From: Pseudomonadota bacterium
Lineage (GTDB): Bacteria; Desulfobacterota; Desulfovibrionia; Desulfovibrionales; Desulfovibrionaceae
DNA length: 64,000 nt
Direction: 5' to 3'
NCBI GenBank assembly: GCA_018816865.1
Contig: JAHIUW010000018.1
Span: forward strand, 1 to 64,000
Every line of letters starts with the position of its first letter. The first letter of the stretch is position 1. The notes under the pieces are model-generated. The model saw nothing but the letters and a program-made list of their open reading frames with translations, was not told where the DNA came from and did not search any database. A program made the translations under genes and the position numbers. Positions 1 through 64,000 of this stretch are shown in pieces.

Positions 1-140
1 CAATGGCCTGTTCCAGGCAGCGAGGGCCAGAGCCAGGGGATACCGGAACGTGGAGAATTTTATCACCATGGTCTACCTGATTGCGGCCCCGATTCAGGTC
101 GTGGTGGCTTCATGATTTCCACGTCAAACGACGAAGAACC
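1..140 (+). mobile_element. Right end of an ISL3-family insertion sequence (partial)
   Basis: The window opens inside an insertion sequence. The plus strand encodes the end of an ISL3-type transposase, stopping at 115. About 15 bases further on, an end reading ACGAAGAACC (131-140) gives GGTTCTTCGT when read inward, which fits the GGnTCTTC-type terminal repeats of ISL3 elements. I therefore put the right boundary at 140. The left end lies outside the window. If the boundary is right, bases 141-148 should be one copy of the 8-bp target duplication. The element interrupts the NTPase gene on the minus strand. Confidence 0.7.
2..115 (+). CDS. ISL3-family transposase, C-terminal fragment
   Basis: This is the last 37 codons of a transposase whose start lies before the window. 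The reading frame from base 2 ends at TGA 113-115. The residues include ARARARGYRNVENFI followed by a hydrophobic MVYLIAAPI. This matches the typical C-terminus of IS204/IS1096/ISL3 transposases, where an asparagine-glycine pair precedes an alanine/arginine-rich helix and a final NFI..IYLI segment. The family are DDE transposases that move by cut-and-paste with 8-bp duplications. The identification rests on this short motif and on the terminal repeat just downstream. Confidence 0.7.
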   Translation, partial: NGLFQAARARARGYRNVENFITMVYLIAAPIQVVVAS

Positions 141-1547
141 AGGAATATCAAAGGAACACCCCGAATTATTTCTATCCTCATTACACTTGGCAAACTGCTT
201 TACCAGCTGGCTACGAAACTCAAGAGGAAGCTGCGAAGGATCGCCATACTCCAAGAGCACATCAGGGGCCATGACAAACAAGCGCTGTCGAAAACGCTCA
301 TCCCATAAAGATAACCAGGCAGCGACAGCCTCCATTGATGGCCTGACAACTGAAACGCCATACTTATCAGCAAAGAATAGCCGTTCAATTGCCCGGCGAT
401 TCTTTCCTTGTGCAATCAGTTGGTAAAACCACTTTGCTCCAAGGTATTCCCTTACTGACCGATGATGAAAACGAACTCTACCGTATGTAGCCTCATCGAA
501 TATGGCTCTATTGAGCAAGGCATTGATCTGTGTAGCTGTCCAGTCAGATAGCACTTCAGCAGCTTCTATAGACTGAGAAAGACGGTCCGGCGCAATCGGA
601 TTATCAGGAATGATGACGCTACTTTTTCTACACATAGTCAATGCAGCTGCTAATCGAGTTGCACCCATAAGTGCCAGCTCACTACTCAGAGGTCTTCTTT
701 GATCTCTTTCCGAGTTCACTTCGCGGAGCTTTTTTTTGATACTAAACTCCATCATGACCGAGAACGAATCAATTTTACCGTACTCAAGCCAATAAGCAAT
801 TAGGTCCAGCAGGTCTTGAGGTCTAGCTGCGAATATCTCTGCATCAGCACGTTCGATGGCGTCCATGAATGATGAAACATCATTAATGCCTCTGCCAGAC
901 GCAAATATGCGCATCATTTCAGTTGATAAAGGGTCGAGCGTATAGAGAATAGGTGCTGTATCTATTGACACCTCATCTACACTGTCCTGTTCTGTCTTTT
1001 TAGATTGAGAAGTGGAAGGATGGTCAGGTCGAATGGAGAGTGGCAATATTTCTTCCACAGTTTGAAGATCGGCTGTCGCCTGCCAGTCGCTCACTCTCGA
1101 TGCAATAACAACATTAGCGTTTGATAATGAACCATTAAGATGGTGTGCAAGACGATTCAAAGCTCTTCTAAAAAAAGTTGGGTTAGACAATTTTGCCTCA
1201 TCAACAGAATCAAGAAAAAACCATGCGGGCTCCTCTGAGCTAGCCCATATCTCAAATTTAGTTAAATCTTCGGAGGATAAAATATAGCGAAGTTCATCTC
1301 CGGCCAAATCTTCGATTGGGAGGTAAAAAGCGTTTTTCCCCTTCTCCTGAAGCTCTTTTGTTTTAGCTTTGAGCTCCTTCGTTTTCCCTGTACCCGCCTC
1401 AGCAAGCAGGACAACCCGACTATGCGAAAGGACGTCGGCCCATGAGTCGGCCTTACCGCCCAGCATTGCCCGAATATGTATTTCTTCCTCAGAAATTTCT
1501 TTTTCATTAGAAATTTGATGGAAAGTCCTATTTAATTCTATGTACAT
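63..1547 (-). CDS. NACHT-type P-loop NTPase, truncated by IS insertion
   Basis: A 494-residue reading frame, starting at an ATG preceded by AGAGGTG. Residues 47-56 form a Walker A loop (LLAEAGTGKT). Residues 109-118 form a Walker B with the NACHT-style D-S-V-D-E signature (FFLDSVDEA), followed by a sensor-like SRVSDW. The rest is helical, without membrane segments. NACHT/STAND ATPases are usually large proteins with a C-terminal sensor region, and many bacterial ones are anti-phage defence genes. Here the native frame ends at base 141 (about residue 469). The last 25 residues are read from the terminus of the inserted IS, so the C-terminal sensor region is probably missing. Defence is inferred from family and island context. 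The truncated protein is probably non-functional. Confidence 0.7.
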   Translation of the reverse strand: MYIELNRTFHQISNEKEISEEEIHIRAMLGGKADSWADVLSHSRVVLLAEAGTGKTKELKAKTKELQEKGKNAFYLPIEDLAGDELRYILSSEDLTKFEIWASSEEPAWFFLDSVDEAKLSNPTFFRRALNRLAHHLNGSLSNANVVIASRVSDWQATADLQTVEEILPLSIRPDHPSTSQSKKTEQDSVDEVSIDTAPILYTLDPLSTEMMRIFASGRGINDVSSFMDAIERADAEIFAARPQDLLDLIAYWLEYGKIDSFSVMMEFSIKKKLREVNSERDQRRPLSSELALMGATRLAAALTMCRKSSVIIPDNPIAPDRLSQSIEAAEVLSDWTATQINALLNRAIFDEATYGRVRFHHRSVREYLGAKWFYQLIAQGKNRRAIERLFFADKYGVSVVRPSMEAVAAWLSLWDERFRQRLFVMAPDVLLEYGDPSQLPLEFRSQLVKQFAKCNEDRNNSGCSFDIPGSSSFDVEIMKPPRPESGPQSGRPW

Positions 1548-1644
1548 GGCACACCTCTAAGCATCATCAATATTGGCACACCATATACCCCCCAGTTTCC
1601 TTTCCAGTCAAACACCGCCACGTGTGAGTATATTTCGAAAAGGT

Positions 1645-1688
1645 CTGTCCCACTGTCCCAAACCCTATGGATTGGGACAGTGGGACAG
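1645..1688. promoter_or_regulatory. 16-bp perfect inverted repeat between the ATPase and NTPase genes
   Basis: Arms CTGTCCCACTGTCCCA (1645-1660) and its exact complement (1673-1688) flank a 12-base spacer. Each arm is itself a tandem of a TGGGACAG unit, so four copies of the octamer are present in two orientations. It lies 29 bases beyond the stop of the replication ATPase gene and about 100 bases upstream of the NTPase start. No T-run follows, so a protein-binding site or replication iteron pair is as likely as a terminator. Confidence 0.55.
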
Positions 1689-1716
1689 TTCCCCGAAATG
1701 GCTCAAACTCGCCTTT

Positions 1717-3021
1717 TTAGGCCGCTTTCAGCCTCCTATGGACAGTACTGGGAGACATATTCAACTCACTGGCAATGTCCCGCACGCTCATGCCTGACTC
1801 ACTCATGGCTTTAATCTTGTCTTGCTCAGCGGCCTTGAGTTCAACTGTTTCCCAGAATAGAGCTCCCTCGTCAGTGCTCCTTAGAACTGTGACTAGCGGC
1901 CTAACGGCCTCTCCGCACTCGCCTCGGGCCTTCTCAAAGTGAATCTCGAACCTAGCGCCCTGCTCAGGGTCAAAGTCCATTGGGCGTCTCAACGCGAGCA
2001 CAACGTCTAGGATATCCTCTTTGGCGCTTGTGCCCCGTTGCCCGCCCCCTTTGCCCGCATGGTGGACCAGCAGCACGGACTTCCCACGCCGCCTCAAGTC
2101 TAGAATCCAACGCTGAACAGGGAGCCAGCTTTCCGCGTCATTCTCGCGGCCCTTCCTGGCAAGAGTCGCAAGGTTATCCAGAATGATGAGGTCGGATTGT
2201 TCCACCAGTTCATCCAGGGCGGCTTGCCCTTCCTCGCTGGCAAGGTTTGGCATCGGACTGCTTTGCGCATCTGGCGTGACAAACCTAAGAGACCCTTCAG
2301 GAGGAATGTTATACCCCGCTCCCGACATAATACCCGCCAAGCGCTCTTTCATCGCCGCTAGGGGCATCTCTCCGTCTACATACAGGACACGGCGAGGCAT
2401 AGGAGCCTGGAACCCCCAGACACTGCCTCCAGTGGCGACGGCATGAGCTATGGACAAGCAGGCAAAGGTCTTGCCCATCCCCCTCGGGGCATAGAGCATT
2501 GAAAGCCCTTGGGCAGGTATCGCCGGATCCAGAAAATAGCCGCGCTTAGGGCAATCCATTTTTAGAATCTCTTCAGCGCTGAGACAGACGAGCTTACCCC
2601 CACCCCCCTCAACACCCTGTTTCTTGAACGCATGAATCGCATTTAGGGCCTTTCTCATCGCCTCACAGCTTGCGCTACCCTGGGCATGTAAAAAATCCTT
2701 CTCAAGGTGAGCCAGTTGGAGCCGCCGATAAATGACCTCCCCAGCGTGCCTGCTCGTCTTAAGAATGCCCTTCATGCACTCCGTTGCGGTCAAGCCAAGC
2801 GAAGTCTCTAGCCCTGCCATGTACTCTTGCGCACTGGCTCCATTCTGACTTGCCGGAAAAATACACTTCTCAACGATGGGGCGAAGGCGTTCGCTAATCA
2901 AATGAGGTTTAACAGCGAGGGAGCGCCAGTCTTGCTTTTCAGCAAGCAACCCCCATCCAATAAGGTCACGCGAGGCCGACTCTATGACGGCATTCAGCGC
3001 ATCATGATTAGGCAGCGGCAT
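1717..3021 (-). CDS. RecA-fold AAA ATPase (RepA-like helicase/primase-associated) with C-terminal HTH
   Basis: A protein of 434 residues. I chose the ATG at 3021 because GGGAG lies ten bases upstream; an in-frame start at 3078 would overlap the preceding gene far more. Walker A (APRGMGKT) is at about residues 178-185. A Walker B (LIILDNLATL) and a VLLVHHAGKGGGQRG segment follow, as in the RepA/AAA_25 hexameric ATPases used by plasmids and mobile islands for replication. The last 30 residues contain a resolvase-like helix-turn-helix (VRDIASELNMSPSTVHRRL), so the protein may also bind DNA. It overlaps the alpA-like gene by 14 bases, so the two are cotranscribed. A role in excised-island replication is inferred. 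Confidence 0.7.
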   Translation of the reverse strand: MPLPNHDALNAVIESASRDLIGWGLLAEKQDWRSLAVKPHLISERLRPIVEKCIFPASQNGASAQEYMAGLETSLGLTATECMKGILKTSRHAGEVIYRRLQLAHLEKDFLHAQGSASCEAMRKALNAIHAFKKQGVEGGGGKLVCLSAEEILKMDCPKRGYFLDPAIPAQGLSMLYAPRGMGKTFACLSIAHAVATGGSVWGFQAPMPRRVLYVDGEMPLAAMKERLAGIMSGAGYNIPPEGSLRFVTPDAQSSPMPNLASEEGQAALDELVEQSDLIILDNLATLARKGRENDAESWLPVQRWILDLRRRGKSVLLVHHAGKGGGQRGTSAKEDILDVVLALRRPMDFDPEQGARFEIHFEKARGECGEAVRPLVTVLRSTDEGALFWETVELKAAEQDKIKAMSESGMSVRDIASELNMSPSTVHRRLKAA

Positions 3022-3247
3022 TGCTGGACGCTCCCTGCTCAGTCTCATCCCCATCTTGAAGGTAAAGCCCCTCAGCAAGGGCGCGAATGTCTTTCACGCG
3101 CCAGGCCGAACATCTGGGGGCAATTTTGACGGGCTGAGGGAACTTGCCGTCTTTCACGCCAGCCCACCAAGTGGACTTGCTGACGGGGACAATTTTCAGG
3201 ACATCAGGCAGGCGAAGGAAACCGAAATCGAGATTAGCATTTACCAT
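3008..3247 (-). CDS. AlpA-family excisionase/transcriptional regulator
   Basis: A 79-residue protein with the AlpA pattern: FLRLPDVLKIVPVSKSTWWAGVKDGKFPQPVKI, then a W-R-x-x-D-I helix and a short acidic tail. AlpA/Xis-like winged-helix proteins control integrase expression or act as excision factors in P4-type islands. The start has GGAG nine bases upstream. It is the first gene of a two-gene leftward unit with the replication ATPase, and lies in the same island as the integrase at 4006-5217. Family assignment is good; which of the two roles it has is not visible. Confidence 0.8.
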   Translation of the reverse strand: MVNANLDFGFLRLPDVLKIVPVSKSTWWAGVKDGKFPQPVKIAPRCSAWRVKDIRALAEGLYLQDGDETEQGASSNAAA

Positions 3248-3890
3248 GATAGCTCTCCAAAGGTTTTGGGCTTGGAGCTTGCTGGTCCGGCGGAGGTGCT
3301 ATAGGCTTCAGATGTTCACTGGGAGCCGTAGGCGTTAGCGCGCCTGCACTTCCTCCGGGCCATGTGGGTTCGCCCCGTGGCCCGTTCATTTTATGATCTA
3401 GTCCACCTCTTCACTTCACAACCACTGCGGTTTGAGCAGTCGGCTTTCCGATCAAGTTGGACGCAATCATACCTCCTCGGACAGATGGGTAAAGAATTAA
3501 AATCAAATATTTCTGGTAGTTAGTGCAAAAAAGTAGTTTTTATCGCAACTCAAAACCCCTATTTCTGGGGTAATTACCCGATATCTGAACCAATAAATAA
3601 GACAGTAACCATCTGTTTTATCTTCCGATTTTGCAGTTTTTCTTAAGCCACACAATCAGGCCGGATTTATTTTGCAAACACCCTAAAAAAGCGGCTCAAA
3701 AACGAGGGTCCGTGACCAGGTCTGCAACCCGTTTTTGACCGCAAATTTTCGCTTTTCACCCTCCAAAACGACCGCTTGAAGGGGAAATTCAGGACCCAAG
3801 TCCGTCACTTCTGCCCGCTATTATTGGATAAACAAGAATATCCATACTTGAAGTCACGCCTGCAATGGACACGCAATCCAAATTACAAAA
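3248..3890. other. Gene-free AT-rich stretch of the island, possible replication or control region
   Basis: No credible gene is seen over about 640 bases. The part from roughly 3480 to 3680 is clearly AT-rich compared with the neighbourhood. It contains ACCCCTATTTCTGGGGT (stem CCCC/GGGG) near 3555. Further on, TGGATA (3825-3830) and TATCCA (3839-3844) form a spaced inverted repeat. The position between the integrase and the alpA/RepA-like genes is where such islands often keep promoters, excision sites or an origin. No iteron array is obvious by eye. Confidence 0.35.
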
Positions 3891-3917
3891 TAAAAAAGGC
3901 CCGGAAGCCCGAGCCTT
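3891..3917 (-). terminator. Rho-independent terminator of the integrase gene
   Basis: On the minus strand a GC stem (GGCTCGG / CCGGGCC, loop about four bases, one G-T pair) is followed by TTTTTTATTTT. It lies about 90 bases past the integrase stop. Confidence 0.7.
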
Positions 3918-4005
3918 AGAGAAATCATAACATCTTGTTTTTTAACCCGATTTTGCGCAAAAAAATGGGTTCCGTACCCCCCTAGAACCTAAATAGGCTA
4001 CCTAC

Positions 4006-5217
4006 TCAACCCATTCTTTGCACCCCTATCGACACAACCGTAGCCCCGGCTTTCAACCCGTCCAGATAATCCGCCCATGCCTGCATCATCTCTCTCCGCT
4101 TGGGCAAATACTCAGCGAAATTGTATGTCGCCCGAACCTTGTCACGCGGCGAGTGCGCCAACTGCCTTTCAATCACATCTCTATTCCATCCCTGTTCATT
4201 GAGAACAGTCGAAGCCATTGACCGGAACCCGTGACAAGTCATTTCATCTTTGCTGTACCCAAGACGCCGCAGGGCGGCATTGACGGTGTTATCGCTCATG
4301 GGCCGGGTATCGGTTCGCACAGAGGGGAACACATAGCGCCCGTTCCCCGTCACTTCCCGAATGTCACGAAGCACTTCCAGAGCCTGCCGGGAAAGCGGCA
4401 CGATGTGGGGCTGGCGCATCTTCATCTTCTCAGCGGGAATGCGCCACTCAGCGGCGTCCAAGTCCAACTCTGCCCATTCTGCCTTGCGAAGCTCTCCGGG
4501 ACGCAGAAAGACCAGCGGAGCAAGCCGCAGGGCACAACGACCGATCATGGTTCCATCATAGGCGTCAATGGCGCGGAGCAACCCGCCGATCTTCTTGGGT
4601 TCGGTAATGGATGCATGGTGCTTCACCTTGGTAGCTGGCGGCAAAGCCCCCTGGATGTCTGCCGCAGGGTCCCTATCCGCCCTTTCAGTGACAATGGCAT
4701 ACCGGAAGACCTGAGAGAGGATTTGACGAACTCGCCGGGCGACTTCCACCGCCCCGCGCTTTTCAATGCGCTGAACGAGCCTAAGCATGTCTGTTGGCCC
4801 TAGCTCAGTGATGGGCCGATTCCCGATCTGAGGAAACACATCCTTGCTCAGACGACTTATGACCGTCTCGGCGTGGCCTCCGCTCCAATCCTGCGAAAAC
4901 TTCTCATACCATTCACGGGCAACCCCTTCGAATGTGTTCTCAAGCTGGGCCTTTTCCTGCTTACGGACTTCTCCGGGGTCAACTCCCGAAGCCAGAACCC
5001 GGCGCTTCTCCTCACACTTGTCTCGGGCCTCAGCGAGGGATACGTCCGGGTACAATCCGAGGGAGAGCATTTTTGCATTCCCTTCGAAGCGATACCGAAA
5101 GCGCCAACGCTTATTTCCGGTCGTTGGGACTTCAAGGCACAGCCCGCGCCCGTCGGAGAGGCGATAGAGCTTGTCTTTGGGCTTTGACGCATTGATGAGC
5201 TTCACGTTCAGCGACAT
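4006..5217 (-). CDS. P4-type tyrosine integrase
   Basis: A 403-residue site-specific recombinase. The N-terminus is the arm-binding DUF4102 domain (YRLSDGRGLCLEV; RFRYRFEGNAKMLSLGLYPD), followed by a SAM-like core-binding region and the catalytic domain. Visible catalytic residues are Arg in FLRPGELR (about residue 240), the H-x-x-R pair in CHGFRSMAST (about 327) and the nucleophile Tyr in ATYNFAEYL (about 365). The length is normal for the family and the gene looks intact. It reads away from tRNA-Ser(UGA), whose 3' end is about 165 bases upstream. This is the usual arrangement for islands that integrate into a tRNA 3' end. Confidence 0.92.
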   Translation of the reverse strand: MSLNVKLINASKPKDKLYRLSDGRGLCLEVPTTGNKRWRFRYRFEGNAKMLSLGLYPDVSLAEARDKCEEKRRVLASGVDPGEVRKQEKAQLENTFEGVAREWYEKFSQDWSGGHAETVISRLSKDVFPQIGNRPITELGPTDMLRLVQRIEKRGAVEVARRVRQILSQVFRYAIVTERADRDPAADIQGALPPATKVKHHASITEPKKIGGLLRAIDAYDGTMIGRCALRLAPLVFLRPGELRKAEWAELDLDAAEWRIPAEKMKMRQPHIVPLSRQALEVLRDIREVTGNGRYVFPSVRTDTRPMSDNTVNAALRRLGYSKDEMTCHGFRSMASTVLNEQGWNRDVIERQLAHSPRDKVRATYNFAEYLPKRREMMQAWADYLDGLKAGATVVSIGVQRMG

Positions 5218-5268
5218 GTGAGTAACTTCTCCTTGCTCAGGTTGAACTACTCACATTGTTACTCACAT
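5218..5268. promoter_or_regulatory. Repeated ACTCAC sites in the integrase promoter region
   Basis: GTGAGTAAC (5218-5226) is the reverse complement of GTTACTCAC at 5258-5266, and TACTCACAT recurs at 5248-5256. Three copies thus lie within 50 bases directly upstream of the integrase start codon, two direct and one inverted. This spacing suggests a regulator or excisionase binding cluster. No factor can be named. Confidence 0.4.
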
Positions 5269-5291
5269 TAGGCCCCGGATGTCAACGGATC

Positions 5292-5373
5292 ACCCTGGAC
5301 AACCCTGGACTATAAAACGAGAAAAGCCCCGTTATTTCAGGGGCTTTTCGGACAGCGCTGGATTGCGCTGGAT
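5292..5373 (+). repeat. Paired direct repeats between integrase and tRNA-Ser, candidate integrase arm sites
   Basis: ACCCTGGAC occurs at 5292-5300 and 5302-5310, and GCGCTGGAT at 5355-5363 and 5365-5373. Both pairs have a 10-bp period and share a CTGGA core, and they flank the hairpin at 5321-5349. Short helically phased direct repeats next to the attachment site are typical of arm-type integrase or Xis binding sites. Confidence 0.45.
5321..5349. terminator. Hairpin terminator downstream of tRNA-Ser(UGA)
   Basis: Perfect 10-bp arms GAAAAGCCCC and GGGGCTTTTC enclose a 9-base loop, with T-runs on both strands. It lies 30 bases past the tRNA 3' end on the island side, so the incoming island appears to supply the terminator for the tRNA. 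Confidence 0.75.
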
Positions 5374-5380
5374 GTGTCGC

Positions 5381-5470
5381 TGGCGGAGGGGGAGGGATTC
5401 GAACCCCCGGATGGTTGCCCATCAACGGTTTTCAAGACCGTCGCGATAAACCGATCTCTGCCACCCCTCC
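5381..5470 (-). tRNA. tRNA-Ser(UGA)
   Basis: The minus strand reads GGAGGGG at the 5' end (5470 inward), an anticodon loop CTTGAAAA with anticodon TGA, a long variable arm typical of class II serine tRNAs, and a TTCGAATCC T-loop. The 3' acceptor CCCCTCC is followed by G and an encoded CCA (5383-5381). Its 3' end is the likely island attachment site. Confidence 0.95.
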
Positions 5471-5487
5471 GCATTTTGGCGTTGCAG

Positions 5488-5516
5488 AACATATGTGGCA
5501 AGCCCTGCAATGTAAA
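5488..5516 (-). promoter_or_regulatory. Promoter of tRNA-Ser(UGA)
   Basis: On the minus strand, TTTACA (5516-5511) and TATGTT (5493-5488) are separated by 17 bases, just upstream of the tRNA 5' end. Confidence 0.5.
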
Positions 5517-5658
5517 CTATCTTTGCATACCTCAGGCCCCCGTCCGGCATCAAGACCATCCTTGTGCCCCCCCTCCCCCGCAACGGTCCCAGCGCTGTGG
5601 AAGCCGCACTGCCATTAATCAGTATCCCCAGGGGAACTAGCCCTGTTCTCCCGGCAGG

Positions 5659-5687
5659 TTGCACCCCCGGCTCAATCCGGGTAGGCT
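5659..5687 (+). promoter_or_regulatory. Candidate sigma-70 promoter of the FKBP gene
   Basis: TTGCAC (5659-5664) and TAGGCT (5682-5687) are separated by 17 bases, about 85 bases before the FKBP start codon. Confidence 0.4.
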
Positions 5688-5770
5688 ACAAAGATTGGAC
5701 TATCATTCAAGGGAATCCTCCGGCCGCCCGCGGGCGCGCCGAACGAGCCCGAAAAACAAGGGGAGAAACC

Positions 5771-6202
5771 ATGGCCCCAGCCAAAAACGGCGACACCGTT
5801 CGCATCCACTACACCGGCACCCTTGATGACGGGCATGTCTTCGACTCGTCCCTGAATCGCGACGAGCCTTTTGAATTCGTTCTGGGATCCGGCAACGTCA
5901 TCCCCGGGTTCGACAAGGCCGTGAAGGGGATGAGTACCGGAGAAAAGAAGACCTTCACCATCCCCGTGGCCGAGGCCTATGGCCCGCACGAAAAGGAAAT
6001 GGTGTTCGAACTTCCCAAGAGCGAACTGCCCGGCGAGGTCGAGCCCGCACCCGGCATGGTGCTGGAGGCCGAAGGCGAAGACGGCGGTCAGTACCGCCTG
6101 ACCGTGACCCAGGTCGGCACGGACCACGTGACCCTGGACGGCAATCATCCCCTGGCGGGCAAGGACCTGACCTTCGAGATCGAACTACTGGAAATCACCT
6201 AG
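5771..6202 (+). CDS. SlyD-type FKBP peptidyl-prolyl isomerase
   Basis: A 143-residue cytosolic prolyl isomerase and folding chaperone. I chose the ATG at 5771 because AGGGGAG lies just upstream and the FKBP fold starts at residue 5; an in-frame extension upstream has no homology features. Visible motifs are VRIHYTGTLDDG, the FKBP core FVLGSGNVIPGFDKAV, and after an inserted chaperone-flap region the SlyD-style DGNHPLAGKDLTFEIEL end. The histidine-rich metal tail of E. coli SlyD is absent. It appears to be a single-gene unit from the promoter at 5659. Confidence 0.9.
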   Translation: MAPAKNGDTVRIHYTGTLDDGHVFDSSLNRDEPFEFVLGSGNVIPGFDKAVKGMSTGEKKTFTIPVAEAYGPHEKEMVFELPKSELPGEVEPAPGMVLEAEGEDGGQYRLTVTQVGTDHVTLDGNHPLAGKDLTFEIELLEIT

Positions 6203-6278
6203 CAGCCGGGCCGCAGCGCCACCCCACGCGCTACGGACAGCGCTGGAAGTGCGCGTCGATCCCCGCTCCACACACGCG

Positions 6279-6956
6279 ATGAACACGATCCCACTCACGC
6301 GGATTGCCACCCTACTGGCGGTGGCCCTCTGCCTCCTCAGCACGCAGCCGACCCCCTCCCGGGCCGCCGATGAAGCGATCATGAAGCAGACACGCCAAAT
6401 CACGATCCTCGCCTTTGGAGACAGCCTCACCGCAGGCTATGGCCTGCCCACAGACCAATCCCTGACCGCGCGCCTGGAACAGCTGCTGCTGACGAACCAG
6501 TACAACGTGCGCCTCATCAATGCCGGGGTTTCCGGGGACACCACCACGGGCGGACTGGCCCGCCTGGCCTGGACTCTGGAACAGCCCGTGGACGCGGCCA
6601 TCCTGGAGCTGGGAGCCAACGACGCCCTGATGGGCCAGGACCCGGCGGTCGTGGAGCGCAACTTGGACGCCATGCTGACCATGTTCCACACCAAGGGCAT
6701 CCCCGTGCTGCTAGCGGGCATGCGCGCCATCGCCAACTACGGCGAGGACTACGCCCAGGCCTTTGACGCAATCTACCCCCGGCTGGCAGCCAAGCACGGC
6801 ACCCTGTTCTATCCCTTCCTGCTGGAGGGGGTGGTCATGGACCCGGCGCTGAACCAGCTGGACGGCATCCACCCCAACGAGCGCGGCGCCCGCGAGATCG
6901 CCAGCCGCATGTACCCCCTGGTGCGCGAGTTGGTGGAACAGGCCTACCGGAACTAA
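6279..6956 (+). CDS. tesA: TesA-like GDSL (SGNH) esterase/lysophospholipase, exported
   Basis: A 225-residue hydrolase. The N-terminus (ATLLAVALCLLSTQPTPSRAA) is a Sec signal peptide, so the enzyme is periplasmic. Block I FGDSLTAGYGL carries the catalytic serine, block II has Gly (NAGVSGDTT), block III is GANDAL, and block V is DGIHPN with the catalytic Asp and His. The family acts as thioesterase, arylesterase and lysophospholipase. The gene faces a YbbA/YbbP exporter pair, the same partnership seen (in divergent orientation) in E. coli. I prefer the ATG at 6279 because it places the signal peptide at the N-terminus; a GTG at 6249 is possible. Confidence 0.85.
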   Translation: MNTIPLTRIATLLAVALCLLSTQPTPSRAADEAIMKQTRQITILAFGDSLTAGYGLPTDQSLTARLEQLLLTNQYNVRLINAGVSGDTTTGGLARLAWTLEQPVDAAILELGANDALMGQDPAVVERNLDAMLTMFHTKGIPVLLAGMRAIANYGEDYAQAFDAIYPRLAAKHGTLFYPFLLEGVVMDPALNQLDGIHPNERGAREIASRMYPLVRELVEQAYRN

Positions 6957-7070
6957 GCCCTTTCCCGAATTGCTCAATTCTCCACCACTCGACTAGCGAC
7001 ACCCACACTCCGATTTCAGCCTACATCACGCTGAAACATTCATCACATTCGAAAGAGTGCGCCGTCATTG

Positions 7071-7195
7071 CAGGCCGTTCAAAAAGGGTAAGATGCGCGG
7101 CGTGAAAAAAGCTCAAGCTCGTAACGTATCTGTCAATACGTGAGAGTTTGAGCTTTTTGAAACAACAAAGCAGATTGCCGTTTTTCAACGGCCTG
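7071..7195. repeat. Dispersed palindromic element, copy 1
   Basis: Outer arms CAGGCCGTTCAAAAA (7071-7085) and its near-complement ending at 7195 enclose a second stem. In that stem AAAAAAGCTCAAGCTC pairs with GAGTTTGAGCTTTTT, and ACGTAT/ATACGT tips the hairpin around 7130. It fills the gap between the convergent tesA and ybbP genes and ends two bases from the ybbP stop codon. It is related to the copies at 11845, 17242 and 60795. Confidence 0.8.
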
Positions 7196-7197
7196 AG

Positions 7198-9804
7198 CTA
7201 TTCGTTGCGTAGCACCGGCCAGGAACTGCCCGACAACGCCCTTCTCACTCCCAGCACCCCCAGCGTGACCGTGGCCCCGACCCCACCCAGGACCACGCCC
7301 GCCAGGGTCCACGGCAGAAAAACCCAGCGTCCGTCCAGGACCCGTGTCACGAACAGCCAGCCCCCCACCGTGCCCAGGGCCGCGGCCAGCAGGGCCGCCG
7401 CCGCGCCGAGCATGGCGAATTCCAGGACCAGGGCCAGCATCACGTCCCGGCGCGTGGCCCCCAGCACCTTGAAGATCACCGCATCGCGGTGGCGGGTGCG
7501 CAGGTTGGCGCGCAGGGCCTCGGCCAGCACCAGCAGCCCGGCCAACAGCGTCACCGCCGCGCAGGAACGCACGGCCAAGCCGATGTCCGCCACGATGTCC
7601 GCGATCTCCTCCAGCACCTCGCGCATGGAGATGGCGACCACCTCGGGAAAGCTGTCGGTGATGGCGCGGAACAGGATGGACTCGGCCTCGCGCCCGGCAT
7701 AGGCCGTGGCGATCCAGGTGTAGGGCGCGTCTTCCAGCACCCCCGGCGAGAAGATGATGGCGTGGTTGATGCCGCCGGTGGTGTAGTCGATATCGCGGGT
7801 GGCGGCGATGGTCCCGATCACGCGGCGGCCCAGCACGTTCACGGTCAGGGTGTCGCCCACCCCCACCCCGAAGTCCCTGGCGATGCCGCTGTCAAAGCAG
7901 ATCAACGGGGGGCCCGTATAGTCCTTTGGCCACCAGTCGCCGCTGACCAGCTCCAGCTTATCCGGCCTGGGCCCCGCAAAGGTCAGCGCCCGGTCCGAAC
8001 GCAGGGCCCAGGATGAGCCCTTGCCCACCTTGGCCTCGTAGGCCGGGATGCCGTTGATCTCCAGGATGCGCCCCCGAATGGAGGGCGTCTTGTCCACGCG
8101 CTGCACTCCGGGCACGGCCAGGGCCACACGCTCCAAGTCAACCATGCGCTCCTTGGGCACGTCAAGAAAGAAGAACGAGGGTGCGGTGGCCGGGGTCTGG
8201 CGGCGGATCAGATCCTGGATGTTGCCGTCGGCCAGCAGGACCACCACCAGCACGGTCAGGCCCAGGCCCAGGGAAAAGAGCACACTGCCCGTGGACGAGC
8301 CGGGGCGATGCAGGCCGGCCAGGGCCAGTCTGAAATGCGGCGGCCCCACGCGCGGCAGCCGTGCCGCCAGCAGGCGAATGCCCCAGGCATAGGCCCAGAA
8401 CAGCCCCAAGCTGACGGCGCTGGCCGCGACGAACCCCAGGGGCAGACGGGGGCTGGGCGAGGTCAGGATCAAGAGGCCCAGCAGGATCCCAAGGGCCCCC
8501 AGGCACACGGCCACGGCCCACAGGCCGGGGAGGCGCGCCCCCGGGTCGGCATAGCCCCTGAACAAACGCGCCGGGCGAATCCGGCCCACGGCGGACAGGG
8601 GCCAGACCGCAAATATCAAGGCGATGAGCAGCCCGTAGACCATGGCCAGCAGCACGGGCTCCAAGTAGAGCCCCTGCCCCAGGGAGACGCCGATGCGCGC
8701 GGCCAGGGGACCGGCCCCCAGCGTCGCCACCAGCACACCCGCCGCCGCTCCGCCCAGACTCCCGACCAGGGCCAGACCCATGGTCTGCAGGAGATAGATG
8801 CCGATCACCAGCCTGCCGCTCGCGCCCAGGGATTTCATGACCGCCACCGAAGCCTCGCGACCGGCCAGGAATGAGCGCACGGCCCCGGCCACGCCGATGC
8901 CGCCGATGAGCAGCGCGGCCAACCCCACCAGAGTCAGGTCCGTCCCCAGGTTGTCCAAGAGCTGGCTCAGACCGCCCCCCGCATTGCGGTAGGTCCGAAT
9001 GCGCAGTCCCTGATCCGGGAAACCCTCGCGCAACTCCTCCACCAGGGCATCCGCCCGGGTGAGGCCCGCCCCGTCGGGCAGGCGCACGTTGGTCTCGAAG
9101 CGCACCAGCCCGCCGGGGCGGATCAATCCGGTGTCCGCCAATACGTCCAGCGAGATCATCAGCCTCGGGCCCAGGCCAAAGAACTGGGAAACACGGTCCG
9201 GCTCCTTGCGGATCACGTCCGTGATCACGAATTGTCCCTGCCCCACAGCCAGCACGTCGCCCACCTGGACGTTCAGGCGCAGCAGCAACTCGCGCTCGGC
9301 CACGGCCCCGGGCAGACCGTCCTGCAAAGCCAGAGCCTCGTGCAGACCGCGCCCGGATTCCAGCTCCATCTCGCCATACAGGGGATAGGCCCCATCCACG
9401 GCCTTCAGGGACGAGAGCACGGGCGGCCCGCCGTTCCCTGGCCGGACCATGGTCCGCATCCGGGCAGAGTGCGAGACTTCGCCCCGGCCAGACGCCAGGG
9501 CCAGCGCGTCCTGGCCGGGTTGCACATAGGTCCGGCTGAACTGCACGTCCCCGCCCAGCAACCGGCGTGCGTCGCGGGCCAGTCCGTCATCCACCGCCGC
9601 CGAGAACACGCCCACGGCTGTGACCATGGCCACGCCCAGGGCCAGGCAGGTCAGAAAAACCCCAAAACCTCGCACCCCGCCGCGCAACTCGCGCCGCGCC
9701 AGCCGCAGGACCAGCACCAGTCTGGCCCCAAAACCCCTGCTCGCTCCCAGGGACCCGGCTCCCTGGGGTTGTTGACCCACCCCTTGCGCACCCGGTGTGG
9801 TCAT
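7198..9804 (-). CDS. ybbP: YbbP-like ABC transporter permease (FtsX family)
   Basis: An 868-residue inner-membrane protein. The N-terminal membrane segment (about residues 35-60) precedes a large periplasmic domain. A first FtsX-type permease unit follows ([31 protein letters not shown] and onwards), then a second periplasmic domain and a C-terminal FtsX unit ([37 protein letters not shown]). This duplicated layout and length match YbbP/MacB-related exporters. The start at 9804 overlaps the stop of the ATPase gene by four bases (ATGA), a tight translational coupling. The likely role is export or extraction of a lipid or hydrophobic substrate, working with the TesA-like esterase; the substrate is unknown. 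Confidence 0.88.
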
Positions 9805-10517
9805 GCCCCGGTCTCCGCCGCCTGGATGGCACCATCCAGACGACCATCGCGCATGCTCACGCAGCGCGAGCAACGGGCGGCCAGACTCCGGTCATGGGAG
9901 ACCAGCACCAGGGTCGTGCCCAGGCGCTCGCGCATCTCGAACAGCAGGTCCGCCACCCGCGCCCCGGTCTCCGCATCCAGGTTGCCGGTGGGCTCGTCGG
10001 CCAGCAGCAGCCGGGGCTGCGGGGCAAAGGCCCGGGCAATGGCCACGCGTTGCTGCTCACCGCCCGAAAGTTGCGAGGGGTAATGCCCGGCGCGGGTCTC
10101 CAGGCCCACGGCCGCCAGCCCCGCGCGGGACCGATCCAGGGCGTCGCGAACCCCGGCGAATTCCAAGGGCAGGGCCACATTCTCCAGGGCCGTCATGGTG
10201 GGCACCAGATGGAAGGCCTGGAAGACCACGCCCACGTTATCACGCCGAAAGCGCGCCAGGGCGTCCTCGTCCAGGGCGGACAGCTGATGCCCGGCCACGC
10301 ACACCAGTCCCGAGGAGGGGCGCTCCAACCCCGCGGCCACCATCAGCAGCGTGGTCTTGCCCGCACCCGAGGGGCCGACCACGCTCACGGTCTCGCCCGC
10401 CAGCACGGTCAGGTCCACCCCACGCAGCACGTCCACGCTGACACCCCCGGCGGTCAGGTTCAGACGCACGTCCGCCAGTTCCATGATGGGCTCGCGCCCC
10501 GGTTCCCTTTCTTTCAT
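9801..10517 (-). CDS. ybbA: YbbA-like ABC transporter ATP-binding subunit
   Basis: A 238-residue LolD/MacB-type ATPase. Visible are Walker [10 protein letters not shown], the Q-loop VFQAFHL, signature LSGGEQQR, Walker [13 protein letters not shown] and the H-loop VSHD. I chose the ATG at 10517 with GGAGG twelve bases upstream; an ATG at 10484 also remains possible. It is the first gene of a two-gene leftward operon with the FtsX-type permease, which ends at the palindromic element at 7195. Confidence 0.92.
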
Positions 10518-10788
10518 GATCCCGGCATCCTCCACTGGTGCATCGATATTTTCAGTCCTGTCTGCATGATGCGATGATTCACCCCCCGAGGCAAGCCCCG
10601 GGGACTTAAAACAGAACACCTTGAGACAATGGATAATCTCGGGCTTTTGTTCTATATCCCGCTCAGGCCAGAGTCCCAAGCCCCGACGGACAAGCCCGAG
10701 GCTCCACGCCCTGCGCCTGCACCCGGAAACGGCACCCCGTTTCTGGCCCAGACCATCTGTCCAACTGCAACATTCCGGAGCCCTGAGC

Positions 10789-11364
10789 ATGAAAGTCGTC
10801 GCATTCAACGGCAGCGCCCGCAAAAATGGCAACACCCAGCACCTGATCGACCATGTCCTGGCCGAACTCCGGGCCCAGGGCATCGAGACGGAGTCCGTAT
10901 CCCTGGCGGGCAAAAACATGCGGGGCTGCATGGCCTGCCTGAAGTGCTTCACCCACCAGGACAAGCGTTGCACCGTGGATCTGGATTTCCTCAACGAATG
11001 CGTGGAAAAAATGCTCGAGGCCGACGCCATCATCCTCGGCTCACCCACCTATTTCGCCAACGTCTCCAGTGAGATGAAGGCCCTCATCGACCGCGCGGGC
11101 ATGGTTTCCAAGGCCAACGGCGACATGCTGGCCCGCAAGGTGGGGGCCGGGGTGGTGGCCGTGCGCCGAGGTGGCGCGCAGCAGGTCTTCAACGCCCTGA
11201 ACGCCTTCTTTCTCATCGGCCAGATGGTGGTGGTGGGCTCCAGTTACTGGAACGTGGGCTTCGGCCTGAACCAGGGCGATGTGGAAAACGATGCCGAAGG
11301 CGTGCAAACCATGCAGACCCTGGGCCGGAACATGGCCTGGCTGCTGAAAAAACTCCATGCCTGA
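10789..11364 (+). CDS. NAD(P)H-dependent FMN reductase / iron-sulfur flavoprotein-like
   Basis: A 191-residue flavodoxin-fold protein. The N-terminal FMN phosphate loop is FNGSARKNGNTQHL. A cysteine cluster (GCMACLKC, then C after nine residues) follows at about residues 45-60, as in the iron-sulfur flavoprotein (Isf) group, and GSPTYFANVSSEMKALIDR holds the flavin contact. In Isf proteins the compact cysteine motif binds a 4Fe-4S cluster; here three to four cysteines are present, so cluster binding is plausible but not certain. GGAG precedes the ATG. Its stop overlaps the start of the DUF309 gene by eight bases. Confidence 0.85.
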   Translation: MKVVAFNGSARKNGNTQHLIDHVLAELRAQGIETESVSLAGKNMRGCMACLKCFTHQDKRCTVDLDFLNECVEKMLEADAIILGSPTYFANVSSEMKALIDRAGMVSKANGDMLARKVGAGVVAVRRGGAQQVFNALNAFFLIGQMVVVGSSYWNVGFGLNQGDVENDAEGVQTMQTLGRNMAWLLKKLHA

Positions 11365-11761
11365 GCCCTGCTCCCGGCCAGCGCCCCCGCTGCTGCGCCA
11401 GGCCCTGGACGAACTGAACCAGGGCCTGTGGTTCCAGTGCCACGAAACCCTGGAAGACCTCTGGAAATCCCATCCCAAGGATGCCCCGGAGCGCGACCTG
11501 TACAAGGGCATCCTGATGCTCGCCGTGGGCCTGTATCACGATGGCCGGGGCCACCGCTTGGGGGCACTGCGCAAGCTGCCCCGGGCCGTGGAACTGCTGG
11601 CCCCTTACACCCCAGTCTGCCAGGGCGTGGACGTGGCCGAACTGCTGGCCTGCTGCGCACGACTGCTGGGATTTCTGGCCAGCGCCCCACTGGAATCGCC
11701 CATCCCGCCGCCGCTGCTGCCCCGCATCGCACTGCCAGGCGCATCCCCCAACGCACATTGA
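11357..11761 (+). CDS. DUF309 family protein
   Basis: A 134-residue helical protein with the DUF309 signature: a start helix LNQGLWFQCHETLEDLW followed by a GILMLAVGLYHDGRG helix. The conserved H-E-x-x-E-x-x-W suggests a metal or small-ligand site, but the family has no established function. It overlaps the FMN reductase gene and is followed at once by a strong terminator, so the two form one operon. Confidence 0.82.
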   Translation: MPEPCSRPAPPLLRQALDELNQGLWFQCHETLEDLWKSHPKDAPERDLYKGILMLAVGLYHDGRGHRLGALRKLPRAVELLAPYTPVCQGVDVAELLACCARLLGFLASAPLESPIPPPLLPRIALPGASPNAH

Positions 11762-11791
11762 AAAACCCCGGCCCAATGGACCGGGGTTTTT
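11761..11791 (+). terminator. Rho-independent terminator after the DUF309 gene
   Basis: AAAAACCCCGG and CCGGGGTTTTT form an 11-bp perfect stem with a 9-base loop, starting at the stop codon of the DUF309 gene. Confidence 0.9.
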
Positions 11792-11844
11792 GATCGCTGC
11801 CGTTGTGAAAAATGGTTCGCGTAAACGGGAAAAAACTACCCCTA

Positions 11845-12100
11845 ACTGACTGTTGAAAAAGTCCCTTGCGCAGGCCGTTCAAAAATGGCGAGATGCAAGG
11901 AGCAAGAAAACTTCAAGCTCGCCGACCTGTTCGCCGTTAGGCGCGTCTTCGAGCCTTACGGATACAGAGAGCAGAGCTGTATCTGCAATACGCAAGAGTT
12001 CGAAGTTTTCGCAGCACACCTAAGGCGTAAGATCTTGTAAGCTCCAAGGCTCGCTAACAATTCACTTAACGCAGCAGATTACCATTTTTCAACGGCCTGC
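11845..12100. repeat. Dispersed palindromic element, copy 2 (long form)
   Basis: It begins with CTGACTGTTGAAAAAG and the arm CAGGCCGTTCAAAAATGG (11871-11888). It ends with CCATTTTTCAACGGCCTGC at 12100, which runs into the marC stop codon. Inside, GAAAACTTC pairs with GAAGTTTTC, but a further 100 or so bases are inserted compared with copy 1. It fills the space between convergent DUF309 and MarC genes. Confidence 0.8.
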
Positions 12101-12690
12101 TAAGCCCCCATGAAATTGACAATGCCGGTGAACACGATCTGGGCGGCCAGGGCCGCCAGGATCAGGCCCGTGAGCTTGGTCAGGATCTCGATGCCCATCT
12201 TGCCCAGCAGGCGTTGCACATGGTGAGACATGAACAGGATCGCGCCCACGCAGAGGATGGCCGATACCAAGGCGGCACAGCCCACCAACTTCTGCGAGGC
12301 GTCCAGGCCCGCGCCCAGGACCAGCAGCGCGCCGGTACTGGCAGGGCCCACGGTGATGGGAATGGCCAGCGGGACCACGCTGACGTCACCGCCGTCCTCG
12401 GACGGAACCGCCCCGGGCGAACCGCGCACCAGCGCCACGGCGGACAGGAAGAGCAGGGCTCCGGCCCCGATGCGGAAGCTGTCCACAGTGATGCCCAACA
12501 GCGCGAACAGGGCGTTGCCGAAAAAGAACAGCACCAGGCAGGCCACAATCACGGCCAGGGTTACGCGCACGGCCACGGCCCGCCGTGCGGGACGATCCAT
12601 GCCCTTGGTCAGGGCCAGGAACATGGTCAGCACAAAGAACGGTGTGAGCAACACGAAAAACTTGATGAAGATCGAAATGAACAGGTTCAT
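12100..12690 (-). CDS. MarC-family integral membrane protein
   Basis: A 196-residue protein with about six hydrophobic segments: FISIFIKFFVLLTPFFVL, VTLAVIVACLVLFFF, IGAGALLFLSAVALV, VPLAIPITVGPASTG, ALVSAILCVGAILF and a final LILAALAAQIVFTGIV. The PLAIPITVGPAS segment is a hallmark of the MarC/UPF0056 family. Transport function is not established for the family. I chose the ATG at 12690 because GGAGG lies seven bases upstream. The stop codon merges with the end of the palindromic element. Confidence 0.88.
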   Translation of the reverse strand: MNLFISIFIKFFVLLTPFFVLTMFLALTKGMDRPARRAVAVRVTLAVIVACLVLFFFGNALFALLGITVDSFRIGAGALLFLSAVALVRGSPGAVPSEDGGDVSVVPLAIPITVGPASTGALLVLGAGLDASQKLVGCAALVSAILCVGAILFMSHHVQRLLGKMGIEILTKLTGLILAALAAQIVFTGIVNFMGA

Positions 12691-12852
12691 GTGGCCCTCC
12701 GGGCGATCAGCCCGCACGTTGCGTCATCGGTCCGCGATCCAGCGGCCCTGACAAAAGATATCCTAGCACAAGCCCATATGGTTGCGCCAAGGGGGTTGCG
12801 GATGTACCGGGCGCGCGGCGCAAGGTCAAGCCGCACCTGCCCCCATCACGCA

Positions 12853-13356
12853 TCAGCCGTAGGCCTTGGCCCCCAAGGACAGCAGACTGCCCGTCCCGCC
12901 CATCAGCAAATTGCTGTAGGCCGAGCGTTGCCGAGCCGACGCGTTGGCGGCCTGCTTGCCGTAGCTTACGGCACCGGTACGGCCCTGGGCACGGGCCTGT
13001 TCGGCCCTCAAGCGCCCGTCGTAGTCCAGCCAGGCCACGTTGCGTTGGGCGTCTGCCGCCGCGCCCGAGAGGATTTCCAGGGCCGAGCCCGTGGCCGAAG
13101 AGACCCCGCCTTGGGCCAGCCCCACGTTGGCCCGGGCCAGATCCCGACGGGCGTCGCTGCGCGCCAGCTCCTTGTCGCGCAGGGTCTGGGCCGCGATGAG
13201 TTTGGCGTTATCCTCGCCCTGCTTCAGGGCGGTCTCGGCCTGCCGGTTGGCCGAGCGTTGCTGATCCCTGGCGGCGTCGGCGCTCTGCATCCCGCCCACC
13301 AGCTGATTGGCCAGCCCCAGCCCCATGATGGTCCATGAAATCGGATCCGCACCCAT
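12853..13356 (-). CDS. Phage internal virion/tail-associated protein, putative
   Basis: A 167-residue protein: a short glycine-rich hydrophobic N-terminus (IMGLGLANQLVGG), a long alanine/arginine/glutamine-rich helix (about residues 25-130) and a glycine-rich end. This composition and its place as the last gene after the tail proteins resemble the small internal virion or ejection proteins of podoviruses. It overlaps the preceding gene by one base (TAATG). It is the last gene of the cassette; 162 bases separate it from marC, with no tail fibre gene after it. Function is assigned by position only. Confidence 0.5.
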   Translation of the reverse strand: MGADPISWTIMGLGLANQLVGGMQSADAARDQQRSANRQAETALKQGEDNAKLIAAQTLRDKELARSDARRDLARANVGLAQGGVSSATGSALEILSGAAADAQRNVAWLDYDGRLRAEQARAQGRTGAVSYGKQAANASARQRSAYSNLLMGGTGSLLSLGAKAYG

Positions 13357-13802
13357 TATCGTACCCTCGCATAGAGATAGTAGTCGTCCTCGCCCACGAG
13401 CCTGCGCAGCAGGCCCTCACGGGCAAACCCCAGAAACTCGAACCAGCGCGGCGGCACCCCCAGACGACAGTGGGCCGTGGTCTGGATGCGCGTCAGCCCC
13501 TGTTCGGCCTCGATGCTCTCCAATCCCCGGCGTACGGCCCGGGCCAGGGCCACGGGCTGCTCCCCGGCCAGGGCGCTCGTGAACATCCAGGCGTTGCCCG
13601 TTGCCCCGGGCTGCACGGCCACCCCGCCACAGGCCGCGACGCAGCCCCGCACCAGGGCCGTGAAGGCCGGACCGCTCTGGACATACAACGCCACCAGCCG
13701 CCCCAGGTCGCGCCCATGGCCCAGGCTCGCCACACCCAGCCCATCCGCATGGCGCAATTCCAGGCGTTCGAGGTGCGCGGCTGAAAAGGGCACCAGCCTC
13801 AT
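13356..13802 (-). CDS. Phage GNAT-like protein (T7 gp13/DUF2833-like)
   Basis: A 148-residue protein with an acetyltransferase-like pattern: an N-terminal strand-helix, a central helix of conserved small residues, TRIQTTAHCRLGVPPRWFEFLGFAREG near residues 105-130, and a terminal DDYYLYARVR strand. The W-F-x-x-L-G-F element is the usual GNAT 'peptide end' pattern. T7-like podoviruses carry such a protein in the internal virion module. It overlaps the tail gene upstream by four bases. Enzymatic activity is uncertain. Confidence 0.55.
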   Translation of the reverse strand: MRLVPFSAAHLERLELRHADGLGVASLGHGRDLGRLVALYVQSGPAFTALVRGCVAACGGVAVQPGATGNAWMFTSALAGEQPVALARAVRRGLESIEAEQGLTRIQTTAHCRLGVPPRWFEFLGFAREGLLRRLVGEDDYYLYARVR

Positions 13803-16120
13803 TGCCCACCGCCTTGCACACGCGGCACGCAGCAGATCACGGTCATGGGCAAGGGATCATCCTGGCGCACGGTGAACAGGCCGTCGCGGTCGAACCCGGC
13901 GGCCAGCCGCAGCTCCCGGTCCCCACTGAAGAGCTTGGGCGCCTCACCCGCACACGCGGGCTGCATGTGCGGCAACACACGCTCGTACTTCTCGATCACA
14001 TCGTCCCCCGGGCAGACCTTGCCGCCCACGGTGTCCTTGAAGCGCAGAGTCACGGCCAGGATGCGCTTGGGCATCGTCTGGGAGGTGCCCGCACTCGCCC
14101 CGGTCTCCAGGCGCATGGGTTGCAGCACGGCTCCGAAGCCGTACCCGGCGTGGACCTTCCAGGCCGCGCGATTCAGGCAGACACGGCCGGCCTGCACGGT
14201 CTGCGCACGATGCACGGACCCGTCGGCCAGGATGTCCACGCTTTCGCCCTCCAGATGCTCCAAGCCCCCCACCTCGGTCACCCGGGCCCAGACCATGCCT
14301 CCCGGGGCCGAAACCCCGAGATGACTGCCATCCATGCCCAGCAGGGCGAAGGAGTCCTCATCCGGGGCCGTGACCACGTATTGGCCGTCGCCGGCTCCGT
14401 CCAGACCCGCCACGCCCGCCACGAGCACGGGGTCGCCCTCGGCAAAGCCGTGCCCGGGCACGGTCAGGCGCAGGGGGTCGACGGCCGCAAAACCGCTCAC
14501 CACCTGCCCGGTGCTCAGGCCGCAATCCAGATGAAAGGCGGCTGCGGCATCGCCTTCGAGATCCGGGGCGGGCACCAGCCGCTCCACCATGCGCCGTACC
14601 TGCCCGGCGATGGTGCGCCGCACCAGCAGCCAGGTCTCGTCGCCATCCGCGCCGGGGATGCTGGCCACGCTCTCGCAGCACCCGCCGCCGCCCAGGGGAT
14701 GACGATGCCAGGCCACCACGCTCTGCTCGGGCAGATAGGTGCACCCGGCCAGCACCCCATCCGTGCGCACGATCCACAGGATGCCGTCGGGCTCACGGGC
14801 GTAGTCCAGGTCCAGCACACCCTTGCCGGTGATGTGGTCCGCCAGCAGGGTGATCTCCGGGGCCATGTAGCGGTCGCTGGCAAAGTCGAAGGCCATGCGC
14901 CGCACCTTGCGCCCACTGCGCGAGACGAACAGCACCTCGTTGGACACGAGCTGCGCAGGCAGAAACGCGCTGCCGTGGGCGCTCTGACGCTTGCGCTGCA
15001 CGCGCGAGGGGGTCATGCCCTCGCCCGAGGTCCCGGACCAGACTTTGACCTCGCTGGCGTTGGTGCCCACCAACAATTCCTCGGAGTCCATGATCCAGCG
15101 GATGGGGTTGATGCGCGAGCCCGACAGGGTGATCTCGATGGCATCGTCGTCCAGGGGCTCGTCTTGGATGCCGTCCACGTAGCTGGCGGTGTTCAGGCGC
15201 AGGTCCTCGTAGCTCCCGGTGCTGGACAGCCACAGGGTCAGGGGCTGGCGCACAGTTGCAGCCAGCACCAGCCGGTCCTCATACAGGGCGGCCACGCTGG
15301 GCCAGTTCCCCGCTTGCCAGACCTCGGGCATGGTGTGCTCCACGTCCTGGGCCTCCCAAAACTTGGCGTTCACACTCCCGTCCGACCTGTGCACGGACTC
15401 GATCTGATCGCTGTCCTCCTCCGGGGAATCCTTGAAGGTCAGGACACGAGCCGTGTCCCCGGCGTCGAAGATGCCTGCGCCCTTGTACTTGAACCAGCGG
15501 GCCGTACCGTCCGGGCTCTGGCCGCCCAGCAGCATCTCCACCTCCATGGGGCAGCCCGCCGGGATGGTCACGCTGTCGTTCTGCCTGCCGTCGGCCCGGC
15601 CATCACCATTGCCGTCGGCGATGGCGTAGTCGTGGCCCGGCCAGGCAAAGACCATGGGCGCAAGGGTCCAGTCCGCGTGCCCGGCGCGGGTCAGCTTGTG
15701 GGGTCGGACCTCGGGATGCACCAGATACAGCACATCGCAACTCTGGACCGCGTTCACGGCCCAGAGCATGTCCTCTGTCCAGGGGGCGGCGATCTCGTAG
15801 GGTTGGTCCTCTGCACCCAGGATCACACCGCCGTCCTTGTAGAAACGCAGGTACAGGTGGCCCAGCTCGATGACATAGCTCTGGCTGGCGCTGCTGTTGA
15901 AGTCAAAGGCCAACAGTCGCGCCCTCCGCGCCGAGTCCTTGGCCTGGGCCACAAAGCGCGTGCCCGGCCGCTTGTAGACGCTGCCGTGAGGCCGGGGGAT
16001 GAAGTTCTCCAGCCTGCGGCAGCCGCAGTAGTATTTCTCGTGGTCCGTGCGGCCATCCAGGTGTGGGGACAATTCCCCGGCGGTGAAGGCGTTGATGATG
16101 GGGGTGGTTTGCTGGCCCAT
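13799..16120 (-). CDS. Podoviral tail (nozzle-type) protein
   Basis: A 773-residue protein opening with INAFTAGELSPHLDGRTDHEKY and LENFIPRPHGSVYKRPGT, the N-terminal signature of a large tail protein found in many podoviruses and prophages. The middle has beta-propeller-like repeats (SEELLVGTNASEVKVWSG; ADHITGKGVLDLDYAREPDG). Later parts contain small barrel modules of the FCCH type (LTVPGHGFAEGDPVLVAGV). In virions this protein forms the tail tube or nozzle below the adaptor ring. Its neighbour upstream (16123) is the adaptor protein, as expected. It looks complete. Confidence 0.75.
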   Translation of the reverse strand: MGQQTTPIINAFTAGELSPHLDGRTDHEKYYCGCRRLENFIPRPHGSVYKRPGTRFVAQAKDSARRARLLAFDFNSSASQSYVIELGHLYLRFYKDGGVILGAEDQPYEIAAPWTEDMLWAVNAVQSCDVLYLVHPEVRPHKLTRAGHADWTLAPMVFAWPGHDYAIADGNGDGRADGRQNDSVTIPAGCPMEVEMLLGGQSPDGTARWFKYKGAGIFDAGDTARVLTFKDSPEEDSDQIESVHRSDGSVNAKFWEAQDVEHTMPEVWQAGNWPSVAALYEDRLVLAATVRQPLTLWLSSTGSYEDLRLNTASYVDGIQDEPLDDDAIEITLSGSRINPIRWIMDSEELLVGTNASEVKVWSGTSGEGMTPSRVQRKRQSAHGSAFLPAQLVSNEVLFVSRSGRKVRRMAFDFASDRYMAPEITLLADHITGKGVLDLDYAREPDGILWIVRTDGVLAGCTYLPEQSVVAWHRHPLGGGGCCESVASIPGADGDETWLLVRRTIAGQVRRMVERLVPAPDLEGDAAAAFHLDCGLSTGQVVSGFAAVDPLRLTVPGHGFAEGDPVLVAGVAGLDGAGDGQYVVTAPDEDSFALLGMDGSHLGVSAPGGMVWARVTEVGGLEHLEGESVDILADGSVHRAQTVQAGRVCLNRAAWKVHAGYGFGAVLQPMRLETGASAGTSQTMPKRILAVTLRFKDTVGGKVCPGDDVIEKYERVLPHMQPACAGEAPKLFSGDRELRLAAGFDRDGLFTVRQDDPLPMTVICCVPRVQGGGQ

Positions 16121-16122
16121 GG

Positions 16123-16674
16123 CTACCTCCTGGCGTTGACGAACAGATTCGGGCGCAGGGCGTCGGGCGTGCCCCCGCCCTGGGCGTCGCGGCCTTTGGC
16201 CGTGCGCAGCCGGTCGCGGTACAAGGATTCCAGACGTTCCTTCTCGGCGCTGGAGCCAGTGATCTTCTTGCAGATCCGCGCGGCGATACGCGTGGCTAGG
16301 GCCGCCCGGAAGGTGGGCGGCATCTGTGTGGCGTCGCTGATGCGCCGCACGTAGCGCACACTCACGGCCTCGCTGTCGGCCAGCAGGTCGCCACCCTCGA
16401 TCTTGAAGGGCACGTCAGGCTCCACGGCGATGACCGAAAGGCAATCGGCGGGCAGCCCAAAACCATGAGCAAACCCGAAGGCGGGCACGGTGGTGAGCCG
16501 CGCCAGGCCCACCCGATTGAGGGCAAAGTTCCAGGGGTGCTCCTCCAGCAAGGAATCGCGCTCGTCCTCATAGACCTCGGCCACCACCCGCGCCCGCTCG
16601 GTGTCCTGGTCCGCCGAGGTAATGCGGTCCTCGCCCAGCTCCAGCAACGCCCCGGACAGGATGCGCACGCTCAT
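16123..16674 (-). CDS. Tail tubular protein A-like adaptor (gp11-like)
   Basis: A 183-residue protein with the hallmark of head-to-tail adaptors of T7-like phages: a helical N-terminus (ARVVAEVYEDERDSLLEEHPWNFAL), a Pro-rich strand with GLPADCLSVIAVEP, and a C-terminal helix pair (FRAALATRIAARICKKITGS; LESLYRDRLRTAKGRDAQ). Such adaptors form a dodecameric ring below the portal. The gene follows the tail nozzle gene in the leftward operon with only two bases between them. Confidence 0.8.
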   Translation of the reverse strand: MSVRILSGALLELGEDRITSADQDTERARVVAEVYEDERDSLLEEHPWNFALNRVGLARLTTVPAFGFAHGFGLPADCLSVIAVEPDVPFKIEGGDLLADSEAVSVRYVRRISDATQMPPTFRAALATRIAARICKKITGSSAEKERLESLYRDRLRTAKGRDAQGGGTPDALRPNLFVNARR

Positions 16675-16677
16675 GGC

Positions 16678-17082
16678 CTAGGCTCCCCCCTGGAACAGGG
16701 ACTGGAAGAACTCCTCCTGGGTGCCCCGGCCACTGCGGCGCCCCTCACCATCCTGCCCGCCACGCTTTTCCCCTCGTTGCTCCAGACCCGGCTCCGGACG
16801 GGAACACTGCCCGGGATCGGCCAAGCCCACGAGTTCCAACTCCAGGACCACCCGCTCCGGTCCCGGCGAGTTGCGCACCACGGCCCGGCCCAGCACGTCC
16901 AGCAGCTGGCCGGGGCTCGGGATCTGGTCCAGGCCCAGGGCCCGCACCTGTTCCGGGGTCAGGCCGATCAACAGCGGGGCCTCGGCCCCCCGGGTCCCTT
17001 GCGGGGAATTCGCCTCCTGCGCCCGGGGTTCCTGGGTTCCCATTTCACCGTCCTGTCCCGCGTTGTTCATCAGAGTGTCCAT
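16678..17082 (-). CDS. Hypothetical phage protein, low complexity ends
   Basis: A 134-residue protein starting at 17082, where GGAGG stands five bases upstream; longer in-frame starts exist but lack such a site. Both ends are polar and disordered (Gly/Glu/Gln/Arg), while residues 35-90 form a small ordered core (LIGLTPEQVRALGL; VVLELELVGL). It lies between the tail adaptor gene and the palindromic repeat that divides head and tail genes. I do not recognise its family. Its position is where small head-tail completion proteins are often found. Confidence 0.55.
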   Translation of the reverse strand: MDTLMNNAGQDGEMGTQEPRAQEANSPQGTRGAEAPLLIGLTPEQVRALGLDQIPSPGQLLDVLGRAVVRNSPGPERVVLELELVGLADPGQCSRPEPGLEQRGEKRGGQDGEGRRSGRGTQEEFFQSLFQGGA

Positions 17083-17241
17083 ATCGACCTCCATTGCCCG
17101 TCCCACCCAAGGGACGGAAGGCTGCTGTGAATCCATGAGGGGGCGGGGCTTGGAGCCCCGCCCTGGATGGATGTGACGCTCGTTTCCACGTCCACGCCAC
17201 GGACAAAGGTTCGGCAGTCACCATCAAATCAGAAAGCACAC

Positions 17242-17453
17242 ACTGACTCACGGTTGAAACAACCCCTGTTGCAGGCCGTTCAAAAATGGTCAGGTGCGAG
17301 ACGCAATCGCTGTCAACAAGTTCCGTTGCAGGGCGTTCAAAAGCGGTCAGATGCGAGGCGCGAGGGACATTCAAAATCGTGGCGTAGTAAAACCTACGCG
17401 AGATTTTGAATGTCCCGCTGCAACACAGCAGATGGCTGTTTTGAGCGATCTGC
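17242..17453. repeat. Dispersed palindromic element, copy 3, with a partial tandem left end
   Basis: A partial left end (CTGACT..GTTGAAA..CAGGCCGTTCAAAAATGG, 17242-17300) is followed by a fuller copy at 17329-17453. There GGGACATTCAAAATC pairs with GATTTTGAATGTCCC around a GCGTAG/CTACGC tip. The right end overlaps the stop codon of the cement protein gene. It sits inside the phage structural operon, between head and tail genes. Confidence 0.8.
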
Positions 17454-17851
17454 TAACGGGCCAGGTAATGCGGATAGACGGACAGAGTGCCGCTGGCTGT
17501 GGCGTCATCCGTGCTGATCACGGCCCTGCTCAGGGCCTTGGTGTCCGTGGGCGGGATGAAGCGCCCGAGCACGGTCCCGGCCTTGATCACCAGCGGCCCG
17601 GAGACCGTGATCGCGCAGACATCGCCCAGCGGGGCCCAGGCTTCGCCCACGTCGGCGTGCTCCAGGGCCACGGTCAGGGTCTTGGCGTCGGCCAGGGTCA
17701 GATCCCCAGCCGCCAGGGCCAGGACCTCCACCCCGCCCAGGGTCCCGGAAAAGTCCTGAGACTCGCCGTTGCCCGCCTGCGAGGCGTTCTGCGGCAGGGC
17801 CATGTCCTTGGCCAGGTACTGGCCGTGCACCTTCAGGATTTGGTTGTACAT
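17453..17851 (-). CDS. Bbp16-like capsid cement protein
   Basis: A 132-residue beta-rich protein directly after the capsid gene. It resembles the Bbp16 cement proteins of BPP-1-type podoviruses in size, position and pattern: short N-terminus, SQDFSGTLGGVEVLALA, alternating strands with LTLADAKTLTVALEHADV, and a terminal TLSVYPHYLAR. Such proteins trimerise on the capsid surface and stabilise it. GGGAGG precedes the ATG. Its stop codon TAG is also the first bases of the palindromic element. Confidence 0.7.
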   Translation of the reverse strand: MYNQILKVHGQYLAKDMALPQNASQAGNGESQDFSGTLGGVEVLALAAGDLTLADAKTLTVALEHADVGEAWAPLGDVCAITVSGPLVIKAGTVLGRFIPPTDTKALSRAVISTDDATASGTLSVYPHYLAR

Positions 17852-17860
17852 CGCGCCCTC

Positions 17861-18772
17861 CTAGTCCACCTGGACGTGGGCCTCGGCCCCGTCCAGGAAG
17901 TTGTAGCTGGTGATGATGGGCACGCCGTTCCATTCGGCGATGCGCCGGTCCACCTTGCGGTCGGTCGGGGTCATCTGGAAGGCCGCGCCCTTGCCGACCT
18001 CGGCCAGGATGGACAGGGCCTTGCGGTGGCAGAACAGGTAGGTGCCGTTCGCGGCGCGCACCATGTCCAGCAGATGGTCCACCTGGGTGGACGTGGGCGG
18101 GCTGTCCGGGGTCACGTTGACCAGGGCGGCCACGGTATCGGGGTTGGCGATCTGGATACCGAAATAGCCCTTCATGCGCACCCCGTAGCCCAGGATGCCC
18201 TGCTCGTTCTCGTACAGCCCGCCGCCGCCCACGGCGCGCATGTCGATCAACCCGCCCTGCTTGAATCCGGCGGTGGAGAACAGCCCCGTGGTCTCGCCGG
18301 GCACGAAGCGCACGGCGAGCAGGCTGTAGTTCTGGTTGCCCTCGTCCCCGGCGTCGATGAGCCGGGCCTTGTCCACGGCATATTGACGGAAGTTGCCGTA
18401 GAGGATGGCCTTTTCCGCATCCACGCCCAGCTTGCGCAGGGCCTTGGGGGTTTTCTTGGCGAAGTAGCTGTCGCGCCCGCCAAAGGCCTTGGCCTTGTCC
18501 TCGGGGCAGAACATCTTGGCCCCCAGGATGGACAGGTCCACCTTGTTCAGGCGCGTATCCACCTCGATCATGTCCAGGGGGGCGTCCATGTCCACGAACC
18601 CGCCGCCCGAGACATCGGACACCTCGTCAAAGACGTTCCACAGGGTGTGGGACGCCTCCTCAAAGGGGATCACGTCGAGCACCGGGGTTTCCTCGGTCAG
18701 CCAGTCCACCTGCTTGGGTTGCCGGGTGGCGAACTGCGCGGAAATCTCCTTGAGAGTGCCGCTGGTCGTCAT
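17861..18772 (-). CDS. Major capsid protein (BPP-1-like)
   Basis: A 303-residue protein with an HK97-like arrangement of extended N-arm and a P-domain: WLTEETPVLDVIPFEEA near the N-terminus, FFAKKTPKALRKLGVDAEKAILYG in the middle, and GVRMKGYFGIQIANPDTVAALVNV near the C-terminal half. It lies between the scaffold and the cement protein, the usual head order. GGAG precedes the start. Length and order match the Bbp17-type capsid proteins of BPP-1 relatives. It is uninterrupted, so a capsid could still be made. Confidence 0.8.
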   Translation of the reverse strand: MTTSGTLKEISAQFATRQPKQVDWLTEETPVLDVIPFEEASHTLWNVFDEVSDVSGGGFVDMDAPLDMIEVDTRLNKVDLSILGAKMFCPEDKAKAFGGRDSYFAKKTPKALRKLGVDAEKAILYGNFRQYAVDKARLIDAGDEGNQNYSLLAVRFVPGETTGLFSTAGFKQGGLIDMRAVGGGGLYENEQGILGYGVRMKGYFGIQIANPDTVAALVNVTPDSPPTSTQVDHLLDMVRAANGTYLFCHRKALSILAEVGKGAAFQMTPTDRKVDRRIAEWNGVPIITSYNFLDGAEAHVQVD

Positions 18773-18775
18773 TGT

Positions 18776-19576
18776 CTATTCTCCTCTGCCGCCGAAGACC
18801 TCTTCGGCGAAAAACCGTTGGGAGGACACCTCACGTCCACGGCTTCCCGGACCAGGGGAACCCGTGACGAATCCGTCCTCCGCGAAGGCCATTCCCACGC
18901 CATGGAACAGGCGGATCATCACCGGATCGTCACCGTGGGCCGCCAGGATCGTCTCCTGTTCGGCCTGGGTCAGTCCGGCGCGTCCGGCGAAGGTGGAAAA
19001 CCCCCGCCGCGCCAGTTCCAGATTGGCGGCCGAGTCGCCGCCCCAGCGCGTGTTCAGCCCACGCAGGGTCTCATGCCTGCTGGCCTCGTGCCGGCGGGCG
19101 AACTCCTGAGCAGTCTCAACCAGCCAGCCGTTGTAGCGCTCGGACAGCCCCTGGGCCTGTTCCGGGGACAGGCCCATCTCATGGGCCGAGTTCCGGAACC
19201 AGTCCATGAGCCCCTCGTCCACGGGCAATCCCCCTGGCGCGTCCAACTCGTATCCGTCCGGGGAGTCGGGCACGCCGGTCATGCGCCTGAGTTCGGCGCG
19301 ATACTGCTCCCAGTCCTCGGGGGCCGCGTCCTCGGCGGGGCGGGTCAGCCCCACGGTCTTGCGGCCCACCAGGGCCTGGGCGTGCAGCAGGGACTTGGCC
19401 ATGTCGGCCGCGCTGCCGTATTTGGCCAGCTGCGGGTGCTGCCGCAGGGGGATCAGCTCCCCGCCATGCTCGGCCACGGCGTCCTCGGGGAAGGCCTGTT
19501 CCAGCCAGTTGTCTTGCGTGGAAGGTGTCTCTGCGCCGTGTCCTGTCTCGGGGGCCTGTGAGGCTTCCTGGGTCAT
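18776..19576 (-). CDS. Phage scaffolding/capsid assembly protein
   Basis: A 266-residue acidic, mostly helical protein directly upstream of the capsid gene. It has a disordered N-terminus, a helical middle (ELRRMTGVPDSPDGYEL; LMDWFRNSAHEMGLSPEQAQGL), and a C-terminal helix pair (LTQAEQETILAAHGDDPVMIRLFHGVG). This is the usual composition of podoviral scaffolds, which guide capsid assembly and leave before packaging. The start has GGGAG about ten bases upstream. Confidence 0.72.
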   Translation of the reverse strand: MTQEASQAPETGHGAETPSTQDNWLEQAFPEDAVAEHGGELIPLRQHPQLAKYGSAADMAKSLLHAQALVGRKTVGLTRPAEDAAPEDWEQYRAELRRMTGVPDSPDGYELDAPGGLPVDEGLMDWFRNSAHEMGLSPEQAQGLSERYNGWLVETAQEFARRHEASRHETLRGLNTRWGGDSAANLELARRGFSTFAGRAGLTQAEQETILAAHGDDPVMIRLFHGVGMAFAEDGFVTGSPGPGSRGREVSSQRFFAEEVFGGRGE

Positions 19577-19602
19577 GGTCCTTCACTCCCGTAAAATTTT
19601 GA

Positions 19603-19630
19603 CCCGGGCGGGCCGCGATTCCCGCCCGGG
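19603..19630 (-). terminator. Hairpin between the tail-collar and scaffold genes
   Basis: CCCGGGCGGG and CCCGCCCGGG form a perfect 10-bp stem with an 8-base loop. On the minus strand it is followed by CAAAATTTT. It may reduce read-through from the tail-collar gene into the scaffold/capsid genes. Confidence 0.6.
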
Positions 19631-19663
19631 GTTGGATTGCCTATAAATCAGGCAGGATTAAAA

Positions 19664-20236
19664 CTAGGCCTTGATGCAGTACAGCAGGGCCACGTTGCGG
19701 GGGCGGGTTTCGGTGCCGCCTGTGGCATCAGTGGACACATCCTGGGAACCAGGAATATTCTGCGGCTTCGGATCGCCATCGCCCGTCCCGGCAGCATTGT
19801 TGAAGAAGACGGTATGGGTATGGCTTTTAAACTCATCCTCCTGCCAACTGCCCATCACGCGACCAGCGTCCACACCGCGCTCATTGTCCCAGCCGCGCAC
19901 AAACTCGCCGCGCAGGTCAGGCAGGTTGAAGGTGGAGCTGCCGTCGCCCGCGCCGTAGGTCTCGCCCACGGCGGAGAACAGAACCGCATAGTCGGTTCTC
20001 GAAACCTCGGTGCCGTCGCAGGGCAGCCAGCCCGTGGGGGCGCTGCTCATGCCAAAGGCCATGACCGAACCGGCGGGGGCCACGCCCACCGAAGCCAACA
20101 GCGCATTGATCTCGGTCCTGGAATAGGTGTCCACCTGCGCGGCGGTGACCTGATGGGGGTTGTCGATACGGGGCGGATGGTTGAACAGCTCAACGATCTT
20201 GCTCAGGGGACAGGTGCATTCAGCAGTCTCGGTCAT
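19664..20236 (-). CDS. Phage tail collar domain protein
   Basis: A 190-residue protein. Residues about 50-110 form the collar domain: GSVMAFGMSSAPTGWLPCDG, then FNLPDLRGEFVRGWDNERG. The C-terminus ends ETRPRNVALLYCIKA, the standard end of this family of trimeric fibre tips. The N-terminus (about 50 residues) is short, so this is a small receptor-binding or whisker protein rather than a long fibre. Its place between portal and scaffold genes is unusual for a tail gene and suggests recent cassette insertion. It is bounded by a 90-base gap upstream and a hairpin downstream. Confidence 0.82.
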   Translation of the reverse strand: MTETAECTCPLSKIVELFNHPPRIDNPHQVTAAQVDTYSRTEINALLASVGVAPAGSVMAFGMSSAPTGWLPCDGTEVSRTDYAVLFSAVGETYGAGDGSSTFNLPDLRGEFVRGWDNERGVDAGRVMGSWQEDEFKSHTHTVFFNNAAGTGDGDPKPQNIPGSQDVSTDATGGTETRPRNVALLYCIKA

Positions 20237-20326
20237 TGTCTCTCCTTGGTCAGCGATTTCACACAGTCGTTTCCCCCGCCCTGCGCCCGGTGCGCACGGC
20301 GGGAAATTTTCTGGCGTGCGGGCCGC

Positions 20327-20566
20327 CTAGTCTTCGGGGTTGGTGAAGTTCGTAGGCTCCGCGAAATAGTCCAGCAGTTGGAACAGGGTCATACGCCCGT
20401 AGCGGAACTCCACCTGCTCGTGCCCGGTCCATTCCCTGGGCCTGGGCGTGGGCCGCATGAAGCAGTGCGAGCGCAGGAACTCACGCAGCACCCGGCCCGA
20501 GGGCGAGGACAACGCCGTTTGGACATGCCCGGCCAGTTCGCGTTCGCTCATCTGGGCGATGTCCAT
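20327..20566 (-). CDS. Small phage protein (Bbp19-like)
   Basis: A 79-residue protein. The ATG at 20566 overlaps the portal stop by one base (TGATG); a TTG one codon upstream is less likely. The pattern SPSGRVLREFLRSHC with a later EFRYGRMTLFQLLDYF resembles the Bbp19 family of BPP-1-like phages, small proteins of unknown function encoded beside the portal gene. Confidence 0.55.
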   Translation of the reverse strand: MDIAQMSERELAGHVQTALSSPSGRVLREFLRSHCFMRPTPRPREWTGHEQVEFRYGRMTLFQLLDYFAEPTNFTNPED

Positions 20567-22485
20567 CAATCCCGCCTCCCGGCTTGTGAAGCGACAGGCG
20601 TGTTCTCAGCCTCGGGAGCCGTTGCCCGGCGCACCGCGCCGGAATCCATCTTCCTCGCAACCGCCCCACCCGATGCGACAGTGCCCCCAGGCGCCCCATT
20701 CCCTGCGCCACCAGCACCTTTGGCCCCGCTCGTCTCCAGGCCGTCGGGATCGGCCTTGCCCACGGCCTGTCCGGCGGCCTGGGCCAGATCGCCCAGGACC
20801 TCGCCCAGCTGTGCACCGAGTGCGGCCAGCTGACGCTGCTCGCGCAGGGCCTCTACATCGGCCCTGGAGCGCACCCCGGTCTGGGGGAAGCCCCGCTGCT
20901 CCAGCACCAGGCGCACGTTCTCATCGTGGTCGAACAGGTCCAGGACCTGCGGGGATACGGCGGCGATGCCACCCACCTCGGCATAGGTCCTGAGCACCGC
21001 GTTGGTGCGGGTCTCCTGCTGGGCCAGCATCAAGGGGCTCACGTAGTCCACATCCAGGGGTCGCCCGGCCAAGTCCGGCGGGGGCGGGGGCAGCTCCCCG
21101 CGCCGCTCCAGCAGCCGGAACAGGCGGTCGAACAGCCGCCGGAAGTTCTCCTGCTGCTGGTTGACCAGCATCGGCCCCAGCAGAAACATGCGCTCGCCCG
21201 CCAGCTCGGCCACCTCCATGGCCGTGGGCGCGCCGCCCTGACTGATGCGGCTCTTGATGGCCAGGAACAGATCCACGAAAAAGGCCTCGTTGATATCGGC
21301 CTTGGTGGCGCTCAAGAGCTCCCAGGAGAAGCGCGGGTCCCCGCCGATGGACAGAGGCCCGAAGTCGGCCAAGGAATTGCCCTCGCCCCGGCGGTAGTAG
21401 TTCATGGCCCGCGGCTCGAAGGAGAAGCGGCCCACAAACCCGTCGTCGGGCACCAGATACGGCGGGGCCACGGCCAGCTGCCCGGCCTCCAGGATCAGCC
21501 GCTTCATCTCGTTGATCATCTTGGCGTCGGCCAGGGCCTCGGTGCCGGGGCTGTAGCTGTAGGGCGTGCCCGGCAGACAGTGCGAGCGCGTGACGATGTA
21601 CGGCAGCTCCGCGTACCCGCCCAAGGCCACGACCTGACGCGATTCCCGCTCCAGGTACACGGACACGTAAGGCAGCAGTGCATCGCTGCCGCCAGCACCG
21701 CCCCGGCCTGGGCGATTGCCCATTGCCGCGCCGTCAGCACCCTGGGCCACGTCCCCCCCCATGGCCCCGCCCCTGCTGTCGCGGCGCGGATAGACCGCGT
21801 GCAGAAAGGAGAACTCCTCATCACTGCGGCCCCGACGATTCAGGGCGCGGCGCACCGAGTCCGGCAGGCCGGACTCGCCCCATTTCTGGGCGGCCTGACG
21901 GGCCGTGAGCCGAAAACTGCGGAACACCGTGTCCACCTCGCCCTGGAAGTTCTCGGCGATGCAGACCTCGTGCAGGGGCAGGGCCCTGAAACGGATCCCG
22001 GCACCGGGCAGACCCGGGTCCTCGTCCACGTACAGGCACTGCCAGCCGAACAGCCCGGCCTGGTGATAGCCCAGGGTCTGCTGCGGGTAGAACCCGCAAT
22101 GCGAGAGCACCCGATAGGCGATGTCCTCCACCTCCTGCAGCCAGGCGCGTCCCCCGGGGGCCTCGGCCAGCTCGCGGTCCTGCATGCCCAGCCGGAACCA
22201 GCGCTGCGAGGGCGAGGAGACCCCCGAGAGCATCCCAGCGGCAAAGATATTGGCCGCGCGCCGCGCCGTGGAGTCCACAAGGTCCTCGCGCTGCCTGCGC
22301 GGGTGCCCGGGCCGGGACGTGAAGCCCGCATAGGCCGGCCCCATGAACTGGGCCACTTCCTCCCAGATGGGGTCAAAGGCTTCGCGCCCGCGCAACAGGG
22401 AGGCGTGACGACGGACCACCTCGTCGGCGGCATCGCTGCACCCCAGAGGCAGGGCCGATGGTGTTGGCTTTTGATCTCTTGTCAT
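20566..22485 (-). CDS. Podoviral head-tail connector (portal) protein
   Basis: A 639-residue protein. I chose the ATG at 22485 because the portal signature starts soon after (REAFDPIWEEVAQFMGP); the frame is open further upstream but overlaps the next gene. Typical portal features are ARRAANIFAAGMLSGVSSPSQRWF, LPLHEVCIAENFQGEVDTVFR, YSYSPGTEALADAKMINEMK and RISQGGAPTAMEVAELAGERM. The C-terminus is a Gly/Ala-rich disordered tail of about 90 residues. The portal dodecamer is the DNA gateway. An in-frame insertion-like Gly-rich stretch near residue 250 looks unusual but does not break the frame. Confidence 0.85.
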   Translation of the reverse strand: MTRDQKPTPSALPLGCSDAADEVVRRHASLLRGREAFDPIWEEVAQFMGPAYAGFTSRPGHPRRQREDLVDSTARRAANIFAAGMLSGVSSPSQRWFRLGMQDRELAEAPGGRAWLQEVEDIAYRVLSHCGFYPQQTLGYHQAGLFGWQCLYVDEDPGLPGAGIRFRALPLHEVCIAENFQGEVDTVFRSFRLTARQAAQKWGESGLPDSVRRALNRRGRSDEEFSFLHAVYPRRDSRGGAMGGDVAQGADGAAMGNRPGRGGAGGSDALLPYVSVYLERESRQVVALGGYAELPYIVTRSHCLPGTPYSYSPGTEALADAKMINEMKRLILEAGQLAVAPPYLVPDDGFVGRFSFEPRAMNYYRRGEGNSLADFGPLSIGGDPRFSWELLSATKADINEAFFVDLFLAIKSRISQGGAPTAMEVAELAGERMFLLGPMLVNQQQENFRRLFDRLFRLLERRGELPPPPPDLAGRPLDVDYVSPLMLAQQETRTNAVLRTYAEVGGIAAVSPQVLDLFDHDENVRLVLEQRGFPQTGVRSRADVEALREQRQLAALGAQLGEVLGDLAQAAGQAVGKADPDGLETSGAKGAGGAGNGAPGGTVASGGAVARKMDSGAVRRATAPEAENTPVASQAGRRD

Positions 22486-22489
22486 GCTC

Positions 22490-22714
22490 TTACCCCAGGG
22501 TTGATTTGCCCACGTTGACGGTTCCCAGATCACCTTGGGCCCCGGTGGCCACCGTGGCCTGCGCCTGTTTCCTGCGGCGCTCCTCCTCCCGCCTGCGTGC
22601 CGCCTCCAGCAACTGGCGGGCCCCCTCGTCCTCGGCCGGGGTTGCCGGGGTCTGCACAACCGTCGGGGCCACGGTGCTTGAGGGCACTGACTTGCCCATG
22701 CCTGATCCACCCAT
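22490..22714 (-). CDS. Small phage protein upstream of portal
   Basis: A 74-residue protein: flexible N-terminus, a charged helix (ARQLLEAARRREEERRRKQ) and an end with TGAQGDLGTVNVGKSTLG. Proteins of this size with a charged helix and a T-G-x-x-G-L...K-x-x-L-G ending are common between terminase and portal genes in podoviruses. Function unknown. It lies four bases upstream of the portal start, so it is cotranslated. Confidence 0.6.
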   Translation of the reverse strand: MGGSGMGKSVPSSTVAPTVVQTPATPAEDEGARQLLEAARRREEERRRKQAQATVATGAQGDLGTVNVGKSTLG

Positions 22715-22715
22715 T

Positions 22716-23234
22716 TCAGACCTCCTCTCGGGTCAGTGTTGAAACGATGGCCGCAACTGTCCTGCCGTCGGCCAGGGACAGGACCTGGGGCACGCGACCA
22801 AGGATTCTGAAACCCAGATCGCGCACAAAGCGCACGGCCAGGGGATGGGTGTCCGGGGTCAGGCCGATGAGCGTCCTGACCAGGGGCCCGCCCCCCTCGC
22901 GCTCGGCCCGCAGCAGCCAGCCCGTGACGTAGCGCCCGATGATCCGCGCCGCCTGGCCCTGGGCCCTGCGAAACACCGCAAAGTGGATGAACGCCGCCTG
23001 GCCGGACCAGCCGTCCAGCCAGAACAGGGCGACCGGACTCTGGTCCACGACAACCGCGTAGAACAAGCGTGCGGGGTCCGAAGCAAAGCGCGTGAATTCC
23101 TGTGACGAGGCTACGCCACCGTCGTAGAACAGCGTCCGCTGCATGCCTTCGCGGCCCAGCTGTCGCCACAGGCTACCCAGCCCCTCTGCACCCAGTTCGT
23201 GAGTGTTTTGTAAATGCAGGGTCGTCAGATCCAT
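22716..23234 (-). CDS. Phage GNAT-like acetyltransferase domain protein
   Basis: A 172-residue protein. I start it at the ATG 23234, which overlaps the terminase stop by ten bases; an in-frame GTG/ATG seven codons earlier is possible. The order of elements fits GNAT folds: RLFYAVVVDQSPVALFWLDGW, IHFAVFRRAQGQAARIIGRYV (a pyrophosphate-loop-like helix start) and DTHPLAVRFVRDLGFRILGRV. Related phage proteins (DUF2824-like) occur next to terminase genes. Whether it acetylates anything is unknown. Confidence 0.6.
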   Translation of the reverse strand: MDLTTLHLQNTHELGAEGLGSLWRQLGREGMQRTLFYDGGVASSQEFTRFASDPARLFYAVVVDQSPVALFWLDGWSGQAAFIHFAVFRRAQGQAARIIGRYVTGWLLRAEREGGGPLVRTLIGLTPDTHPLAVRFVRDLGFRILGRVPQVLSLADGRTVAAIVSTLTREEV

Positions 23235-24754
23235 CCGTCCTGCACTCCCGGCCACGGCCCCTGCGCCCGGTCCGCGAAGCGTTGTTGAGCGCGCGCGGCC
23301 CGCACCGGAGCGGCGAATGTCAGGGCCAGGGCGTCGGCCATGTCCGGGGAGCGCAGCCCCCGCTGCCGCATGCGCTCCTTGGGCTCCAGCACCAACCGCC
23401 CCTGGCTGTCATAGGAATAGCCAGGGGCCGTGAGATCCGATTGCAGGGCGTCCTCGTCGGGCAGGGACACGGGCAACTCCCCGGCCAGCCATTCCCGCAG
23501 CTCGGCCCACATCTCGGCGCGCTTGTTGCGGTAGCGCTCCGGGCTTGCGGCCCGACCACCGAACTGCACGGCCGTGATGCGCAGCCCAAAACCCATCTCG
23601 CGCAGGCGGTCCACCACCCCCGCGCCCAGGCCCCCGGCATCCACGAACAACCGTTCCACGCGCGGGGCGTCGGATTCCAGGACGCGGCGGCACAGGCCCG
23701 CCACTTCCATGGTGTCGCGTCCGCTCCAGGTGCGCAGCCCGAAGGCACGGCGTCCCTGACGAAAGACCATGGCCGTGCGGTCATCCCCGAATCGCGCGGG
23801 GTCCACCCCCACCACCACCGGCCCACTGCCCGGCTCGTCGCCCTTACGGGCGCGCAGCACGTCCGCCGCCTGGATGAACGAGTCTTCGCCCGTGTTCTGA
23901 AAGGCCTCGTCCGGGGTGCAGGGATACTCCTGACGAAACAGCAGAGGGTCTCCCAACTCGCGGATCTTGTTCCGCCGCCAGGCCAGTTGCGGCGGTGTCA
24001 GCCCCAGGACTGCCGCGAGGTGCCGCTCTTCGTCGTCGGGTGCAAAGCCGTCCCCGACGTCCGTGCGGTATTCCCGTTGCCAGTACCAGGGCAGAAACAC
24101 CGCCGCATAGCCTGACTCCCCGGCCTCGGCCGCCTGCCAGCCCGCGTGGAAGAAGTTGCCCATCCCGTTGGCCGTGGACTCGAAGACCACTTCCGAGCCC
24201 GGGGCATCCGGAACGGTTTGCAGTACGCCTGCGACGTGCTCCCTCGCATTGGGCCAGAAGGCGACCTCGGAACCGTGGAAGTACTGCACGGTCATGGACC
24301 GTCCAGTGCCCCTTGACCCGGCGGTGCCCACCCTGTAGCCGCTTCCAAGCCGGGGAAACGCCAGCTCGCGCTCGTTGTCCTTCCCCGCCACGGGGCGCAC
24401 AGCCGCCGGGCAATTCCTGTGAAATCTCTTGGTCATGGCCAACAGGGTGCGCGAGGCCTCCATCTCATGGGCCAGGATAAAGGCCCGCACCCCGCGGCGA
24501 TGCGTAACCCCATGGAAGAATCGAGCCCCCACGTAGGTCGAGCAGCCCTGCTGGCGCCCCTTGAGCACCAGGACCCGCACCCGGCCCGTGGCCTTGCGCT
24601 GGCCCTCCATGGCCTGGTGCAGATGCAGTTGGGCCCGATTCAGGACCATGTGGCCCAGGCAGCCGTCCTTGCCCCGGATAAACAGACAGCTTCGGGCGTA
24701 GTGCATGAAATCGTCCTTCAGTCGCTGTCTGATGCTTCTTTGCTGTTCCGTCAT
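23225..24754 (-). CDS. Terminase large subunit
   Basis: A 509-residue DNA-packaging motor. The ATPase domain has a Walker-A-like LKGRQQGCST (about residues 64-73) and a Walker-B region ending EVVFESTANGMG (about 190). The nuclease domain has the three acidic sites: VVGVDPARFGDDRT, RLFVDAGGLGAGVVDRL and the C-terminal RSPDMADALAL. Motifs and length match the large terminases of BPP-1/epsilon15-like podoviruses. It overlaps the small-subunit gene by four bases. All catalytic positions look intact, so packaging activity is plausible. Confidence 0.88.
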   Translation of the reverse strand: MTEQQRSIRQRLKDDFMHYARSCLFIRGKDGCLGHMVLNRAQLHLHQAMEGQRKATGRVRVLVLKGRQQGCSTYVGARFFHGVTHRRGVRAFILAHEMEASRTLLAMTKRFHRNCPAAVRPVAGKDNERELAFPRLGSGYRVGTAGSRGTGRSMTVQYFHGSEVAFWPNAREHVAGVLQTVPDAPGSEVVFESTANGMGNFFHAGWQAAEAGESGYAAVFLPWYWQREYRTDVGDGFAPDDEERHLAAVLGLTPPQLAWRRNKIRELGDPLLFRQEYPCTPDEAFQNTGEDSFIQAADVLRARKGDEPGSGPVVVGVDPARFGDDRTAMVFRQGRRAFGLRTWSGRDTMEVAGLCRRVLESDAPRVERLFVDAGGLGAGVVDRLREMGFGLRITAVQFGGRAASPERYRNKRAEMWAELREWLAGELPVSLPDEDALQSDLTAPGYSYDSQGRLVLEPKERMRQRGLRSPDMADALALTFAAPVRAARAQQRFADRAQGPWPGVQDGWI

Positions 24755-25167
24755 TCCAATTCGTCCAAGGCATCCTCGTGGACATTGACTTGGTGCTCCA
24801 CCCGCTCCGAGAACATGCCCAGATGCTTGCCCAGCAGGGTCAGGGCGCGGATGGCCCCGTTCGTGTCGAATTTCCAGTCACCGCGGGGCGATCCGGTCGC
24901 CATGGATGGGGGCTCCACGGCCTGCATGCAGCGCAGGGTGACCTCCACCAGCCGCGTGACGACCCACTGCTCGTCTAGACAGCCAGACTGCGAGTCAACC
25001 CACTGCCCTGGTTCCGGCGCGCACCCCGAAGAGCCTGGGGCAGCTTTATTTTCAGCCACCCCGTCCTGTTTCAGACCGCAGGCGGAGACCGTGGGACTCC
25101 AGGACTCGGGACAGGCCGCGATGAGGCCCTTTATTTTGTACTGCATTGTCCCGTCGTTACCCTTCAT
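24751..25167 (-). CDS. Terminase small subunit-like protein, N-terminal DNA-binding domain not recognisable
   Basis: A 138-residue protein (possible later start at 25146). The C-terminal half is typical of small terminases of this type: EQWVVTRLVEVTLRCMQAVE, then a W-K-F-D-x-N-G-A motif, ALTLLGKHLGMFSERVE and a charged end. The family normally begins with a helix-turn-helix starting 'LTPKQ..FV..YL'. Here the first 60 residues are instead cysteine/proline/glycine-rich and show no such helix pattern. Either the recognition domain has been lost or the start region is degraded. Upstream sequence in other frames offers no replacement. Confidence 0.6.
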   Translation of the reverse strand: MKGNDGTMQYKIKGLIAACPESWSPTVSACGLKQDGVAENKAAPGSSGCAPEPGQWVDSQSGCLDEQWVVTRLVEVTLRCMQAVEPPSMATGSPRGDWKFDTNGAIRALTLLGKHLGMFSERVEHQVNVHEDALDELE

Positions 25168-25463
25168 AGTTTAGTCACTTAAAATACGGCACCTAATTAT
25201 TATGTGTTAACAATGAACGGCTAACCGTTGATGGACACCCCGAAAGACGTCACATTTCAGCAGAGAAACCTTGCCACGAACCCGGGAAATGGTTATCTTG
25301 TGAATGCCTGGGACACAGGTGAAGCGGCCTGACCAAAAGGATGAACACAGAGATGAAGCGCCGTCCCCGCCCAAGGGGGAGCACGCAGGGGCCTGGGGCC
25401 CCAATCAACAAAAAAGCGTTCTACGGTCTCGCCACCCACGGTGTCCTGGGTTCTTTTATGACC
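25168..25463. promoter_or_regulatory. Gene-free gap upstream of terminase genes with AACGG palindrome
   Basis: About 296 bases between the small lysis gene and the terminase genes, both read leftward. AACGG (25216-25220) and CCGTT (25225-25229) form a spaced palindrome that extends imperfectly on each side. It lies about 50 bases upstream of the terminase small-subunit start. The adjoining sequence toward 25200 is AT-rich, so a separate promoter for packaging genes is possible. No credible gene is visible. Confidence 0.4.
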
Positions 25464-25670
25464 TCAGTGAAACAGCTCGTAGACCGCCCTGCCCAGCAGC
25501 CCGAAACTCACCGTCATCAGCCCATAGATCACACGCTCCAGATTCCTGAGCTTTTCCGAATGGGTATGACAGCGCCGTGTACGTCGCAGATCCGCCACAT
25601 CCTCCATGATGGACTTGACCCGCTCGTCGATGCGCGCCAGGAGCATTCTGTCATCCGAGTTCCCGGTCAT
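25464..25670 (-). CDS. Small membrane protein, XhlA/spanin-like lysis accessory
   Basis: A 68-residue protein. An N-terminal charged coiled coil (LLARIDERVKSIMEDVADLRR) is followed by a C-terminal membrane segment (VIYGLMTVSFGLLGRAVYEL). This layout resembles hemolysin XhlA-type accessory proteins that sit beside holins. Its start overlaps the holin stop by four bases, which supports a lysis role. Confidence 0.6.
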   Translation of the reverse strand: MTGNSDDRMLLARIDERVKSIMEDVADLRRTRRCHTHSEKLRNLERVIYGLMTVSFGLLGRAVYELFH

Positions 25671-26176
25671 TTGGCCCCCAGGTGCAGGCGCACCGCGCCT
25701 TTGTCAAAGGCCGAACGACCCAGGAAATAATAGCCATACACGCCCCAGCCCAGGCCGGTCAGGGCCTCCAGCTTGTCCACGCCGATCTCCCTGTCCAGGG
25801 CCGCGGCCACGATGGCCACGGTGACCACCAGCAGGCATAAAGGTCTGACATTCTTGGACAGCCAGGAATCCGAGGCCATGTCCGCCTCGTGCCGCCGCCC
25901 CAATTCGCGCTCAAAGGCCGCCTCGGCCTGCAACTGCTTCTCCTGCCAGGCCAACAGACGCTGGCGCTCGGTGGATTCCAGTTCCTTTAAGCGCAGCAGG
26001 TTCTGCGGGTCTCCCAAGGCTCTGAGCACACTGTCCGCTTCTGGTTCCACCCCCAGAAACGAGGCGGCCAAGGCACCAGCCGCGCCGACCACGACACCCG
26101 CCGGCCCCCCAAGAATGCCCGCCAGCACCGGGGCGGCCCCGGCCACAAGATTGCCCACGTCCTTCCAATCAGCCAC
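25667..26176 (-). CDS. Phage holin, three-TM superfamily (GTA-holin-like)
   Basis: A 169-residue protein starting at GTG 26176 with GGGGGAG upstream. It has a hydrophobic, Gly/Ala-rich N-terminal segment (LVAGAAPVLAGILGGPAGVVVGAAGALAA), a long charged helix with ELESTERQRLLAWQEKQLQAE, then SWLSKNVRPLCLLVVTVAIVAA and GWGVYGYYFLGRSAF. The 'W.sknvRP' motif and layout match the Holin_3TMs family, first named in part from gene transfer agents. It overlaps its neighbours on both sides, so the three small lysis genes are coupled. Confidence 0.78.
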   Translation of the reverse strand: MADWKDVGNLVAGAAPVLAGILGGPAGVVVGAAGALAASFLGVEPEADSVLRALGDPQNLLRLKELESTERQRLLAWQEKQLQAEAAFERELGRRHEADMASDSWLSKNVRPLCLLVVTVAIVAAALDREIGVDKLEALTGLGWGVYGYYFLGRSAFDKGAVRLHLGAK

Positions 26177-26351
26177 GTTGCTCCCCCCGGTACCTTTCGC
26201 GTCGAGTCCTCTCCTCCCGCGGCGACATCAGCCGTTCCCAGGTCCGGAAGACATGGCCGCAGCTGGCGCAGACCCGGATACGGTGCGTATCACCCGCCCG
26301 CTGCAACGTCCTGACGACCCTGGTGCAGGCCGCACATCGCACACATTGCAT
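26169..26351 (-). CDS. Small zinc-ribbon protein (Ogr/Com-like)
   Basis: A 60-residue protein with two cysteine pairs, MQCVRCAACTRVV and RVCASCGHVFRTWERL, a likely zinc ribbon. Small proteins of this type in phages act as late-gene activators (Ogr) or translation activators (Com), but related ribbons have other roles. GGGAGG precedes the ATG, and the stop overlaps the holin start by eight bases. Its position at the head of the lysis genes would suit a late regulator. Confidence 0.65.
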   Translation of the reverse strand: MQCVRCAACTRVVRTLQRAGDTHRIRVCASCGHVFRTWERLMSPREERTRRERYRGEQRG

Positions 26352-26369
26352 GAATTCCTCCCCAGCGGA

Positions 26370-26792
26370 TCAGTAACGTTCGAAAATCGTCAGATGAAAG
26401 ACATCCAGACCGCTCAAACCGTCCATGAACAGCTTGAAGGCCGCTTTGCTGTTGAGCACAGCCCGCTCGGTTTTCTCATTTTTTGGAATGGCCCCGTAAG
26501 AGGTCCCCAGCAGGATGCAGCCATGGGTGTCCTCCACGGTGTTGCCCGAATGGAACAGCACCTGGGTCCGGCCGGGGACGTCAATCACCTGAAACGTGTC
26601 CCCGAACCTTGGGGAATCGACCCGCGAGCAGAGGTACTGCTGGGCCGGGATGCTCGACACGTTCTGCTGATTGAGCCTGTCGGGCGGCTCCAGGGTGACG
26701 CACAGCACCTCCTTGTTCACACGCAGCACGCCAAATGAACCCTCTTGCGCCTCCTCCAGCCGAATCAATTCGACAATGGGCATGGTTCGCAT
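26370..26792 (-). CDS. DUF5675 family protein, possible cell-wall enzyme of the lysis module
   Basis: A 140-residue protein starting at ATG 26792, with GGGAGG upstream. It carries ELIRLEEAQEGSFGVLRVN, then FHSGNTVEDTHGCILLG in the second half, and an alternating strand pattern (CSRVDSPRFGDTFQVIDV). This matches DUF5675. The H-x-G-N...D-x-x-G-C-I-L arrangement resembles the H..N / S-x-G-C-I active site of L,D-transpeptidase (YkuD) folds. Together with the adjacent holin, this suggests activity on peptidoglycan. That activity is inferred, not established. Confidence 0.65.
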   Translation of the reverse strand: MRTMPIVELIRLEEAQEGSFGVLRVNKEVLCVTLEPPDRLNQQNVSSIPAQQYLCSRVDSPRFGDTFQVIDVPGRTQVLFHSGNTVEDTHGCILLGTSYGAIPKNEKTERAVLNSKAAFKLFMDGLSGLDVFHLTIFERY

Positions 26793-26806
26793 CGCTTCCT
26801 CCCGCG

Positions 26807-27256
26807 TCAGAATCCAAGGACCGGGTCTGCCCCGCGGGCGTCGCCGCCGATCCGAGACCGCTCCCAGGGACACCCCCTGGACAGCGTATTCAACAGGGCC
26901 AGAAGGGTCTCACCCTCGGCCTCTTGCAACATCGTTCCAAGGGGGTCGCTCAGGCGGGCACGCTGCTCCAGAAGCCGATTCTGCGCCGCAGCACACCGAC
27001 GGGCCTGATCCTGCCAAGCCACAGCAGGATCTCCCTCGATGCCAAAGGCCTTGAAGATCTCCGCCGCTGCAAGCCACGTCTCGCGTCCGTCGCAGCCCAA
27101 GTGATACCCCCAGGAACCCCGAGGGCCTGCCTCGGGGACAAGGAACCGCCCCTGGCCATCGTCCTCCCTGCGCCGCACAGATCCCGCCGAATTCATCTCG
27201 AAATTGATACGAAACCCCCGAAGGTTCACCGGCACCCAGACCTCACCCCTATCCAT
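26807..27256 (-). CDS. Hypothetical phage protein, first gene of the leftward operon
   Basis: A 149-residue protein; I chose the ATG at 27256 (AAGGGAG upstream) over an in-frame start at 27319 that would run into the operator. The N-terminal part is beta-rich (RGEVWVPVNLRGFRINFEMN) and the C-terminal part helical (ARRCAAAQNRLLEQRARLSDPLGTMLQEAEGETLLALLNTL). I do not recognise the family. It is the promoter-proximal gene of the leftward cassette, directly after the divergent operator region at 27312-27370. Confidence 0.55.
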   Translation of the reverse strand: MDRGEVWVPVNLRGFRINFEMNSAGSVRRREDDGQGRFLVPEAGPRGSWGYHLGCDGRETWLAAAEIFKAFGIEGDPAVAWQDQARRCAAAQNRLLEQRARLSDPLGTMLQEAEGETLLALLNTLSRGCPWERSRIGGDARGADPVLGF

Positions 27257-27311
27257 CGCATCGCTCCCTTGGGGCCGCATGACGGCGGCGTCTCCACTGT
27301 GGATCGATATA

Positions 27312-27370
27312 TAGGCCAAAATCGCCTACGTGTCAAGCCCCCAAGGCGCTATTTTGGGCTAATATCGCCT
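27312..27370. promoter_or_regulatory. Two operator-like palindromes between divergent phage genes
   Basis: TAGGC-N7-GCCTA (27312-27328) and GGGC-N7-GCCT (27356-27370) share the pattern GGC-N7-GCC with AT-rich centres. They lie between the leftward structural/lysis operon and the rightward HTH gene (start 27406). A third site with the same spacing is at 28297-28311. The HTH protein is the obvious candidate to bind them. Confidence 0.6.
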
Positions 27371-27405
27371 ATTGCCGACCTGGAGGATTTGTCTATAATG
27401 AGTGA

Positions 27406-27684
27406 ATGGAAGAAGCACTCACCTTTACGCAAAACTATCTGGACGCCATCGAGACGGCCCGCATCAAGCTGGGCCGCAGCCATTCCGACATCGCCCGCGC
27501 TGCATTCCCCACCCAGCGCGACCCGGTTGGCACCTATCGCAAAGTCCGCAACTCCGGACGCACTCTGAAGCTCGCGGATGCCTATCGCCTGGCCCACGCC
27601 GTGCACCAGGATTTCTCCTCCCTGTGCTGGCAGGTTTCCCAAGCCATGCAGGGCTACTCCCTCAAGACGCCCCCCTCGGAATAA
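27406..27684 (+). CDS. Small HTH regulator, probable repressor of the phage cassette
   Basis: A 92-residue protein. A Cro/C1-like helix-turn-helix is visible at about residues 22-65 (RSHSDIARAAFPTQRDPVGTYRKVRN; LADAYRLAHAVHQDF). The self-cleaving peptidase domain of full C1/C2 repressors is absent, so it could not be inactivated by RecA-type cleavage. It is transcribed away from the leftward operon, with two matching operators in between, so it probably represses that operon and itself. A terminator follows at 27806. Confidence 0.65.
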   Translation: MEEALTFTQNYLDAIETARIKLGRSHSDIARAAFPTQRDPVGTYRKVRNSGRTLKLADAYRLAHAVHQDFSSLCWQVSQAMQGYSLKTPPSE

Positions 27685-27805
27685 CGCGCCGGCTCCCCCT
27701 CCCCTGGACTGATACGCGACGCAGCAGAATACAGATCCGTCTATATATAGAGATACAGCACTTCGCCGAGCGCTGCAACAAACATAAACTTATAACGGTA
27801 TAAAA

Positions 27806-27829
27806 AAGGGGTTCTGGTCTCAACCCCTT
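27806..27829 (+). terminator. Terminator after the HTH gene
   Basis: AAGGGGTT and AACCCCTT form an 8-bp stem with an 8-base loop, followed by CTCTT. An A-run precedes it, so it may act on both strands. Confidence 0.6.
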
Positions 27830-27965
27830 CTCTTGCAAGGAAATTCATATAGGCAAATGTTTACAACAGCCCTGTTTTTAAGTAGTAGCAACTATCAGCC
27901 ATCGTCTTATTCAAGTTACATTTCACAGCACCCACTTCCAACAGGTAACCAGCGAGGTCAGATTC

Positions 27966-28238
27966 ATGGACAACGCAATGCCCAGCCCAGCCGTTGAAAA
28001 AGATCCGGTTACGGAATTGTACGACGTCGCATCCGCCTTACGTTTTCTCGAAGACGCATTTGAGGGCCACGACGAGGCAGGAACACAGGTCAGAGCCTCG
28101 GGCGCGGCCTACGTGACAGGCTTGGTGGGCAGACGGGTCAACGCCATCGCCTGCATCCTGTGGGACCTGGAATCAGACCTTGCCGCAACGGTTCAGATCC
28201 CCCCAACACCCAAGGACCGAAGCGAGATTGAGGAGTGA
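27966..28238 (+). CDS. Hypothetical small protein of the phage right arm
   Basis: A 90-residue mostly helical acidic protein (VTELYDVASALRFLEDAF; AYVTGLVGRRVNAIACILWDLESDL). No known domain is recognised. The ATG has a weak GAGGT site. About 280 bases separate it from the HTH gene and contain a terminator and a half operator (TAGGCAAA near 27851). It may be a regulatory or lysogeny-associated protein of the cassette; this is only positional. Confidence 0.5.
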   Translation: MDNAMPSPAVEKDPVTELYDVASALRFLEDAFEGHDEAGTQVRASGAAYVTGLVGRRVNAIACILWDLESDLAATVQIPPTPKDRSEIEE

Positions 28239-28294
28239 CCAGCTTCTCGGATGCCCATCCAAAGGCGGCTCCAGCCTGGATGCACCATTGACAA

Positions 28295-28313
28295 GCAGGC
28301 GATATTTGCCTAT
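28295..28313 (+). promoter_or_regulatory. Third GGC-N7-GCC operator
   Basis: AGGC-GATATTT-GCCTA has the same arm spacing as the two operators near the HTH gene. It is about 65-80 bases upstream of the cysteine-rich gene at 28377, so that gene likely belongs to the same small regulon. Confidence 0.55.
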
Positions 28314-28376
28314 ATTGGTTTGAATTGAATTTATAGAGAAGCAATGCCCAAACCAACACTTGCACGCCAAGGAAAC

Positions 28377-28679
28377 ATGACAAACGCACGCTGCATGCAC
28401 AGCAATTGGGATGGTCAGGGGAGACAATGGCGATGCGGCCTGGACGGATTCTATTGCGTAGGGGTCCAAGAGCAGGGACGAGGGGATGAGCAATGCCCAG
28501 AGACGGTCGGCACCGTTCATCCCTGCCCCGACTGCCTTGAACTGCCGGGGGACATGTCCGCCTTTCTGAACCGCAGGAGTGAGCCGTCCGGCCCAGTGCT
28601 GACATGCGCCGAATGCGGGTACAAGGCCTGCCCCCGGCAGTGCGCTCTGGACCTGCTTGAGGCCCTGACGGCCAACTGA
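28377..28679 (+). CDS. Cysteine-rich hypothetical protein under the phage operator
   Basis: A 100-residue protein. I chose the ATG at 28377 because AAGGA lies about five bases upstream; an in-frame ATG at 28344 is possible. It has about eleven cysteines, among them CPDCLEL and LTCAECGYKACPRQC, suggesting one or two zinc sites. No family is recognised. It is the last gene before tRNA-Ser(GCU), ends at a bidirectional terminator, and follows the third operator. A regulatory or phage accessory role is possible. Confidence 0.55.
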   Translation: MTNARCMHSNWDGQGRQWRCGLDGFYCVGVQEQGRGDEQCPETVGTVHPCPDCLELPGDMSAFLNRRSEPSGPVLTCAECGYKACPRQCALDLLEALTAN

Positions 28680-28701
28680 ACCACCGAGGGACACAACAAG
28701 G

Positions 28702-28735
28702 AAAAGGGCTTACAGCAACTGCTGCAAGCCCTTTT
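28702..28735. terminator. Bidirectional terminator between phage right arm and tRNA-Ser(GCU)
   Basis: AAAAGGGCTT (28702-28711) and AAGCCCTTTT (28726-28735) form a 10-bp perfect stem, with an inner CAG/CTG pair. It serves the plus-strand gene ending at 28679 and the minus-strand tRNA. Confidence 0.85.
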
Positions 28736-28742
28736 GAAATCA

Positions 28743-28832
28743 TGGCGGAGAGGGAGAGATTTGAACTCTCGATACCCGTAAAGGTATACGCCCTTAGCAG
28801 GGGCGCGCCTTCAGCCGCTCGGCCACCTCTCC
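28743..28832 (-). tRNA. tRNA-Ser(GCU)
   Basis: On the minus strand the acceptor GGAGAGG pairs with CCTCTCC, the D-arm contains GGCCGAGCGGCTGAAGGC, the anticodon loop is CTGCTAA (anticodon GCT), the variable arm is long, and the T-loop is TTCAAAT. A CCA is encoded at 28745-28743. Its 3' end faces the phage cassette. Confidence 0.95.
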
Positions 28833-28919
28833 AAGGGGTCGTCAATCAAGGCCGCCGAAGGCCATGACGATCCAAACACTAAACAGCCCGCCTGAGATAC
28901 CGGCGCAAACGGGAGATAC

Positions 28920-28949
28920 TGAATACGAGTTGGGGCTCAAGTTTGTCAA
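28920..28949 (-). promoter_or_regulatory. Promoter of tRNA-Ser(GCU)
   Basis: On the minus strand TTGACA (28949-28944) and TATTCA (28925-28920) are 18 bases apart, about 90 bases upstream of the tRNA. Confidence 0.5.
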
Positions 28950-29092
28950 GACAATTCAGAGAAACCGGCACGCAGCAACCAACCCCACCATCGACAACCC
29001 AAATACCTGGAATTGATAACACTATATCATCCTGGCCGCCGCTTTACAACACACCTGCTTTCCCTATAAGAAAGAGCGCTCAAGGAGTTGCC

Positions 29093-30112
29093 GTGGAGTG
29101 TTCCCGTTGCGGTCATGATCTCATGCTGGGCCTGGTGCCCAAAGGACTCGGCAGGATCCTGCCGCTGACCTCCTACACCTGTGTCCGCTGCGGCAAGGTC
29201 AACAGGCGGCTGTCCGGCATCTTGGCTGCGTACAGCCCACAAATGCTGCTGACCCCGCTGCTGATCATCGTCATGGTTGTCACGGTCTGGTTCCTGCTGT
29301 TCGCGCCGCAAACCCCCCAGGGCAACTCCGTGCGCCAGGAAATCGTCACCGTGGTCGAACAGCCCGCATCGCAAGTCCCGCAGGATGCCCCGACCGAATC
29401 GCTCCCGAGACATGATACTCCCGCAAACTCCGCGTTCCAGGCCGCACCTGACGGGCAGTCAACGCCGGGCACCACGCCCCAACCCCTTCCCGACGAAACA
29501 CAGGGGACCCCGCAAAACGACGGGGTTGAGCAGCCCCGCACAGCGATTCCCGTAAGCGCTGAAAGGCCCACAACCCAGGACGAAACGGATAGTCTTCCAA
29601 GCCCCGGGGCCTCGCCCTCGCCCCAGGCCGAAGGACAAGATCCAGCCGCAGCGTCAGAAGCACAGGCCCAGAAAACGCCCACACCAGCGCCCCCAAGCCG
29701 AGGCAAGTCCGCATTGGAAGAAGTGGTGGTCCCAGCACCGCCCAAGGCCAAACGACCCACTGTCGTCGCCAGCGCAAAGAAGGGCAAGGACTCCGGCTGG
29801 AGCAACGCCACATTGCTCGGCCTGCATTCCGGCATCTGGAATGACGCCCTGGTCCTGAGCCTTGACGTCAAGGGGTTGGCCGGGGAACCCACCGGATTCC
29901 AGCTGTCCTCCCCCCCCAGGTATGTGGTGGACGTGCCCGGAAACTGGACCTATGCGGGTGAGAAGCAGATCAGCGTAGCCAAAGGTAGCGTAAGCACGGT
30001 GCGCCTGGGCATCCATCAAGACAAACTGCGCATCGTGCTGGACCTGGATCACGAGCCAAAGCAGGCCTCTGCCCGCCGCACCCCGGACGGTCTGACCATC
30101 ACCATCCGCTAA
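29093..30112 (+). CDS. Zinc-ribbon, membrane-anchored AMIN-domain protein
   Basis: A 339-residue protein. I chose GTG 29093 because AAGGAG lies seven bases upstream; a TTG far upstream would overlap the tRNA promoter. Domains in order: a zinc ribbon at residues 1-35 (VECSRCGHDL...TCVRCGKVN), a membrane helix at about 48-65 (LTPLLIIVMVVTVWFLLFA), a 160-residue Pro/Gln/Thr-rich linker, and a C-terminal AMIN-like domain (LDVKGLAGEPTGFQLSSPPRYVVDVPG; VRLGIHQDKLRIVLDLD). AMIN domains bind peptidoglycan or septal/secretion machinery in the periplasm. This protein would therefore link a cytoplasmic zinc ribbon to the cell wall across the inner membrane. Confidence 0.75.
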   Translation: MECSRCGHDLMLGLVPKGLGRILPLTSYTCVRCGKVNRRLSGILAAYSPQMLLTPLLIIVMVVTVWFLLFAPQTPQGNSVRQEIVTVVEQPASQVPQDAPTESLPRHDTPANSAFQAAPDGQSTPGTTPQPLPDETQGTPQNDGVEQPRTAIPVSAERPTTQDETDSLPSPGASPSPQAEGQDPAAASEAQAQKTPTPAPPSRGKSALEEVVVPAPPKAKRPTVVASAKKGKDSGWSNATLLGLHSGIWNDALVLSLDVKGLAGEPTGFQLSSPPRYVVDVPGNWTYAGEKQISVAKGSVSTVRLGIHQDKLRIVLDLDHEPKQASARRTPDGLTITIR

Positions 30113-30181
30113 GGCAACCCCTCGTCCGCGCGGCAGCCCATCGCCGACTCACCATTCCCGACCCTATTCTTTCCCGGACCT

Positions 30182-30817
30182 TCAATCCAGCAGGCTGGAG
30201 CCTCCCGCAGGACCTTGCACCGCGTCAGACAAATCAGACGGCTCGTGAAACAGACCGGAGGTCAAGACCGTAAACCAGGTCAGCCAGGCCTGGCGAGGTG
30301 TGAATTCGCTATTCCGAAAGGTCTCCGGCACCATGAAGTTTTGCACCACGCATTCCATGATCCCGGCCACGATCTGCGGATGGATGCCTGGACGGACCTC
30401 GCCGCGCTGCACACCGCGAGTGATCGCCAGGGCGAATTGCCCCAGCACCCGGATCCGCAGCCTGTCGAACTCCTCCCAGATATCGGGAAAGCAGAGCCGC
30501 ACGTCGGACAGGAAGACCAGCGAAACCTCGAGCATCATCTCGCCCAGGCAGCGGTATCCTGCAATAAACGATTCCTGGGCAGTACGCCCGTGAACCACGG
30601 CTTCCAGGACATTTTCCAGGTGCCGTGAATACCTCTTCAGCACCAGCTCGCGCACCAGTTCCTTCTTGCTCGGAAAATAGCGATACAAGGTCTTCTTGCT
30701 GATACGCAAAGCGCCCGAAATCTCGTCCATGGTCACCCGGCGCACCCCGAACTGCCGAAAGCTGCCATAGGCCGCCTCCAGAATCCGCTCGCGCACCTCC
30801 TGCGATAACGCTGCCAT
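30182..30817 (-). CDS. TetR-family transcriptional regulator
   Basis: A 211-residue regulator. The N-terminal HTH is clear: ILEAAYGSFRQFGVRRVTMDEI followed by ISKKTLYRYFPSKKELV. The ligand domain is helical and not assignable to a substrate. CTGGAG lies eight bases upstream of the start. A 15-bp palindrome (30830-30844) overlaps the ribosome-binding region, suggesting autorepression. No effector operon sits next to it in the usual divergent position. Confidence 0.92.
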   Translation of the reverse strand: MAALSQEVRERILEAAYGSFRQFGVRRVTMDEISGALRISKKTLYRYFPSKKELVRELVLKRYSRHLENVLEAVVHGRTAQESFIAGYRCLGEMMLEVSLVFLSDVRLCFPDIWEEFDRLRIRVLGQFALAITRGVQRGEVRPGIHPQIVAGIMECVVQNFMVPETFRNSEFTPRQAWLTWFTVLTSGLFHEPSDLSDAVQGPAGGSSLLD

Positions 30818-30829
30818 TCATTACTCCAG

Positions 30830-30844
30830 AAACCAGTTTGGTTT
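30830..30844. promoter_or_regulatory. Candidate TetR-family operator
   Basis: AAACCA-GTT-TGGTTT is a perfect 6-3-6 palindrome 13 bases upstream of the TetR-family start codon. Confidence 0.5.
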
Positions 30845-30907
30845 TTGCAGTTTCCTAGCGTGGCGCATCTCTCGGGTCAATGCCACCCCCAAGGAACCGC
30901 ACCAAAA

Positions 30908-30933
30908 AGCCCCAGGACCAAGGTCCCGGGGCT
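30908..30933 (-). terminator. Terminator of the cyclophilin gene
   Basis: On the minus strand AGCCCCGGGACC and GGTCCTGGGGCT form a 12-bp stem with one internal mismatch and a 2-base loop, followed by TTTTT. Confidence 0.85.
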
Positions 30934-31034
30934 GATGCTCGCCCTTGCTGGCAGCAACTCCATAGAGAAATTCCAAACTCCCAAAAAAGCAGTCCATTGA
31001 CGTAACCCTGCCGGCAGGGACCGTCTCTCGCCTG

Positions 31035-31610
31035 CTAGGACTGGTGGCGGTAGGCCTTCTTGATGACCACGGGGACCAGGGGCACATCACCCATGCCGCC
31101 CTGGCGACCGGTTTTAACCTTGGCAATTTTGTCCACCACGTCCATGCCCCGAATCACTCGCCCAAAAACGGCATAACCCCAACCCTGCTCGGTCTTGGAC
31201 TTGTAATCCAGAAAGGCGTTGTCCGCGTGGTTGATGAAGAACTGACAGCTGGCGCTCTGGGGATCGCTGGTGCGCGCCATGGCGATGGTCCCCCGCTTGT
31301 TGTCCAAGCCATTGTTGGCCTCGTTCATGATCGGATTCCCGGCTGGTTTCTGCATCATGGTCATGTCAAAACCACCACCCTGAACCATGAAGCCATCAAT
31401 GACCCGATGGAAGATGGTGCCGTTATAAAACCCGGAGTCCACGTATTTGAGGAAGTTGGCCACGGTCACTGGGGCCTTGTCCTCCTCCAGCAGGACCATC
31501 ACGGAACCCTCGCTGGTCTCCAGAACCACCACGGGATTGGCGGCGAACGCCCCTGTTGCGAACAGGCCCAGCAGCATCGCCGCCAGCGCCATCATGCGCC
31601 CTATCTTCAT
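31035..31610 (-). CDS. Periplasmic cyclophilin-type peptidyl-prolyl isomerase
   Basis: A 191-residue protein. I chose the ATG at 31610, preceded by AAGGAGG. Residues 1-23 are a Sec signal peptide ([19 protein letters not shown]). The cyclophilin core is complete: [13 protein letters not shown] with the catalytic Arg, [23 protein letters not shown], and [16 protein letters not shown]. Cyclophilins catalyse prolyl cis-trans isomerisation; this one should act on exported proteins. It is monocistronic with its own terminator. Confidence 0.92.
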
Positions 31611-31798
31611 CTGTAGCCTCCTTGGACTGTTTGATTTCGCACATGAATAAAAGAGCCGAACAGGGAAGTCAAAGCCTCTGCCGGAATAGTGCATCATAAA
31701 AGTTGATAGTTAATTCCACTTACGATTGATAATCCGAATCGTTTTCCAGACATTCCTGCAGCCACCAAGCACGGCCCCCCTTGGCTCCACGGCAAAAG

Positions 31799-31942
31799 GT
31801 CATGAAATATCATGACATAAATCTAAAATATCAATACTTTTGCTTTTTCAGATTTGAACTTTCTATTTGTCGCCGGGTTCGACTCGCTCTATAGTGCAAT
31901 CAGATTAAGAATTTTCCACAGGATGTGGATGGCTGTGGAAAA
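31799..31942. promoter_or_regulatory. Control region with two strong palindromes and DnaA-box-like motifs
   Basis: GTCATGA-AATA-TCATGAC is a perfect 18-bp palindrome (31799-31816) in an AT-rich segment. Further on, TTTTCCACAG (31912-31921) and CTGTGGAAAA (31933-31942) are perfect 10-bp arms around an 11-base spacer containing TGTGGATGG. Three motifs close to the DnaA box (TTATCCACA) thus fall within 31 bases. The stretch 31611-32060 holds no convincing gene. It presumably drives the small coiled-coil gene at 32061. Confidence 0.45.
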
Positions 31943-32060
31943 AATGTTTTGGATGTTGGGGAACTCCAAGACACGGTATTGAAACGGAGGATGCTTGCCT
32001 TGGGGAAGGCAGCGCATTCGAGACGGCCAAAAAGTCCGTCCAACCACCAGGCAGGAGACC

Positions 32061-32273
32061 ATGTTCGCCATGGACAATATCATCCAGAGACACGCCCTTG
32101 AGATGAAGGCTCTGAGACGCTCCCTGAGCAACTCCAAAAAACAACTGCATGAGCAACGCATGCGAAGTGACCAGGCCGTGGCAGAATTAAAACGCCGCGT
32201 TACCGACATTCCGCTAGCCGTGCAGGAACCTAAGGTTCCGTTCCACGCACGCATTCTATCCTTTATTTTCTAG
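32061..32273 (+). CDS. Small coiled-coil protein, unknown function
   Basis: A 70-residue protein starting at ATG 32061 with AGGAG six bases upstream. It is one long charged helix (RHALEMKALRRSLSNSKKQLHEQRMRSDQ) with a short hydrophobic end (ARILSFIF). I do not recognise a family. It is a single-gene unit with a strong terminator at 32289 and a complex control region upstream, so its expression appears to matter. Confidence 0.6.
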   Translation: MFAMDNIIQRHALEMKALRRSLSNSKKQLHEQRMRSDQAVAELKRRVTDIPLAVQEPKVPFHARILSFIF

Positions 32274-32288
32274 CGTTAACGCACCACC

Positions 32289-32320
32289 AAGCGCCGCTTG
32301 TTTTTTCAGGCGGCGCTTTT
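32289..32320 (+). terminator. Rho-independent terminator after the coiled-coil gene
   Basis: AAGCGCCGC and GCGGCGCTT form a perfect 9-bp stem with a 12-base T-rich loop, followed by TTTATTT. Confidence 0.85.
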
Positions 32321-32353
32321 TATTTGTCCGACTTTCCGGTAACAAAGATAAGA

Positions 32354-35203
32354 ATGCAGACCCCGGCATTCACATCGAGCCTTTCGCTCACCCCCACGTC
32401 GCAACGCAAAGCCTACGCGCTCTTTGGCTTGGTGCTTGTCGCCATCCTCGGGATTTTCGTCTGGGTCTCGCAATGGGTTCAGGAAGAGGCCGACCAGGAA
32501 CGCCACAAAACCTTCAGCGACCAGCAATACACCCAGGCGGTGCTCATTCGCCAGTCCCTGGCCGGACTCATCGAGTCCCTGAACGCCCAGGCCGAGTCCC
32601 TGGTCACCCACGTGCTGCCCTCCTTTGCCGCTGAAACCCTGGACTACGAAGCGCTGCACGCCATATTCCGTTCGGCCAACAACGTCTTCCCGGATCTCAA
32701 GGCCATGGCCTACTTTTCCGAAGATCAGGTCCTGGACTTCCTTTCCACGCCCGACCCCGATGTGGGCAAGGCCATGCGCGACGCCGCCGAGGACTGGGTC
32801 TGCGGCCCGACGCCATCCGCCACGGCCAGGGGCTTTGTCTACACGCCCCCGCTGCTGATCACGCCCGAGCATCAGTTCATGGGACTGATCGCCTACGTAG
32901 AACTCCAAGGCCGCACCGTGGGCACCCTGGTCCTGGTCGTCGACCTGGGCAGCATGCTCACCCGCCTGGCCGGAACCCTGCATGCCCACCTCAAGGGGGA
33001 CATCTACGCCTTGAACTCCAACGGGATCGTGCTCTACTCCCGGGACAGGAGCATGGTCGGGTCCAACCTGCTGGCAAACCTCAAAGGCATGGGCAAACAG
33101 AGCCAGGACATGCTGCTGAACATGCTCGCCCTGCCCACGGGTCGTCATATCTGTTCCGCGCCGCACATGGCCATCGATACTTCGAGTTGCGAATTCATGT
33201 CCTGGGAATCCGTGCAGATGAGCGATCAACGCCTGATCATCACCCTCTTGGCCCACGGCTCGGACATCTTCACCTACCAGACCCGTTCGAGCCGCCAACG
33301 CCTGCTCATGGGCGGATTGCTGATTTTGATCCTCACCGGAGCCATCGCCCTCTTCTTTCACCAACGTTCGCGCCAACGCCTGGAGGACCACAACCTGCTG
33401 CTGGCGACGCAACTGGAGTCCACCCCGGACGGGGTGCTCGTCATGAACACCGAGCCGCGCCCCCTGCTCTGGAACTCCCACCTGCTCCGGCAATGGAAGA
33501 TCAGCGCAGCCAAAGAACGTGAGTTCCAGCGTGACAGCCTGCGACAGATCTCGCAGCAACTGGACGATCCCAGCACATTTTTGGAGACTTTTCGCTCCCT
33601 GTCCTCGGCCCCCGGCCCGGATGTGCGAAGTTCAACCCTGAGCCTCAAGACCGGCACCGTGCTTGAGGTCAACTCGAACAGTCTGGTGGACGAACGCGGG
33701 AACTACCGTGGTCGAGCGTGGTTTTTCCACGACATCACCAAACGCATCCAGGCCGACGCCGCCCTCAAACAAAGCAAAGACCTGTTGCAGAGCATCCTGG
33801 ACAACGTCCCGTCCCTGGTCTATCTGCGCGACGCCAAAAGCCGCTACGTGCTCGTCAACCGCCGCTACGAGAGCTTTTTCAGCTGGAAAACAGGCTCATA
33901 CGAAGGCAAAACTCCCCGCGAACTGCTGCCGGAGGCCCAGGCCAGCAGCATCTACCTGAACGACGCCAAGGTCATCCAAACCAGAAAACCCTATGAGATC
34001 GAAGAGGTGCTGAGCTTCAAGGGCCGCCAGCACGTGATGCTCACCAGGGGGGTGCCCCTGTTCGACAAACACAACAAGGTCTCGGGCATCGTGGGCATCA
34101 CCACGGACATCACCGCCCGCAAACAGATCGAAGAACGCCTGCGCAACGCCGTGGAGGAATTCGAGGCCATCTTCGAGAACAGCCTGGTGGGAACCCTGCT
34201 GCTCAAGAACGGACGAATCATGTCCAAGGTCAATGCCCGTTTCGCTGAGATGTTCGGTTACCAGCCCGAAGAGCTGATTGGCCGCTCCACCCGCATGCTG
34301 CACCTGTCCGAGGAGCATTACCGAAAGTTCCACGAGGAGTACTCCTCGACCCTCAATGCACAGGAGGTCATGAAGGCGGAATACCCCTACCGCCACGCGG
34401 ACGGATCCACCTTCTGGTGCCAGCTCTCCGGCAAGGCCCTAGACCCGGACCTGCCGGCCTCCGGGGTGCTGTGGATCATGGACGACATCACTGATCGCAA
34501 GAAACTGGAACAACTCAGGGAAGATCTTGAACAGATCCTGCGCCACGACCTGAAATCCCCCTTGAGCGCGATCATCCATGTCCCCCAGTTGCTTCTGGAC
34601 GACGACAACCTGAATTCCGACCAGCGGGCCTTGCTGCACGAGCTTGAACGCTCGGGGCACCGCATGCTGGAGATGATCAACCGCTCCCTGGATCTCTACA
34701 AGATGGAGCGGGGCACTTACCGCATGGAGCGCAAAAACGTGGAACTCATCGCAGTCATCCTGCGGGTCTTGCGTGAGTTGAACTCCCAGATCCTGGCCAA
34801 AAGCGTGGAGATGGAGATCCTGATCAACGGCAAGGCCGCAGGCGCGACCGAATTCATCGTCAGCGGCGAGGAACTGCTCTGCCATTCCATGCTCGCCAAC
34901 CTGCTCAAAAACGCTGTGGAGGCCTCGCCCCAAGGCGGACGCATCACCATCTCCATGGTCGGCAACGGAACCCGGACCATCGCCATCCATAACGCCGGCG
35001 CCGTGCCCAACGAAATTCGCGAGATATTCTTCGAGAAATTCGCCACCGCCAACAAGAGTGGCGGCACCGGCCTGGGGACGTATTCTGCGAAGCTCATCGC
35101 CGAGGCCCAGGGAGGAACCATTGCCATGCACACCGGAGAGGCCTCGGGAACCTCCATCACCGTGATTTTGCCCGGCCCGATAAAGGACTCTTTCGACCCC
35201 TGA
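32354..35203 (+). CDS. Membrane sensor histidine kinase with periplasmic sensor and three PAS domains
   Basis: A 949-residue kinase; ATG 32354 is preferred over a TTG at 32324 that falls in the terminator. Domains: membrane helix (about 21-41), large periplasmic Cache-like sensor (about 45-310), second membrane helix (about 317-337, LLMGGLLILILTGAIALFF), and PAS domains starting near 350, 480 and 605. A HisKA with phospho-acceptor His in ILRHDLKSPLSAI (about residue 730) and a HATPase with N box LLKNAVEAS and G box GTGLGTYSAKLIAEA follow. There is no receiver domain and no adjacent response regulator gene, so the partner is elsewhere. The transglycosylase gene follows after 60 bases and may be cotranscribed. 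Confidence 0.9.
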   Translation: MQTPAFTSSLSLTPTSQRKAYALFGLVLVAILGIFVWVSQWVQEEADQERHKTFSDQQYTQAVLIRQSLAGLIESLNAQAESLVTHVLPSFAAETLDYEALHAIFRSANNVFPDLKAMAYFSEDQVLDFLSTPDPDVGKAMRDAAEDWVCGPTPSATARGFVYTPPLLITPEHQFMGLIAYVELQGRTVGTLVLVVDLGSMLTRLAGTLHAHLKGDIYALNSNGIVLYSRDRSMVGSNLLANLKGMGKQSQDMLLNMLALPTGRHICSAPHMAIDTSSCEFMSWESVQMSDQRLIITLLAHGSDIFTYQTRSSRQRLLMGGLLILILTGAIALFFHQRSRQRLEDHNLLLATQLESTPDGVLVMNTEPRPLLWNSHLLRQWKISAAKEREFQRDSLRQISQQLDDPSTFLETFRSLSSAPGPDVRSSTLSLKTGTVLEVNSNSLVDERGNYRGRAWFFHDITKRIQADAALKQSKDLLQSILDNVPSLVYLRDAKSRYVLVNRRYESFFSWKTGSYEGKTPRELLPEAQASSIYLNDAKVIQTRKPYEIEEVLSFKGRQHVMLTRGVPLFDKHNKVSGIVGITTDITARKQIEERLRNAVEEFEAIFENSLVGTLLLKNGRIMSKVNARFAEMFGYQPEELIGRSTRMLHLSEEHYRKFHEEYSSTLNAQEVMKAEYPYRHADGSTFWCQLSGKALDPDLPASGVLWIMDDITDRKKLEQLREDLEQILRHDLKSPLSAIIHVPQLLLDDDNLNSDQRALLHELERSGHRMLEMINRSLDLYKMERGTYRMERKNVELIAVILRVLRELNSQILAKSVEMEILINGKAAGATEFIVSGEELLCHSMLANLLKNAVEASPQGGRITISMVGNGTRTIAIHNAGAVPNEIREIFFEKFATANKSGGTGLGTYSAKLIAEAQGGTIAMHTGEASGTSITVILPGPIKDSFDP

Positions 35204-35264
35204 CCCCGATAAGACAACCATGACCATCAGCCCCACACCCTCTCCCAAGACAGGAACCAAGTTC

Positions 35265-36332
35265 ATGAAACTCAGCCGCCGCAATGCCATCAAGGCCCTC
35301 ACCGCCACAGCGCTGGCCCCGATGTTCGGGATCGGCGAAGCCGCCCTGGCCGGAGCGATCCCCGAAACGGCCTCGCCCATCAACGTCATCCTGCCCAGGG
35401 CCTACGCACCGCCCCTGGACGGCAAACAAGGCCGAATCGTCGCAGCCCAGCTGGGACGGGCCACCCTGGAAACCGTGCGCGCCTTCTACAAGGGCAAGAA
35501 TCTGCCCGTCTGGAAACAGATGTACGGCAGCATGGACCTGGAGAAACGGGTCATGAACATCTGCCACTGGATCGTGCAGAGCGTGTTGGCACACCGCGAT
35601 GTCTACCCCCTGGACCCATCCTGGATTGCGGCCCAGATCATGACCGAATCCTTCTTCTACGAATTCGCGGTGTCCCCGGCCCTGGCTGTGGGCATCTGCC
35701 AGTTCATCTCCCCCACTGGCCGAGAATACGGGATGATCTGCCCCGGAACACGGCCCGAGCACGGTGCACCGCCCTACCGCAAGGCTGAATGGTCGGGTGA
35801 GCTGGATCGCTACTATGAAAGACGTTCGGCCTGGAAGCAGGCCAGGCGCGACCGACGCGAGATTTCCGGTGATGAATCGGCCTTTCTGCAACAGGCCCTG
35901 CGGGCCGGAATCGAGGGCAACCCCCTGGCCGGGGCCCAGGGCTACCTTGAGGCCTGCGCCAGGATCGAAGTCCTGGACGCCGAGGTCAAGGAGGCCCGCA
36001 GACGTTTCACCGCCTATCTGACGCAAAACTTCGAGGGGCGGAGCATCTTTGCAGACCAGGATGTGGCCTTCTTCAATGGCTTTGACCAGCGAGTGCTCTA
36101 CCGCAAGCCCGTGGACGCCATGGTGCTGATGCTGGCCCGTTTCCTGCGCGCCAGAAGCGGCAACATCATCGCCGCGGCCGCAGGCTACCACTCCGGGCTG
36201 TCCAACACCCGCGAGGACCACCGCATCTATGGCCCCTACGGCAGAATCCCCGCCTTTGACTCCACAGTGAGTTACATCAGCCGAATCCTGGTCAATCACC
36301 ACGAGATTGTGAGCCGTCTGGGCGCGCCCTGA
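35265..36332 (+). CDS. Tat-exported lytic transglycosylase-like protein
   Basis: A 355-residue protein. The ATG at 35265 (AGGA upstream) puts a twin-arginine signal at the N-terminus (KLSRRNAIKAL, then a hydrophobic stretch ending ALAGA); an ATG at 35220 is the alternative. The SLT-type domain is visible near residues 115-150: IAAQIMTESFFYEFAVS, where the Glu before Ser is the expected catalytic acid, then GICQFISPTGREYGM. Near the C-terminus NIIAAAAGYHSGLSNT fits the family's A-Y-N-x-G-x-x-x motif. Lytic transglycosylases cleave the glycan strands of peptidoglycan. A Tat-exported version is uncommon. Confidence 0.78.
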   Translation: MKLSRRNAIKALTATALAPMFGIGEAALAGAIPETASPINVILPRAYAPPLDGKQGRIVAAQLGRATLETVRAFYKGKNLPVWKQMYGSMDLEKRVMNICHWIVQSVLAHRDVYPLDPSWIAAQIMTESFFYEFAVSPALAVGICQFISPTGREYGMICPGTRPEHGAPPYRKAEWSGELDRYYERRSAWKQARRDRREISGDESAFLQQALRAGIEGNPLAGAQGYLEACARIEVLDAEVKEARRRFTAYLTQNFEGRSIFADQDVAFFNGFDQRVLYRKPVDAMVLMLARFLRARSGNIIAAAAGYHSGLSNTREDHRIYGPYGRIPAFDSTVSYISRILVNHHEIVSRLGAP

Positions 36333-36465
36333 CCGCCTCACGCAGGCATCACGTCCGCAGGCTGATGACCACGCTCCGATAACAAGGCTCCACAGGCTCC
36401 ATCTTCGCCCTTGCCCAGTGTGCGCGGATCAACTACTGTGCCCTCTTTTCAGCTAGGGGAAAATC

Positions 36466-37353
36466 ATGCTCAAGGGTCTCGTCTGCGCCGTCATCTCCGC
36501 CTGCTGCTACGGCACCCTGCCCATCCTGGGCAAGCTGGGCTACGCCCTGGGCATGGAGACCTTCGAGATGCTCTCCTACCGCTTCGGGCTGGGAGCAGTG
36601 ATCCTCGCGATCTGGATCGGGCTGACCGACCCGCGCTCCCTGCGTATCGCCCCACGCAGCCTGCTCAAGGCCGTTGCCCTGGGGACCTGCATCTACCCCC
36701 TGCAGAGCACTTGCTTCATGTCCGCGATAAAATACATCCCGGCCTCCACCACGACCCTGATCCTGTACTTCTACCCCATCTGCGTCACGGTGCTCTCGGT
36801 GCTGCTGTTCAAGATGCGCGTGGGCCGACAGGTGGTCCTGTCCCTGGTCATGGTCACGGCAGGCTGCGCCCTGGTGTTCTACGACGCCTTCTCACAGGGC
36901 GTGAATTCCCTGGGGTTGGCCTTTGCTGTGGGCGCGATGCTGATCTTCTCGGTCTATCTCATCGCCTCGCAGCTTATCCTCAAGAACGAACCACCCCTGA
37001 CCGTGGGCCTGTACGTCATCATCTCCGCCGCCGTGGTCTTCACCCTCCTGGCCGGACCGCCCGACCTGAAAGCCATGACTTGGCCCAAGGCCGCCCTGGC
37101 CCTGAGCTTCGGGTTGTTCCCCACGGTGCTGGCCGTGGGCCTCTTGTATACGGCCATCAACGCCGTCGGCAGTGCCTACACCTCCATCTTCTCCACCATG
37201 GAGCCCGTGACCACCGTGATCCTGGCCTACTTCGTTCTGGGTGAACCCCTGGCCCTGTGGCAGGTGGCCGGAGCGGCCTGCATCGTCGCGGGCATCACCT
37301 TGCCCAACCTGGGGCTCATCCGCCGCAAGGCCGCCGTAACCCCTGCGGTGTAA
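36466..37353 (+). CDS. EamA/DMT-family transporter
   Basis: A 295-residue inner-membrane protein with ten hydrophobic segments in two EamA repeats; each repeat begins with a G-rich helix (AVISACCYGTLPILGKLGYALG; LAFAVGAMLIFSVYLIASQLI). The end of the first repeat reads YPLQSTCFMSAIKYIPASTTTLIL and of the second VGLLYTAINAVGSAYTSIFST, as in metabolite exporters of the drug/metabolite family. TAGGGG precedes the ATG. The substrate cannot be told. It appears monocistronic. Confidence 0.9.
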   Translation: MLKGLVCAVISACCYGTLPILGKLGYALGMETFEMLSYRFGLGAVILAIWIGLTDPRSLRIAPRSLLKAVALGTCIYPLQSTCFMSAIKYIPASTTTLILYFYPICVTVLSVLLFKMRVGRQVVLSLVMVTAGCALVFYDAFSQGVNSLGLAFAVGAMLIFSVYLIASQLILKNEPPLTVGLYVIISAAVVFTLLAGPPDLKAMTWPKAALALSFGLFPTVLAVGLLYTAINAVGSAYTSIFSTMEPVTTVILAYFVLGEPLALWQVAGAACIVAGITLPNLGLIRRKAAVTPAV

Positions 37354-37427
37354 CCGGCTCAAGCCTCACCCATTGTTGCATTTTCCCTGATTCGTGCTTA
37401 TGAAGTATGGAACTGGGGGAAATCGCC

Positions 37428-37853
37428 ATGCAAATCTTGGACAACATCCTGGCCATCATCTACAGGGCGCTTTCGATCTCGCTGGACCTCATCGGACCAT
37501 TCAGCGTTCTGCTCTATCTGGCTCTGATGTCCATCATCTATCTGGCTTATTTCAAGCGGGGCCTGCGTCTGGGGTCCTTCGTGCACATCATGGGCTGCAT
37601 CTTCTTTTTCTTCATCGTCTGGAACCATCCCGACTACCGCTGGTACAAGGGGCGGCCCTGGAACGGCGGCTACATCTATACCCTGGTGATGATCGTGGCC
37701 TACGTCTACCTGCCCATGAAGCTGGCCATGTTCGCCACCGAACTGTGGCGCAGCCTGAGTGGCGGCGAACCCGCGTTCAAGTCCGGAAAACGGGCCAAGC
37801 CCGGAAAACCAGAAAGACAGGATAAGCCCGCCAAGCCCGACGCAGCCCCCTGA
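37428..37853 (+). CDS. Small inner-membrane protein, unknown function
   Basis: A 141-residue protein; ATG 37428 is preceded by GGGGG at nine bases, and an in-frame ATG at 37407 is possible. Three hydrophobic helices (ILAIIYRALSISLDLIG; FSVLLYLALMSIIYLAYF; IYTLVMIVAYVYLPMKLA) surround a FVHIMGCIFFFFIVWNHPDY segment. The tail is Lys/Pro-rich and disordered. I do not recognise the family. It lies convergent to the ppiD operon. Confidence 0.65.
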   Translation: MQILDNILAIIYRALSISLDLIGPFSVLLYLALMSIIYLAYFKRGLRLGSFVHIMGCIFFFFIVWNHPDYRWYKGRPWNGGYIYTLVMIVAYVYLPMKLAMFATELWRSLSGGEPAFKSGKRAKPGKPERQDKPAKPDAAP

Positions 37854-37892
37854 ACCAGGGGGCAACCTTCCAGACGCCTTCGCACTGAGCTC

Positions 37893-37927
37893 AAAAAAAA
37901 GCCCGCCCGGCAAGCTGCCGGGCGGGC
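37893..37927 (-). terminator. Terminator of the aroA-like/acn/ppiD operon
   Basis: On the minus strand GCCCGCCCGGC and GCCGGGCGGGC form an 11-bp perfect stem with a 5-base loop, followed by eight T residues. Confidence 0.92.
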
Positions 37928-37957
37928 GTCATCATTTCAGGGCTCACGCCCGGAGGA

Positions 37958-39862
37958 TCAGTCTTCCAGAAGCCGGGGCTCCACGACCTTGACCTCGAAC
38001 TTGTCCCGCAGGCCCGAGAGATAGGCCATGAACATCTCGTTGGTCTTGGCCTGCTGGATCTGCACGCGAAGCATCTCCTTCTGGCGCTCCCACAAGCCAT
38101 CGGCCGGGGCCACGCGCTCCACCAGACGGGCCAGGACATAGCCGTTGCCCACGGAGTGGCTCTTGTCCAGCCACTGCCCCTGGGTTGCGGCAAAGGCGGC
38201 CTCGACCAGCTCGGGATTCATGCCCAGCTCGGGGACAAGGCCCCGACGAGCAAAAGGCTTGCTGGTGGCCAGCTTGCCCTTGTACTGCCCCAGAGCGGCC
38301 TCGGCCTTGGCGGGGTCGGCCAACTTGGCCAGCACGGCGTCCGCCTTTTCCTGGGCCAGCTTCAGGGCGCCCTCACGCTTCAGGGTCTGCACGATGGCCC
38401 CCTTGATCTCATCCAGGGGAGCCACGGTGGATTCCACAAACTTGGACTTGGCCACCAGCAGGTAACCGCCTTCGATGGCCACGGGGGTCTCGGAAGCCTT
38501 GCCGGTCTCCAGGTCAAACAACAGCTGGATGCTCTCGGCATCGGAGCCCAGGCGCTGGACCAGCATCTCCTTGGTCATGGAATCGGTGGATTCCAGAGGC
38601 AGACCCAGATCCTCGGCAATCTTGGCCAGGGTGTCGCCCACGATGATCTGGCCGATGGCCTGGTCGAGCTTGTCGGACATGGCTCCGGCAGCCATGTCCT
38701 CGGCCAGGGACGGACGGATGTCCGACTCGGCCTCTGCCAGGCTCTTGATGCCTTCGACGCGGTGTTCCTCAAGCTTGATCAGATGCCAGCCGAACTTGGT
38801 GCGTACGGGCTCGCTGACCTCACCGGGCGCCAGGGCGAAGGCGGTCTCCTCGAAGGGACCGACCATCATGCCGCGCGAGAACCAGCCCAGGTCGCCGCCA
38901 GTCGCCTTGCTGGGCCCTTCGGAGTTTTTCGTAGCCAGGGCCTCGAAGGTTGTCCCCTTGGACAACCGGGCCTTCAGGCGCAGCAGCTTGGCGCGGACCT
39001 CCTGAACCTCTTTCTCGGGAGCATCGGCGTCGAGCTTGAGCAGGATGTGCCGGGCCCGAACCTGCTCGGGACGGAGAAACTCATCCTGATGGGCATCGTA
39101 ATACGCCCGGATGTCCTCGGCGCTCACCAGCTGGGGGGCGGAGAGGGCCCGGGGCGTGAATTGCAGATATTGCAGGGTCGCACGGGCCGGACGACGGAAG
39201 CGGTCCTGGTTGTCCGCGTAATATTTCTCGACCTCCTCGTCGCTGGGCTGAATCTGATCCGCGAAATCATCCCAGGCGAAAAGCAGGTAGTCGATGGCCA
39301 CTTTCTCGCCGCCGTACATGAAGAAGTCGCGTACTTCGGCATCCTCCACGGACACGGTCAGGTCCAGATACTTCTGGAGCTTCTCGGCCATGATGTCCTG
39401 GCGCAGGCCCAGCTCGAAGTCCGCGGGTGTCATATTGCTGCCGCGCAGCACGGCGCGATAGATTCCCGTGTCGAAACGTCCATCCTGGCCACGAAACACT
39501 TGGTAGGAGATGATGCGTTTCTGCAACTCGGAATCGCTCACGTCCAGCCCCAGGGCCAATGCCTGGCGGCGAATGAGCGTGGAATTGATCATGTTGGCCA
39601 AGACCCGGTCCTTGATCCGCATGCGGGTCATGTCCTCACCGGACAGGCCAGGCATTTCGCTGCGCACGGCCTCGACCTCGCGACGCAGGCGCGACTGGAA
39701 ATCGGTGATCATGAGGGGCGTCTCGCCCACATAGGCCAATACGCCTCCGCCCTTGCCGCCAAGGGTCCCGGAACCGTAAGCAAATACAAAAGCCAGGATG
39801 ATGATGCCGAACAGGATCTTGATAACCCATGATCCTGCGTTCTGCCGCAATCCGTCTAGCAT
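37958..39862 (-). CDS. ppiD: PpiD-like membrane-anchored periplasmic chaperone/parvulin
   Basis: A 634-residue protein. A single N-terminal membrane helix (about residues 12-32, VIKILFGIIILAFVFAYGSG) anchors it, followed by a SurA-N-like domain with GGVLAYVGETPLMITDF. One parvulin domain is at about residues 265-365 (VRARHILLKL; GGDLGWFSRGMM; EPVRTKFGWHLIKLEEHR). The C-terminal part is helical with VIEGGYLLVAKS repeats typical of PpiD. It helps outer-membrane and periplasmic proteins fold at the Sec translocon exit. It is the last gene of a leftward operon after aconitase. Confidence 0.9.
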   Translation of the reverse strand: MLDGLRQNAGSWVIKILFGIIILAFVFAYGSGTLGGKGGGVLAYVGETPLMITDFQSRLRREVEAVRSEMPGLSGEDMTRMRIKDRVLANMINSTLIRRQALALGLDVSDSELQKRIISYQVFRGQDGRFDTGIYRAVLRGSNMTPADFELGLRQDIMAEKLQKYLDLTVSVEDAEVRDFFMYGGEKVAIDYLLFAWDDFADQIQPSDEEVEKYYADNQDRFRRPARATLQYLQFTPRALSAPQLVSAEDIRAYYDAHQDEFLRPEQVRARHILLKLDADAPEKEVQEVRAKLLRLKARLSKGTTFEALATKNSEGPSKATGGDLGWFSRGMMVGPFEETAFALAPGEVSEPVRTKFGWHLIKLEEHRVEGIKSLAEAESDIRPSLAEDMAAGAMSDKLDQAIGQIIVGDTLAKIAEDLGLPLESTDSMTKEMLVQRLGSDAESIQLLFDLETGKASETPVAIEGGYLLVAKSKFVESTVAPLDEIKGAIVQTLKREGALKLAQEKADAVLAKLADPAKAEAALGQYKGKLATSKPFARRGLVPELGMNPELVEAAFAATQGQWLDKSHSVGNGYVLARLVERVAPADGLWERQKEMLRVQIQQAKTNEMFMAYLSGLRDKFEVKVVEPRLLED

Positions 39863-39891
39863 TGAGACTCCAGTCCTTTAGAGGCTTGTCA

Positions 39892-41820
39892 TTACGCCTG
39901 GTCCGCCTGAGTACGGACAAAGTTCAGAAGGCCGCCTGCCTGAATAATAGCCAGTTCATTTTCCGTCAAATCATTTCGCACTGCGACGGCTCCCACACCG
40001 GCCACCTGCAGCTCGACCTCGCCGCCCGGAGTGATGGTATCCGTGGGCAAGGTCAGGGCCGCGCCCAGGTCAATACGGTCATAGTCGCCGGGGTTGACGA
40101 AGGTCAGGGGCAGGATGCCGAAGTTCACCAGATTGGCGCGGTGGATGCGCGCCAGGGACTTGACGATCACGGCGCAGACACCTAGGTGGCGCGGCCCAAG
40201 AGCCGCGTGCTCGCGCGAGGAACCCTGGCCGTAGTTCTCGCCGCCCACGATCACCCCACCCCCAGCCTCGCGGATGCGGGCCACGAAATCAGGATCAACG
40301 CGGGAATAGATGTACTCGCTGATGGCCGGGATATTGGAGCGCAGGGCCGTGATCTGGGGACCCGCAGGCAGGATATGGTCCGTGGTGATATTGTCGCCCA
40401 CTTTGAGCTGCACCGAGGTCTCCAGCCTGACCGGCAGGGCCGCGAAGCCCTCCAGGGGCACGATATTGGGCCCGCGCAGGATATCCACCCCCGAGCCATC
40501 CTCGGACGGCATCAGGAAGAGGTGCCTGATGGACGGCACATCGGCGGGAAACTCGGGCTTTGCCGGGGGCTCGCCCCAGGTGGCGGGGTCCGTGAACTCG
40601 CCCCTAAGGGCGCACATGGCGGCAGTCTGGGGACTGGCCAGATAGACCTGACCATCCTGGGTCCCGGAACGGCCTTCGAAATTGCGATTGAAGGTGCGCA
40701 CGGACACGCCATTGGACACGGGCGAACCGCCCATGCCGATGCACGGCCCGCAGGTGCACTCCAAGAGGCGCGCCCCGGCGGTGAGCATCGGGGCCAGCAG
40801 CCCTTCGGCGGCCAGCATGTTCAACACCTGCTTGGATCCCGGAGAGACCAGCAGATCGGTCTCGGGGCAAATCCGCTGCCTATCCAGCATCAGGGCCACG
40901 GTCTTCAGATCCGCGTAGGACGAGTTGGTGCAGGACCCGATGGCCGCCTGGTCCACCTTCTTGCCGGCCAGCTCGCGCACGGTCGTGCGCACGTCGGGCA
41001 TGTGCGGCGCGGCCACCAGCGGTTCCAAGGCGGACAGGTCGATGCGCACCTCTTCGTCGTAGGTTGCGTCCTCGTCGGCTGCCAGCAGCTCGAACTCAGC
41101 CTCGCGGCCCATGGCCCTGAAAAAGTTCTGGGTCTGCCCGTCGCTGGGAAAGATGGAGGTGGTGGCCCCGAGTTCGGCGCCCATGTTGGTGATGGTGGCG
41201 CGTTCGGGAACGGTCAGGGTCGCCACGCCGGGACCGGCGAACTCCATCACGCGGCCCACGCCGCCCTTGACGGTCAATTCGCCCAAAAGATGCAGAATGA
41301 TGTCCTTGGCCGTGGCCCAGCCGCCGAGCTGACCCTCCAGCCAGATGCGCACCACCCGGGGCATGGAGATGGTGTAGGGCTCACCCGCCATGGCCAGCGC
41401 CACGGACAGGCCTCCCGCGCCCATGGCCAGACTGCCCACGCCGCCCGCGGTGGGGGTGTGGCTGTCGGAGCCGATGAGCGTGCGCCCGGGGCGGGCGAAA
41501 TTCTCCAGGTGCAGCTGATGACAGATGCCGGTTCCAGCCGGGGAGTAGATCACACCGTAACGCGCCGCCACGGTGCGCAGATAGCGATGGTCGTCGGGGT
41601 TGCGGAACCCCATTTGCAGCGTGTTGTGATCCACGTAGCTCACCGAGAGTTCGGTGCGCACCCGCGGCACGCCCATGGCCTCGAATTGCAGGTAGGCCAT
41701 GGTGCCTGTGGCATCCTGGGTCAGGGTCTGATCGATGCGCAGCGCTACTTCCGAGCCGGGGGTCATCTCCCCGGAGATGCGGTGGGAGGCGATGATCTTC
41801 TGGGTCAGGTTCAAAGGCAT
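39892..41820 (-). CDS. Aconitate hydratase
   Basis: A 642-residue 4Fe-4S enzyme that interconverts citrate and isocitrate. Substrate and cluster motifs are clear: GTGICHQLHLENFARPG, IGSDSHTPTAGGVGSLAMGAG, QAAIGSCTNSSYADL (first cluster Cys), and LECTCGPCIGMGGSPVSNGV (second and third cluster Cys). The swivel domain holds VVGGENYGQGSSREHAAL near the C-terminus. The length is that of the compact bacterial/mitochondrial-like aconitases rather than the 890-residue AcnA. It lies 29 bases upstream of ppiD in one operon. Confidence 0.93.
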   Translation of the reverse strand: MPLNLTQKIIASHRISGEMTPGSEVALRIDQTLTQDATGTMAYLQFEAMGVPRVRTELSVSYVDHNTLQMGFRNPDDHRYLRTVAARYGVIYSPAGTGICHQLHLENFARPGRTLIGSDSHTPTAGGVGSLAMGAGGLSVALAMAGEPYTISMPRVVRIWLEGQLGGWATAKDIILHLLGELTVKGGVGRVMEFAGPGVATLTVPERATITNMGAELGATTSIFPSDGQTQNFFRAMGREAEFELLAADEDATYDEEVRIDLSALEPLVAAPHMPDVRTTVRELAGKKVDQAAIGSCTNSSYADLKTVALMLDRQRICPETDLLVSPGSKQVLNMLAAEGLLAPMLTAGARLLECTCGPCIGMGGSPVSNGVSVRTFNRNFEGRSGTQDGQVYLASPQTAAMCALRGEFTDPATWGEPPAKPEFPADVPSIRHLFLMPSEDGSGVDILRGPNIVPLEGFAALPVRLETSVQLKVGDNITTDHILPAGPQITALRSNIPAISEYIYSRVDPDFVARIREAGGGVIVGGENYGQGSSREHAALGPRHLGVCAVIVKSLARIHRANLVNFGILPLTFVNPGDYDRIDLGAALTLPTDTITPGGEVELQVAGVGAVAVRNDLTENELAIIQAGGLLNFVRTQADQA

Positions 41821-41865
41821 GCGACTCTCTTTCTCACGGCAGCGGGCAGGCCACCGGCCAGGGGG

Positions 41866-42159
41866 TTACTGCAACAGGCCCGTGGGCTCATTCCCAAGGC
41901 GCAGGCGGTTGGCCTTGCAGCGCCGAAATTCCATCTCGGTGGCCAGGCGCAACTTTTCCTGTGACAGTTGGAAGATCTCCTGGGCAAAGTATTTGCCGCT
42001 GGAGGGGTCCTCGTCGGCCCTCAGCTTACGGATTTGCGCAATCACAGCCTGCTGCTGGAGGGACAACACTTCACCCTCCCGTTCCAGAGCCGCAATCTCA
42101 TCGGCCACGGACGCGCCGTCCTTAGACACGGATGCGTCGTCCTTTCTTTTTTCCTTCAT
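41866..42159 (-). CDS. Small conserved helical protein, unknown function
   Basis: A 97-residue charged coiled-coil protein (VADEIAALEREGEVLSLQQQ; FAQEIFQLSQEKLRLATEME). It overlaps the end of the aroA-like gene by 38 bases if the ATG at 42159 is used; a GTG at 42129 would reduce the overlap. It reads in the same operon toward aconitase. No family is recognised. Confidence 0.6.
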   Translation of the reverse strand: MKEKRKDDASVSKDGASVADEIAALEREGEVLSLQQQAVIAQIRKLRADEDPSSGKYFAQEIFQLSQEKLRLATEMEFRRCKANRLRLGNEPTGLLQ

Positions 42160-43744
42160 CCTCGGGCTCCTTGTCCTTGGGCTTGAAATTCTCGGCGAAC
42201 AACCCCCAGAATCCAGGCCAGGTCTCGGACAGACTCCCAGGGTTGGCCAGCGTCACGCCCTGGGCGGTCATGGAGGCCAGGGCCAGGGCCAGACTCCACT
42301 GGGGCGACGGGCTGGGGAAGGGACTCATGGGTTCGGCCCAGCGGTTGCTGGCCTCGCGCCCGGCAACGATGACCACCCGTCCGGGCTTGACCCGGGCGAA
42401 GCGACCGATGCGTCCGGCGATCTCCTCGGCGGTGGCGGTGTCCTCGTCCTCGCTCACCAGGATGCGGGCGTCGCTGGGGGCGGCGATGCCCAGGGCCACG
42501 GCCAGGGTGAACTGCCCTCGGGTGGCGTCCATGTCCAACTTGTCGGGCCAGGTTCCGGCGGTGGAGGTGATGCCGGACTCGGCAATCTCCAGCTTCAGGC
42601 CCGCGGCCCGCAGCATATTCGCGACCACCGGGGCATCGAGGCAATCAGCGGGCCAGTGCCCAGCCAGGGTCACGGTGCCACCCGCAAATCGGGGCAGGGC
42701 CAGCAGGGTGGCACACAACTCGGCGTCCAGGGGCAGCGCAGCACGATCCGGCTTGGCCGGGACCTGATAGGCGCCGTTGCGCACGGAAAACTCGTTCCCG
42801 CTCAAGGTGGCGGTCACGCCGCAGTCGGCCAGGACCTTCACGGCCAGAGACATCAGCTCGGCACCTGCCCAGCCCATGTCCCAGCTGAAATTCAGACCCT
42901 CGGGATAGGTGGGGCCGGCCAGGGCCATGGCCAGACCGCACAGCGGCGGAAAGTCCTCGGACACATGGCAGGTCCCGCCGGTCATGCCGCCGCTTTCCAG
43001 GCGCACGGGCGCGCCGGTGAGATGCGGTTCGATGGGTGTCAGGCGCGCGCCCAGTCCGGCGAACACGTGACCCACCACAGACAGGTCCAGAATCTTGAGG
43101 GGGGTGCCGCCGGTAATGGTGCTGCGTCCCACCTGGGGCAGCCCCATGGCCAACAGCAGATAGAGATTCAGCGGGTCATCACCGGCGTGCAGGGTCTTGC
43201 CCGGTAGGGAGGCGGTGCCTCCGGTGCTCCTGACCAAGCCATCTTCCCAGGACAGGGAGGCCCCGGCCTGGTTCATGACCTTGACCAACTCCACGAGCGG
43301 ATCGTTGACCACCACGGGCGAGAGTTCCAGCTTGGCCCCGGAGAGGACGCCAAGGGCGACCAGCAGCCGGGTGATGGTCCGGTCGCGCGGCCCAGGCATC
43401 GCCAGGTCCAGATCCCTGATCTCGGGGGTCATGATGAACTTGCGGCTGGCGGATTCTGGCTTGACCGCACTGGCGTAAGCCAGGCCGTTGGCCAGGGTGA
43501 ATATCTGGCGCAGGGGGCGCAGGTCCAGACCCTGGCGGGAGGCCACCTCATCCCAGGAGCGACGCATCCGGCGTTCCTGGTTGGCGTCGGCCAGGGACAT
43601 TCCCTTGGCCTTGCGTGTAGCGGCGGCGCGGCTCAGGAGCTGAGTGCGCTTGGCGATCATGTAAGCCAGATCCAGGTCCAGATCCACGAGTTCGTCGGTC
43701 AACGACCTGGTGAGCGGCTTTTTGCCAAATTTCTTATCTTGCAT
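42122..43744 (-). CDS. Chorismate-mutase-like domain fused to an EPSP-synthase-like domain
   Basis: A 540-residue protein. Residues about 15-90 resemble an AroQ-type chorismate mutase (LVDLDLDLAYMIAKRTQLLSRAAATRK; then DEVASRQGLDLRPLRQIF). Residues 105-520 have the EPSP synthase inverse-barrel repeats (LLVALGVLSGAKLELSP; LLLAMGLPQVG; SGGMTGGTCHVSEDFPPLCGLAMALA; DAELCATLLALPRFAGGT). The usual substrate loop PGSKS..R is replaced by PGPRDRTITR at about 117-126, so the catalytic Lys is not in its normal place. It may be a divergent shikimate-pathway enzyme or a relative that has lost activity. A good promoter lies upstream. Confidence 0.65.
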   Translation of the reverse strand: MQDKKFGKKPLTRSLTDELVDLDLDLAYMIAKRTQLLSRAAATRKAKGMSLADANQERRMRRSWDEVASRQGLDLRPLRQIFTLANGLAYASAVKPESASRKFIMTPEIRDLDLAMPGPRDRTITRLLVALGVLSGAKLELSPVVVNDPLVELVKVMNQAGASLSWEDGLVRSTGGTASLPGKTLHAGDDPLNLYLLLAMGLPQVGRSTITGGTPLKILDLSVVGHVFAGLGARLTPIEPHLTGAPVRLESGGMTGGTCHVSEDFPPLCGLAMALAGPTYPEGLNFSWDMGWAGAELMSLAVKVLADCGVTATLSGNEFSVRNGAYQVPAKPDRAALPLDAELCATLLALPRFAGGTVTLAGHWPADCLDAPVVANMLRAAGLKLEIAESGITSTAGTWPDKLDMDATRGQFTLAVALGIAAPSDARILVSEDEDTATAEEIAGRIGRFARVKPGRVVIVAGREASNRWAEPMSPFPSPSPQWSLALALASMTAQGVTLANPGSLSETWPGFWGLFAENFKPKDKEPEDEGKKKGRRIRV

Positions 43745-43788
43745 TGGTAGAATCTCGATCCGAATAGGGAGTTTTGGGGGAACCGACT

Positions 43789-43816
43789 TCTATACCAATA
43801 TCACTACAATGTGCAA
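43789..43816 (-). promoter_or_regulatory. Promoter of the aroA-like/aconitase/ppiD operon
   Basis: On the minus strand TTGCAC (43816-43811) and TATAGA (43794-43789) are 16 bases apart, about 45 bases upstream of the first start codon. Confidence 0.55.
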
Positions 43817-43874
43817 GCATGTTAAGAGGCACTTTTTTTCGCTGTCATCACGGCGGGATGGCCCGTGCGCCGGT

Positions 43875-43903
43875 GATAAAAAAGGGGCGCCCGAAGGCGC
43901 CCC
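43875..43903 (-). terminator. Terminator of sat
   Basis: On the minus strand GGGGCGCC and GGCGCCCC form an 8-bp stem with a TTCG tetraloop, followed by a T-run. It is about 25 bases past the sat stop. Confidence 0.9.
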
Positions 43904-43928
43904 GTATCGCAGATCGGCGAAGGCCGAT

Positions 43929-45197
43929 TTACTTCATGACGTCGCCGGAGGCAGCGCCCTGCATCTTGATCTCAACCTTCTCGGTCAGACCAGCGTAGTA
44001 CTTGCGCAGCTCGACGAGCACTTCCTCGCGACCAAAGTGGTCCACGACCTCAGCGCCTTCGGACAGGGCCTTGCGCAGCTTGGTGCCGGACAGGATGACG
44101 CGGTCTTCCTTGGTGTGCGGGCAGGTGCGCAGGGAGGCCATGCCGTCGCACTTGTGGCAGTAGAAGGTCCAGTCGATCTTCATGGGCTTGGTGACCAGGT
44201 CCTTGCCGGGGCCATTGGTGGGCACGCGGTCAAAGATCTGCTGGGCCTCGAACAGGCCGTAGAAGTCGCCCACGCCGGCGTGGTCACGACCGATCAGCAT
44301 GTGGGAGACGCCGTAGTTCTGGCGGAAGGTGGCGTGCAGCAGGGCTTCGCGGGGACCGGCATAACGCATGTCCAGGGGGTAACCGGCGTTGATGACGTTG
44401 TCAGCCACGAAGTAGTTGTCAATCAGGATCTGGATGCACTTCACGCGGACTTCAGCCGGGATGTCGCCAGCCTTCAGGTTGCCGATCAGGGAGTGGATCA
44501 GGCAGCCGTCGCAGACTTCGATGGAGATCTTGGCCAGGAACTCATGCGAACGGTGCATGGGGTTACGCAGCTGCAGGGCGGAAACGGTGCTCCAGCCCTT
44601 GGCTTCGAACATGGCGCGGGTCTCGGAAGGACGCAGGTAAACGCCGGGGTACTTCACGGCGTAGTCGCCCTCGGACAGCACTTTCACGGGGCCGGCCAGG
44701 TTGAACTTGCCCTGGGCCAGAACCATCTGCACGCCCGGGTGATCCTTGGGAGCGATCTTCCAGAAGTTCTCGCCTTCGGACTCTTCGCCCTCACCGCGGT
44801 AGACCTTCTCGCACTCAAACTTCTTGTCGGCCTCGGTCATCTCGAACTTCTCGGTGACCTTCATCGTGGCGTAGATCACGCCCTTGTTGACCAGAGCGAT
44901 CTCGTCGCCGGCCTTGATGCTGTCGTCGTCGGTGTCCAGACAAACCGGAACGGGCCAGAAGGTGCCGTCGGCCAGGGTGTATTTCTCGCAAACGCTCTTC
45001 CAATCGGCCTTGGACATGAAACCGTTCAGCGGAGAGAAGCCGCCGATGCCCATCATGATCAGGTCGCCCTTGGAGCGGGCGGAGATGTCAAGTTTCTTCA
45101 GGCCTTCGGCCTTCTTCAGCTCAGCGGTCAGCTCAGCGCCGGTCAACAGGCACTCGATCAGGCCTTTGCCACCATGCGCGGGAACGAGTTTGGACAT
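43929..45197 (-). CDS. sat: Sulfate adenylyltransferase (ATP sulfurylase)
   Basis: A 422-residue enzyme that activates sulfate with ATP to APS and pyrophosphate, the first step of dissimilatory sulfate reduction in the cytoplasm. I chose the ATG at 45197 with AAGGAG upstream. The nucleotide motifs are [15 protein letters not shown] (the two His of H-x-x-H) and [15 protein letters not shown]. The C-terminal [16 protein letters not shown] carries the zinc/cobalt-binding Cys and His known from Desulfovibrio enzymes. It diverges from aprBA across an 864-base intergenic region and has its own promoter with a Rex-like site. Confidence 0.97.
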
Positions 45198-45336
45198 TGT
45201 AGTCTCCTTTAGAAGGGTTTGAATAGTTTCCTTAAGCATCGAGAGGCATCAGAATCCTCTACACGTCATCCACGTTCCGAGGACTCTTCTGGCTGCCTAT
45301 CCTCGAAGTTACCTATTGAAGGTTCGTCGAAGGTGT

Positions 45337-45363
45337 TTGTGAAAAAAATGCGCAAATGTCAAG
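45337..45363 (-). promoter_or_regulatory. sat promoter -35 with an overlapping Rex-like palindrome
   Basis: On the minus strand TTGACA (45363-45358) is followed by a spacer holding TTTGCGC-N7-CACAAA (45357-45337), a near-palindrome. One half, TTGTGAA on the plus strand, is a perfect half-site of the Rex consensus TTGTGAAnnnnTTCACAA; the other half deviates. The -10 is weak (CAAACA). Rex is a known NADH-responsive repressor of sat in Desulfovibrio, so redox control here is plausible. Confidence 0.45.
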
Positions 45364-45724
45364 CTCGCAACTTTAAATCATCATTCCAGCCTGTTGCATG
45401 TTAGGCAACTCTGTACAACCCGAAGGATTTCTGAAAAACCACCTCAGCCCCATTCAATGAGAGCCGGGCCGCCAGCCTTTCCCCAGAGGGCACGACCCAG
45501 AAAACCCCAGCGCCATGCCACTTTCAGCCTGGAACAGCGCATTCCATCCATGGCAATCCCTGAAATCGGCTTTCAACCCTTGCGCTGGCCTCGCAATATT
45601 TGTATATACCCGTGAGCCAAGCGCTTTAGAACGCTCTCCTCCGAAGCTGAATAAGACAAAAAGATCAAGCATTCCGTTGCGTTCACAGCACACAACAGAG
45701 CTTGGGATATTATTCACTTTCGCC

Positions 45725-45782
45725 TTGACAGGCGCGGTGGCGGCTTGCTAGAGATTTCCAGCTTGTTCTTATCATCACAAGC
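45725..45782 (+). promoter_or_regulatory. Candidate promoter of aprBA with an inverted repeat at the start site
   Basis: TTGACA (45725-45730) and TAGAGA (45749-45754) are 18 bases apart. GCTTGT (45761-45766) and ACAAGC (45777-45782) form an inverted repeat exactly where transcription would begin. The resulting leader would be about 300 bases long. The rest of the 864-base sat-aprB gap shows no convincing gene. Confidence 0.5.
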
Positions 45783-45891
45783 GGGTAGCTCCTGTCGGGC
45801 CCCCGCCAGTGAGATCGGCGAACCCCAGAGATCATGTGCTGAATCTGGCGGAACGTCACCGACACCGGATCATTGAAAGCCCAGGAAACTC

Positions 45892-45913
45892 CCGCAATTC
45901 TAGTAGATTGCGG
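45892..45913 (+). promoter_or_regulatory. Inverted repeat in the aprBA leader
   Basis: CCGCAAT (45892-45898) and ATTGCGG (45907-45913) are perfect 7-bp arms with an 8-base spacer, about 150 bases before aprB. It could be an RNA hairpin or a regulator site. Confidence 0.35.
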
Positions 45914-46061
45914 AAAGACCAGGGCAACCTGTGTCTGAGAGCAACGTAAAAAGGCGGGGAGACTCGGTGTTTCCCTGCTTTTCATATCTCCGTCGTTGCG
46001 GCGGCTGATATGTTCAGGAAAGGTTGTTTTCATCAACCCATTATTGTTTGGAGGATTCATT

Positions 46062-46568
46062 ATGCCGACTTTTGTTGACCCTTCGAAGTGCGATGGATGC
46101 AAGGGTGGCGAGAAGACCGCTTGCATGTACATCTGCCCGAATGACCTCATGATCCTCGACCCCGAGGAAATGAAGGCCTACAATCAGGAACCTGAGGCAT
46201 GCTGGGAGTGCTACTCCTGCATCAAGATTTGTCCCCAGGGCGCCATCACCGCGCGTCCCTATGGTGACTTTGCTCCCATGGGTGGAACTTCCATTCCGCT
46301 GCGTTCTTCCGAGGACATCATGTGGACCATCAAGTTCCGCAATGGTGATGTGAAGCGCTTCAAGTTCCCCATCCGCACCACCCCTGAAGGCTCCATCAAG
46401 CCCTTCGAGGGCAAACCCGAAGCTGGCGACATCGAGAACGAACTGCTGTTCACCGAGACCACCTTGGCTACCCCCAAGACCGTCCTGAACAAGAAGTTCG
46501 AAATCACCGATGACTCCAAGACCCAGTGCTGGGCCGACATCCCGTGCGAGGACGGCGCCAACCGCTAG
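46062..46568 (+). CDS. aprB: Adenylylsulfate reductase beta subunit
   Basis: A 168-residue ferredoxin-like subunit that passes electrons to AprA for reduction of APS to sulfite and AMP. Eight cysteines for two 4Fe-4S clusters are seen in CDGCKGGEKTACMYICP and CWECYSCIKICP. The C-terminal tail (from about residue 105) lacks clusters and in known structures wraps around AprA. The ATG at 46062 has GGAGG eight bases upstream; a longer frame upstream has no support. It is the first gene of aprBA, with 54 bases to aprA. Confidence 0.97.
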   Translation: MPTFVDPSKCDGCKGGEKTACMYICPNDLMILDPEEMKAYNQEPEACWECYSCIKICPQGAITARPYGDFAPMGGTSIPLRSSEDIMWTIKFRNGDVKRFKFPIRTTPEGSIKPFEGKPEAGDIENELLFTETTLATPKTVLNKKFEITDDSKTQCWADIPCEDGANR

Positions 46569-46622
46569 GTTGAGCTGTTTGGGAAGATTGCTTGAAACGC
46601 TAAACTCAAAGGAGTTTAAACT

Positions 46623-48617
46623 ATGCCTCGTATCCCTATGAAAGAAGCCACGAAGGGCCTCGCCATTGCCGAGCCCACCATCGTCGAGCATGACGTAGAC
46701 ATTCTCATGATCGGTGGCGGCATGGGCAACTGTGGTACCGCTTGGGAAGCCGTCTGTTGGGCCGACAAGTATGCCCCCGAAGCCAAGATCCTGCTGGTCG
46801 ACAAAGCCGCCATCGAGCGCGGCGGTGCCGTTGCCCAGGGTCTGTCCGCCATCAACACCTTCATCGGTAAGAACGACATCGAAGACTACGTCCGCATGGT
46901 CCGCACCGACCTCATGGGTCTGGTCCGTGAAGACTTGATCTACGACCTCGGCCGCCACGTTGATGATTCCGTGCTGCACTTTGAAGAATGGGGCCTGCCC
47001 ATCTGGTGTAAGGACGCGAACAACAAGAACCTGGACGGCGCTCAGGCCAAGGCCGCTGGCCTTTCCCTGCGCAAGGGTGCCACCCCGGTCAACTCCGGCC
47101 GTTGGCAGATCATGATCAACGGTGAGTCCTACAAGTGCATCGTGGCCGAAGTTGCCAAGAATGCCTTGGGCGAAGAGCGCTACATGGAGCGCATCTTTGT
47201 CGTGAAACTGCTCCTCGACGCCAATACCCCGAACCGCATCGCCGGTGCCGTGGCCATGGACGCTCGTGAGAACAAGGTTCACATCTTCCGCGCTGGCGCT
47301 ATCAGCATCGCCTGTGGTGGTGCTGTTAACGTCTACCGCCCCCGCTCCACAGGTGAAGGCATGGGTCGCGCTTGGTATCCCGTCTGGAACGCCGGCACCA
47401 CCTACACCCTCGTTGCCCAGGTTGGCGGCGAAATGACCATGATGGAAAACCGCTTCGTGCCCGCCCGCTTCAAGGACGGTTACGGCCCGGTTGGCGCTTG
47501 GTTCCTGCTCTTCAAGGCCAAAGCCACCAACTACAAGGGTGAGGACTACTGCGAGACCAACCGTGCCATGCTCAAGCCCTACGAAGAGCGCGGCTACGCC
47601 AAGGGTCACGTCATCCCGACCTGCCTGCGTAACCACATGATGCTTCGCGAAATGCGCGAAGGTCGCGGTCCCATCTACATGGACACCAAGACCGCCCTGC
47701 AGAACGCGTTTGCCACCATGACCCCTGCCGAGCAGAAGCACCTCGAGGCCGAAGCCTGGGAAGACTTCCTCGACATGTGTGTTGGTCAGGCCAACCTGTG
47801 GGCCTCCACCAACTGCGCTCCTGAGATGCGCGGTTCCGAGATCATGCCCACCGAGCCTTACCTGCTGGGTTCGCACTCCGGTTGCTGCGGCATCTGGTGT
47901 TCCGGTCCCGACGAAGACTGGGTTCCCGAGGACTACAAGGTTCGCGCCGCCAACGGCAAGGTCTACAACCGTATGACCACCGTCGAAGGCCTGTGGACCT
48001 GTGCTGACGGCGTCGGCGCTTCCGGTCACAAGTTCTCCTCCGGCTCCCACGCTGAAGGCCGCATCGTCGGCAAGCAGATGGTGCGCTGGTACCTGGATCA
48101 CAAGGACTTCAAGCCCACTCTGAAGGAGACCGCTGAAGACCTGAAGAAGGAGATCTACCGTCCGTTCTACAACTACGAGGCCGGCAAGGGCGCTTCCACC
48201 TGCCCCGTTGTGAACCCCGAGTACATCACTCCCAAGAACTTCATGATGCGTCTGGTCAAGTGCACCGACGAGTACGGTGGAGGCGTGGGTACCTACTACA
48301 CCACTTCCGCTGCTCTTCTGGACACTGGCTTCTGGCTGATGGACATGCTGGAAGAAGACTCCAAGAAGCTTGCTGCTCGTGACCTTCACGAACTGCTTCG
48401 CTGCTGGGAGAACTACCACCGCCTGTGGACCGTGCGCCTGCACATGCAGCACATCCGCTTCCGCGAAGAGTCCCGTTACCCCGGCTTCTACTACCGTGGT
48501 GACTTCATGGGCCTCGACGACGCTAAGTGGCATTGCTTCGTGAACTCGAAGTACGACCCCGACAAGGGCGAGACCGCTATCTTCAAGAAGCCTTACTACC
48601 AGATCATCCCCGACTAG
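46623..48617 (+). CDS. aprA: Adenylylsulfate reductase alpha subunit
   Basis: A 664-residue FAD enzyme of the fumarate-reductase fold. The dinucleotide motif MIGGGMGNCGTAWEA is at residues 25-39, the flavin contacts include IERGGAVAQGLSAINTFIG, and active-site segments are RNHMMLREMREGRGPIYMD and SHSGCCGIWCSGPDEDW. It reduces APS to sulfite and AMP in the cytoplasm with electrons from QmoABC via AprB. AAAGGAG precedes the ATG. Synonymous codon choice here is strongly biased (many GGC, ATC, AAG), as expected of one of the most abundant proteins of the cell. A strong terminator follows. Confidence 0.98.
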   Translation: MPRIPMKEATKGLAIAEPTIVEHDVDILMIGGGMGNCGTAWEAVCWADKYAPEAKILLVDKAAIERGGAVAQGLSAINTFIGKNDIEDYVRMVRTDLMGLVREDLIYDLGRHVDDSVLHFEEWGLPIWCKDANNKNLDGAQAKAAGLSLRKGATPVNSGRWQIMINGESYKCIVAEVAKNALGEERYMERIFVVKLLLDANTPNRIAGAVAMDARENKVHIFRAGAISIACGGAVNVYRPRSTGEGMGRAWYPVWNAGTTYTLVAQVGGEMTMMENRFVPARFKDGYGPVGAWFLLFKAKATNYKGEDYCETNRAMLKPYEERGYAKGHVIPTCLRNHMMLREMREGRGPIYMDTKTALQNAFATMTPAEQKHLEAEAWEDFLDMCVGQANLWASTNCAPEMRGSEIMPTEPYLLGSHSGCCGIWCSGPDEDWVPEDYKVRAANGKVYNRMTTVEGLWTCADGVGASGHKFSSGSHAEGRIVGKQMVRWYLDHKDFKPTLKETAEDLKKEIYRPFYNYEAGKGASTCPVVNPEYITPKNFMMRLVKCTDEYGGGVGTYYTTSAALLDTGFWLMDMLEEDSKKLAARDLHELLRCWENYHRLWTVRLHMQHIRFREESRYPGFYYRGDFMGLDDAKWHCFVNSKYDPDKGETAIFKKPYYQIIPD

Positions 48618-48629
48618 GATGAACTTCCA

Positions 48630-48666
48630 GGGTGGCCGCGGGCGTATGCCCGTGGCCACCCGTTTT
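48630..48666 (+). terminator. Terminator after aprA
   Basis: GGGTGGCC-GCGGGC and GCCCG-TGGCCACCC form a long stem with one internal mismatch around a GTAT loop, followed by GTTTTT. Confidence 0.92.
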
Positions 48667-48685
48667 TAACATTCATCCCATGTCG

Positions 48686-48743
48686 AAAATGGTCTAAGCC
48701 TGAGCAGTACCTTGTTGTTATCGTTTGGGCTTAGGCCATTTTT
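48686..48743 (+). promoter_or_regulatory. Second hairpin between aprA and qmoA
   Basis: AAAATGGTCTAAGCC (48686-48700) pairs with GGCTTAGGCCATTTT (48728-48742), with one T-G pair or mismatch and a 27-base loop, followed by T residues. It lies 36 bases before qmoA, within the leader. It may be an attenuator, or part of the qmo promoter region. Confidence 0.5.
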
Positions 48744-48778
48744 CAAGTCTGGCCGGAACCTGATCTAGGGAGGAACAA

Positions 48779-50017
48779 ATGCCAAACACCAGCGTGCTCG
48801 TTGTCGGTGGCGGTTTCAGCGGCATCACGGCCGCGCTCGAAGCCGCAGAAGTCGGACACGAGGTCTTTCTCGTTGAGAAGAGCCCGTATCTAGGCGGACG
48901 GGTGGCTCAGCTGAATAAGTATTTCCCCAAGCTGTGTCCCCCTTCGTGCGGACTGGAAATCCAGTTCCAGCGCATCAAGAAGAATTCTCTTGTTAATGTC
49001 TTCACCCTTGCCGAAGTGGTCTCCGTGACCGGGCAAAAGGGTGCTTACAACGTTAAAATCAAAATCAAGCCCCGCTACACCGCCCCCTTCGCGGCCGACC
49101 TATCCGAAGTCGCCGCTGAACTCGGAAGCGGCAACAAGAGCGAGTTCGAGTTCGGTCTGGCCTCGCGCAAGGCCCTGCACAAGGACATGCCCTTCGCCTA
49201 TCCCGCCCGCTACGTCCTTGAGAAGAATGAACTTTCCAACGCCGATGCCGAAACGCTGGCGGACAACGAGTTCATCGACCTGAGCGAGACCGAAAGGGAA
49301 ATCGAGGTCACCGTCGGCGCCATCATCATGGCCACCGGCTGGAAGCCCTACGACATGACCAACCTGACCAACCTGGGCGCCGGCTTGCTCGACAACTGCG
49401 TGTCCAACATGCAGATGGAGCGTCTGGCCTCCTCCCATGGTCCCACGGATGGCGTCATCCAGCGCCCCTCCGACGGCAAGACCCCCAAACGGGTCGCCTT
49501 CGTGCAGTGCGCCGGTTCCCGCGATGAAAACAATCTGAGCTTCTGTTCGTATATCTGCTGCATGGCTTCCCTGAAGCAGGCCACCTACGTGCGTGAGCAA
49601 CTGCCCGAGACCCAGGTCACCATCTACTATATCGACCTGCGCACCCCGGACCGCTACCAGAAATTCCGCGACCGCGTGCTCTGCGACGAAGGCATCCGCA
49701 CCGTCAAGGGCAAGGTGGCCGATGCCCAGCAGGGCGAGGGCGGCACCGTGGTCCTGACCGTGGAAGACGCTGTGGCCGGAACCAAGTCCAAGGAAGAATT
49801 CGACCTCGTTGTGCTGGCTACCGGAATGCAGCCCAGCCTGGCCGGTGAAAAGCTGCCCTTCGACCTGCCCCTGGACGAGGAAGGCTTTATCATTGGTGGC
49901 GAGGAAAACGGCATTTTTGCTGCTGGCTGCGCCAAGAAGCCTCTTGATGTTATGAAATCCGCTCAATCGGGCACCGGCGCCGCGATGAAGGCGATTGAAA
50001 CGGTGAGAGGGAGGTAG
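48779..50017 (+). CDS. qmoA: Quinone-interacting membrane-bound oxidoreductase subunit A
   Basis: A 412-residue soluble flavoprotein related to heterodisulfide reductase HdrA. The FAD motif VLVVGGGFSGITAALEAAE starts at residue 6, and GGRVAQLNKYFPKLCPPSCG carries the flavin and cysteine segment. CSYICCMASLKQATYVREQ lies in the second half. It ends with the usual GCAKKPLDVMKSAQSGTGAA. QmoA belongs to the complex that moves electrons from menaquinol to AprBA. GGGAGG lies upstream. qmoB starts six bases after its stop. Confidence 0.96.
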   Translation: MPNTSVLVVGGGFSGITAALEAAEVGHEVFLVEKSPYLGGRVAQLNKYFPKLCPPSCGLEIQFQRIKKNSLVNVFTLAEVVSVTGQKGAYNVKIKIKPRYTAPFAADLSEVAAELGSGNKSEFEFGLASRKALHKDMPFAYPARYVLEKNELSNADAETLADNEFIDLSETEREIEVTVGAIIMATGWKPYDMTNLTNLGAGLLDNCVSNMQMERLASSHGPTDGVIQRPSDGKTPKRVAFVQCAGSRDENNLSFCSYICCMASLKQATYVREQLPETQVTIYYIDLRTPDRYQKFRDRVLCDEGIRTVKGKVADAQQGEGGTVVLTVEDAVAGTKSKEEFDLVVLATGMQPSLAGEKLPFDLPLDEEGFIIGGEENGIFAAGCAKKPLDVMKSAQSGTGAAMKAIETVRGR

Positions 50018-50023
50018 CTTACA

Positions 50024-52249
50024 ATGGCCGAGAAAATTGGTGTCTATTTTGACGAATCCGCTGTCGGCCCGTACCTCAATGTTGAGGAGCTGGTCGAATT
50101 TGTTGGACAAAGGTGGAGCGCCGACTGCCCCGTAGTGAAGAGCCATCCCGTCCTGCCGGGCGAGGAAGGCCGCAAGATGATCCAGGAGGATATCGACGCG
50201 GGGACCATCAACGGCGTTGTGATCTGTGGCTCCTCTCCCCGTTGCGACTGGGAGGCCTATGACTTCGGCAGGAACATCCAGGTGGAGCGCGTCAACCTGC
50301 GTGAGCAGGTGGGCATGTGCTTCCCCGTGGATGCCGACCCCGAGTTGAAGAAGGGTATGGCCATCGATTACATCAACATGGGTGTGATCAAGCTGCAAAA
50401 GTCCAAGGTGGCTCAGCCTGAAATAATCCAAACCGTGAAGACCGTCATGGTCGTTGGCGGCGGCTGGACCGGCTTGCATGCCGCCTCGCACGCAGCCAAC
50501 GCTGGCTACGACGTCGTTCTCATCGAAAAGGGCGACACGTTGGGTGGCCGCGCCAAGGGCCTGCACAAGACCGTGCCCCTGATGCATCCCTATACCGATG
50601 CCCATGATACCGGTATCGAGGCGCTTGTCGCCCTGGTGCAGGCCAACGCCCGCATCGAGGTGGTCACCGGGGCTACCATCACCGCCCTGGCCGGAGCCCC
50701 TGGCAACTACACCGCCAAGCTGTCCAACGGCGCCGAGAAGGCTGTGGGCGCAGTGGTCCTGGCCACCGGCTGGGTGCCCCAGGAGACCAAGATCCTGGAG
50801 CCCTTCGGCTACGGCTCCCTGCCTGGCGTGATGACCACTGCCGAGCTGGAAGCCAAAGTCAAGGACGGCACCTTCAGCGGCAAGAAAGTGGCCTTTATCC
50901 TGAACACTTCCAAGCTGATGTCCAAGGACCCCTTCAAGCCCAAGTGCGTTGAGGAGCCCGTGGAAAAAGAGGCCGACGCCGAGCCGGAGGAGAAGTTCAA
51001 GTTCGAGGACATGGAAAGCGAGCGCCACCTGCCCTATTCCAGCGCCATCAACTCCGTGGTCTCCATCAAGCAGGCCGGCTATGTCCGTGCCCTTGACGAC
51101 AACGCCCAGGCCTACATCATCTATGAAGACATGATGGTCCAGGGCATCCACGAGAAATACTACAAGGCCGCCACCAACGATCCCGGCATCATGCTCACCA
51201 AGGGCTATGTGTCCAGCATCGAACAGGACGGCGACGGCCTGCTGGTGACCGTGAAGAACAACCTGCTCGGCCAGGACTTCTGCATCAAGGTCGATACGGT
51301 CGTTCTGCCCACCGGCATCGTGCCCTCCACCGCCAAAGACCCGATCATGAACTTCGTGTATCGCCAGGGCCCGGCCTTCCCGGATCTGGATCTCTTTGAC
51401 GGTTACTGTGACTCCAACTACATCTGCTTCCCGTACGAGACCCGCCGCACCGGCGTGTACGCTGCGGGCTGCGTTCGTCAGCCGATGCTGATGGATAGCG
51501 CCGAGGAAGACGCCGCCGGCGCCGCTCTGAAGGCCATCCAGTGCATCGAGTCCGCCAACCGCGGCGTGTCCGTGCACCCGCGTTCCGGCGACCTGACCTT
51601 CCCGGAATTCAACTTCGTGCGCTGCACCCAGTGCAAACGCTGCACCGAAGAATGTCCGTTCGGCGCCCTGGACGATGACGAAAAGGGCACTCCCAAGCCC
51701 AATCCCACGCGCTGCCGCCGTTGCGGTACCTGCATGGGCGCCTGCCCCGAGCGCGTCATCTCCTTTGCAGACTACAACGTCGACCAGATCGGCTCGGCCA
51801 TCAAGGCCATCAAGGTCCCGGACGACATGGATGCAGACGGCCCCCGCGTGATCATCCTGGCCTGCGAGAACGACGCCTACCCGGCCCTGGACATGGCTGC
51901 CATGCGCGGCAAGACCTGGAGCCCGTATGTCCGCATCCTGCCCGTACGCTGCCTTGGTTCCGTCAACGCCATCTGGGTTGCCGACGCCATGAGTAAGGGC
52001 ATCGACGGCGTGATGATGCTGGGCTGCAAGTACGGCGATGACTACCAGTGCCACTTCGTGAAGGGCTCCGAGATCTGCTTGCGCAGAAAGGAGAACATCG
52101 CCGAGACTCTGGAGCGTCTGGGGGTTGAACCCGACCGTGTCGAGCAGTACGAGGTCGCCATCGACGAGTACGACAAGTTGCCCGGCATGATCGAAGAGTT
52201 CATGGACATGATCCTCGAGAAGGGTCCCAACCCGTTCAAGGGCTACTAG
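50024..52249 (+). CDS. qmoB: Quinone-interacting membrane-bound oxidoreductase subunit B
   Basis: A 741-residue HdrA-like flavoprotein with a C-terminal MvhD-like domain. The FAD motif MVVGGGWTGLHAASHAANAG begins near residue 142. Two 4Fe-4S sites are at about 530-575 (CTQCKRCTEECPFG; CRRCGTCMGACPERV). The last 150 residues include VRCLGSVNAIWVADAMSKG and MLGCKYGDDYQC, the MvhD part. The acidic insert near residue 310 (EEPVEKEADAEPEEK) is variable sequence. It is a cytoplasmic electron-transfer subunit. GGAGG precedes the ATG. Confidence 0.96.
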   Translation: MAEKIGVYFDESAVGPYLNVEELVEFVGQRWSADCPVVKSHPVLPGEEGRKMIQEDIDAGTINGVVICGSSPRCDWEAYDFGRNIQVERVNLREQVGMCFPVDADPELKKGMAIDYINMGVIKLQKSKVAQPEIIQTVKTVMVVGGGWTGLHAASHAANAGYDVVLIEKGDTLGGRAKGLHKTVPLMHPYTDAHDTGIEALVALVQANARIEVVTGATITALAGAPGNYTAKLSNGAEKAVGAVVLATGWVPQETKILEPFGYGSLPGVMTTAELEAKVKDGTFSGKKVAFILNTSKLMSKDPFKPKCVEEPVEKEADAEPEEKFKFEDMESERHLPYSSAINSVVSIKQAGYVRALDDNAQAYIIYEDMMVQGIHEKYYKAATNDPGIMLTKGYVSSIEQDGDGLLVTVKNNLLGQDFCIKVDTVVLPTGIVPSTAKDPIMNFVYRQGPAFPDLDLFDGYCDSNYICFPYETRRTGVYAAGCVRQPMLMDSAEEDAAGAALKAIQCIESANRGVSVHPRSGDLTFPEFNFVRCTQCKRCTEECPFGALDDDEKGTPKPNPTRCRRCGTCMGACPERVISFADYNVDQIGSAIKAIKVPDDMDADGPRVIILACENDAYPALDMAAMRGKTWSPYVRILPVRCLGSVNAIWVADAMSKGIDGVMMLGCKYGDDYQCHFVKGSEICLRRKENIAETLERLGVEPDRVEQYEVAIDEYDKLPGMIEEFMDMILEKGPNPFKGY

Positions 52250-52262
52250 GGAGGAGACAACC

Positions 52263-53443
52263 ATGTCTAATGCTGTTCGGATTGAACCTGATCTGCAGTT
52301 CATCAAGGATCTGCAAGCGGTCGGGGGCGAATCCCTGAAGAAATGCTACCAGTGCGCCACCTGCTCGGTGGCCTGCCCTCTCTCCCCGGCTGACGCCCCC
52401 TATCCCCGCAAGGAGATGGTTTGGGCGCAGTGGGGCCTGAAGGACAAGCTGGTCAATGATATCGACATCTGGCTGTGCCACAACTGTGGCACCTGCTCGG
52501 ACCTGTGTCCCCGCGGCGCCAAGCCCGGAGACCTGCTGTCCGCACTGCGCAACATGGCGTACCGCAACCTGGTGACCCCCACCGTGATCGGCAAATGGAT
52601 GAGCGACTCCAAGTACCTGCCCATCCTGGTCGCCATCCCGGCAGCCCTGTGGCTGTTCGTATGGTTCCTGACCACCGGTCTGACGATCCCGCAGGCGACA
52701 TCGTCTTCGGCAAGATCTTCCCCGGTGACTTCACCGTTGACCCCATCATGAGCCTGACCTTCTTCTTCATGGTCGCCTCCTTCGGGATGGGTGTCTCCAA
52801 GATGATCAAGACCTTCAGGAGCACTGGCGGCACCTACTACGTGGGTGCAACCGAGAAGCCCTGCCTGATCAATTGCATCAAGGATGTCCTGGTCAACGAA
52901 GTGGGCCAGCACACCAAGTTCAAGGATTGCGAAGGCGAGACTGAAGACGTGCAGAGCGAGGAGCGCTTCAAGGGCCACCTGCTGCTGTTCTACAGCTTCA
53001 TCGCCCTGGCCATCGTCACCGGCCTTGTAGCCACGGGCCACTGGGGCGGCAAGATCATCGAGTTCATCTCGCCCATGGGACACACCCCCATGCACCTGCT
53101 GAGCCCGGTCAAGCTCCTGGCCAACGCTGGCGCCATCGCCATGCTCATCGGCCTGACCAAGCTGACCCGCCGGCGCATGAACCTGGATGACTCCAAGACC
53201 AAGTCCAACTACTATGACTGGTACCTGCTGGGCATCATCTGGGCCGTCGCACTGACCGGCATCGGCTCCGAGCTGCTGCGTCTGCTCGGCGTCGCCGGCC
53301 TGGCGTACCCCATGTATTACATTCACCTGGTTGTGGTCTGGATGCTGTTCGCATACCTGCCCTGGTCCAAGCTCGGCCATCTGATCTACAGGACCACGGC
53401 GCTGATCTACGCCCGCTACATCGGCCGCGTGCCGCTGGGCTAG
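52263..53443 (+). CDS. qmoC: qmoC, with an apparent one-base deletion (frameshift)
   Basis: QmoC is the membrane subunit that takes electrons from menaquinol. The first frame (52263-52751) encodes the HdrC-like part with two 4Fe-4S motifs (CYQCATCSVACP; CHNCGTCSDLCP) and the first membrane helix, then becomes nonsense and stops. The rest of the protein (GDIVFGKIFPGDFTVDPIM and onwards, with cytochrome-b-like helices) continues in the frame shifted by one, to 53443. Adding one base near the CCC run at 52688-52690 (ATCCCCGCAGGC) gives a single normal-length protein of 393 residues. It is either a sequencing error or a real lesion. Confidence 0.9.
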
Positions 53444-53506
53444 GTAACGGCTAGGAACTTCATTAAGGACTATCATTTTTCCGAAAGGAAATAGGAGGAT
53501 AATACA

Positions 53507-54175
53507 ATGGCTGAGAGCGTTGACCGCAAGGTTTTCTCCATGGGCATGTTCGCCGCGTACCTTACCGGCGACGATAAGGACTCCAATATGGCCGGCATCA
53601 AAGAGATGCTTGGCTACATGACTCAGCTTGAGATCGACAATACCAGCCTGCCGTTCGCCGATGCGATCGCCAAGGCTTGGATCTACGAGCAGAACCCCGA
53701 GCTCATCAACATCAAGGGCAAGGCCGACCAGTTCGGCCAGCACGTCTCCGTGCCTGTCCTGCCCGAAGCCGTCACCGCACAGTTGACGGCCATCGTGGCC
53801 GAGTTGAAGGACACCAAGGCCAAGAACACCGAGCAGGCTTCCAAGATCAGCGATCTGGAGAAGAAGCTCGCCGAGGCCCAGACCAAGCTCAAGGCCGCCA
53901 GCGCCAAGGTGACCACCTACGAGGCACAGTTGGGCGAAGGCGAGAAGAAGCTGCAGGTCTCCGAGTCCAAGATCGTGGATTATACCGGCAAGGTGGACAC
54001 CCTGCTGGCCAAGATCGAGGAAGTCATCAAGCACGGCGTGGTCAGTGCTGCCCCCGGTGCGGGCGGCGATGCCGCTGCTCCGGCCAGTGACGGCCCCACC
54101 GATTCCGCCGGTGAAATCTCCGACAGCTTCGGCTTCGGCACCGTGGATGGCGGCGGTGACAGCTTCGGTTTCTAG
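53507..54175 (+). CDS. qmoD: QmoD-like conserved protein of the sulfate-reduction operon
   Basis: A 222-residue protein. The first 90 residues are an ordered domain (VDRKVFSMGMFAAYLTGDDKD; LPFADAIAKAWIYEQNPELI). A long coiled coil follows at about 95-165 (LKDTKAKNTEQASKISDLEKKLAEA), and a low-complexity Ala/Gly/Asp tail ends with two copies of DSFGF. The gene after qmoABC in Desulfovibrio (named qmoD in some studies) has this layout and is needed, directly or indirectly, for Qmo function. It is soluble with no signal. GGAGG precedes the ATG. Confidence 0.85.
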   Translation: MAESVDRKVFSMGMFAAYLTGDDKDSNMAGIKEMLGYMTQLEIDNTSLPFADAIAKAWIYEQNPELINIKGKADQFGQHVSVPVLPEAVTAQLTAIVAELKDTKAKNTEQASKISDLEKKLAEAQTKLKAASAKVTTYEAQLGEGEKKLQVSESKIVDYTGKVDTLLAKIEEVIKHGVVSAAPGAGGDAAAPASDGPTDSAGEISDSFGFGTVDGGGDSFGF

Positions 54176-54199
54176 GCTCCAGTAAATAGAGCATCTGCG

Positions 54200-54231
54200 A
54201 AGCCCCGGGCCAAACGGCCCGGGGCTTTTTT
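54200..54231 (+). terminator. Terminator after qmoD
   Basis: AAGCCCCGGGCC and GGCCCGGGGCTT form a perfect 12-bp stem with an AAAC loop, followed by TTTTTT. Confidence 0.95.
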
Positions 54232-54232
54232 C

Positions 54233-54620
54233 ATGCACCTGCCCTCCCTCAACCTGGTCCCCGAACTCCCATGCCCTCCCTTGGCGCTCAGCAATCCCCT
54301 GCATCACCCCGGCTCTCTGCGCCACCTTGGCCCTCGGGCCTCATGTTGCCATCTTGGCCCTGCGCTTCCCCGCTCTACCTTGGCCCCAGCGCCCTTACCT
54401 TGCCCCCGTTCCTCTGCCACACACCTTACCCCTCCTCCGCGCGCCTCAGTCCTTGGACTCCTCCCCGGCACCCCAGCCCTCCTCGCTATATCTTCTTGCG
54501 GCTCTCGTGCCATCGTCTCTGTGCCTCGGGGTCTTCGCCACGCCAAGCGCAGCTGTGCCCCGGGATCTCCACCACACCACGCGCAGCGGTATGTAGTTTG
54601 CCATCAATCCCCCCCAAAAA
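54233..54620. other. Pyrimidine-rich gene-free stretch with CCTTGGCC repeats
   Basis: The plus strand is dominated by C and T across nearly 390 bases, with few A and G residues, and no coding pattern is convincing. ACCTTGG-type units recur at about 54323, 54350, 54376 and 54396. The complementary strand has close runs of G (54373-54410) that could form a loose quadruplex. The whole region 54232-55141 (910 bases) lacks a convincing gene. Confidence 0.6.
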
Positions 54621-54928
54621 AAATCAGCATCGACCTCCTCAAGGTCCCTGCCCGACAGCCAGGCAAGGGACGAGAAATGGTCCGCCACTGCACGATCAAC
54701 AGCTGCGCAGATCGCCAACACAGCCCGGCTTGCTGCTTGGTTTACGCAGTTCAGACCCCGGTATTCAGGTTTTTAACAGCCCGTATCCCAGCATCAATGA
54801 GCGCAAAGGGCCTCTCCCCCAGGGACGGCCAGCCCAGAGCAGACGATTCTTCTGCATGTATTCGCAGGCAGCCAAGCCTCCGCTTGCCGATACAAAGGTC
54901 TTCCACCATGCCAAACCACCCAATATTA

Positions 54929-54951
54929 CAGAATATCTTCAAGATATTCTG
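54929..54951. promoter_or_regulatory. Perfect 23-bp palindrome upstream of the liv promoter
   Basis: Arms CAGAATATCTT and AAGATATTCTG around a single central C. It ends four bases before the -35 element of the promoter at 54956, the position of an activator or repressor operator. Confidence 0.6.
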
Positions 54952-54955
54952 AGTC

Positions 54956-54985
54956 TTGCAAGCACCAGATTTCACAAAATAGGAT
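54956..54985 (+). promoter_or_regulatory. Candidate promoter of the liv operon
   Basis: TTGCAA (54956-54961) and TAGGAT (54980-54985) are 18 bases apart, about 155 bases before livG. Confidence 0.5.
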
Positions 54986-55141
54986 AAAACTGACACATCA
55001 ACTCAACCCAAACAGCACAAGCCTTTGAGCCGAATCCGACAATCATATGGCTCCAGGACCGAATCTTCTAAAGGAGCAACAACAGGGCCCAATCATTGCG
55101 AAAAGAGGCATGCTTTCTTGATTTTAGCAGGGTTCTCACAT

Positions 55142-55921
55142 ATGGATTCAAGGTCTATGACAATACAATCAGAACTCACCCTCAGCGATGTCTGCGTCAA
55201 TTTCGGCGGCCTCAAAGCCCTGTCCGACGTCAGTTTTGATGTCAGGACAGGTGAAATTGTTGGCCTTATCGGGCCCAACGGTGCCGGAAAAACCACCATC
55301 TTCAACGTCATTACTGGTGTTTACAAGGCCAGTTCCGGTGACGTCAGCTTTGGTGACGCCTCCATTTTAGGGCAACGTCCGCACCTTGTGCTCAAGGCAG
55401 GAGTGGCCCGAACCTTCCAAAACATCCGCCTCTTCACGGCCATGACCGCACTCGAAAACGTCATGGTCGCCCTGCATAGTCGCACCCAAAAGGGAATCTT
55501 CGGTGCGATTCTGCGCACCCCTTCGCAGAAAAAAGAAGAAAAAATGATCCGCGACAAGGCCCGCAAGGCGCTCCAATTCATGGGCGTGGAGGACTACGCG
55601 GACGAGATCGCATCGAATCTGCCCTACGGTCACCAGCGCCGCCTGGAAATCGCCAGGGCGCTGGCCTCCGAACCGACAGTCATTCTTCTGGACGAACCGG
55701 CCGCAGGCATGAACCCCGCCGAAAGCCGGGAACTGATGGATTACATCCTGAAGATACGGGATCACGGCATCAACGTCCTGATGGTGGAGCACGATATGAA
55801 GGTGGTCATGGGCATCTGCGACCGCATCGTCGTCCTTGATCATGGCGTCTTGATCAGCGAGGGAAGCCCTGAACAAGTCCAACGTGACCCTGCAGTCATC
55901 GAGGCCTATCTTGGGCAATAA
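55142..55921 (+). CDS. livG: Branched-chain amino acid ABC transporter ATPase LivG
   Basis: A 259-residue ATPase. Walker [11 protein letters not shown]-loop FQNIRLF, signature-like [15 protein letters not shown] (the LivG variant), Walker [14 protein letters not shown] and the H-loop VEHD are all visible. AGGG precedes the ATG at 55142; an ATG at 55157 is possible. The long alpha-helical insert between the Q-loop and signature ([18 protein letters not shown]) is typical of LivG. It is the first gene of the operon. Confidence 0.93.
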
Positions 55922-55950
55922 TATTAGTTCCAAACTGTGAGGAGGATAGA

Positions 55951-57135
55951 ATGAAGAAACTGTTGATGCTTATTATGGTTTTGGCCTTGGCCTTAGGTCT
56001 TTCCGCATGCGGAGATGAGAAGCAAGAAGAAGCTAAACAACCCGACACCAAGCAGGAGGCCACCACCGAGGCTGTCCTCAAAATCGGTAGCATGAGCCCG
56101 CTGACTGGCCCCTACGCTGCTGATGGCAACGACATTGCCAACGGTGTGCGCGCTGCCATCTCGGTTGTCGAGGACGAAGGCGGCATTCCCGGCTTCACCA
56201 AGATTGAGCTCTATCCCCAGGATACAGCCTGTGACCCCAAGCAGGCCGTGGCCTCCGCCAACAAGCTGATCAACGAGAAGGTCTCCTTCGTTGTCGGCGC
56301 GTACTGCTCTTCTTCCACCATCCCCGCGTCCGAGACGCTGGATGAGGAATCCATTCCCATGCTGACCCCGGCCTCCACCAACGAAATGGTCACCGAGCGC
56401 GGCCTGAAGTACATGTTCCGCATGTGCGGCCGTGACGATGACCAGTCCGTGGTGGCCGTCGACTTCATGATCAAGCAACTCAAGGGCAAGACCATCTACC
56501 TGATCGACGACAAGACCACCTACTCCCAGGGTCTGGCCGACAACGTCGAGAAACGGGCCGCTGCCGCCGGCATCACGGTCCTGGGCCACGACCACGTCAA
56601 CCAGGGCGACAAGGACTTCTCCGCCGTACTGGTCAAGGTCATGGCTGCCAACCCCGATGTCTTCTACATGAGCCTGCAGAACTCCTCCTCCGGTGCCCTG
56701 ATGGCCATTCAGGCCAAGCGTGCCGGCATCACGGCCGCCACCATCGGCCAGGACGCCGTGTATCACCCGCAGCTCATCGAGATCGCCAAGGATGCCGCCG
56801 AAGGCATGTATCTGACCTTCGGCGTCATCGACATGGAGCGCCCCCTGTACAAGAAGTTCCTGGCCAAGTACTCCGAATTGGGCTTCGCCGCGCCGGGCGC
56901 GTACTCCGGCTATGCCTTTGACGCCGCGTATGCCGCATTGAAGACCGTCAAGGAGACCGGTTCCACCGAGCCCGAAGCCATCAAGGGCGCGCTCATGAAG
57001 CTGGACTACGACGGAGCCACCAAGCGCATCAAGTTCATGCCCAACGGCGACTCCGGTTCCAACTACATCATCCGCAAGGTTGATGGCGGCCAGTTCGTCA
57101 ATTACTGGAACCCCGAGACCAACAGCACCTATTAG
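55951..57135 (+). CDS. livJ: Branched-chain amino acid-binding lipoprotein LivJ/LivK
   Basis: A 394-residue type I periplasmic binding protein. The N-terminus is a lipoprotein signal with lipobox LSAC (Cys 20). The receptor domain shows LKIGSMSPLTGPYAADGNDIANGV, LNPQDTACDPKQAVASANKL-like segments, FVVGAYCSSSTIPASE and TYSQGLADNVEKRAAAAG. It captures branched-chain or related amino acids outside the membrane. GAGGAGG precedes the ATG. A strong hairpin at 57148 follows it, and the two permease genes come next. Confidence 0.93.
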   Translation: MKKLLMLIMVLALALGLSACGDEKQEEAKQPDTKQEATTEAVLKIGSMSPLTGPYAADGNDIANGVRAAISVVEDEGGIPGFTKIELYPQDTACDPKQAVASANKLINEKVSFVVGAYCSSSTIPASETLDEESIPMLTPASTNEMVTERGLKYMFRMCGRDDDQSVVAVDFMIKQLKGKTIYLIDDKTTYSQGLADNVEKRAAAAGITVLGHDHVNQGDKDFSAVLVKVMAANPDVFYMSLQNSSSGALMAIQAKRAGITAATIGQDAVYHPQLIEIAKDAAEGMYLTFGVIDMERPLYKKFLAKYSELGFAAPGAYSGYAFDAAYAALKTVKETGSTEPEAIKGALMKLDYDGATKRIKFMPNGDSGSNYIIRKVDGGQFVNYWNPETNSTY

Positions 57136-57147
57136 TCCGACCTCAGG

Positions 57148-57178
57148 CTGAGGGGATCGCCGACGGCGATCCCCTCAG
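57148..57178 (+). terminator. Strong intercistronic hairpin after livJ
   Basis: CTGAGGGGATCGCC and GGCGATCCCCTCAG form a perfect 14-bp stem with a GAC loop. No T-run follows, so it is more likely an mRNA 3'-end stabiliser or attenuator that raises binding-protein levels over permease levels. Confidence 0.7.
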
Positions 57179-57251
57179 CAATATTTCAGACCAAGCCTCA
57201 CAAACGCCCGAATGCGCGCCCAACAGCGCCAGGATTCGACGGAATACGCAC

Positions 57252-58140
57252 ATGGACTTTTTCATTCAGCAATTCATCAATGGGCTCACCCTGGGCGGAA
57301 TCTATGCCCTCATCGCCTTGGGTTACACCATGGTCTACGGCATCATCCAGCTCATCAACTTCGCCCACGGCGAGTTCTTCGCCGCCGGTGGCTACATGGG
57401 CGTCATCCTGTTGTCGTTTATGGCCTCCATGGGCTACATGGAGACCCATCCCTGGCTCTGCCTGATGGGGTCCATCGCCCTGACCATGGCCTATTGCGCC
57501 ATGCTGGCCATGGCCGTGGAAAAAGTGGCCTACAAGCCCCTGCGCTACGCCTCGCGTCTGTCGGTGCTGCTCAGCGCACTGGGCATGTCCATCTTCCTGC
57601 AAAACGGGCTGATGCTGACCCAGGGCGTGTACGACAAGGCCTACCCCACGGCCTTCACCCAGGGCGGATTCACCATGGGCATCATCCGCATGTCCTACAT
57701 GCAGGTCATGATCATGGTCCTGACCGTGGGCCTGCTCATCGGGCTGAACATCCTGGTCTTCAGGACCAAGATCGGCACCGCCATGCGCGCCACGGCCCAG
57801 GACAAGGTCATGAGCGCCTTGGTGGGCATCAATTCCAACCGCATCATCAGCACCACCTTCGCCCTGGGGGCAGGGCTGGCTGCCGCCGCGGGCATCATGG
57901 TCGGCCTGTACTACGGCTCGGTGCGCTACGACATGGGGTTTGTGCCCGGCATCAAGGCCTTTGCCGCAGCCGTGCTCGGCGGCATCGGCAACATCACCGG
58001 CGCGATGATCGGCGGGCTGATCATCGGCATGGTCGAAATCATGGCCGCCGGCTATCTTTCCAGCGAATACAAAGACGTGTGGGCGTTCATTATTCTGATC
58101 GCAGTGCTGTATTTCATGCCCACCGGAATCATGGGTGAGA

Positions 58141-58163
<23 letters not shown>
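57252..58163 (+). CDS. livH: Branched-chain amino acid permease LivH
   Basis: A 303-residue inner-membrane permease with about eight hydrophobic segments (NGLTLGGIYALIALGYTMVYGII; CLMGSIALTMAYCAMLAMAVE; GGIGNITGAMIGGLIIGMVEIMA). LINFAHGEFFAAGGYMGV near the N-terminus and the cytoplasmic EAA-like loop with GTAMRATAQDKVMSALVGIN are typical of LivH. It pairs with LivM to form the membrane channel. The stop overlaps livM by 23 bases. Confidence 0.93.
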
Positions 58164-59370
<1,207 letters not shown>

Positions 59371-59379
59371 GCAGCACCC

Positions 59380-60108
59380 GTGAGCAATATGAGCAAACAA
59401 CCGATCCTCGAACTCAGAAACGTGGTCACCAACTATGGCCGCATCCAGGCCCTGAAGGACATCTCGCTCAAGGTCTTCCCCGGCGAGATCGTCTCCATCA
59501 TCGGGGCCAACGGTGCTGGCAAATCCACCACGTTGATGACCATCTGCAACATCACCCCCTGCGAATCCGGGGAGGTGCTCTACAAAGGCCTGCCCATTCA
59601 GGGCAAGGCTCCGGACCTGCTGCCTCCCATGGGGCTGTGCCAGGTGCCCGAGGGACGGCGCATCTTCCCCCGGCTCAGCGTGCGCGAGAACCTGGAGATG
59701 GGGGCCTTTTTCCGCAAGGACAAGGAAGAGATCAAACGCGACCTGGAGTACGTGCTGGACCTGTTCCCCGTGCTGCGCGAACGCCGCCGCCAGAAGGGCG
59801 GCACCCTGTCCGGCGGCGAACAGCAGATGCTGGCCATCGCCCGGGCGCTCATGAGCCGCCCCGAGGTGCTGCTGCTGGACGAACCGTCCCTGGGTCTGGC
59901 CCCGCTCATCGTACGCCAGATCTTCAGCATCGTGGAACGCATCAGCAAAGAGGGCATGACCATCCTGCTGGTGGAGCAGAACGCCAACCTAGCGCTGAAG
60001 ATCGCCGCGCGCGGCTACGTGCTGGAAACCGGTAAGGTAACCATGGAGGATCTCGCCTCCAACCTGCTCGAAAACAAGGACATCAAAAAGGCGTACCTGG
60101 GCGAATAG
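59380..60108 (+). CDS. livF: Branched-chain amino acid ABC transporter ATPase LivF
   Basis: A 242-residue ATPase. Walker A GANGAGKST, Q-loop-equivalent CQVPEGRRIFPRLSVRENL (the LivF form), signature LSGGEQQML, Walker B VLLLDEPSLGLAP and the LLVEQN that replaces the H-loop His in LivF proteins. It starts at GTG 59380; an ATG three codons later is possible. It closes the operon, followed by a terminator. Confidence 0.93.
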   Translation: MSNMSKQPILELRNVVTNYGRIQALKDISLKVFPGEIVSIIGANGAGKSTTLMTICNITPCESGEVLYKGLPIQGKAPDLLPPMGLCQVPEGRRIFPRLSVRENLEMGAFFRKDKEEIKRDLEYVLDLFPVLRERRRQKGGTLSGGEQQMLAIARALMSRPEVLLLDEPSLGLAPLIVRQIFSIVERISKEGMTILLVEQNANLALKIAARGYVLETGKVTMEDLASNLLENKDIKKAYLGE

Positions 60109-60129
60109 CCGCCTGAGCAATGCCACCTG

Positions 60130-60168
60130 ACACCCCGCAGACTTCGCAGGGTGTGTCTTTGTTTTTTT
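60130..60168 (+). terminator. Terminator of the liv operon
   Basis: ACACCCCGC and GCAGGGTGT form a 9-bp stem with one mismatch and a 7-base loop, followed after a few bases by a run of seven T. Confidence 0.75.
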
Positions 60169-60285
60169 GCCAGCAACCGCGCCTTGTTGCACAGGCTCGT
60201 CCCTTGACAGGGGACCTTGGCTGGCTCTATTCATTTACAATACTCTGGAACTGACCATGCCCCGCGCATGAAAAGGAGGCCCTGC

Positions 60286-60693
60286 ATGCCCAAGATCGAA
60301 TGGAACGACAGCCTGAAACTGGGCGTCACGGAAATCGACAAGCAGCACGAAAAACTGATCGGCCTGATCAATGACCTGTACGACGCCTGTACCCTTGGCA
60401 AGGCCCAGGACATTGTGGACGAGATCGTCTCCGAGGCCCATGACTACATCGGCTACCACTTCTCCACCGAGCAGCGGTTGATGGAAGAACACGACTATCC
60501 AGTCCTGGACGACCATATCGATGAGCACGAGGACTATATCCTCAAATCCTCGGACTATCTGGTGGCCTCCCAGGACAACGCAAAGGGACTGGCCCAGGAC
60601 GTGCTGGACTACCTGACCGGCTGGTGGAAGACCCACATCAACGACACGGACCGCAAGCTGGCCCTGTACCTGAAGGGCAAGGGCGTGAAGTAG
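60286..60693 (+). CDS. Bacteriohemerythrin
   Basis: A 135-residue di-iron oxygen carrier or sensor. AAAAGGAGG precedes ATG 60286. Iron ligands fit the family: His in DKQHEKL, HxxxE in HFSTEQRLMEEH, HxxxH in DDHIDEHEDY, and the final H-x-x-x-x-D in THINDTDRKL. Desulfovibrio often has several such proteins, used to bind oxygen in an anaerobe exposed to it. It is monocistronic with a strong terminator. Confidence 0.95.
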   Translation: MPKIEWNDSLKLGVTEIDKQHEKLIGLINDLYDACTLGKAQDIVDEIVSEAHDYIGYHFSTEQRLMEEHDYPVLDDHIDEHEDYILKSSDYLVASQDNAKGLAQDVLDYLTGWWKTHINDTDRKLALYLKGKGVK

Positions 60694-60730
60694 GAATTTT
60701 TCGGGGCACCGCGCCCCGCCGATCGCTAAC

Positions 60731-60766
60731 AAGAAGCGCCGCTCCCAGACAGGAGCGGCGCTTCTT
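60731..60766 (+). terminator. Terminator of the bacteriohemerythrin gene
   Basis: AAGAAGCGCCGCTCC and GGAGCGGCGCTTCTT form a perfect 15-bp stem with a 6-base loop and T residues after it. Confidence 0.93.
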
Positions 60767-60794
60767 TTGTTTCCGCAAATAATAAAATAACCAG

Positions 60795-60916
60795 CCCGTA
60801 GGCGGTTCAGAGGCGTGCGAGGGGAAGGCGCAAGGCCAATGTGAAGCCGACGCGTATCAAGACATACGCGAGGGTTTAAATTGGCCGCGGCAACGCAGCC
60901 ATCGTGCGCCTATGGG
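60795..60916. repeat. Dispersed palindromic element, copy 4 (diverged)
   Basis: CCCGTAGGCG and CGCCTATGGG outer arms, GGCCAAT/ATTGGCC inner arms and a CGCGTAT-CAAGAC-ATACGCG tip. The architecture (outer stem, inner stem, GTAT tip) is that of copy 1, but the arm sequences differ. It lies between the convergent hemerythrin and aminotransferase genes and ends 14 bases before the latter's stop codon. Confidence 0.6.
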
Positions 60917-60929
60917 CCACCCTGCTCCG

Positions 60930-62120
60930 CTAAGCCAGCTTGCGATAGGCCTTCTTGAACCCGGCGGCACTGCGCCGGATGACTTCCTCGCCCACGCAAA
61001 ACGCCAGGCGGAAGTAGCCGGGACAGCCGAAGCCTGTGCCCGGCACCGCCAGGATGAGCTCTTCCTGCAAGGCGGCCACAAAGGCCACATCGTCCCCGCC
61101 CGGGGCCTCGGGGAAGAAATAGAACGCGCCCTTGGGCATGCTGAAATTATATCCGGCGGCGTCCAGGACCTCGGTCATGGCCTTGCGGCGCTCGGCATAG
61201 ACCGTCACATTGACCTGCGAGCCAAGGGCCTCGGCCATGATCTTCTGGCCGATGGCCGGGGCATTGACAAAACCCAGGATGCGGTTGGCCAGGATCAGCC
61301 CTCCCAGCAGTTGCCCCTTGCCCGGCATCTGCGGAGCCACCACCGCGTAACCCACGCGCTCACCCGCCAGGGACAGGTTCTTGGAAAAAGAACTCACGGC
61401 AATGGCGTAGTCGTAGAGGGGCAGGATGGAAGGCACCTCGATGCCGTCAAAGACCAGAAAACGGTAAGGCTCGTCGGCCACCAGGTAGATGGGCCGACCA
61501 TACTCCTCGGTCTTGGCCTTCAAGATGGCGGCAAGGCCCTTGAGCTCATCCTCGGTGTACACCGCGCCCGAAGGGTTGTTGGGCGAATTGATGAGCACGA
61601 TGCGGGTCTTGGGGTTGATGGCCGCGGCCATGGCCTCCAGGTCCAGCTCAAAGGTCAGGGGCTTGGCAGGCACGGAGGTGAACACCCCGCCGTGGTTCTG
61701 GGTGTAGAACCCGTATTCCACGAAGTACGGCGCCGGGGACAAAACCTCGTCGCCGTGGTCGAGCACCGCGCGCATGATGGCGTTCAGCGCACCAGCCGCG
61801 CCGCAGGTGATGACCACATCGTCGGAGCCGATGTCCACGCCCTGTTCCTTGGACAAATGCCCGGCCAGGGCCTTGCGCGCAAAGGGATAGCCCGGATTGG
61901 GCATGTAGCCGAAGGCAAAGGGCTTGTCAGCCGACTGGGCCACGTTGGCCAGGGCCTTGCCCACGGCAGGGGGCGGAGCGAGATCCGGATTGCCCAGGCT
62001 GAAATCGCACACCGCGTCCTCGCCGTGCTGGGCCTTGAGTTCGATGCCGATCTCGAACATCTTCCTGATCCACGACGACTTCTCGATGTAGCCGACGACC
62101 TGTTTGGAAAGCATCTGCAT
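60930..62120 (-). CDS. PLP-dependent class I/II aminotransferase
   Basis: A 396-residue AspC-fold enzyme. I chose ATG 62120, with AGGAAG upstream. Motifs: the N-terminal SLGNPDLAPPPAVG, TCGAAGALNAIMRAV for cofactor binding, LINSPNNPSGAVYTEDEL with the substrate-side Asn, VADEPYRFLVFD, and the Schiff-base Lys in SSFSKNLSLAGERVGY. The C-terminal GYFRLAFC holds the conserved Arg. The substrate is not certain. It uses PLP and probably glutamate. Confidence 0.9.
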   Translation of the reverse strand: MQMLSKQVVGYIEKSSWIRKMFEIGIELKAQHGEDAVCDFSLGNPDLAPPPAVGKALANVAQSADKPFAFGYMPNPGYPFARKALAGHLSKEQGVDIGSDDVVITCGAAGALNAIMRAVLDHGDEVLSPAPYFVEYGFYTQNHGGVFTSVPAKPLTFELDLEAMAAAINPKTRIVLINSPNNPSGAVYTEDELKGLAAILKAKTEEYGRPIYLVADEPYRFLVFDGIEVPSILPLYDYAIAVSSFSKNLSLAGERVGYAVVAPQMPGKGQLLGGLILANRILGFVNAPAIGQKIMAEALGSQVNVTVYAERRKAMTEVLDAAGYNFSMPKGAFYFFPEAPGGDDVAFVAALQEELILAVPGTGFGCPGYFRLAFCVGEEVIRRSAAGFKKAYRKLA

Positions 62121-62184
62121 GGTGTTCTTCCTCAATGAGCTGCCCGCAAATCGGGGCAAAGACTCCGGCGCGCGGGCCGATGGC

Positions 62185-63612
62185 TTACGGGACCTCGAGG
62201 CCCCTCTTTTTGTAGTCGGAAATCTTGTTGCGCAGGGTGCGCACGGAAATACCCAGCAGGTCCGCAGCCTGGGTCCTGTTGCCCTCGGTCTGTTCCAGGC
62301 GCTTCAGAATGGCGATGCGTTCGATCTCGGACAAGGGCATGTCGCGCCCACCCAGGGCGTTGTGCAGGGTCCGTTCGTCGGCGGCAGACGTAGCGCCCAC
62401 TGGAGGAGCGGCTTCGGCCTCGGGCTCATCGTCCTCGGGCAGGGGCCAGTTCTCGCCATCCAGGAGGAAATGCCGTTCCTCGATGGGCCCCGCGCCCGAC
62501 AAGAGCACGGCCCGCTCCATCAGATTCTGCAACTCACGCACATTGCCCGGCCAGTCGTAGCCTGTGAGCCAGGCCCTGGCCGCCTCAGAAAAACCCAGAC
62601 GCGGCAGGCCGTAGGCCTTGCAGTAATGATCCACGAAAAACTGGGCCAGGAGCATGACGTCCTCACCGCGTTCCCTCAGGGAAGGCAGCTTCAGGGGGAT
62701 CACGTTCAGTCGGAAATACAGGTCCTGGCGGAACTCCTTGTTCCTCACGGCCTCATCGATGTCCCGGTTGGTGGTGGCCAGCACACGCACATCCACCTTC
62801 ACGGTCTCCACCCCACCCACGCGGTCCAGCTCACCCTCCTGGAGGACGCGCAGCAGCTTGGCCTGCAGCCCGATATCCATTTCCGTGATTTCGTCCAGCA
62901 GGATGGTGCCGCCGCTGGCAAGCTCGAACTTGCCGAGCTTGCGGTTGATGGCTCCGGTGAAGGCCCCCTTTTCATGGCCGAAAAGCTCGCTTTCCAGGAG
63001 ATGCTCGGGCAGGGCCGCGCAGTTGATGGCCACAAAGGGGTTGTTCGCACGGCCGCTGTTCTGGTGCAGATACTTGGCGAACATTTCCTTGCCTGTCCCG
63101 GATTCGCCGGAGATCAGCACCGAAGCCTTGGAGGGAGCCACCTGGCGGGACAGGGCCAGCACCCGGCGCACGGAGGCGTCCTGGCCGATGATCTGTACGC
63201 CGGTCCCCGGAGCCGGGGCCGGGGCCGCGGCCTTGGGCGCATCGCTCCCGGCTGACGGCTCGTCCTGCGGAATCACGGCCAAAATCTTTTCCCAAGTCAG
63301 GGGCTCGAGCCAATAATCCTTGGCCCCGAGGTCCATCAGGCGCTGGGCCTCGCCAGTGGAACCGCGATCCGTGAACACCACCACGGGCGGAAAGCCGGGG
63401 TCATCCTGCCCCCGGACCAGCAGGTCCTCGGGCTTCACGCCCGAGAGCATGGCGCTCACAAAGACCACGCCGGGCTTCCTCTTTTCGATGAAGTCCAGCG
63501 CGCCACGGATGGTCTCGGCCAAACCAGCTTCGACCCCGGACTCCTTGAAGTGGGGGAACAGGGTGGTGATGGCTTGCGACTTGGCAAGAAATAGAATCGT
63601 CTTAGAAGACAT
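62185..63612 (-). CDS. Sigma-54 dependent activator with degenerate receiver
   Basis: A 475-residue protein. The N-terminal receiver (about 1-120) keeps the fold but not the phospho-acceptor: the segment that should read V-x-x-D-x-x-x-P is VVFVSAMLSG. The AAA+ domain is complete: Walker A GESGTGKE, the sigma-54 loop GAFTGA, TILLDEITEM, and the R-finger segment FRQDLYFRLNVIPL. A Fis-type HTH is at the C-terminus (LEQTEGNRTQAADLLGISVRTLRNKI). It is probably controlled by level or binding rather than phosphorylation. Flagellar or biofilm regulators of this form (FlrA/FleQ-like) share this feature, but the target is unknown. Confidence 0.88.
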   Translation of the reverse strand: MSSKTILFLAKSQAITTLFPHFKESGVEAGLAETIRGALDFIEKRKPGVVFVSAMLSGVKPEDLLVRGQDDPGFPPVVVFTDRGSTGEAQRLMDLGAKDYWLEPLTWEKILAVIPQDEPSAGSDAPKAAAPAPAPGTGVQIIGQDASVRRVLALSRQVAPSKASVLISGESGTGKEMFAKYLHQNSGRANNPFVAINCAALPEHLLESELFGHEKGAFTGAINRKLGKFELASGGTILLDEITEMDIGLQAKLLRVLQEGELDRVGGVETVKVDVRVLATTNRDIDEAVRNKEFRQDLYFRLNVIPLKLPSLRERGEDVMLLAQFFVDHYCKAYGLPRLGFSEAARAWLTGYDWPGNVRELQNLMERAVLLSGAGPIEERHFLLDGENWPLPEDDEPEAEAAPPVGATSAADERTLHNALGGRDMPLSEIERIAILKRLEQTEGNRTQAADLLGISVRTLRNKISDYKKRGLEVP

Positions 63613-63843
63613 GAATAGGGCTTTTATCCTTTCCCCAGAAAATTATCAACGAAATGAGGCCTGCCTTCGCCGGGAAGCAAGACACCCTCTCGCCTGGCCG
63701 GAGGTTCATCCACAGACCACTCCCAAGGCCCGGGACGCACCGTCTCGCCCCTTGAAGGGCGGTTTGAAACGGCACCGGGTATTGACCTGACCTTGCCGCT
63801 CCACTACTTTTAATATGAAATTCAAGAAAAAAGGGCACTTCCC

Positions 63844-64000
63844 ATGACCAAAATTAATCTTCGGGAGCTGTTGCACCAGGTAGCCGAAGGCTTGCTGTCT
63901 CCAGACGAGGCCCTGGGGCGATTCTGCGACCGGCCCCTGGACGAACTGGCCCAGGGCATCACCCTGGACACGCACCGCCTATGGCGCACGGGGCTGGGCG
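63844..64000 (+). CDS. larB: LarB-like protein (AIR carboxylase family), partial
   Basis: Only the first 52 codons are in the window; the frame is open to the edge. The N-terminus (LRELLHQVAEGLLSPDEALGRF, then DELAQGITLDTHRLWRTGLG) fits the LarB pattern L-x-x-L-L-x-x-V...G-x-L-x-x-x-E-A, with D-x-H-R-x-x-R-x-G. LarB makes the pyridinium dicarboxylate for the nickel-pincer cofactor of lactate racemase. AAGGG precedes the ATG. It is divergent from the sigma-54 activator. Confidence 0.75.
   Translation, partial: MTKINLRELLHQVAEGLLSPDEALGRFCDRPLDELAQGITLDTHRLWRTGLG

Follow-up and report, generated by a model that had tools for sequence, protein, structure and literature searches.

A HyoA-family NACHT gene cut after codon 469 at the end of an ISL3-family insertion sequence in a Desulfovibrionaceae draft genome

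When an open reading frame with the motifs of an immune NTPase runs into an insertion sequence (IS), is it a defence gene that has been broken, or a short protein that naturally ends there? The question is raised by the left edge of a 64,000-nucleotide stretch of DNA (hereafter, the window), namely the first 64 kb of contig C33 (90,133 bases), whose first base is base 1 of the window. The contig belongs to a 3.64-Mb draft genome in 42 contigs (G000), and the same-family genomes retrieved by our searches are those of Desulfovibrionaceae. As described below, the most likely account is that a known defence gene recently lost its function in connection with an IS; namely, with a probability of roughly 0.85, an ISL3-family IS that is present in several copies and was active recently interrupted, after codon 469, a hyoA gene in an element at tRNA-Ser, with loss of the HyoA defence. 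The features concerned are summarized in Table 1.

Table 1. Features at the left edge of the window, with the evidence for each
Feature	Position	Strand	Evidence
Right end of ISL3-family insertion sequence	1..140	+	138-140 bp shared without mismatch with the starts of C31 and C35; inner part cut by contig start
Transposase gene 3′ end, last 37 codons (NGLFQAARARARGYRNVENFITMVYLIAAPIQVVVAS)	2..115, stop 113-115	+	translation; match to ISL3 transposases of L155 and L156
25-codon tail (GSSSFDVEIMKPPRPESGPQSGRPW) and stop from IS DNA	63..140	-	translation; same tail on the KAP gene of C35
Candidate target-site duplication AGGAATAT, right copy only	141..148		left copy not assembled
hyoA 5′ fragment, 469 codons, NACHT NTPase module	141..1547	-	NCBIfam NF058534 1-465/1430, E 2.3e-167
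AAA_25 ATPase with C-terminal helix-turn-helix (RepA-like)	1717..3078	-	PF13481, E 2e-27
AlpA-type excision regulator	3008..3247	-	PF05930, E 1e-7
Tyrosine integrase	4006..5217	-	PF00589, PF22022, PF13356
tRNA-Ser(TGA), likely attachment site; 3′ end toward integrase	5381..5470	-	ARAGORN

The insertion sequence and its copies

Bases 1-140 recur free of mismatches (138-140 bp) at the starts of two other contigs, C31 and C35, and the flanks of the three contigs differ from base 141; the boundary of the IS is therefore set at 140/141. An inverted repeat starting with GGTTCTTCGTCGTTTG is read inward from base 140. The original prediction had placed a transposase C-terminus on the strand opposite to the truncated gene, and bases 2-112 indeed match complete ISL3 elements; in a tblastn search, this piece also hit a plasmid sequence annotated as "ISL3 family transposase." The terminus is shared by a complete relative, L156, an IS 1,339 bp long that encodes a DDE_Tnp_ISL3 transposase (PF01610, E 8e-57). 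Such a transposase is found in both of the complete relatives, L155 and L156, and the 37-codon piece in the window matches theirs; an 8-bp duplication is present at L155 as well. The element is thus likened to the ISL3 family (the IS204/IS1001/IS1096/IS1165 group) by its terminal repeat GGTTCTTCG, by the DDE_Tnp_ISL3 transposase of its complete relatives and by an 8-bp target duplication at a sister copy in C19/C31, but differs in that only two ends of the element in this genome are assembled.

An assembly chimera, in which the IS end was wrongly joined and hyoA is intact elsewhere, is considered highly improbable. The junction does lie in a repeat and 140 bp from the contig end; however, it falls exactly at the IS terminus, all three right ends consist of a repeat of ~140 bp followed by a unique flank, as expected for an assembly stopping in a repeat, and no intact hyoA was found in this genome.

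Three identical right ends of the IS are present at three sites (C33, C31, and C35), and the ISL3-family element is multicopy and recently active. The sister copy has its left end where C19 finishes and its right end where C31 begins; because both flanks carry the perfect 8-bp duplication CTTTTTCT (L004 1498-1505, L002 142-149), as expected of ISL3, this insertion is complete. The gene that it interrupts reads as a methyl-accepting chemotaxis protein. At the C35 copy (L255 1-1404), a gene for a KAP-family P-loop NTPase (PF07693, E 5e-36, with weak similarity to QatA) is cut after 422 codons and has likewise gained the 25-residue tail seen in the window; for this copy, too, the left flank is unassembled.

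Left ends of the IS were sought by pattern, with the 140-bp left end, with the complete relative IS and at nearly all contig ends, and were found at C19 only, leaving two of the three right ends (C33 and C35) without a left partner. Also, neither the left junction of the window copy with its own 8-bp duplication nor the IS interior was found in the readable assembly. The absence of the interior and of the left ends of two copies indicates that short contigs were lost from the assembly; furthermore, contig C29 (2,732 bases) consists of N alone and may contain some of what is missing. Two candidates for the left side were rejected: an occurrence of AGGAATAT in C10, 340 bases from the contig end, is taken as chance, that end being an IS3-like terminus, and a 12-mer match in C4 is internal with no IS sequence around it. 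Most contig breaks of G000 fall at repeat termini that resemble IS3-type elements and are drawn from a small shared set, and the genome is therefore regarded as rich in insertion sequences.

The truncated gene and the part it lacks

The open reading frame on the minus strand (63-1547) encodes 494 amino acids, namely 469 native residues and 25 residues derived from the IS, and its last native codon ends at base 141. Both a native part ending at base 141 at an ISL3 terminus and a read-through of 25 codons into the IS had been proposed from the nucleotide sequence, and they are borne out by the repeat boundary fixed with C31 and C35 and by the translation, respectively. The native fragment contains no internal stops and no frameshifts. 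Walker A (AEAGTGKT) and Walker B (FFLDSVDE, with the D-S-V-D-E noted at the outset) are intact, and the residues G54, K55, D113, D116, and E117 do not vary across 31 homologues.

The proposal of a NACHT-type NTPase of a defence family agrees with the match of the fragment to NF058534, "NACHT domain-containing antiphage protein HyoA" (E 2e-167). With nothing beyond positions 1-465 of 1430 remaining, it scores 559 bits, short of the curated 1200-bit cut-off; four of the five full-length relatives scanned against NF058534 were above the cut-off (L017, L020, L022, and L023). Judged from its sequence, the open reading frame in the window is a fragment of a HyoA gene and not a functional member of the family; the antiphage activity of HyoA itself is a putative assignment, taken from the name of the NCBIfam family. 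The native residues share with HyoA their alignment to the profile, Walker A/B and the NACHT-type fold, but the window gene keeps the first third only, without the middle region and the nuclease. EruA (NF058535), a related NACHT antiphage protein, was matched more weakly over residues 189-458, with 114 bits versus a cut-off of 1000, and the window gene is thus a fragment of HyoA, not EruA. PADLOC (2023), from which the HyoA family is absent, gave no match for either the fragment or the full-length relatives. Pfam gave only sub-threshold NACHT/STAND matches for them, and it was NCBIfam that resolved the family. Also, no related loci were hit when genomes and viral contigs were searched with a single protein; an alignment query retrieved them.

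The predicted fold of the fragment is an NLR-type NACHT module, with NLRC4 as the best match (E 4e-9) and with NOD2 and Avs4 also matching. The last confident helix of the model spans residues 442-457, and residues 460-469 are modeled with low confidence; according to this model, the cut sits in a disordered linker just past the folded NACHT module.

A natural end near residues 469-494 was found in none of the 77 complete homologues (i.e., those with a stop inside the contig), 67 of which are 1,327 residues or longer, with about 1,435 as the typical length; the lone nearby copy (461 residues; L067 in genome G225) is described below. The shorter homologues examined mostly had frameshifts, internal stops or contig ends, and in most of them the gene continues past the stop or frameshift or reaches the end of its contig. 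The end of the gene in the window is hence a truncation, in line with the original prediction.

Furthermore, a nuclease-like domain at the C-terminus is present in 58 full-length homologues and absent from the open reading frame in the window. In the last ~177 residues of intact relatives, a D...ExK motif is invariant (D66, E81, and K83 in the numbering of A2), as are E56 and K63. The confident model of this domain (pLDDT 90, pTM 0.87) has D66, E81, and K83 in the expected strand order, and PD-(D/E)xK nucleases make up most of its top structural matches (Can2, BamHI, OkrAI, PaqCI, BglII, McrBC, FokI, Shedu, and NucC). The structural Z values are moderate (best 8.6), and the argument for a nuclease therefore rests on the motif and the consistent class of matches; sequence searches of solved structures returned nothing meaningful. 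The C-terminal domain of intact relatives is likely to be a PD-(D/E)xK nuclease, as predicted from the model, and to serve as the effector. The earlier idea that the loss of a C-terminal sensor region probably explains the loss of function is too narrow, for the cut removed the ~800-residue middle region, assumed to be the sensor, together with the predicted nuclease. We infer that the gene is silenced.

Shortened hyoA genes were also observed in other genomes. Among seven genomes with a match in our sample of the order, hyoA is full-length in three, truncated in three, and cut by a contig end in one. In G225 (Pseudodesulfovibrio MAG6; L067; L021 1966-2080), hyoA stops at residue ~461, ~8 codons from the cut in the window, and is 88% identical to the intact gene of G131, a member of Desulfovibrionaceae; past this cut, the opposite strand reads as what we take to be the beginning of an OrfA of IS3 type. 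The single-contig genome G216 (L024 8739-9629) has a hyoA remnant of 264 residues, 92% identical to the intact G131 gene, and the rest is missing.

Might the NACHT-only HyoA with its IS tail be kept as a decoy, an inhibitor or a regulator? The position of the cut right after the folded module, the cut only ~8 codons upstream in a related genome and the freedom of the fragment from stops and frameshifts would be consistent with such a protein. An open fragment is, however, equally expected from a recent insertion, the IS copies being identical; two nearby cuts can be chance; and there is no conserved NACHT-only form among the 77 complete homologues. We thus consider a retained NACHT-only protein highly improbable, and we give very little credence to the stronger idea that cutting of HyoA in the linker is recurrent and selected, leaving a stable NACHT-only decoy or inhibitor instead of plain gene death. 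Even with a loss of HyoA defence, which we prefer, some residual or regulatory activity may remain because the NACHT module is intact.

The integrative element and the fate of the hyoA 3′ part

The fragment sits behind the genes for the integrase, AlpA and the AAA_25 ATPase beside tRNA-Ser(TGA), and hyoA is therefore regarded as cargo of a small integrative element. Indeed, a hallmark of tRNA islands is present, in that the tyrosine integrase adjoins the 3′ end of tRNA-Ser. An exact or intact attR copying this 3′ end was not found in the assembly; most matches to the tRNA end were other tRNA genes or tmRNA. A degenerate copy of the tRNA-Ser 3′ end (78%) is located at C28:1107-1161 (L201), and comparison with G105, a genome of the same genus, puts C28 on the far side of the tRNA-Ser site. 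C28 is thus likely the far neighbour of this site, while the gap stays unclosed. G105 itself has an att-like repeat at its tRNA-Ser site (L254 14919-14985). These degenerate tRNA-Ser(TGA) 3′ copies in C28 and G105 suggest repeated past integrations at the site in the genus.

No remainder of hyoA was hit in the readable genome by two homologue searches or by the family profile covering it. The C-terminal halves of homologues are roughly 20-40% identical over 760-950 residues, so that a remainder, if kept, should have been detected. In a simple insertion, a complete ISL3 element with the AGGAATAT duplication would lie between the 5′ fragment and a whole but unrecovered 3′ part. The sister copy is exactly such a clean insertion with an 8-bp duplication, the missing IS interior speaks for the loss of short contigs, and C29 is unreadable; nonetheless, a unique remainder of 2.9 kb should assemble and escaped all of these searches, and the two unpartnered right ends also count against this account, which we hold to be possible at somewhat less than even odds. 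Alternatively, an IS-mediated deletion or rearrangement may have removed the 3′ part, for example an adjacent deletion or inverted copies joining the ends of C33 and C35, and we give this about an even chance. It would be consistent with the absence of the remainder, with C33 and C35 both starting at right ends while no second or third left end is found, and with the lack of an intact attR; as a conjecture, these unpartnered right ends would fit a pair of inverted copies oriented toward one another, with a short spacer, now lost, between them. Such an event is not directly visible in any read pair, duplication or junction, however, and short contigs with left ends may simply have been discarded. 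Because the readable assembly lacks the remainder, a deletion next to the IS is no less possible than a simple insertion, and deletion is slightly favoured over plain insertion.

Probable loss of defence and its parallels

Relatives and domain architecture suggest that intact HyoA would act as a NACHT sensor-switch detecting phage via its middle region, upon which the C-terminal PD-(D/E)xK nuclease would cut nucleic acid. With hyoA broken by the ISL3 element after codon 469 and translation ending 25 codons inside the IS, the leftover NACHT module, which has neither the middle region nor the nuclease, would be unable to give HyoA defence.

Natural IS insertions also break cas genes, for which a trade-off between defence and DNA uptake has been proposed (PMC10359306). 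The present case is alike in that an IS breaks a prokaryotic immune gene, but that study concerns cas genes and IS1 and IS10 among others, with ISL3 unmentioned, whereas the target here is a single-gene NACHT system. HyoA is an already named family and IS-broken immune genes have been published; the case is a clear, well-supported example and not a new kind of system.

In conclusion, at this locus a transposable element has disrupted a NACHT immune system made of a single gene, a naturally occurring case in which the middle region and the predicted nuclease effector are lost; elsewhere in the genome, a further copy of this IS interrupts another NTPase gene, of the KAP type, which is frequently associated with defence. 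Should such disruptions prove common, immune systems that consist of one protein and are carried by mobile elements would turn over quickly, and annotation pipelines scoring the NACHT domain alone would count dead genes as defences.
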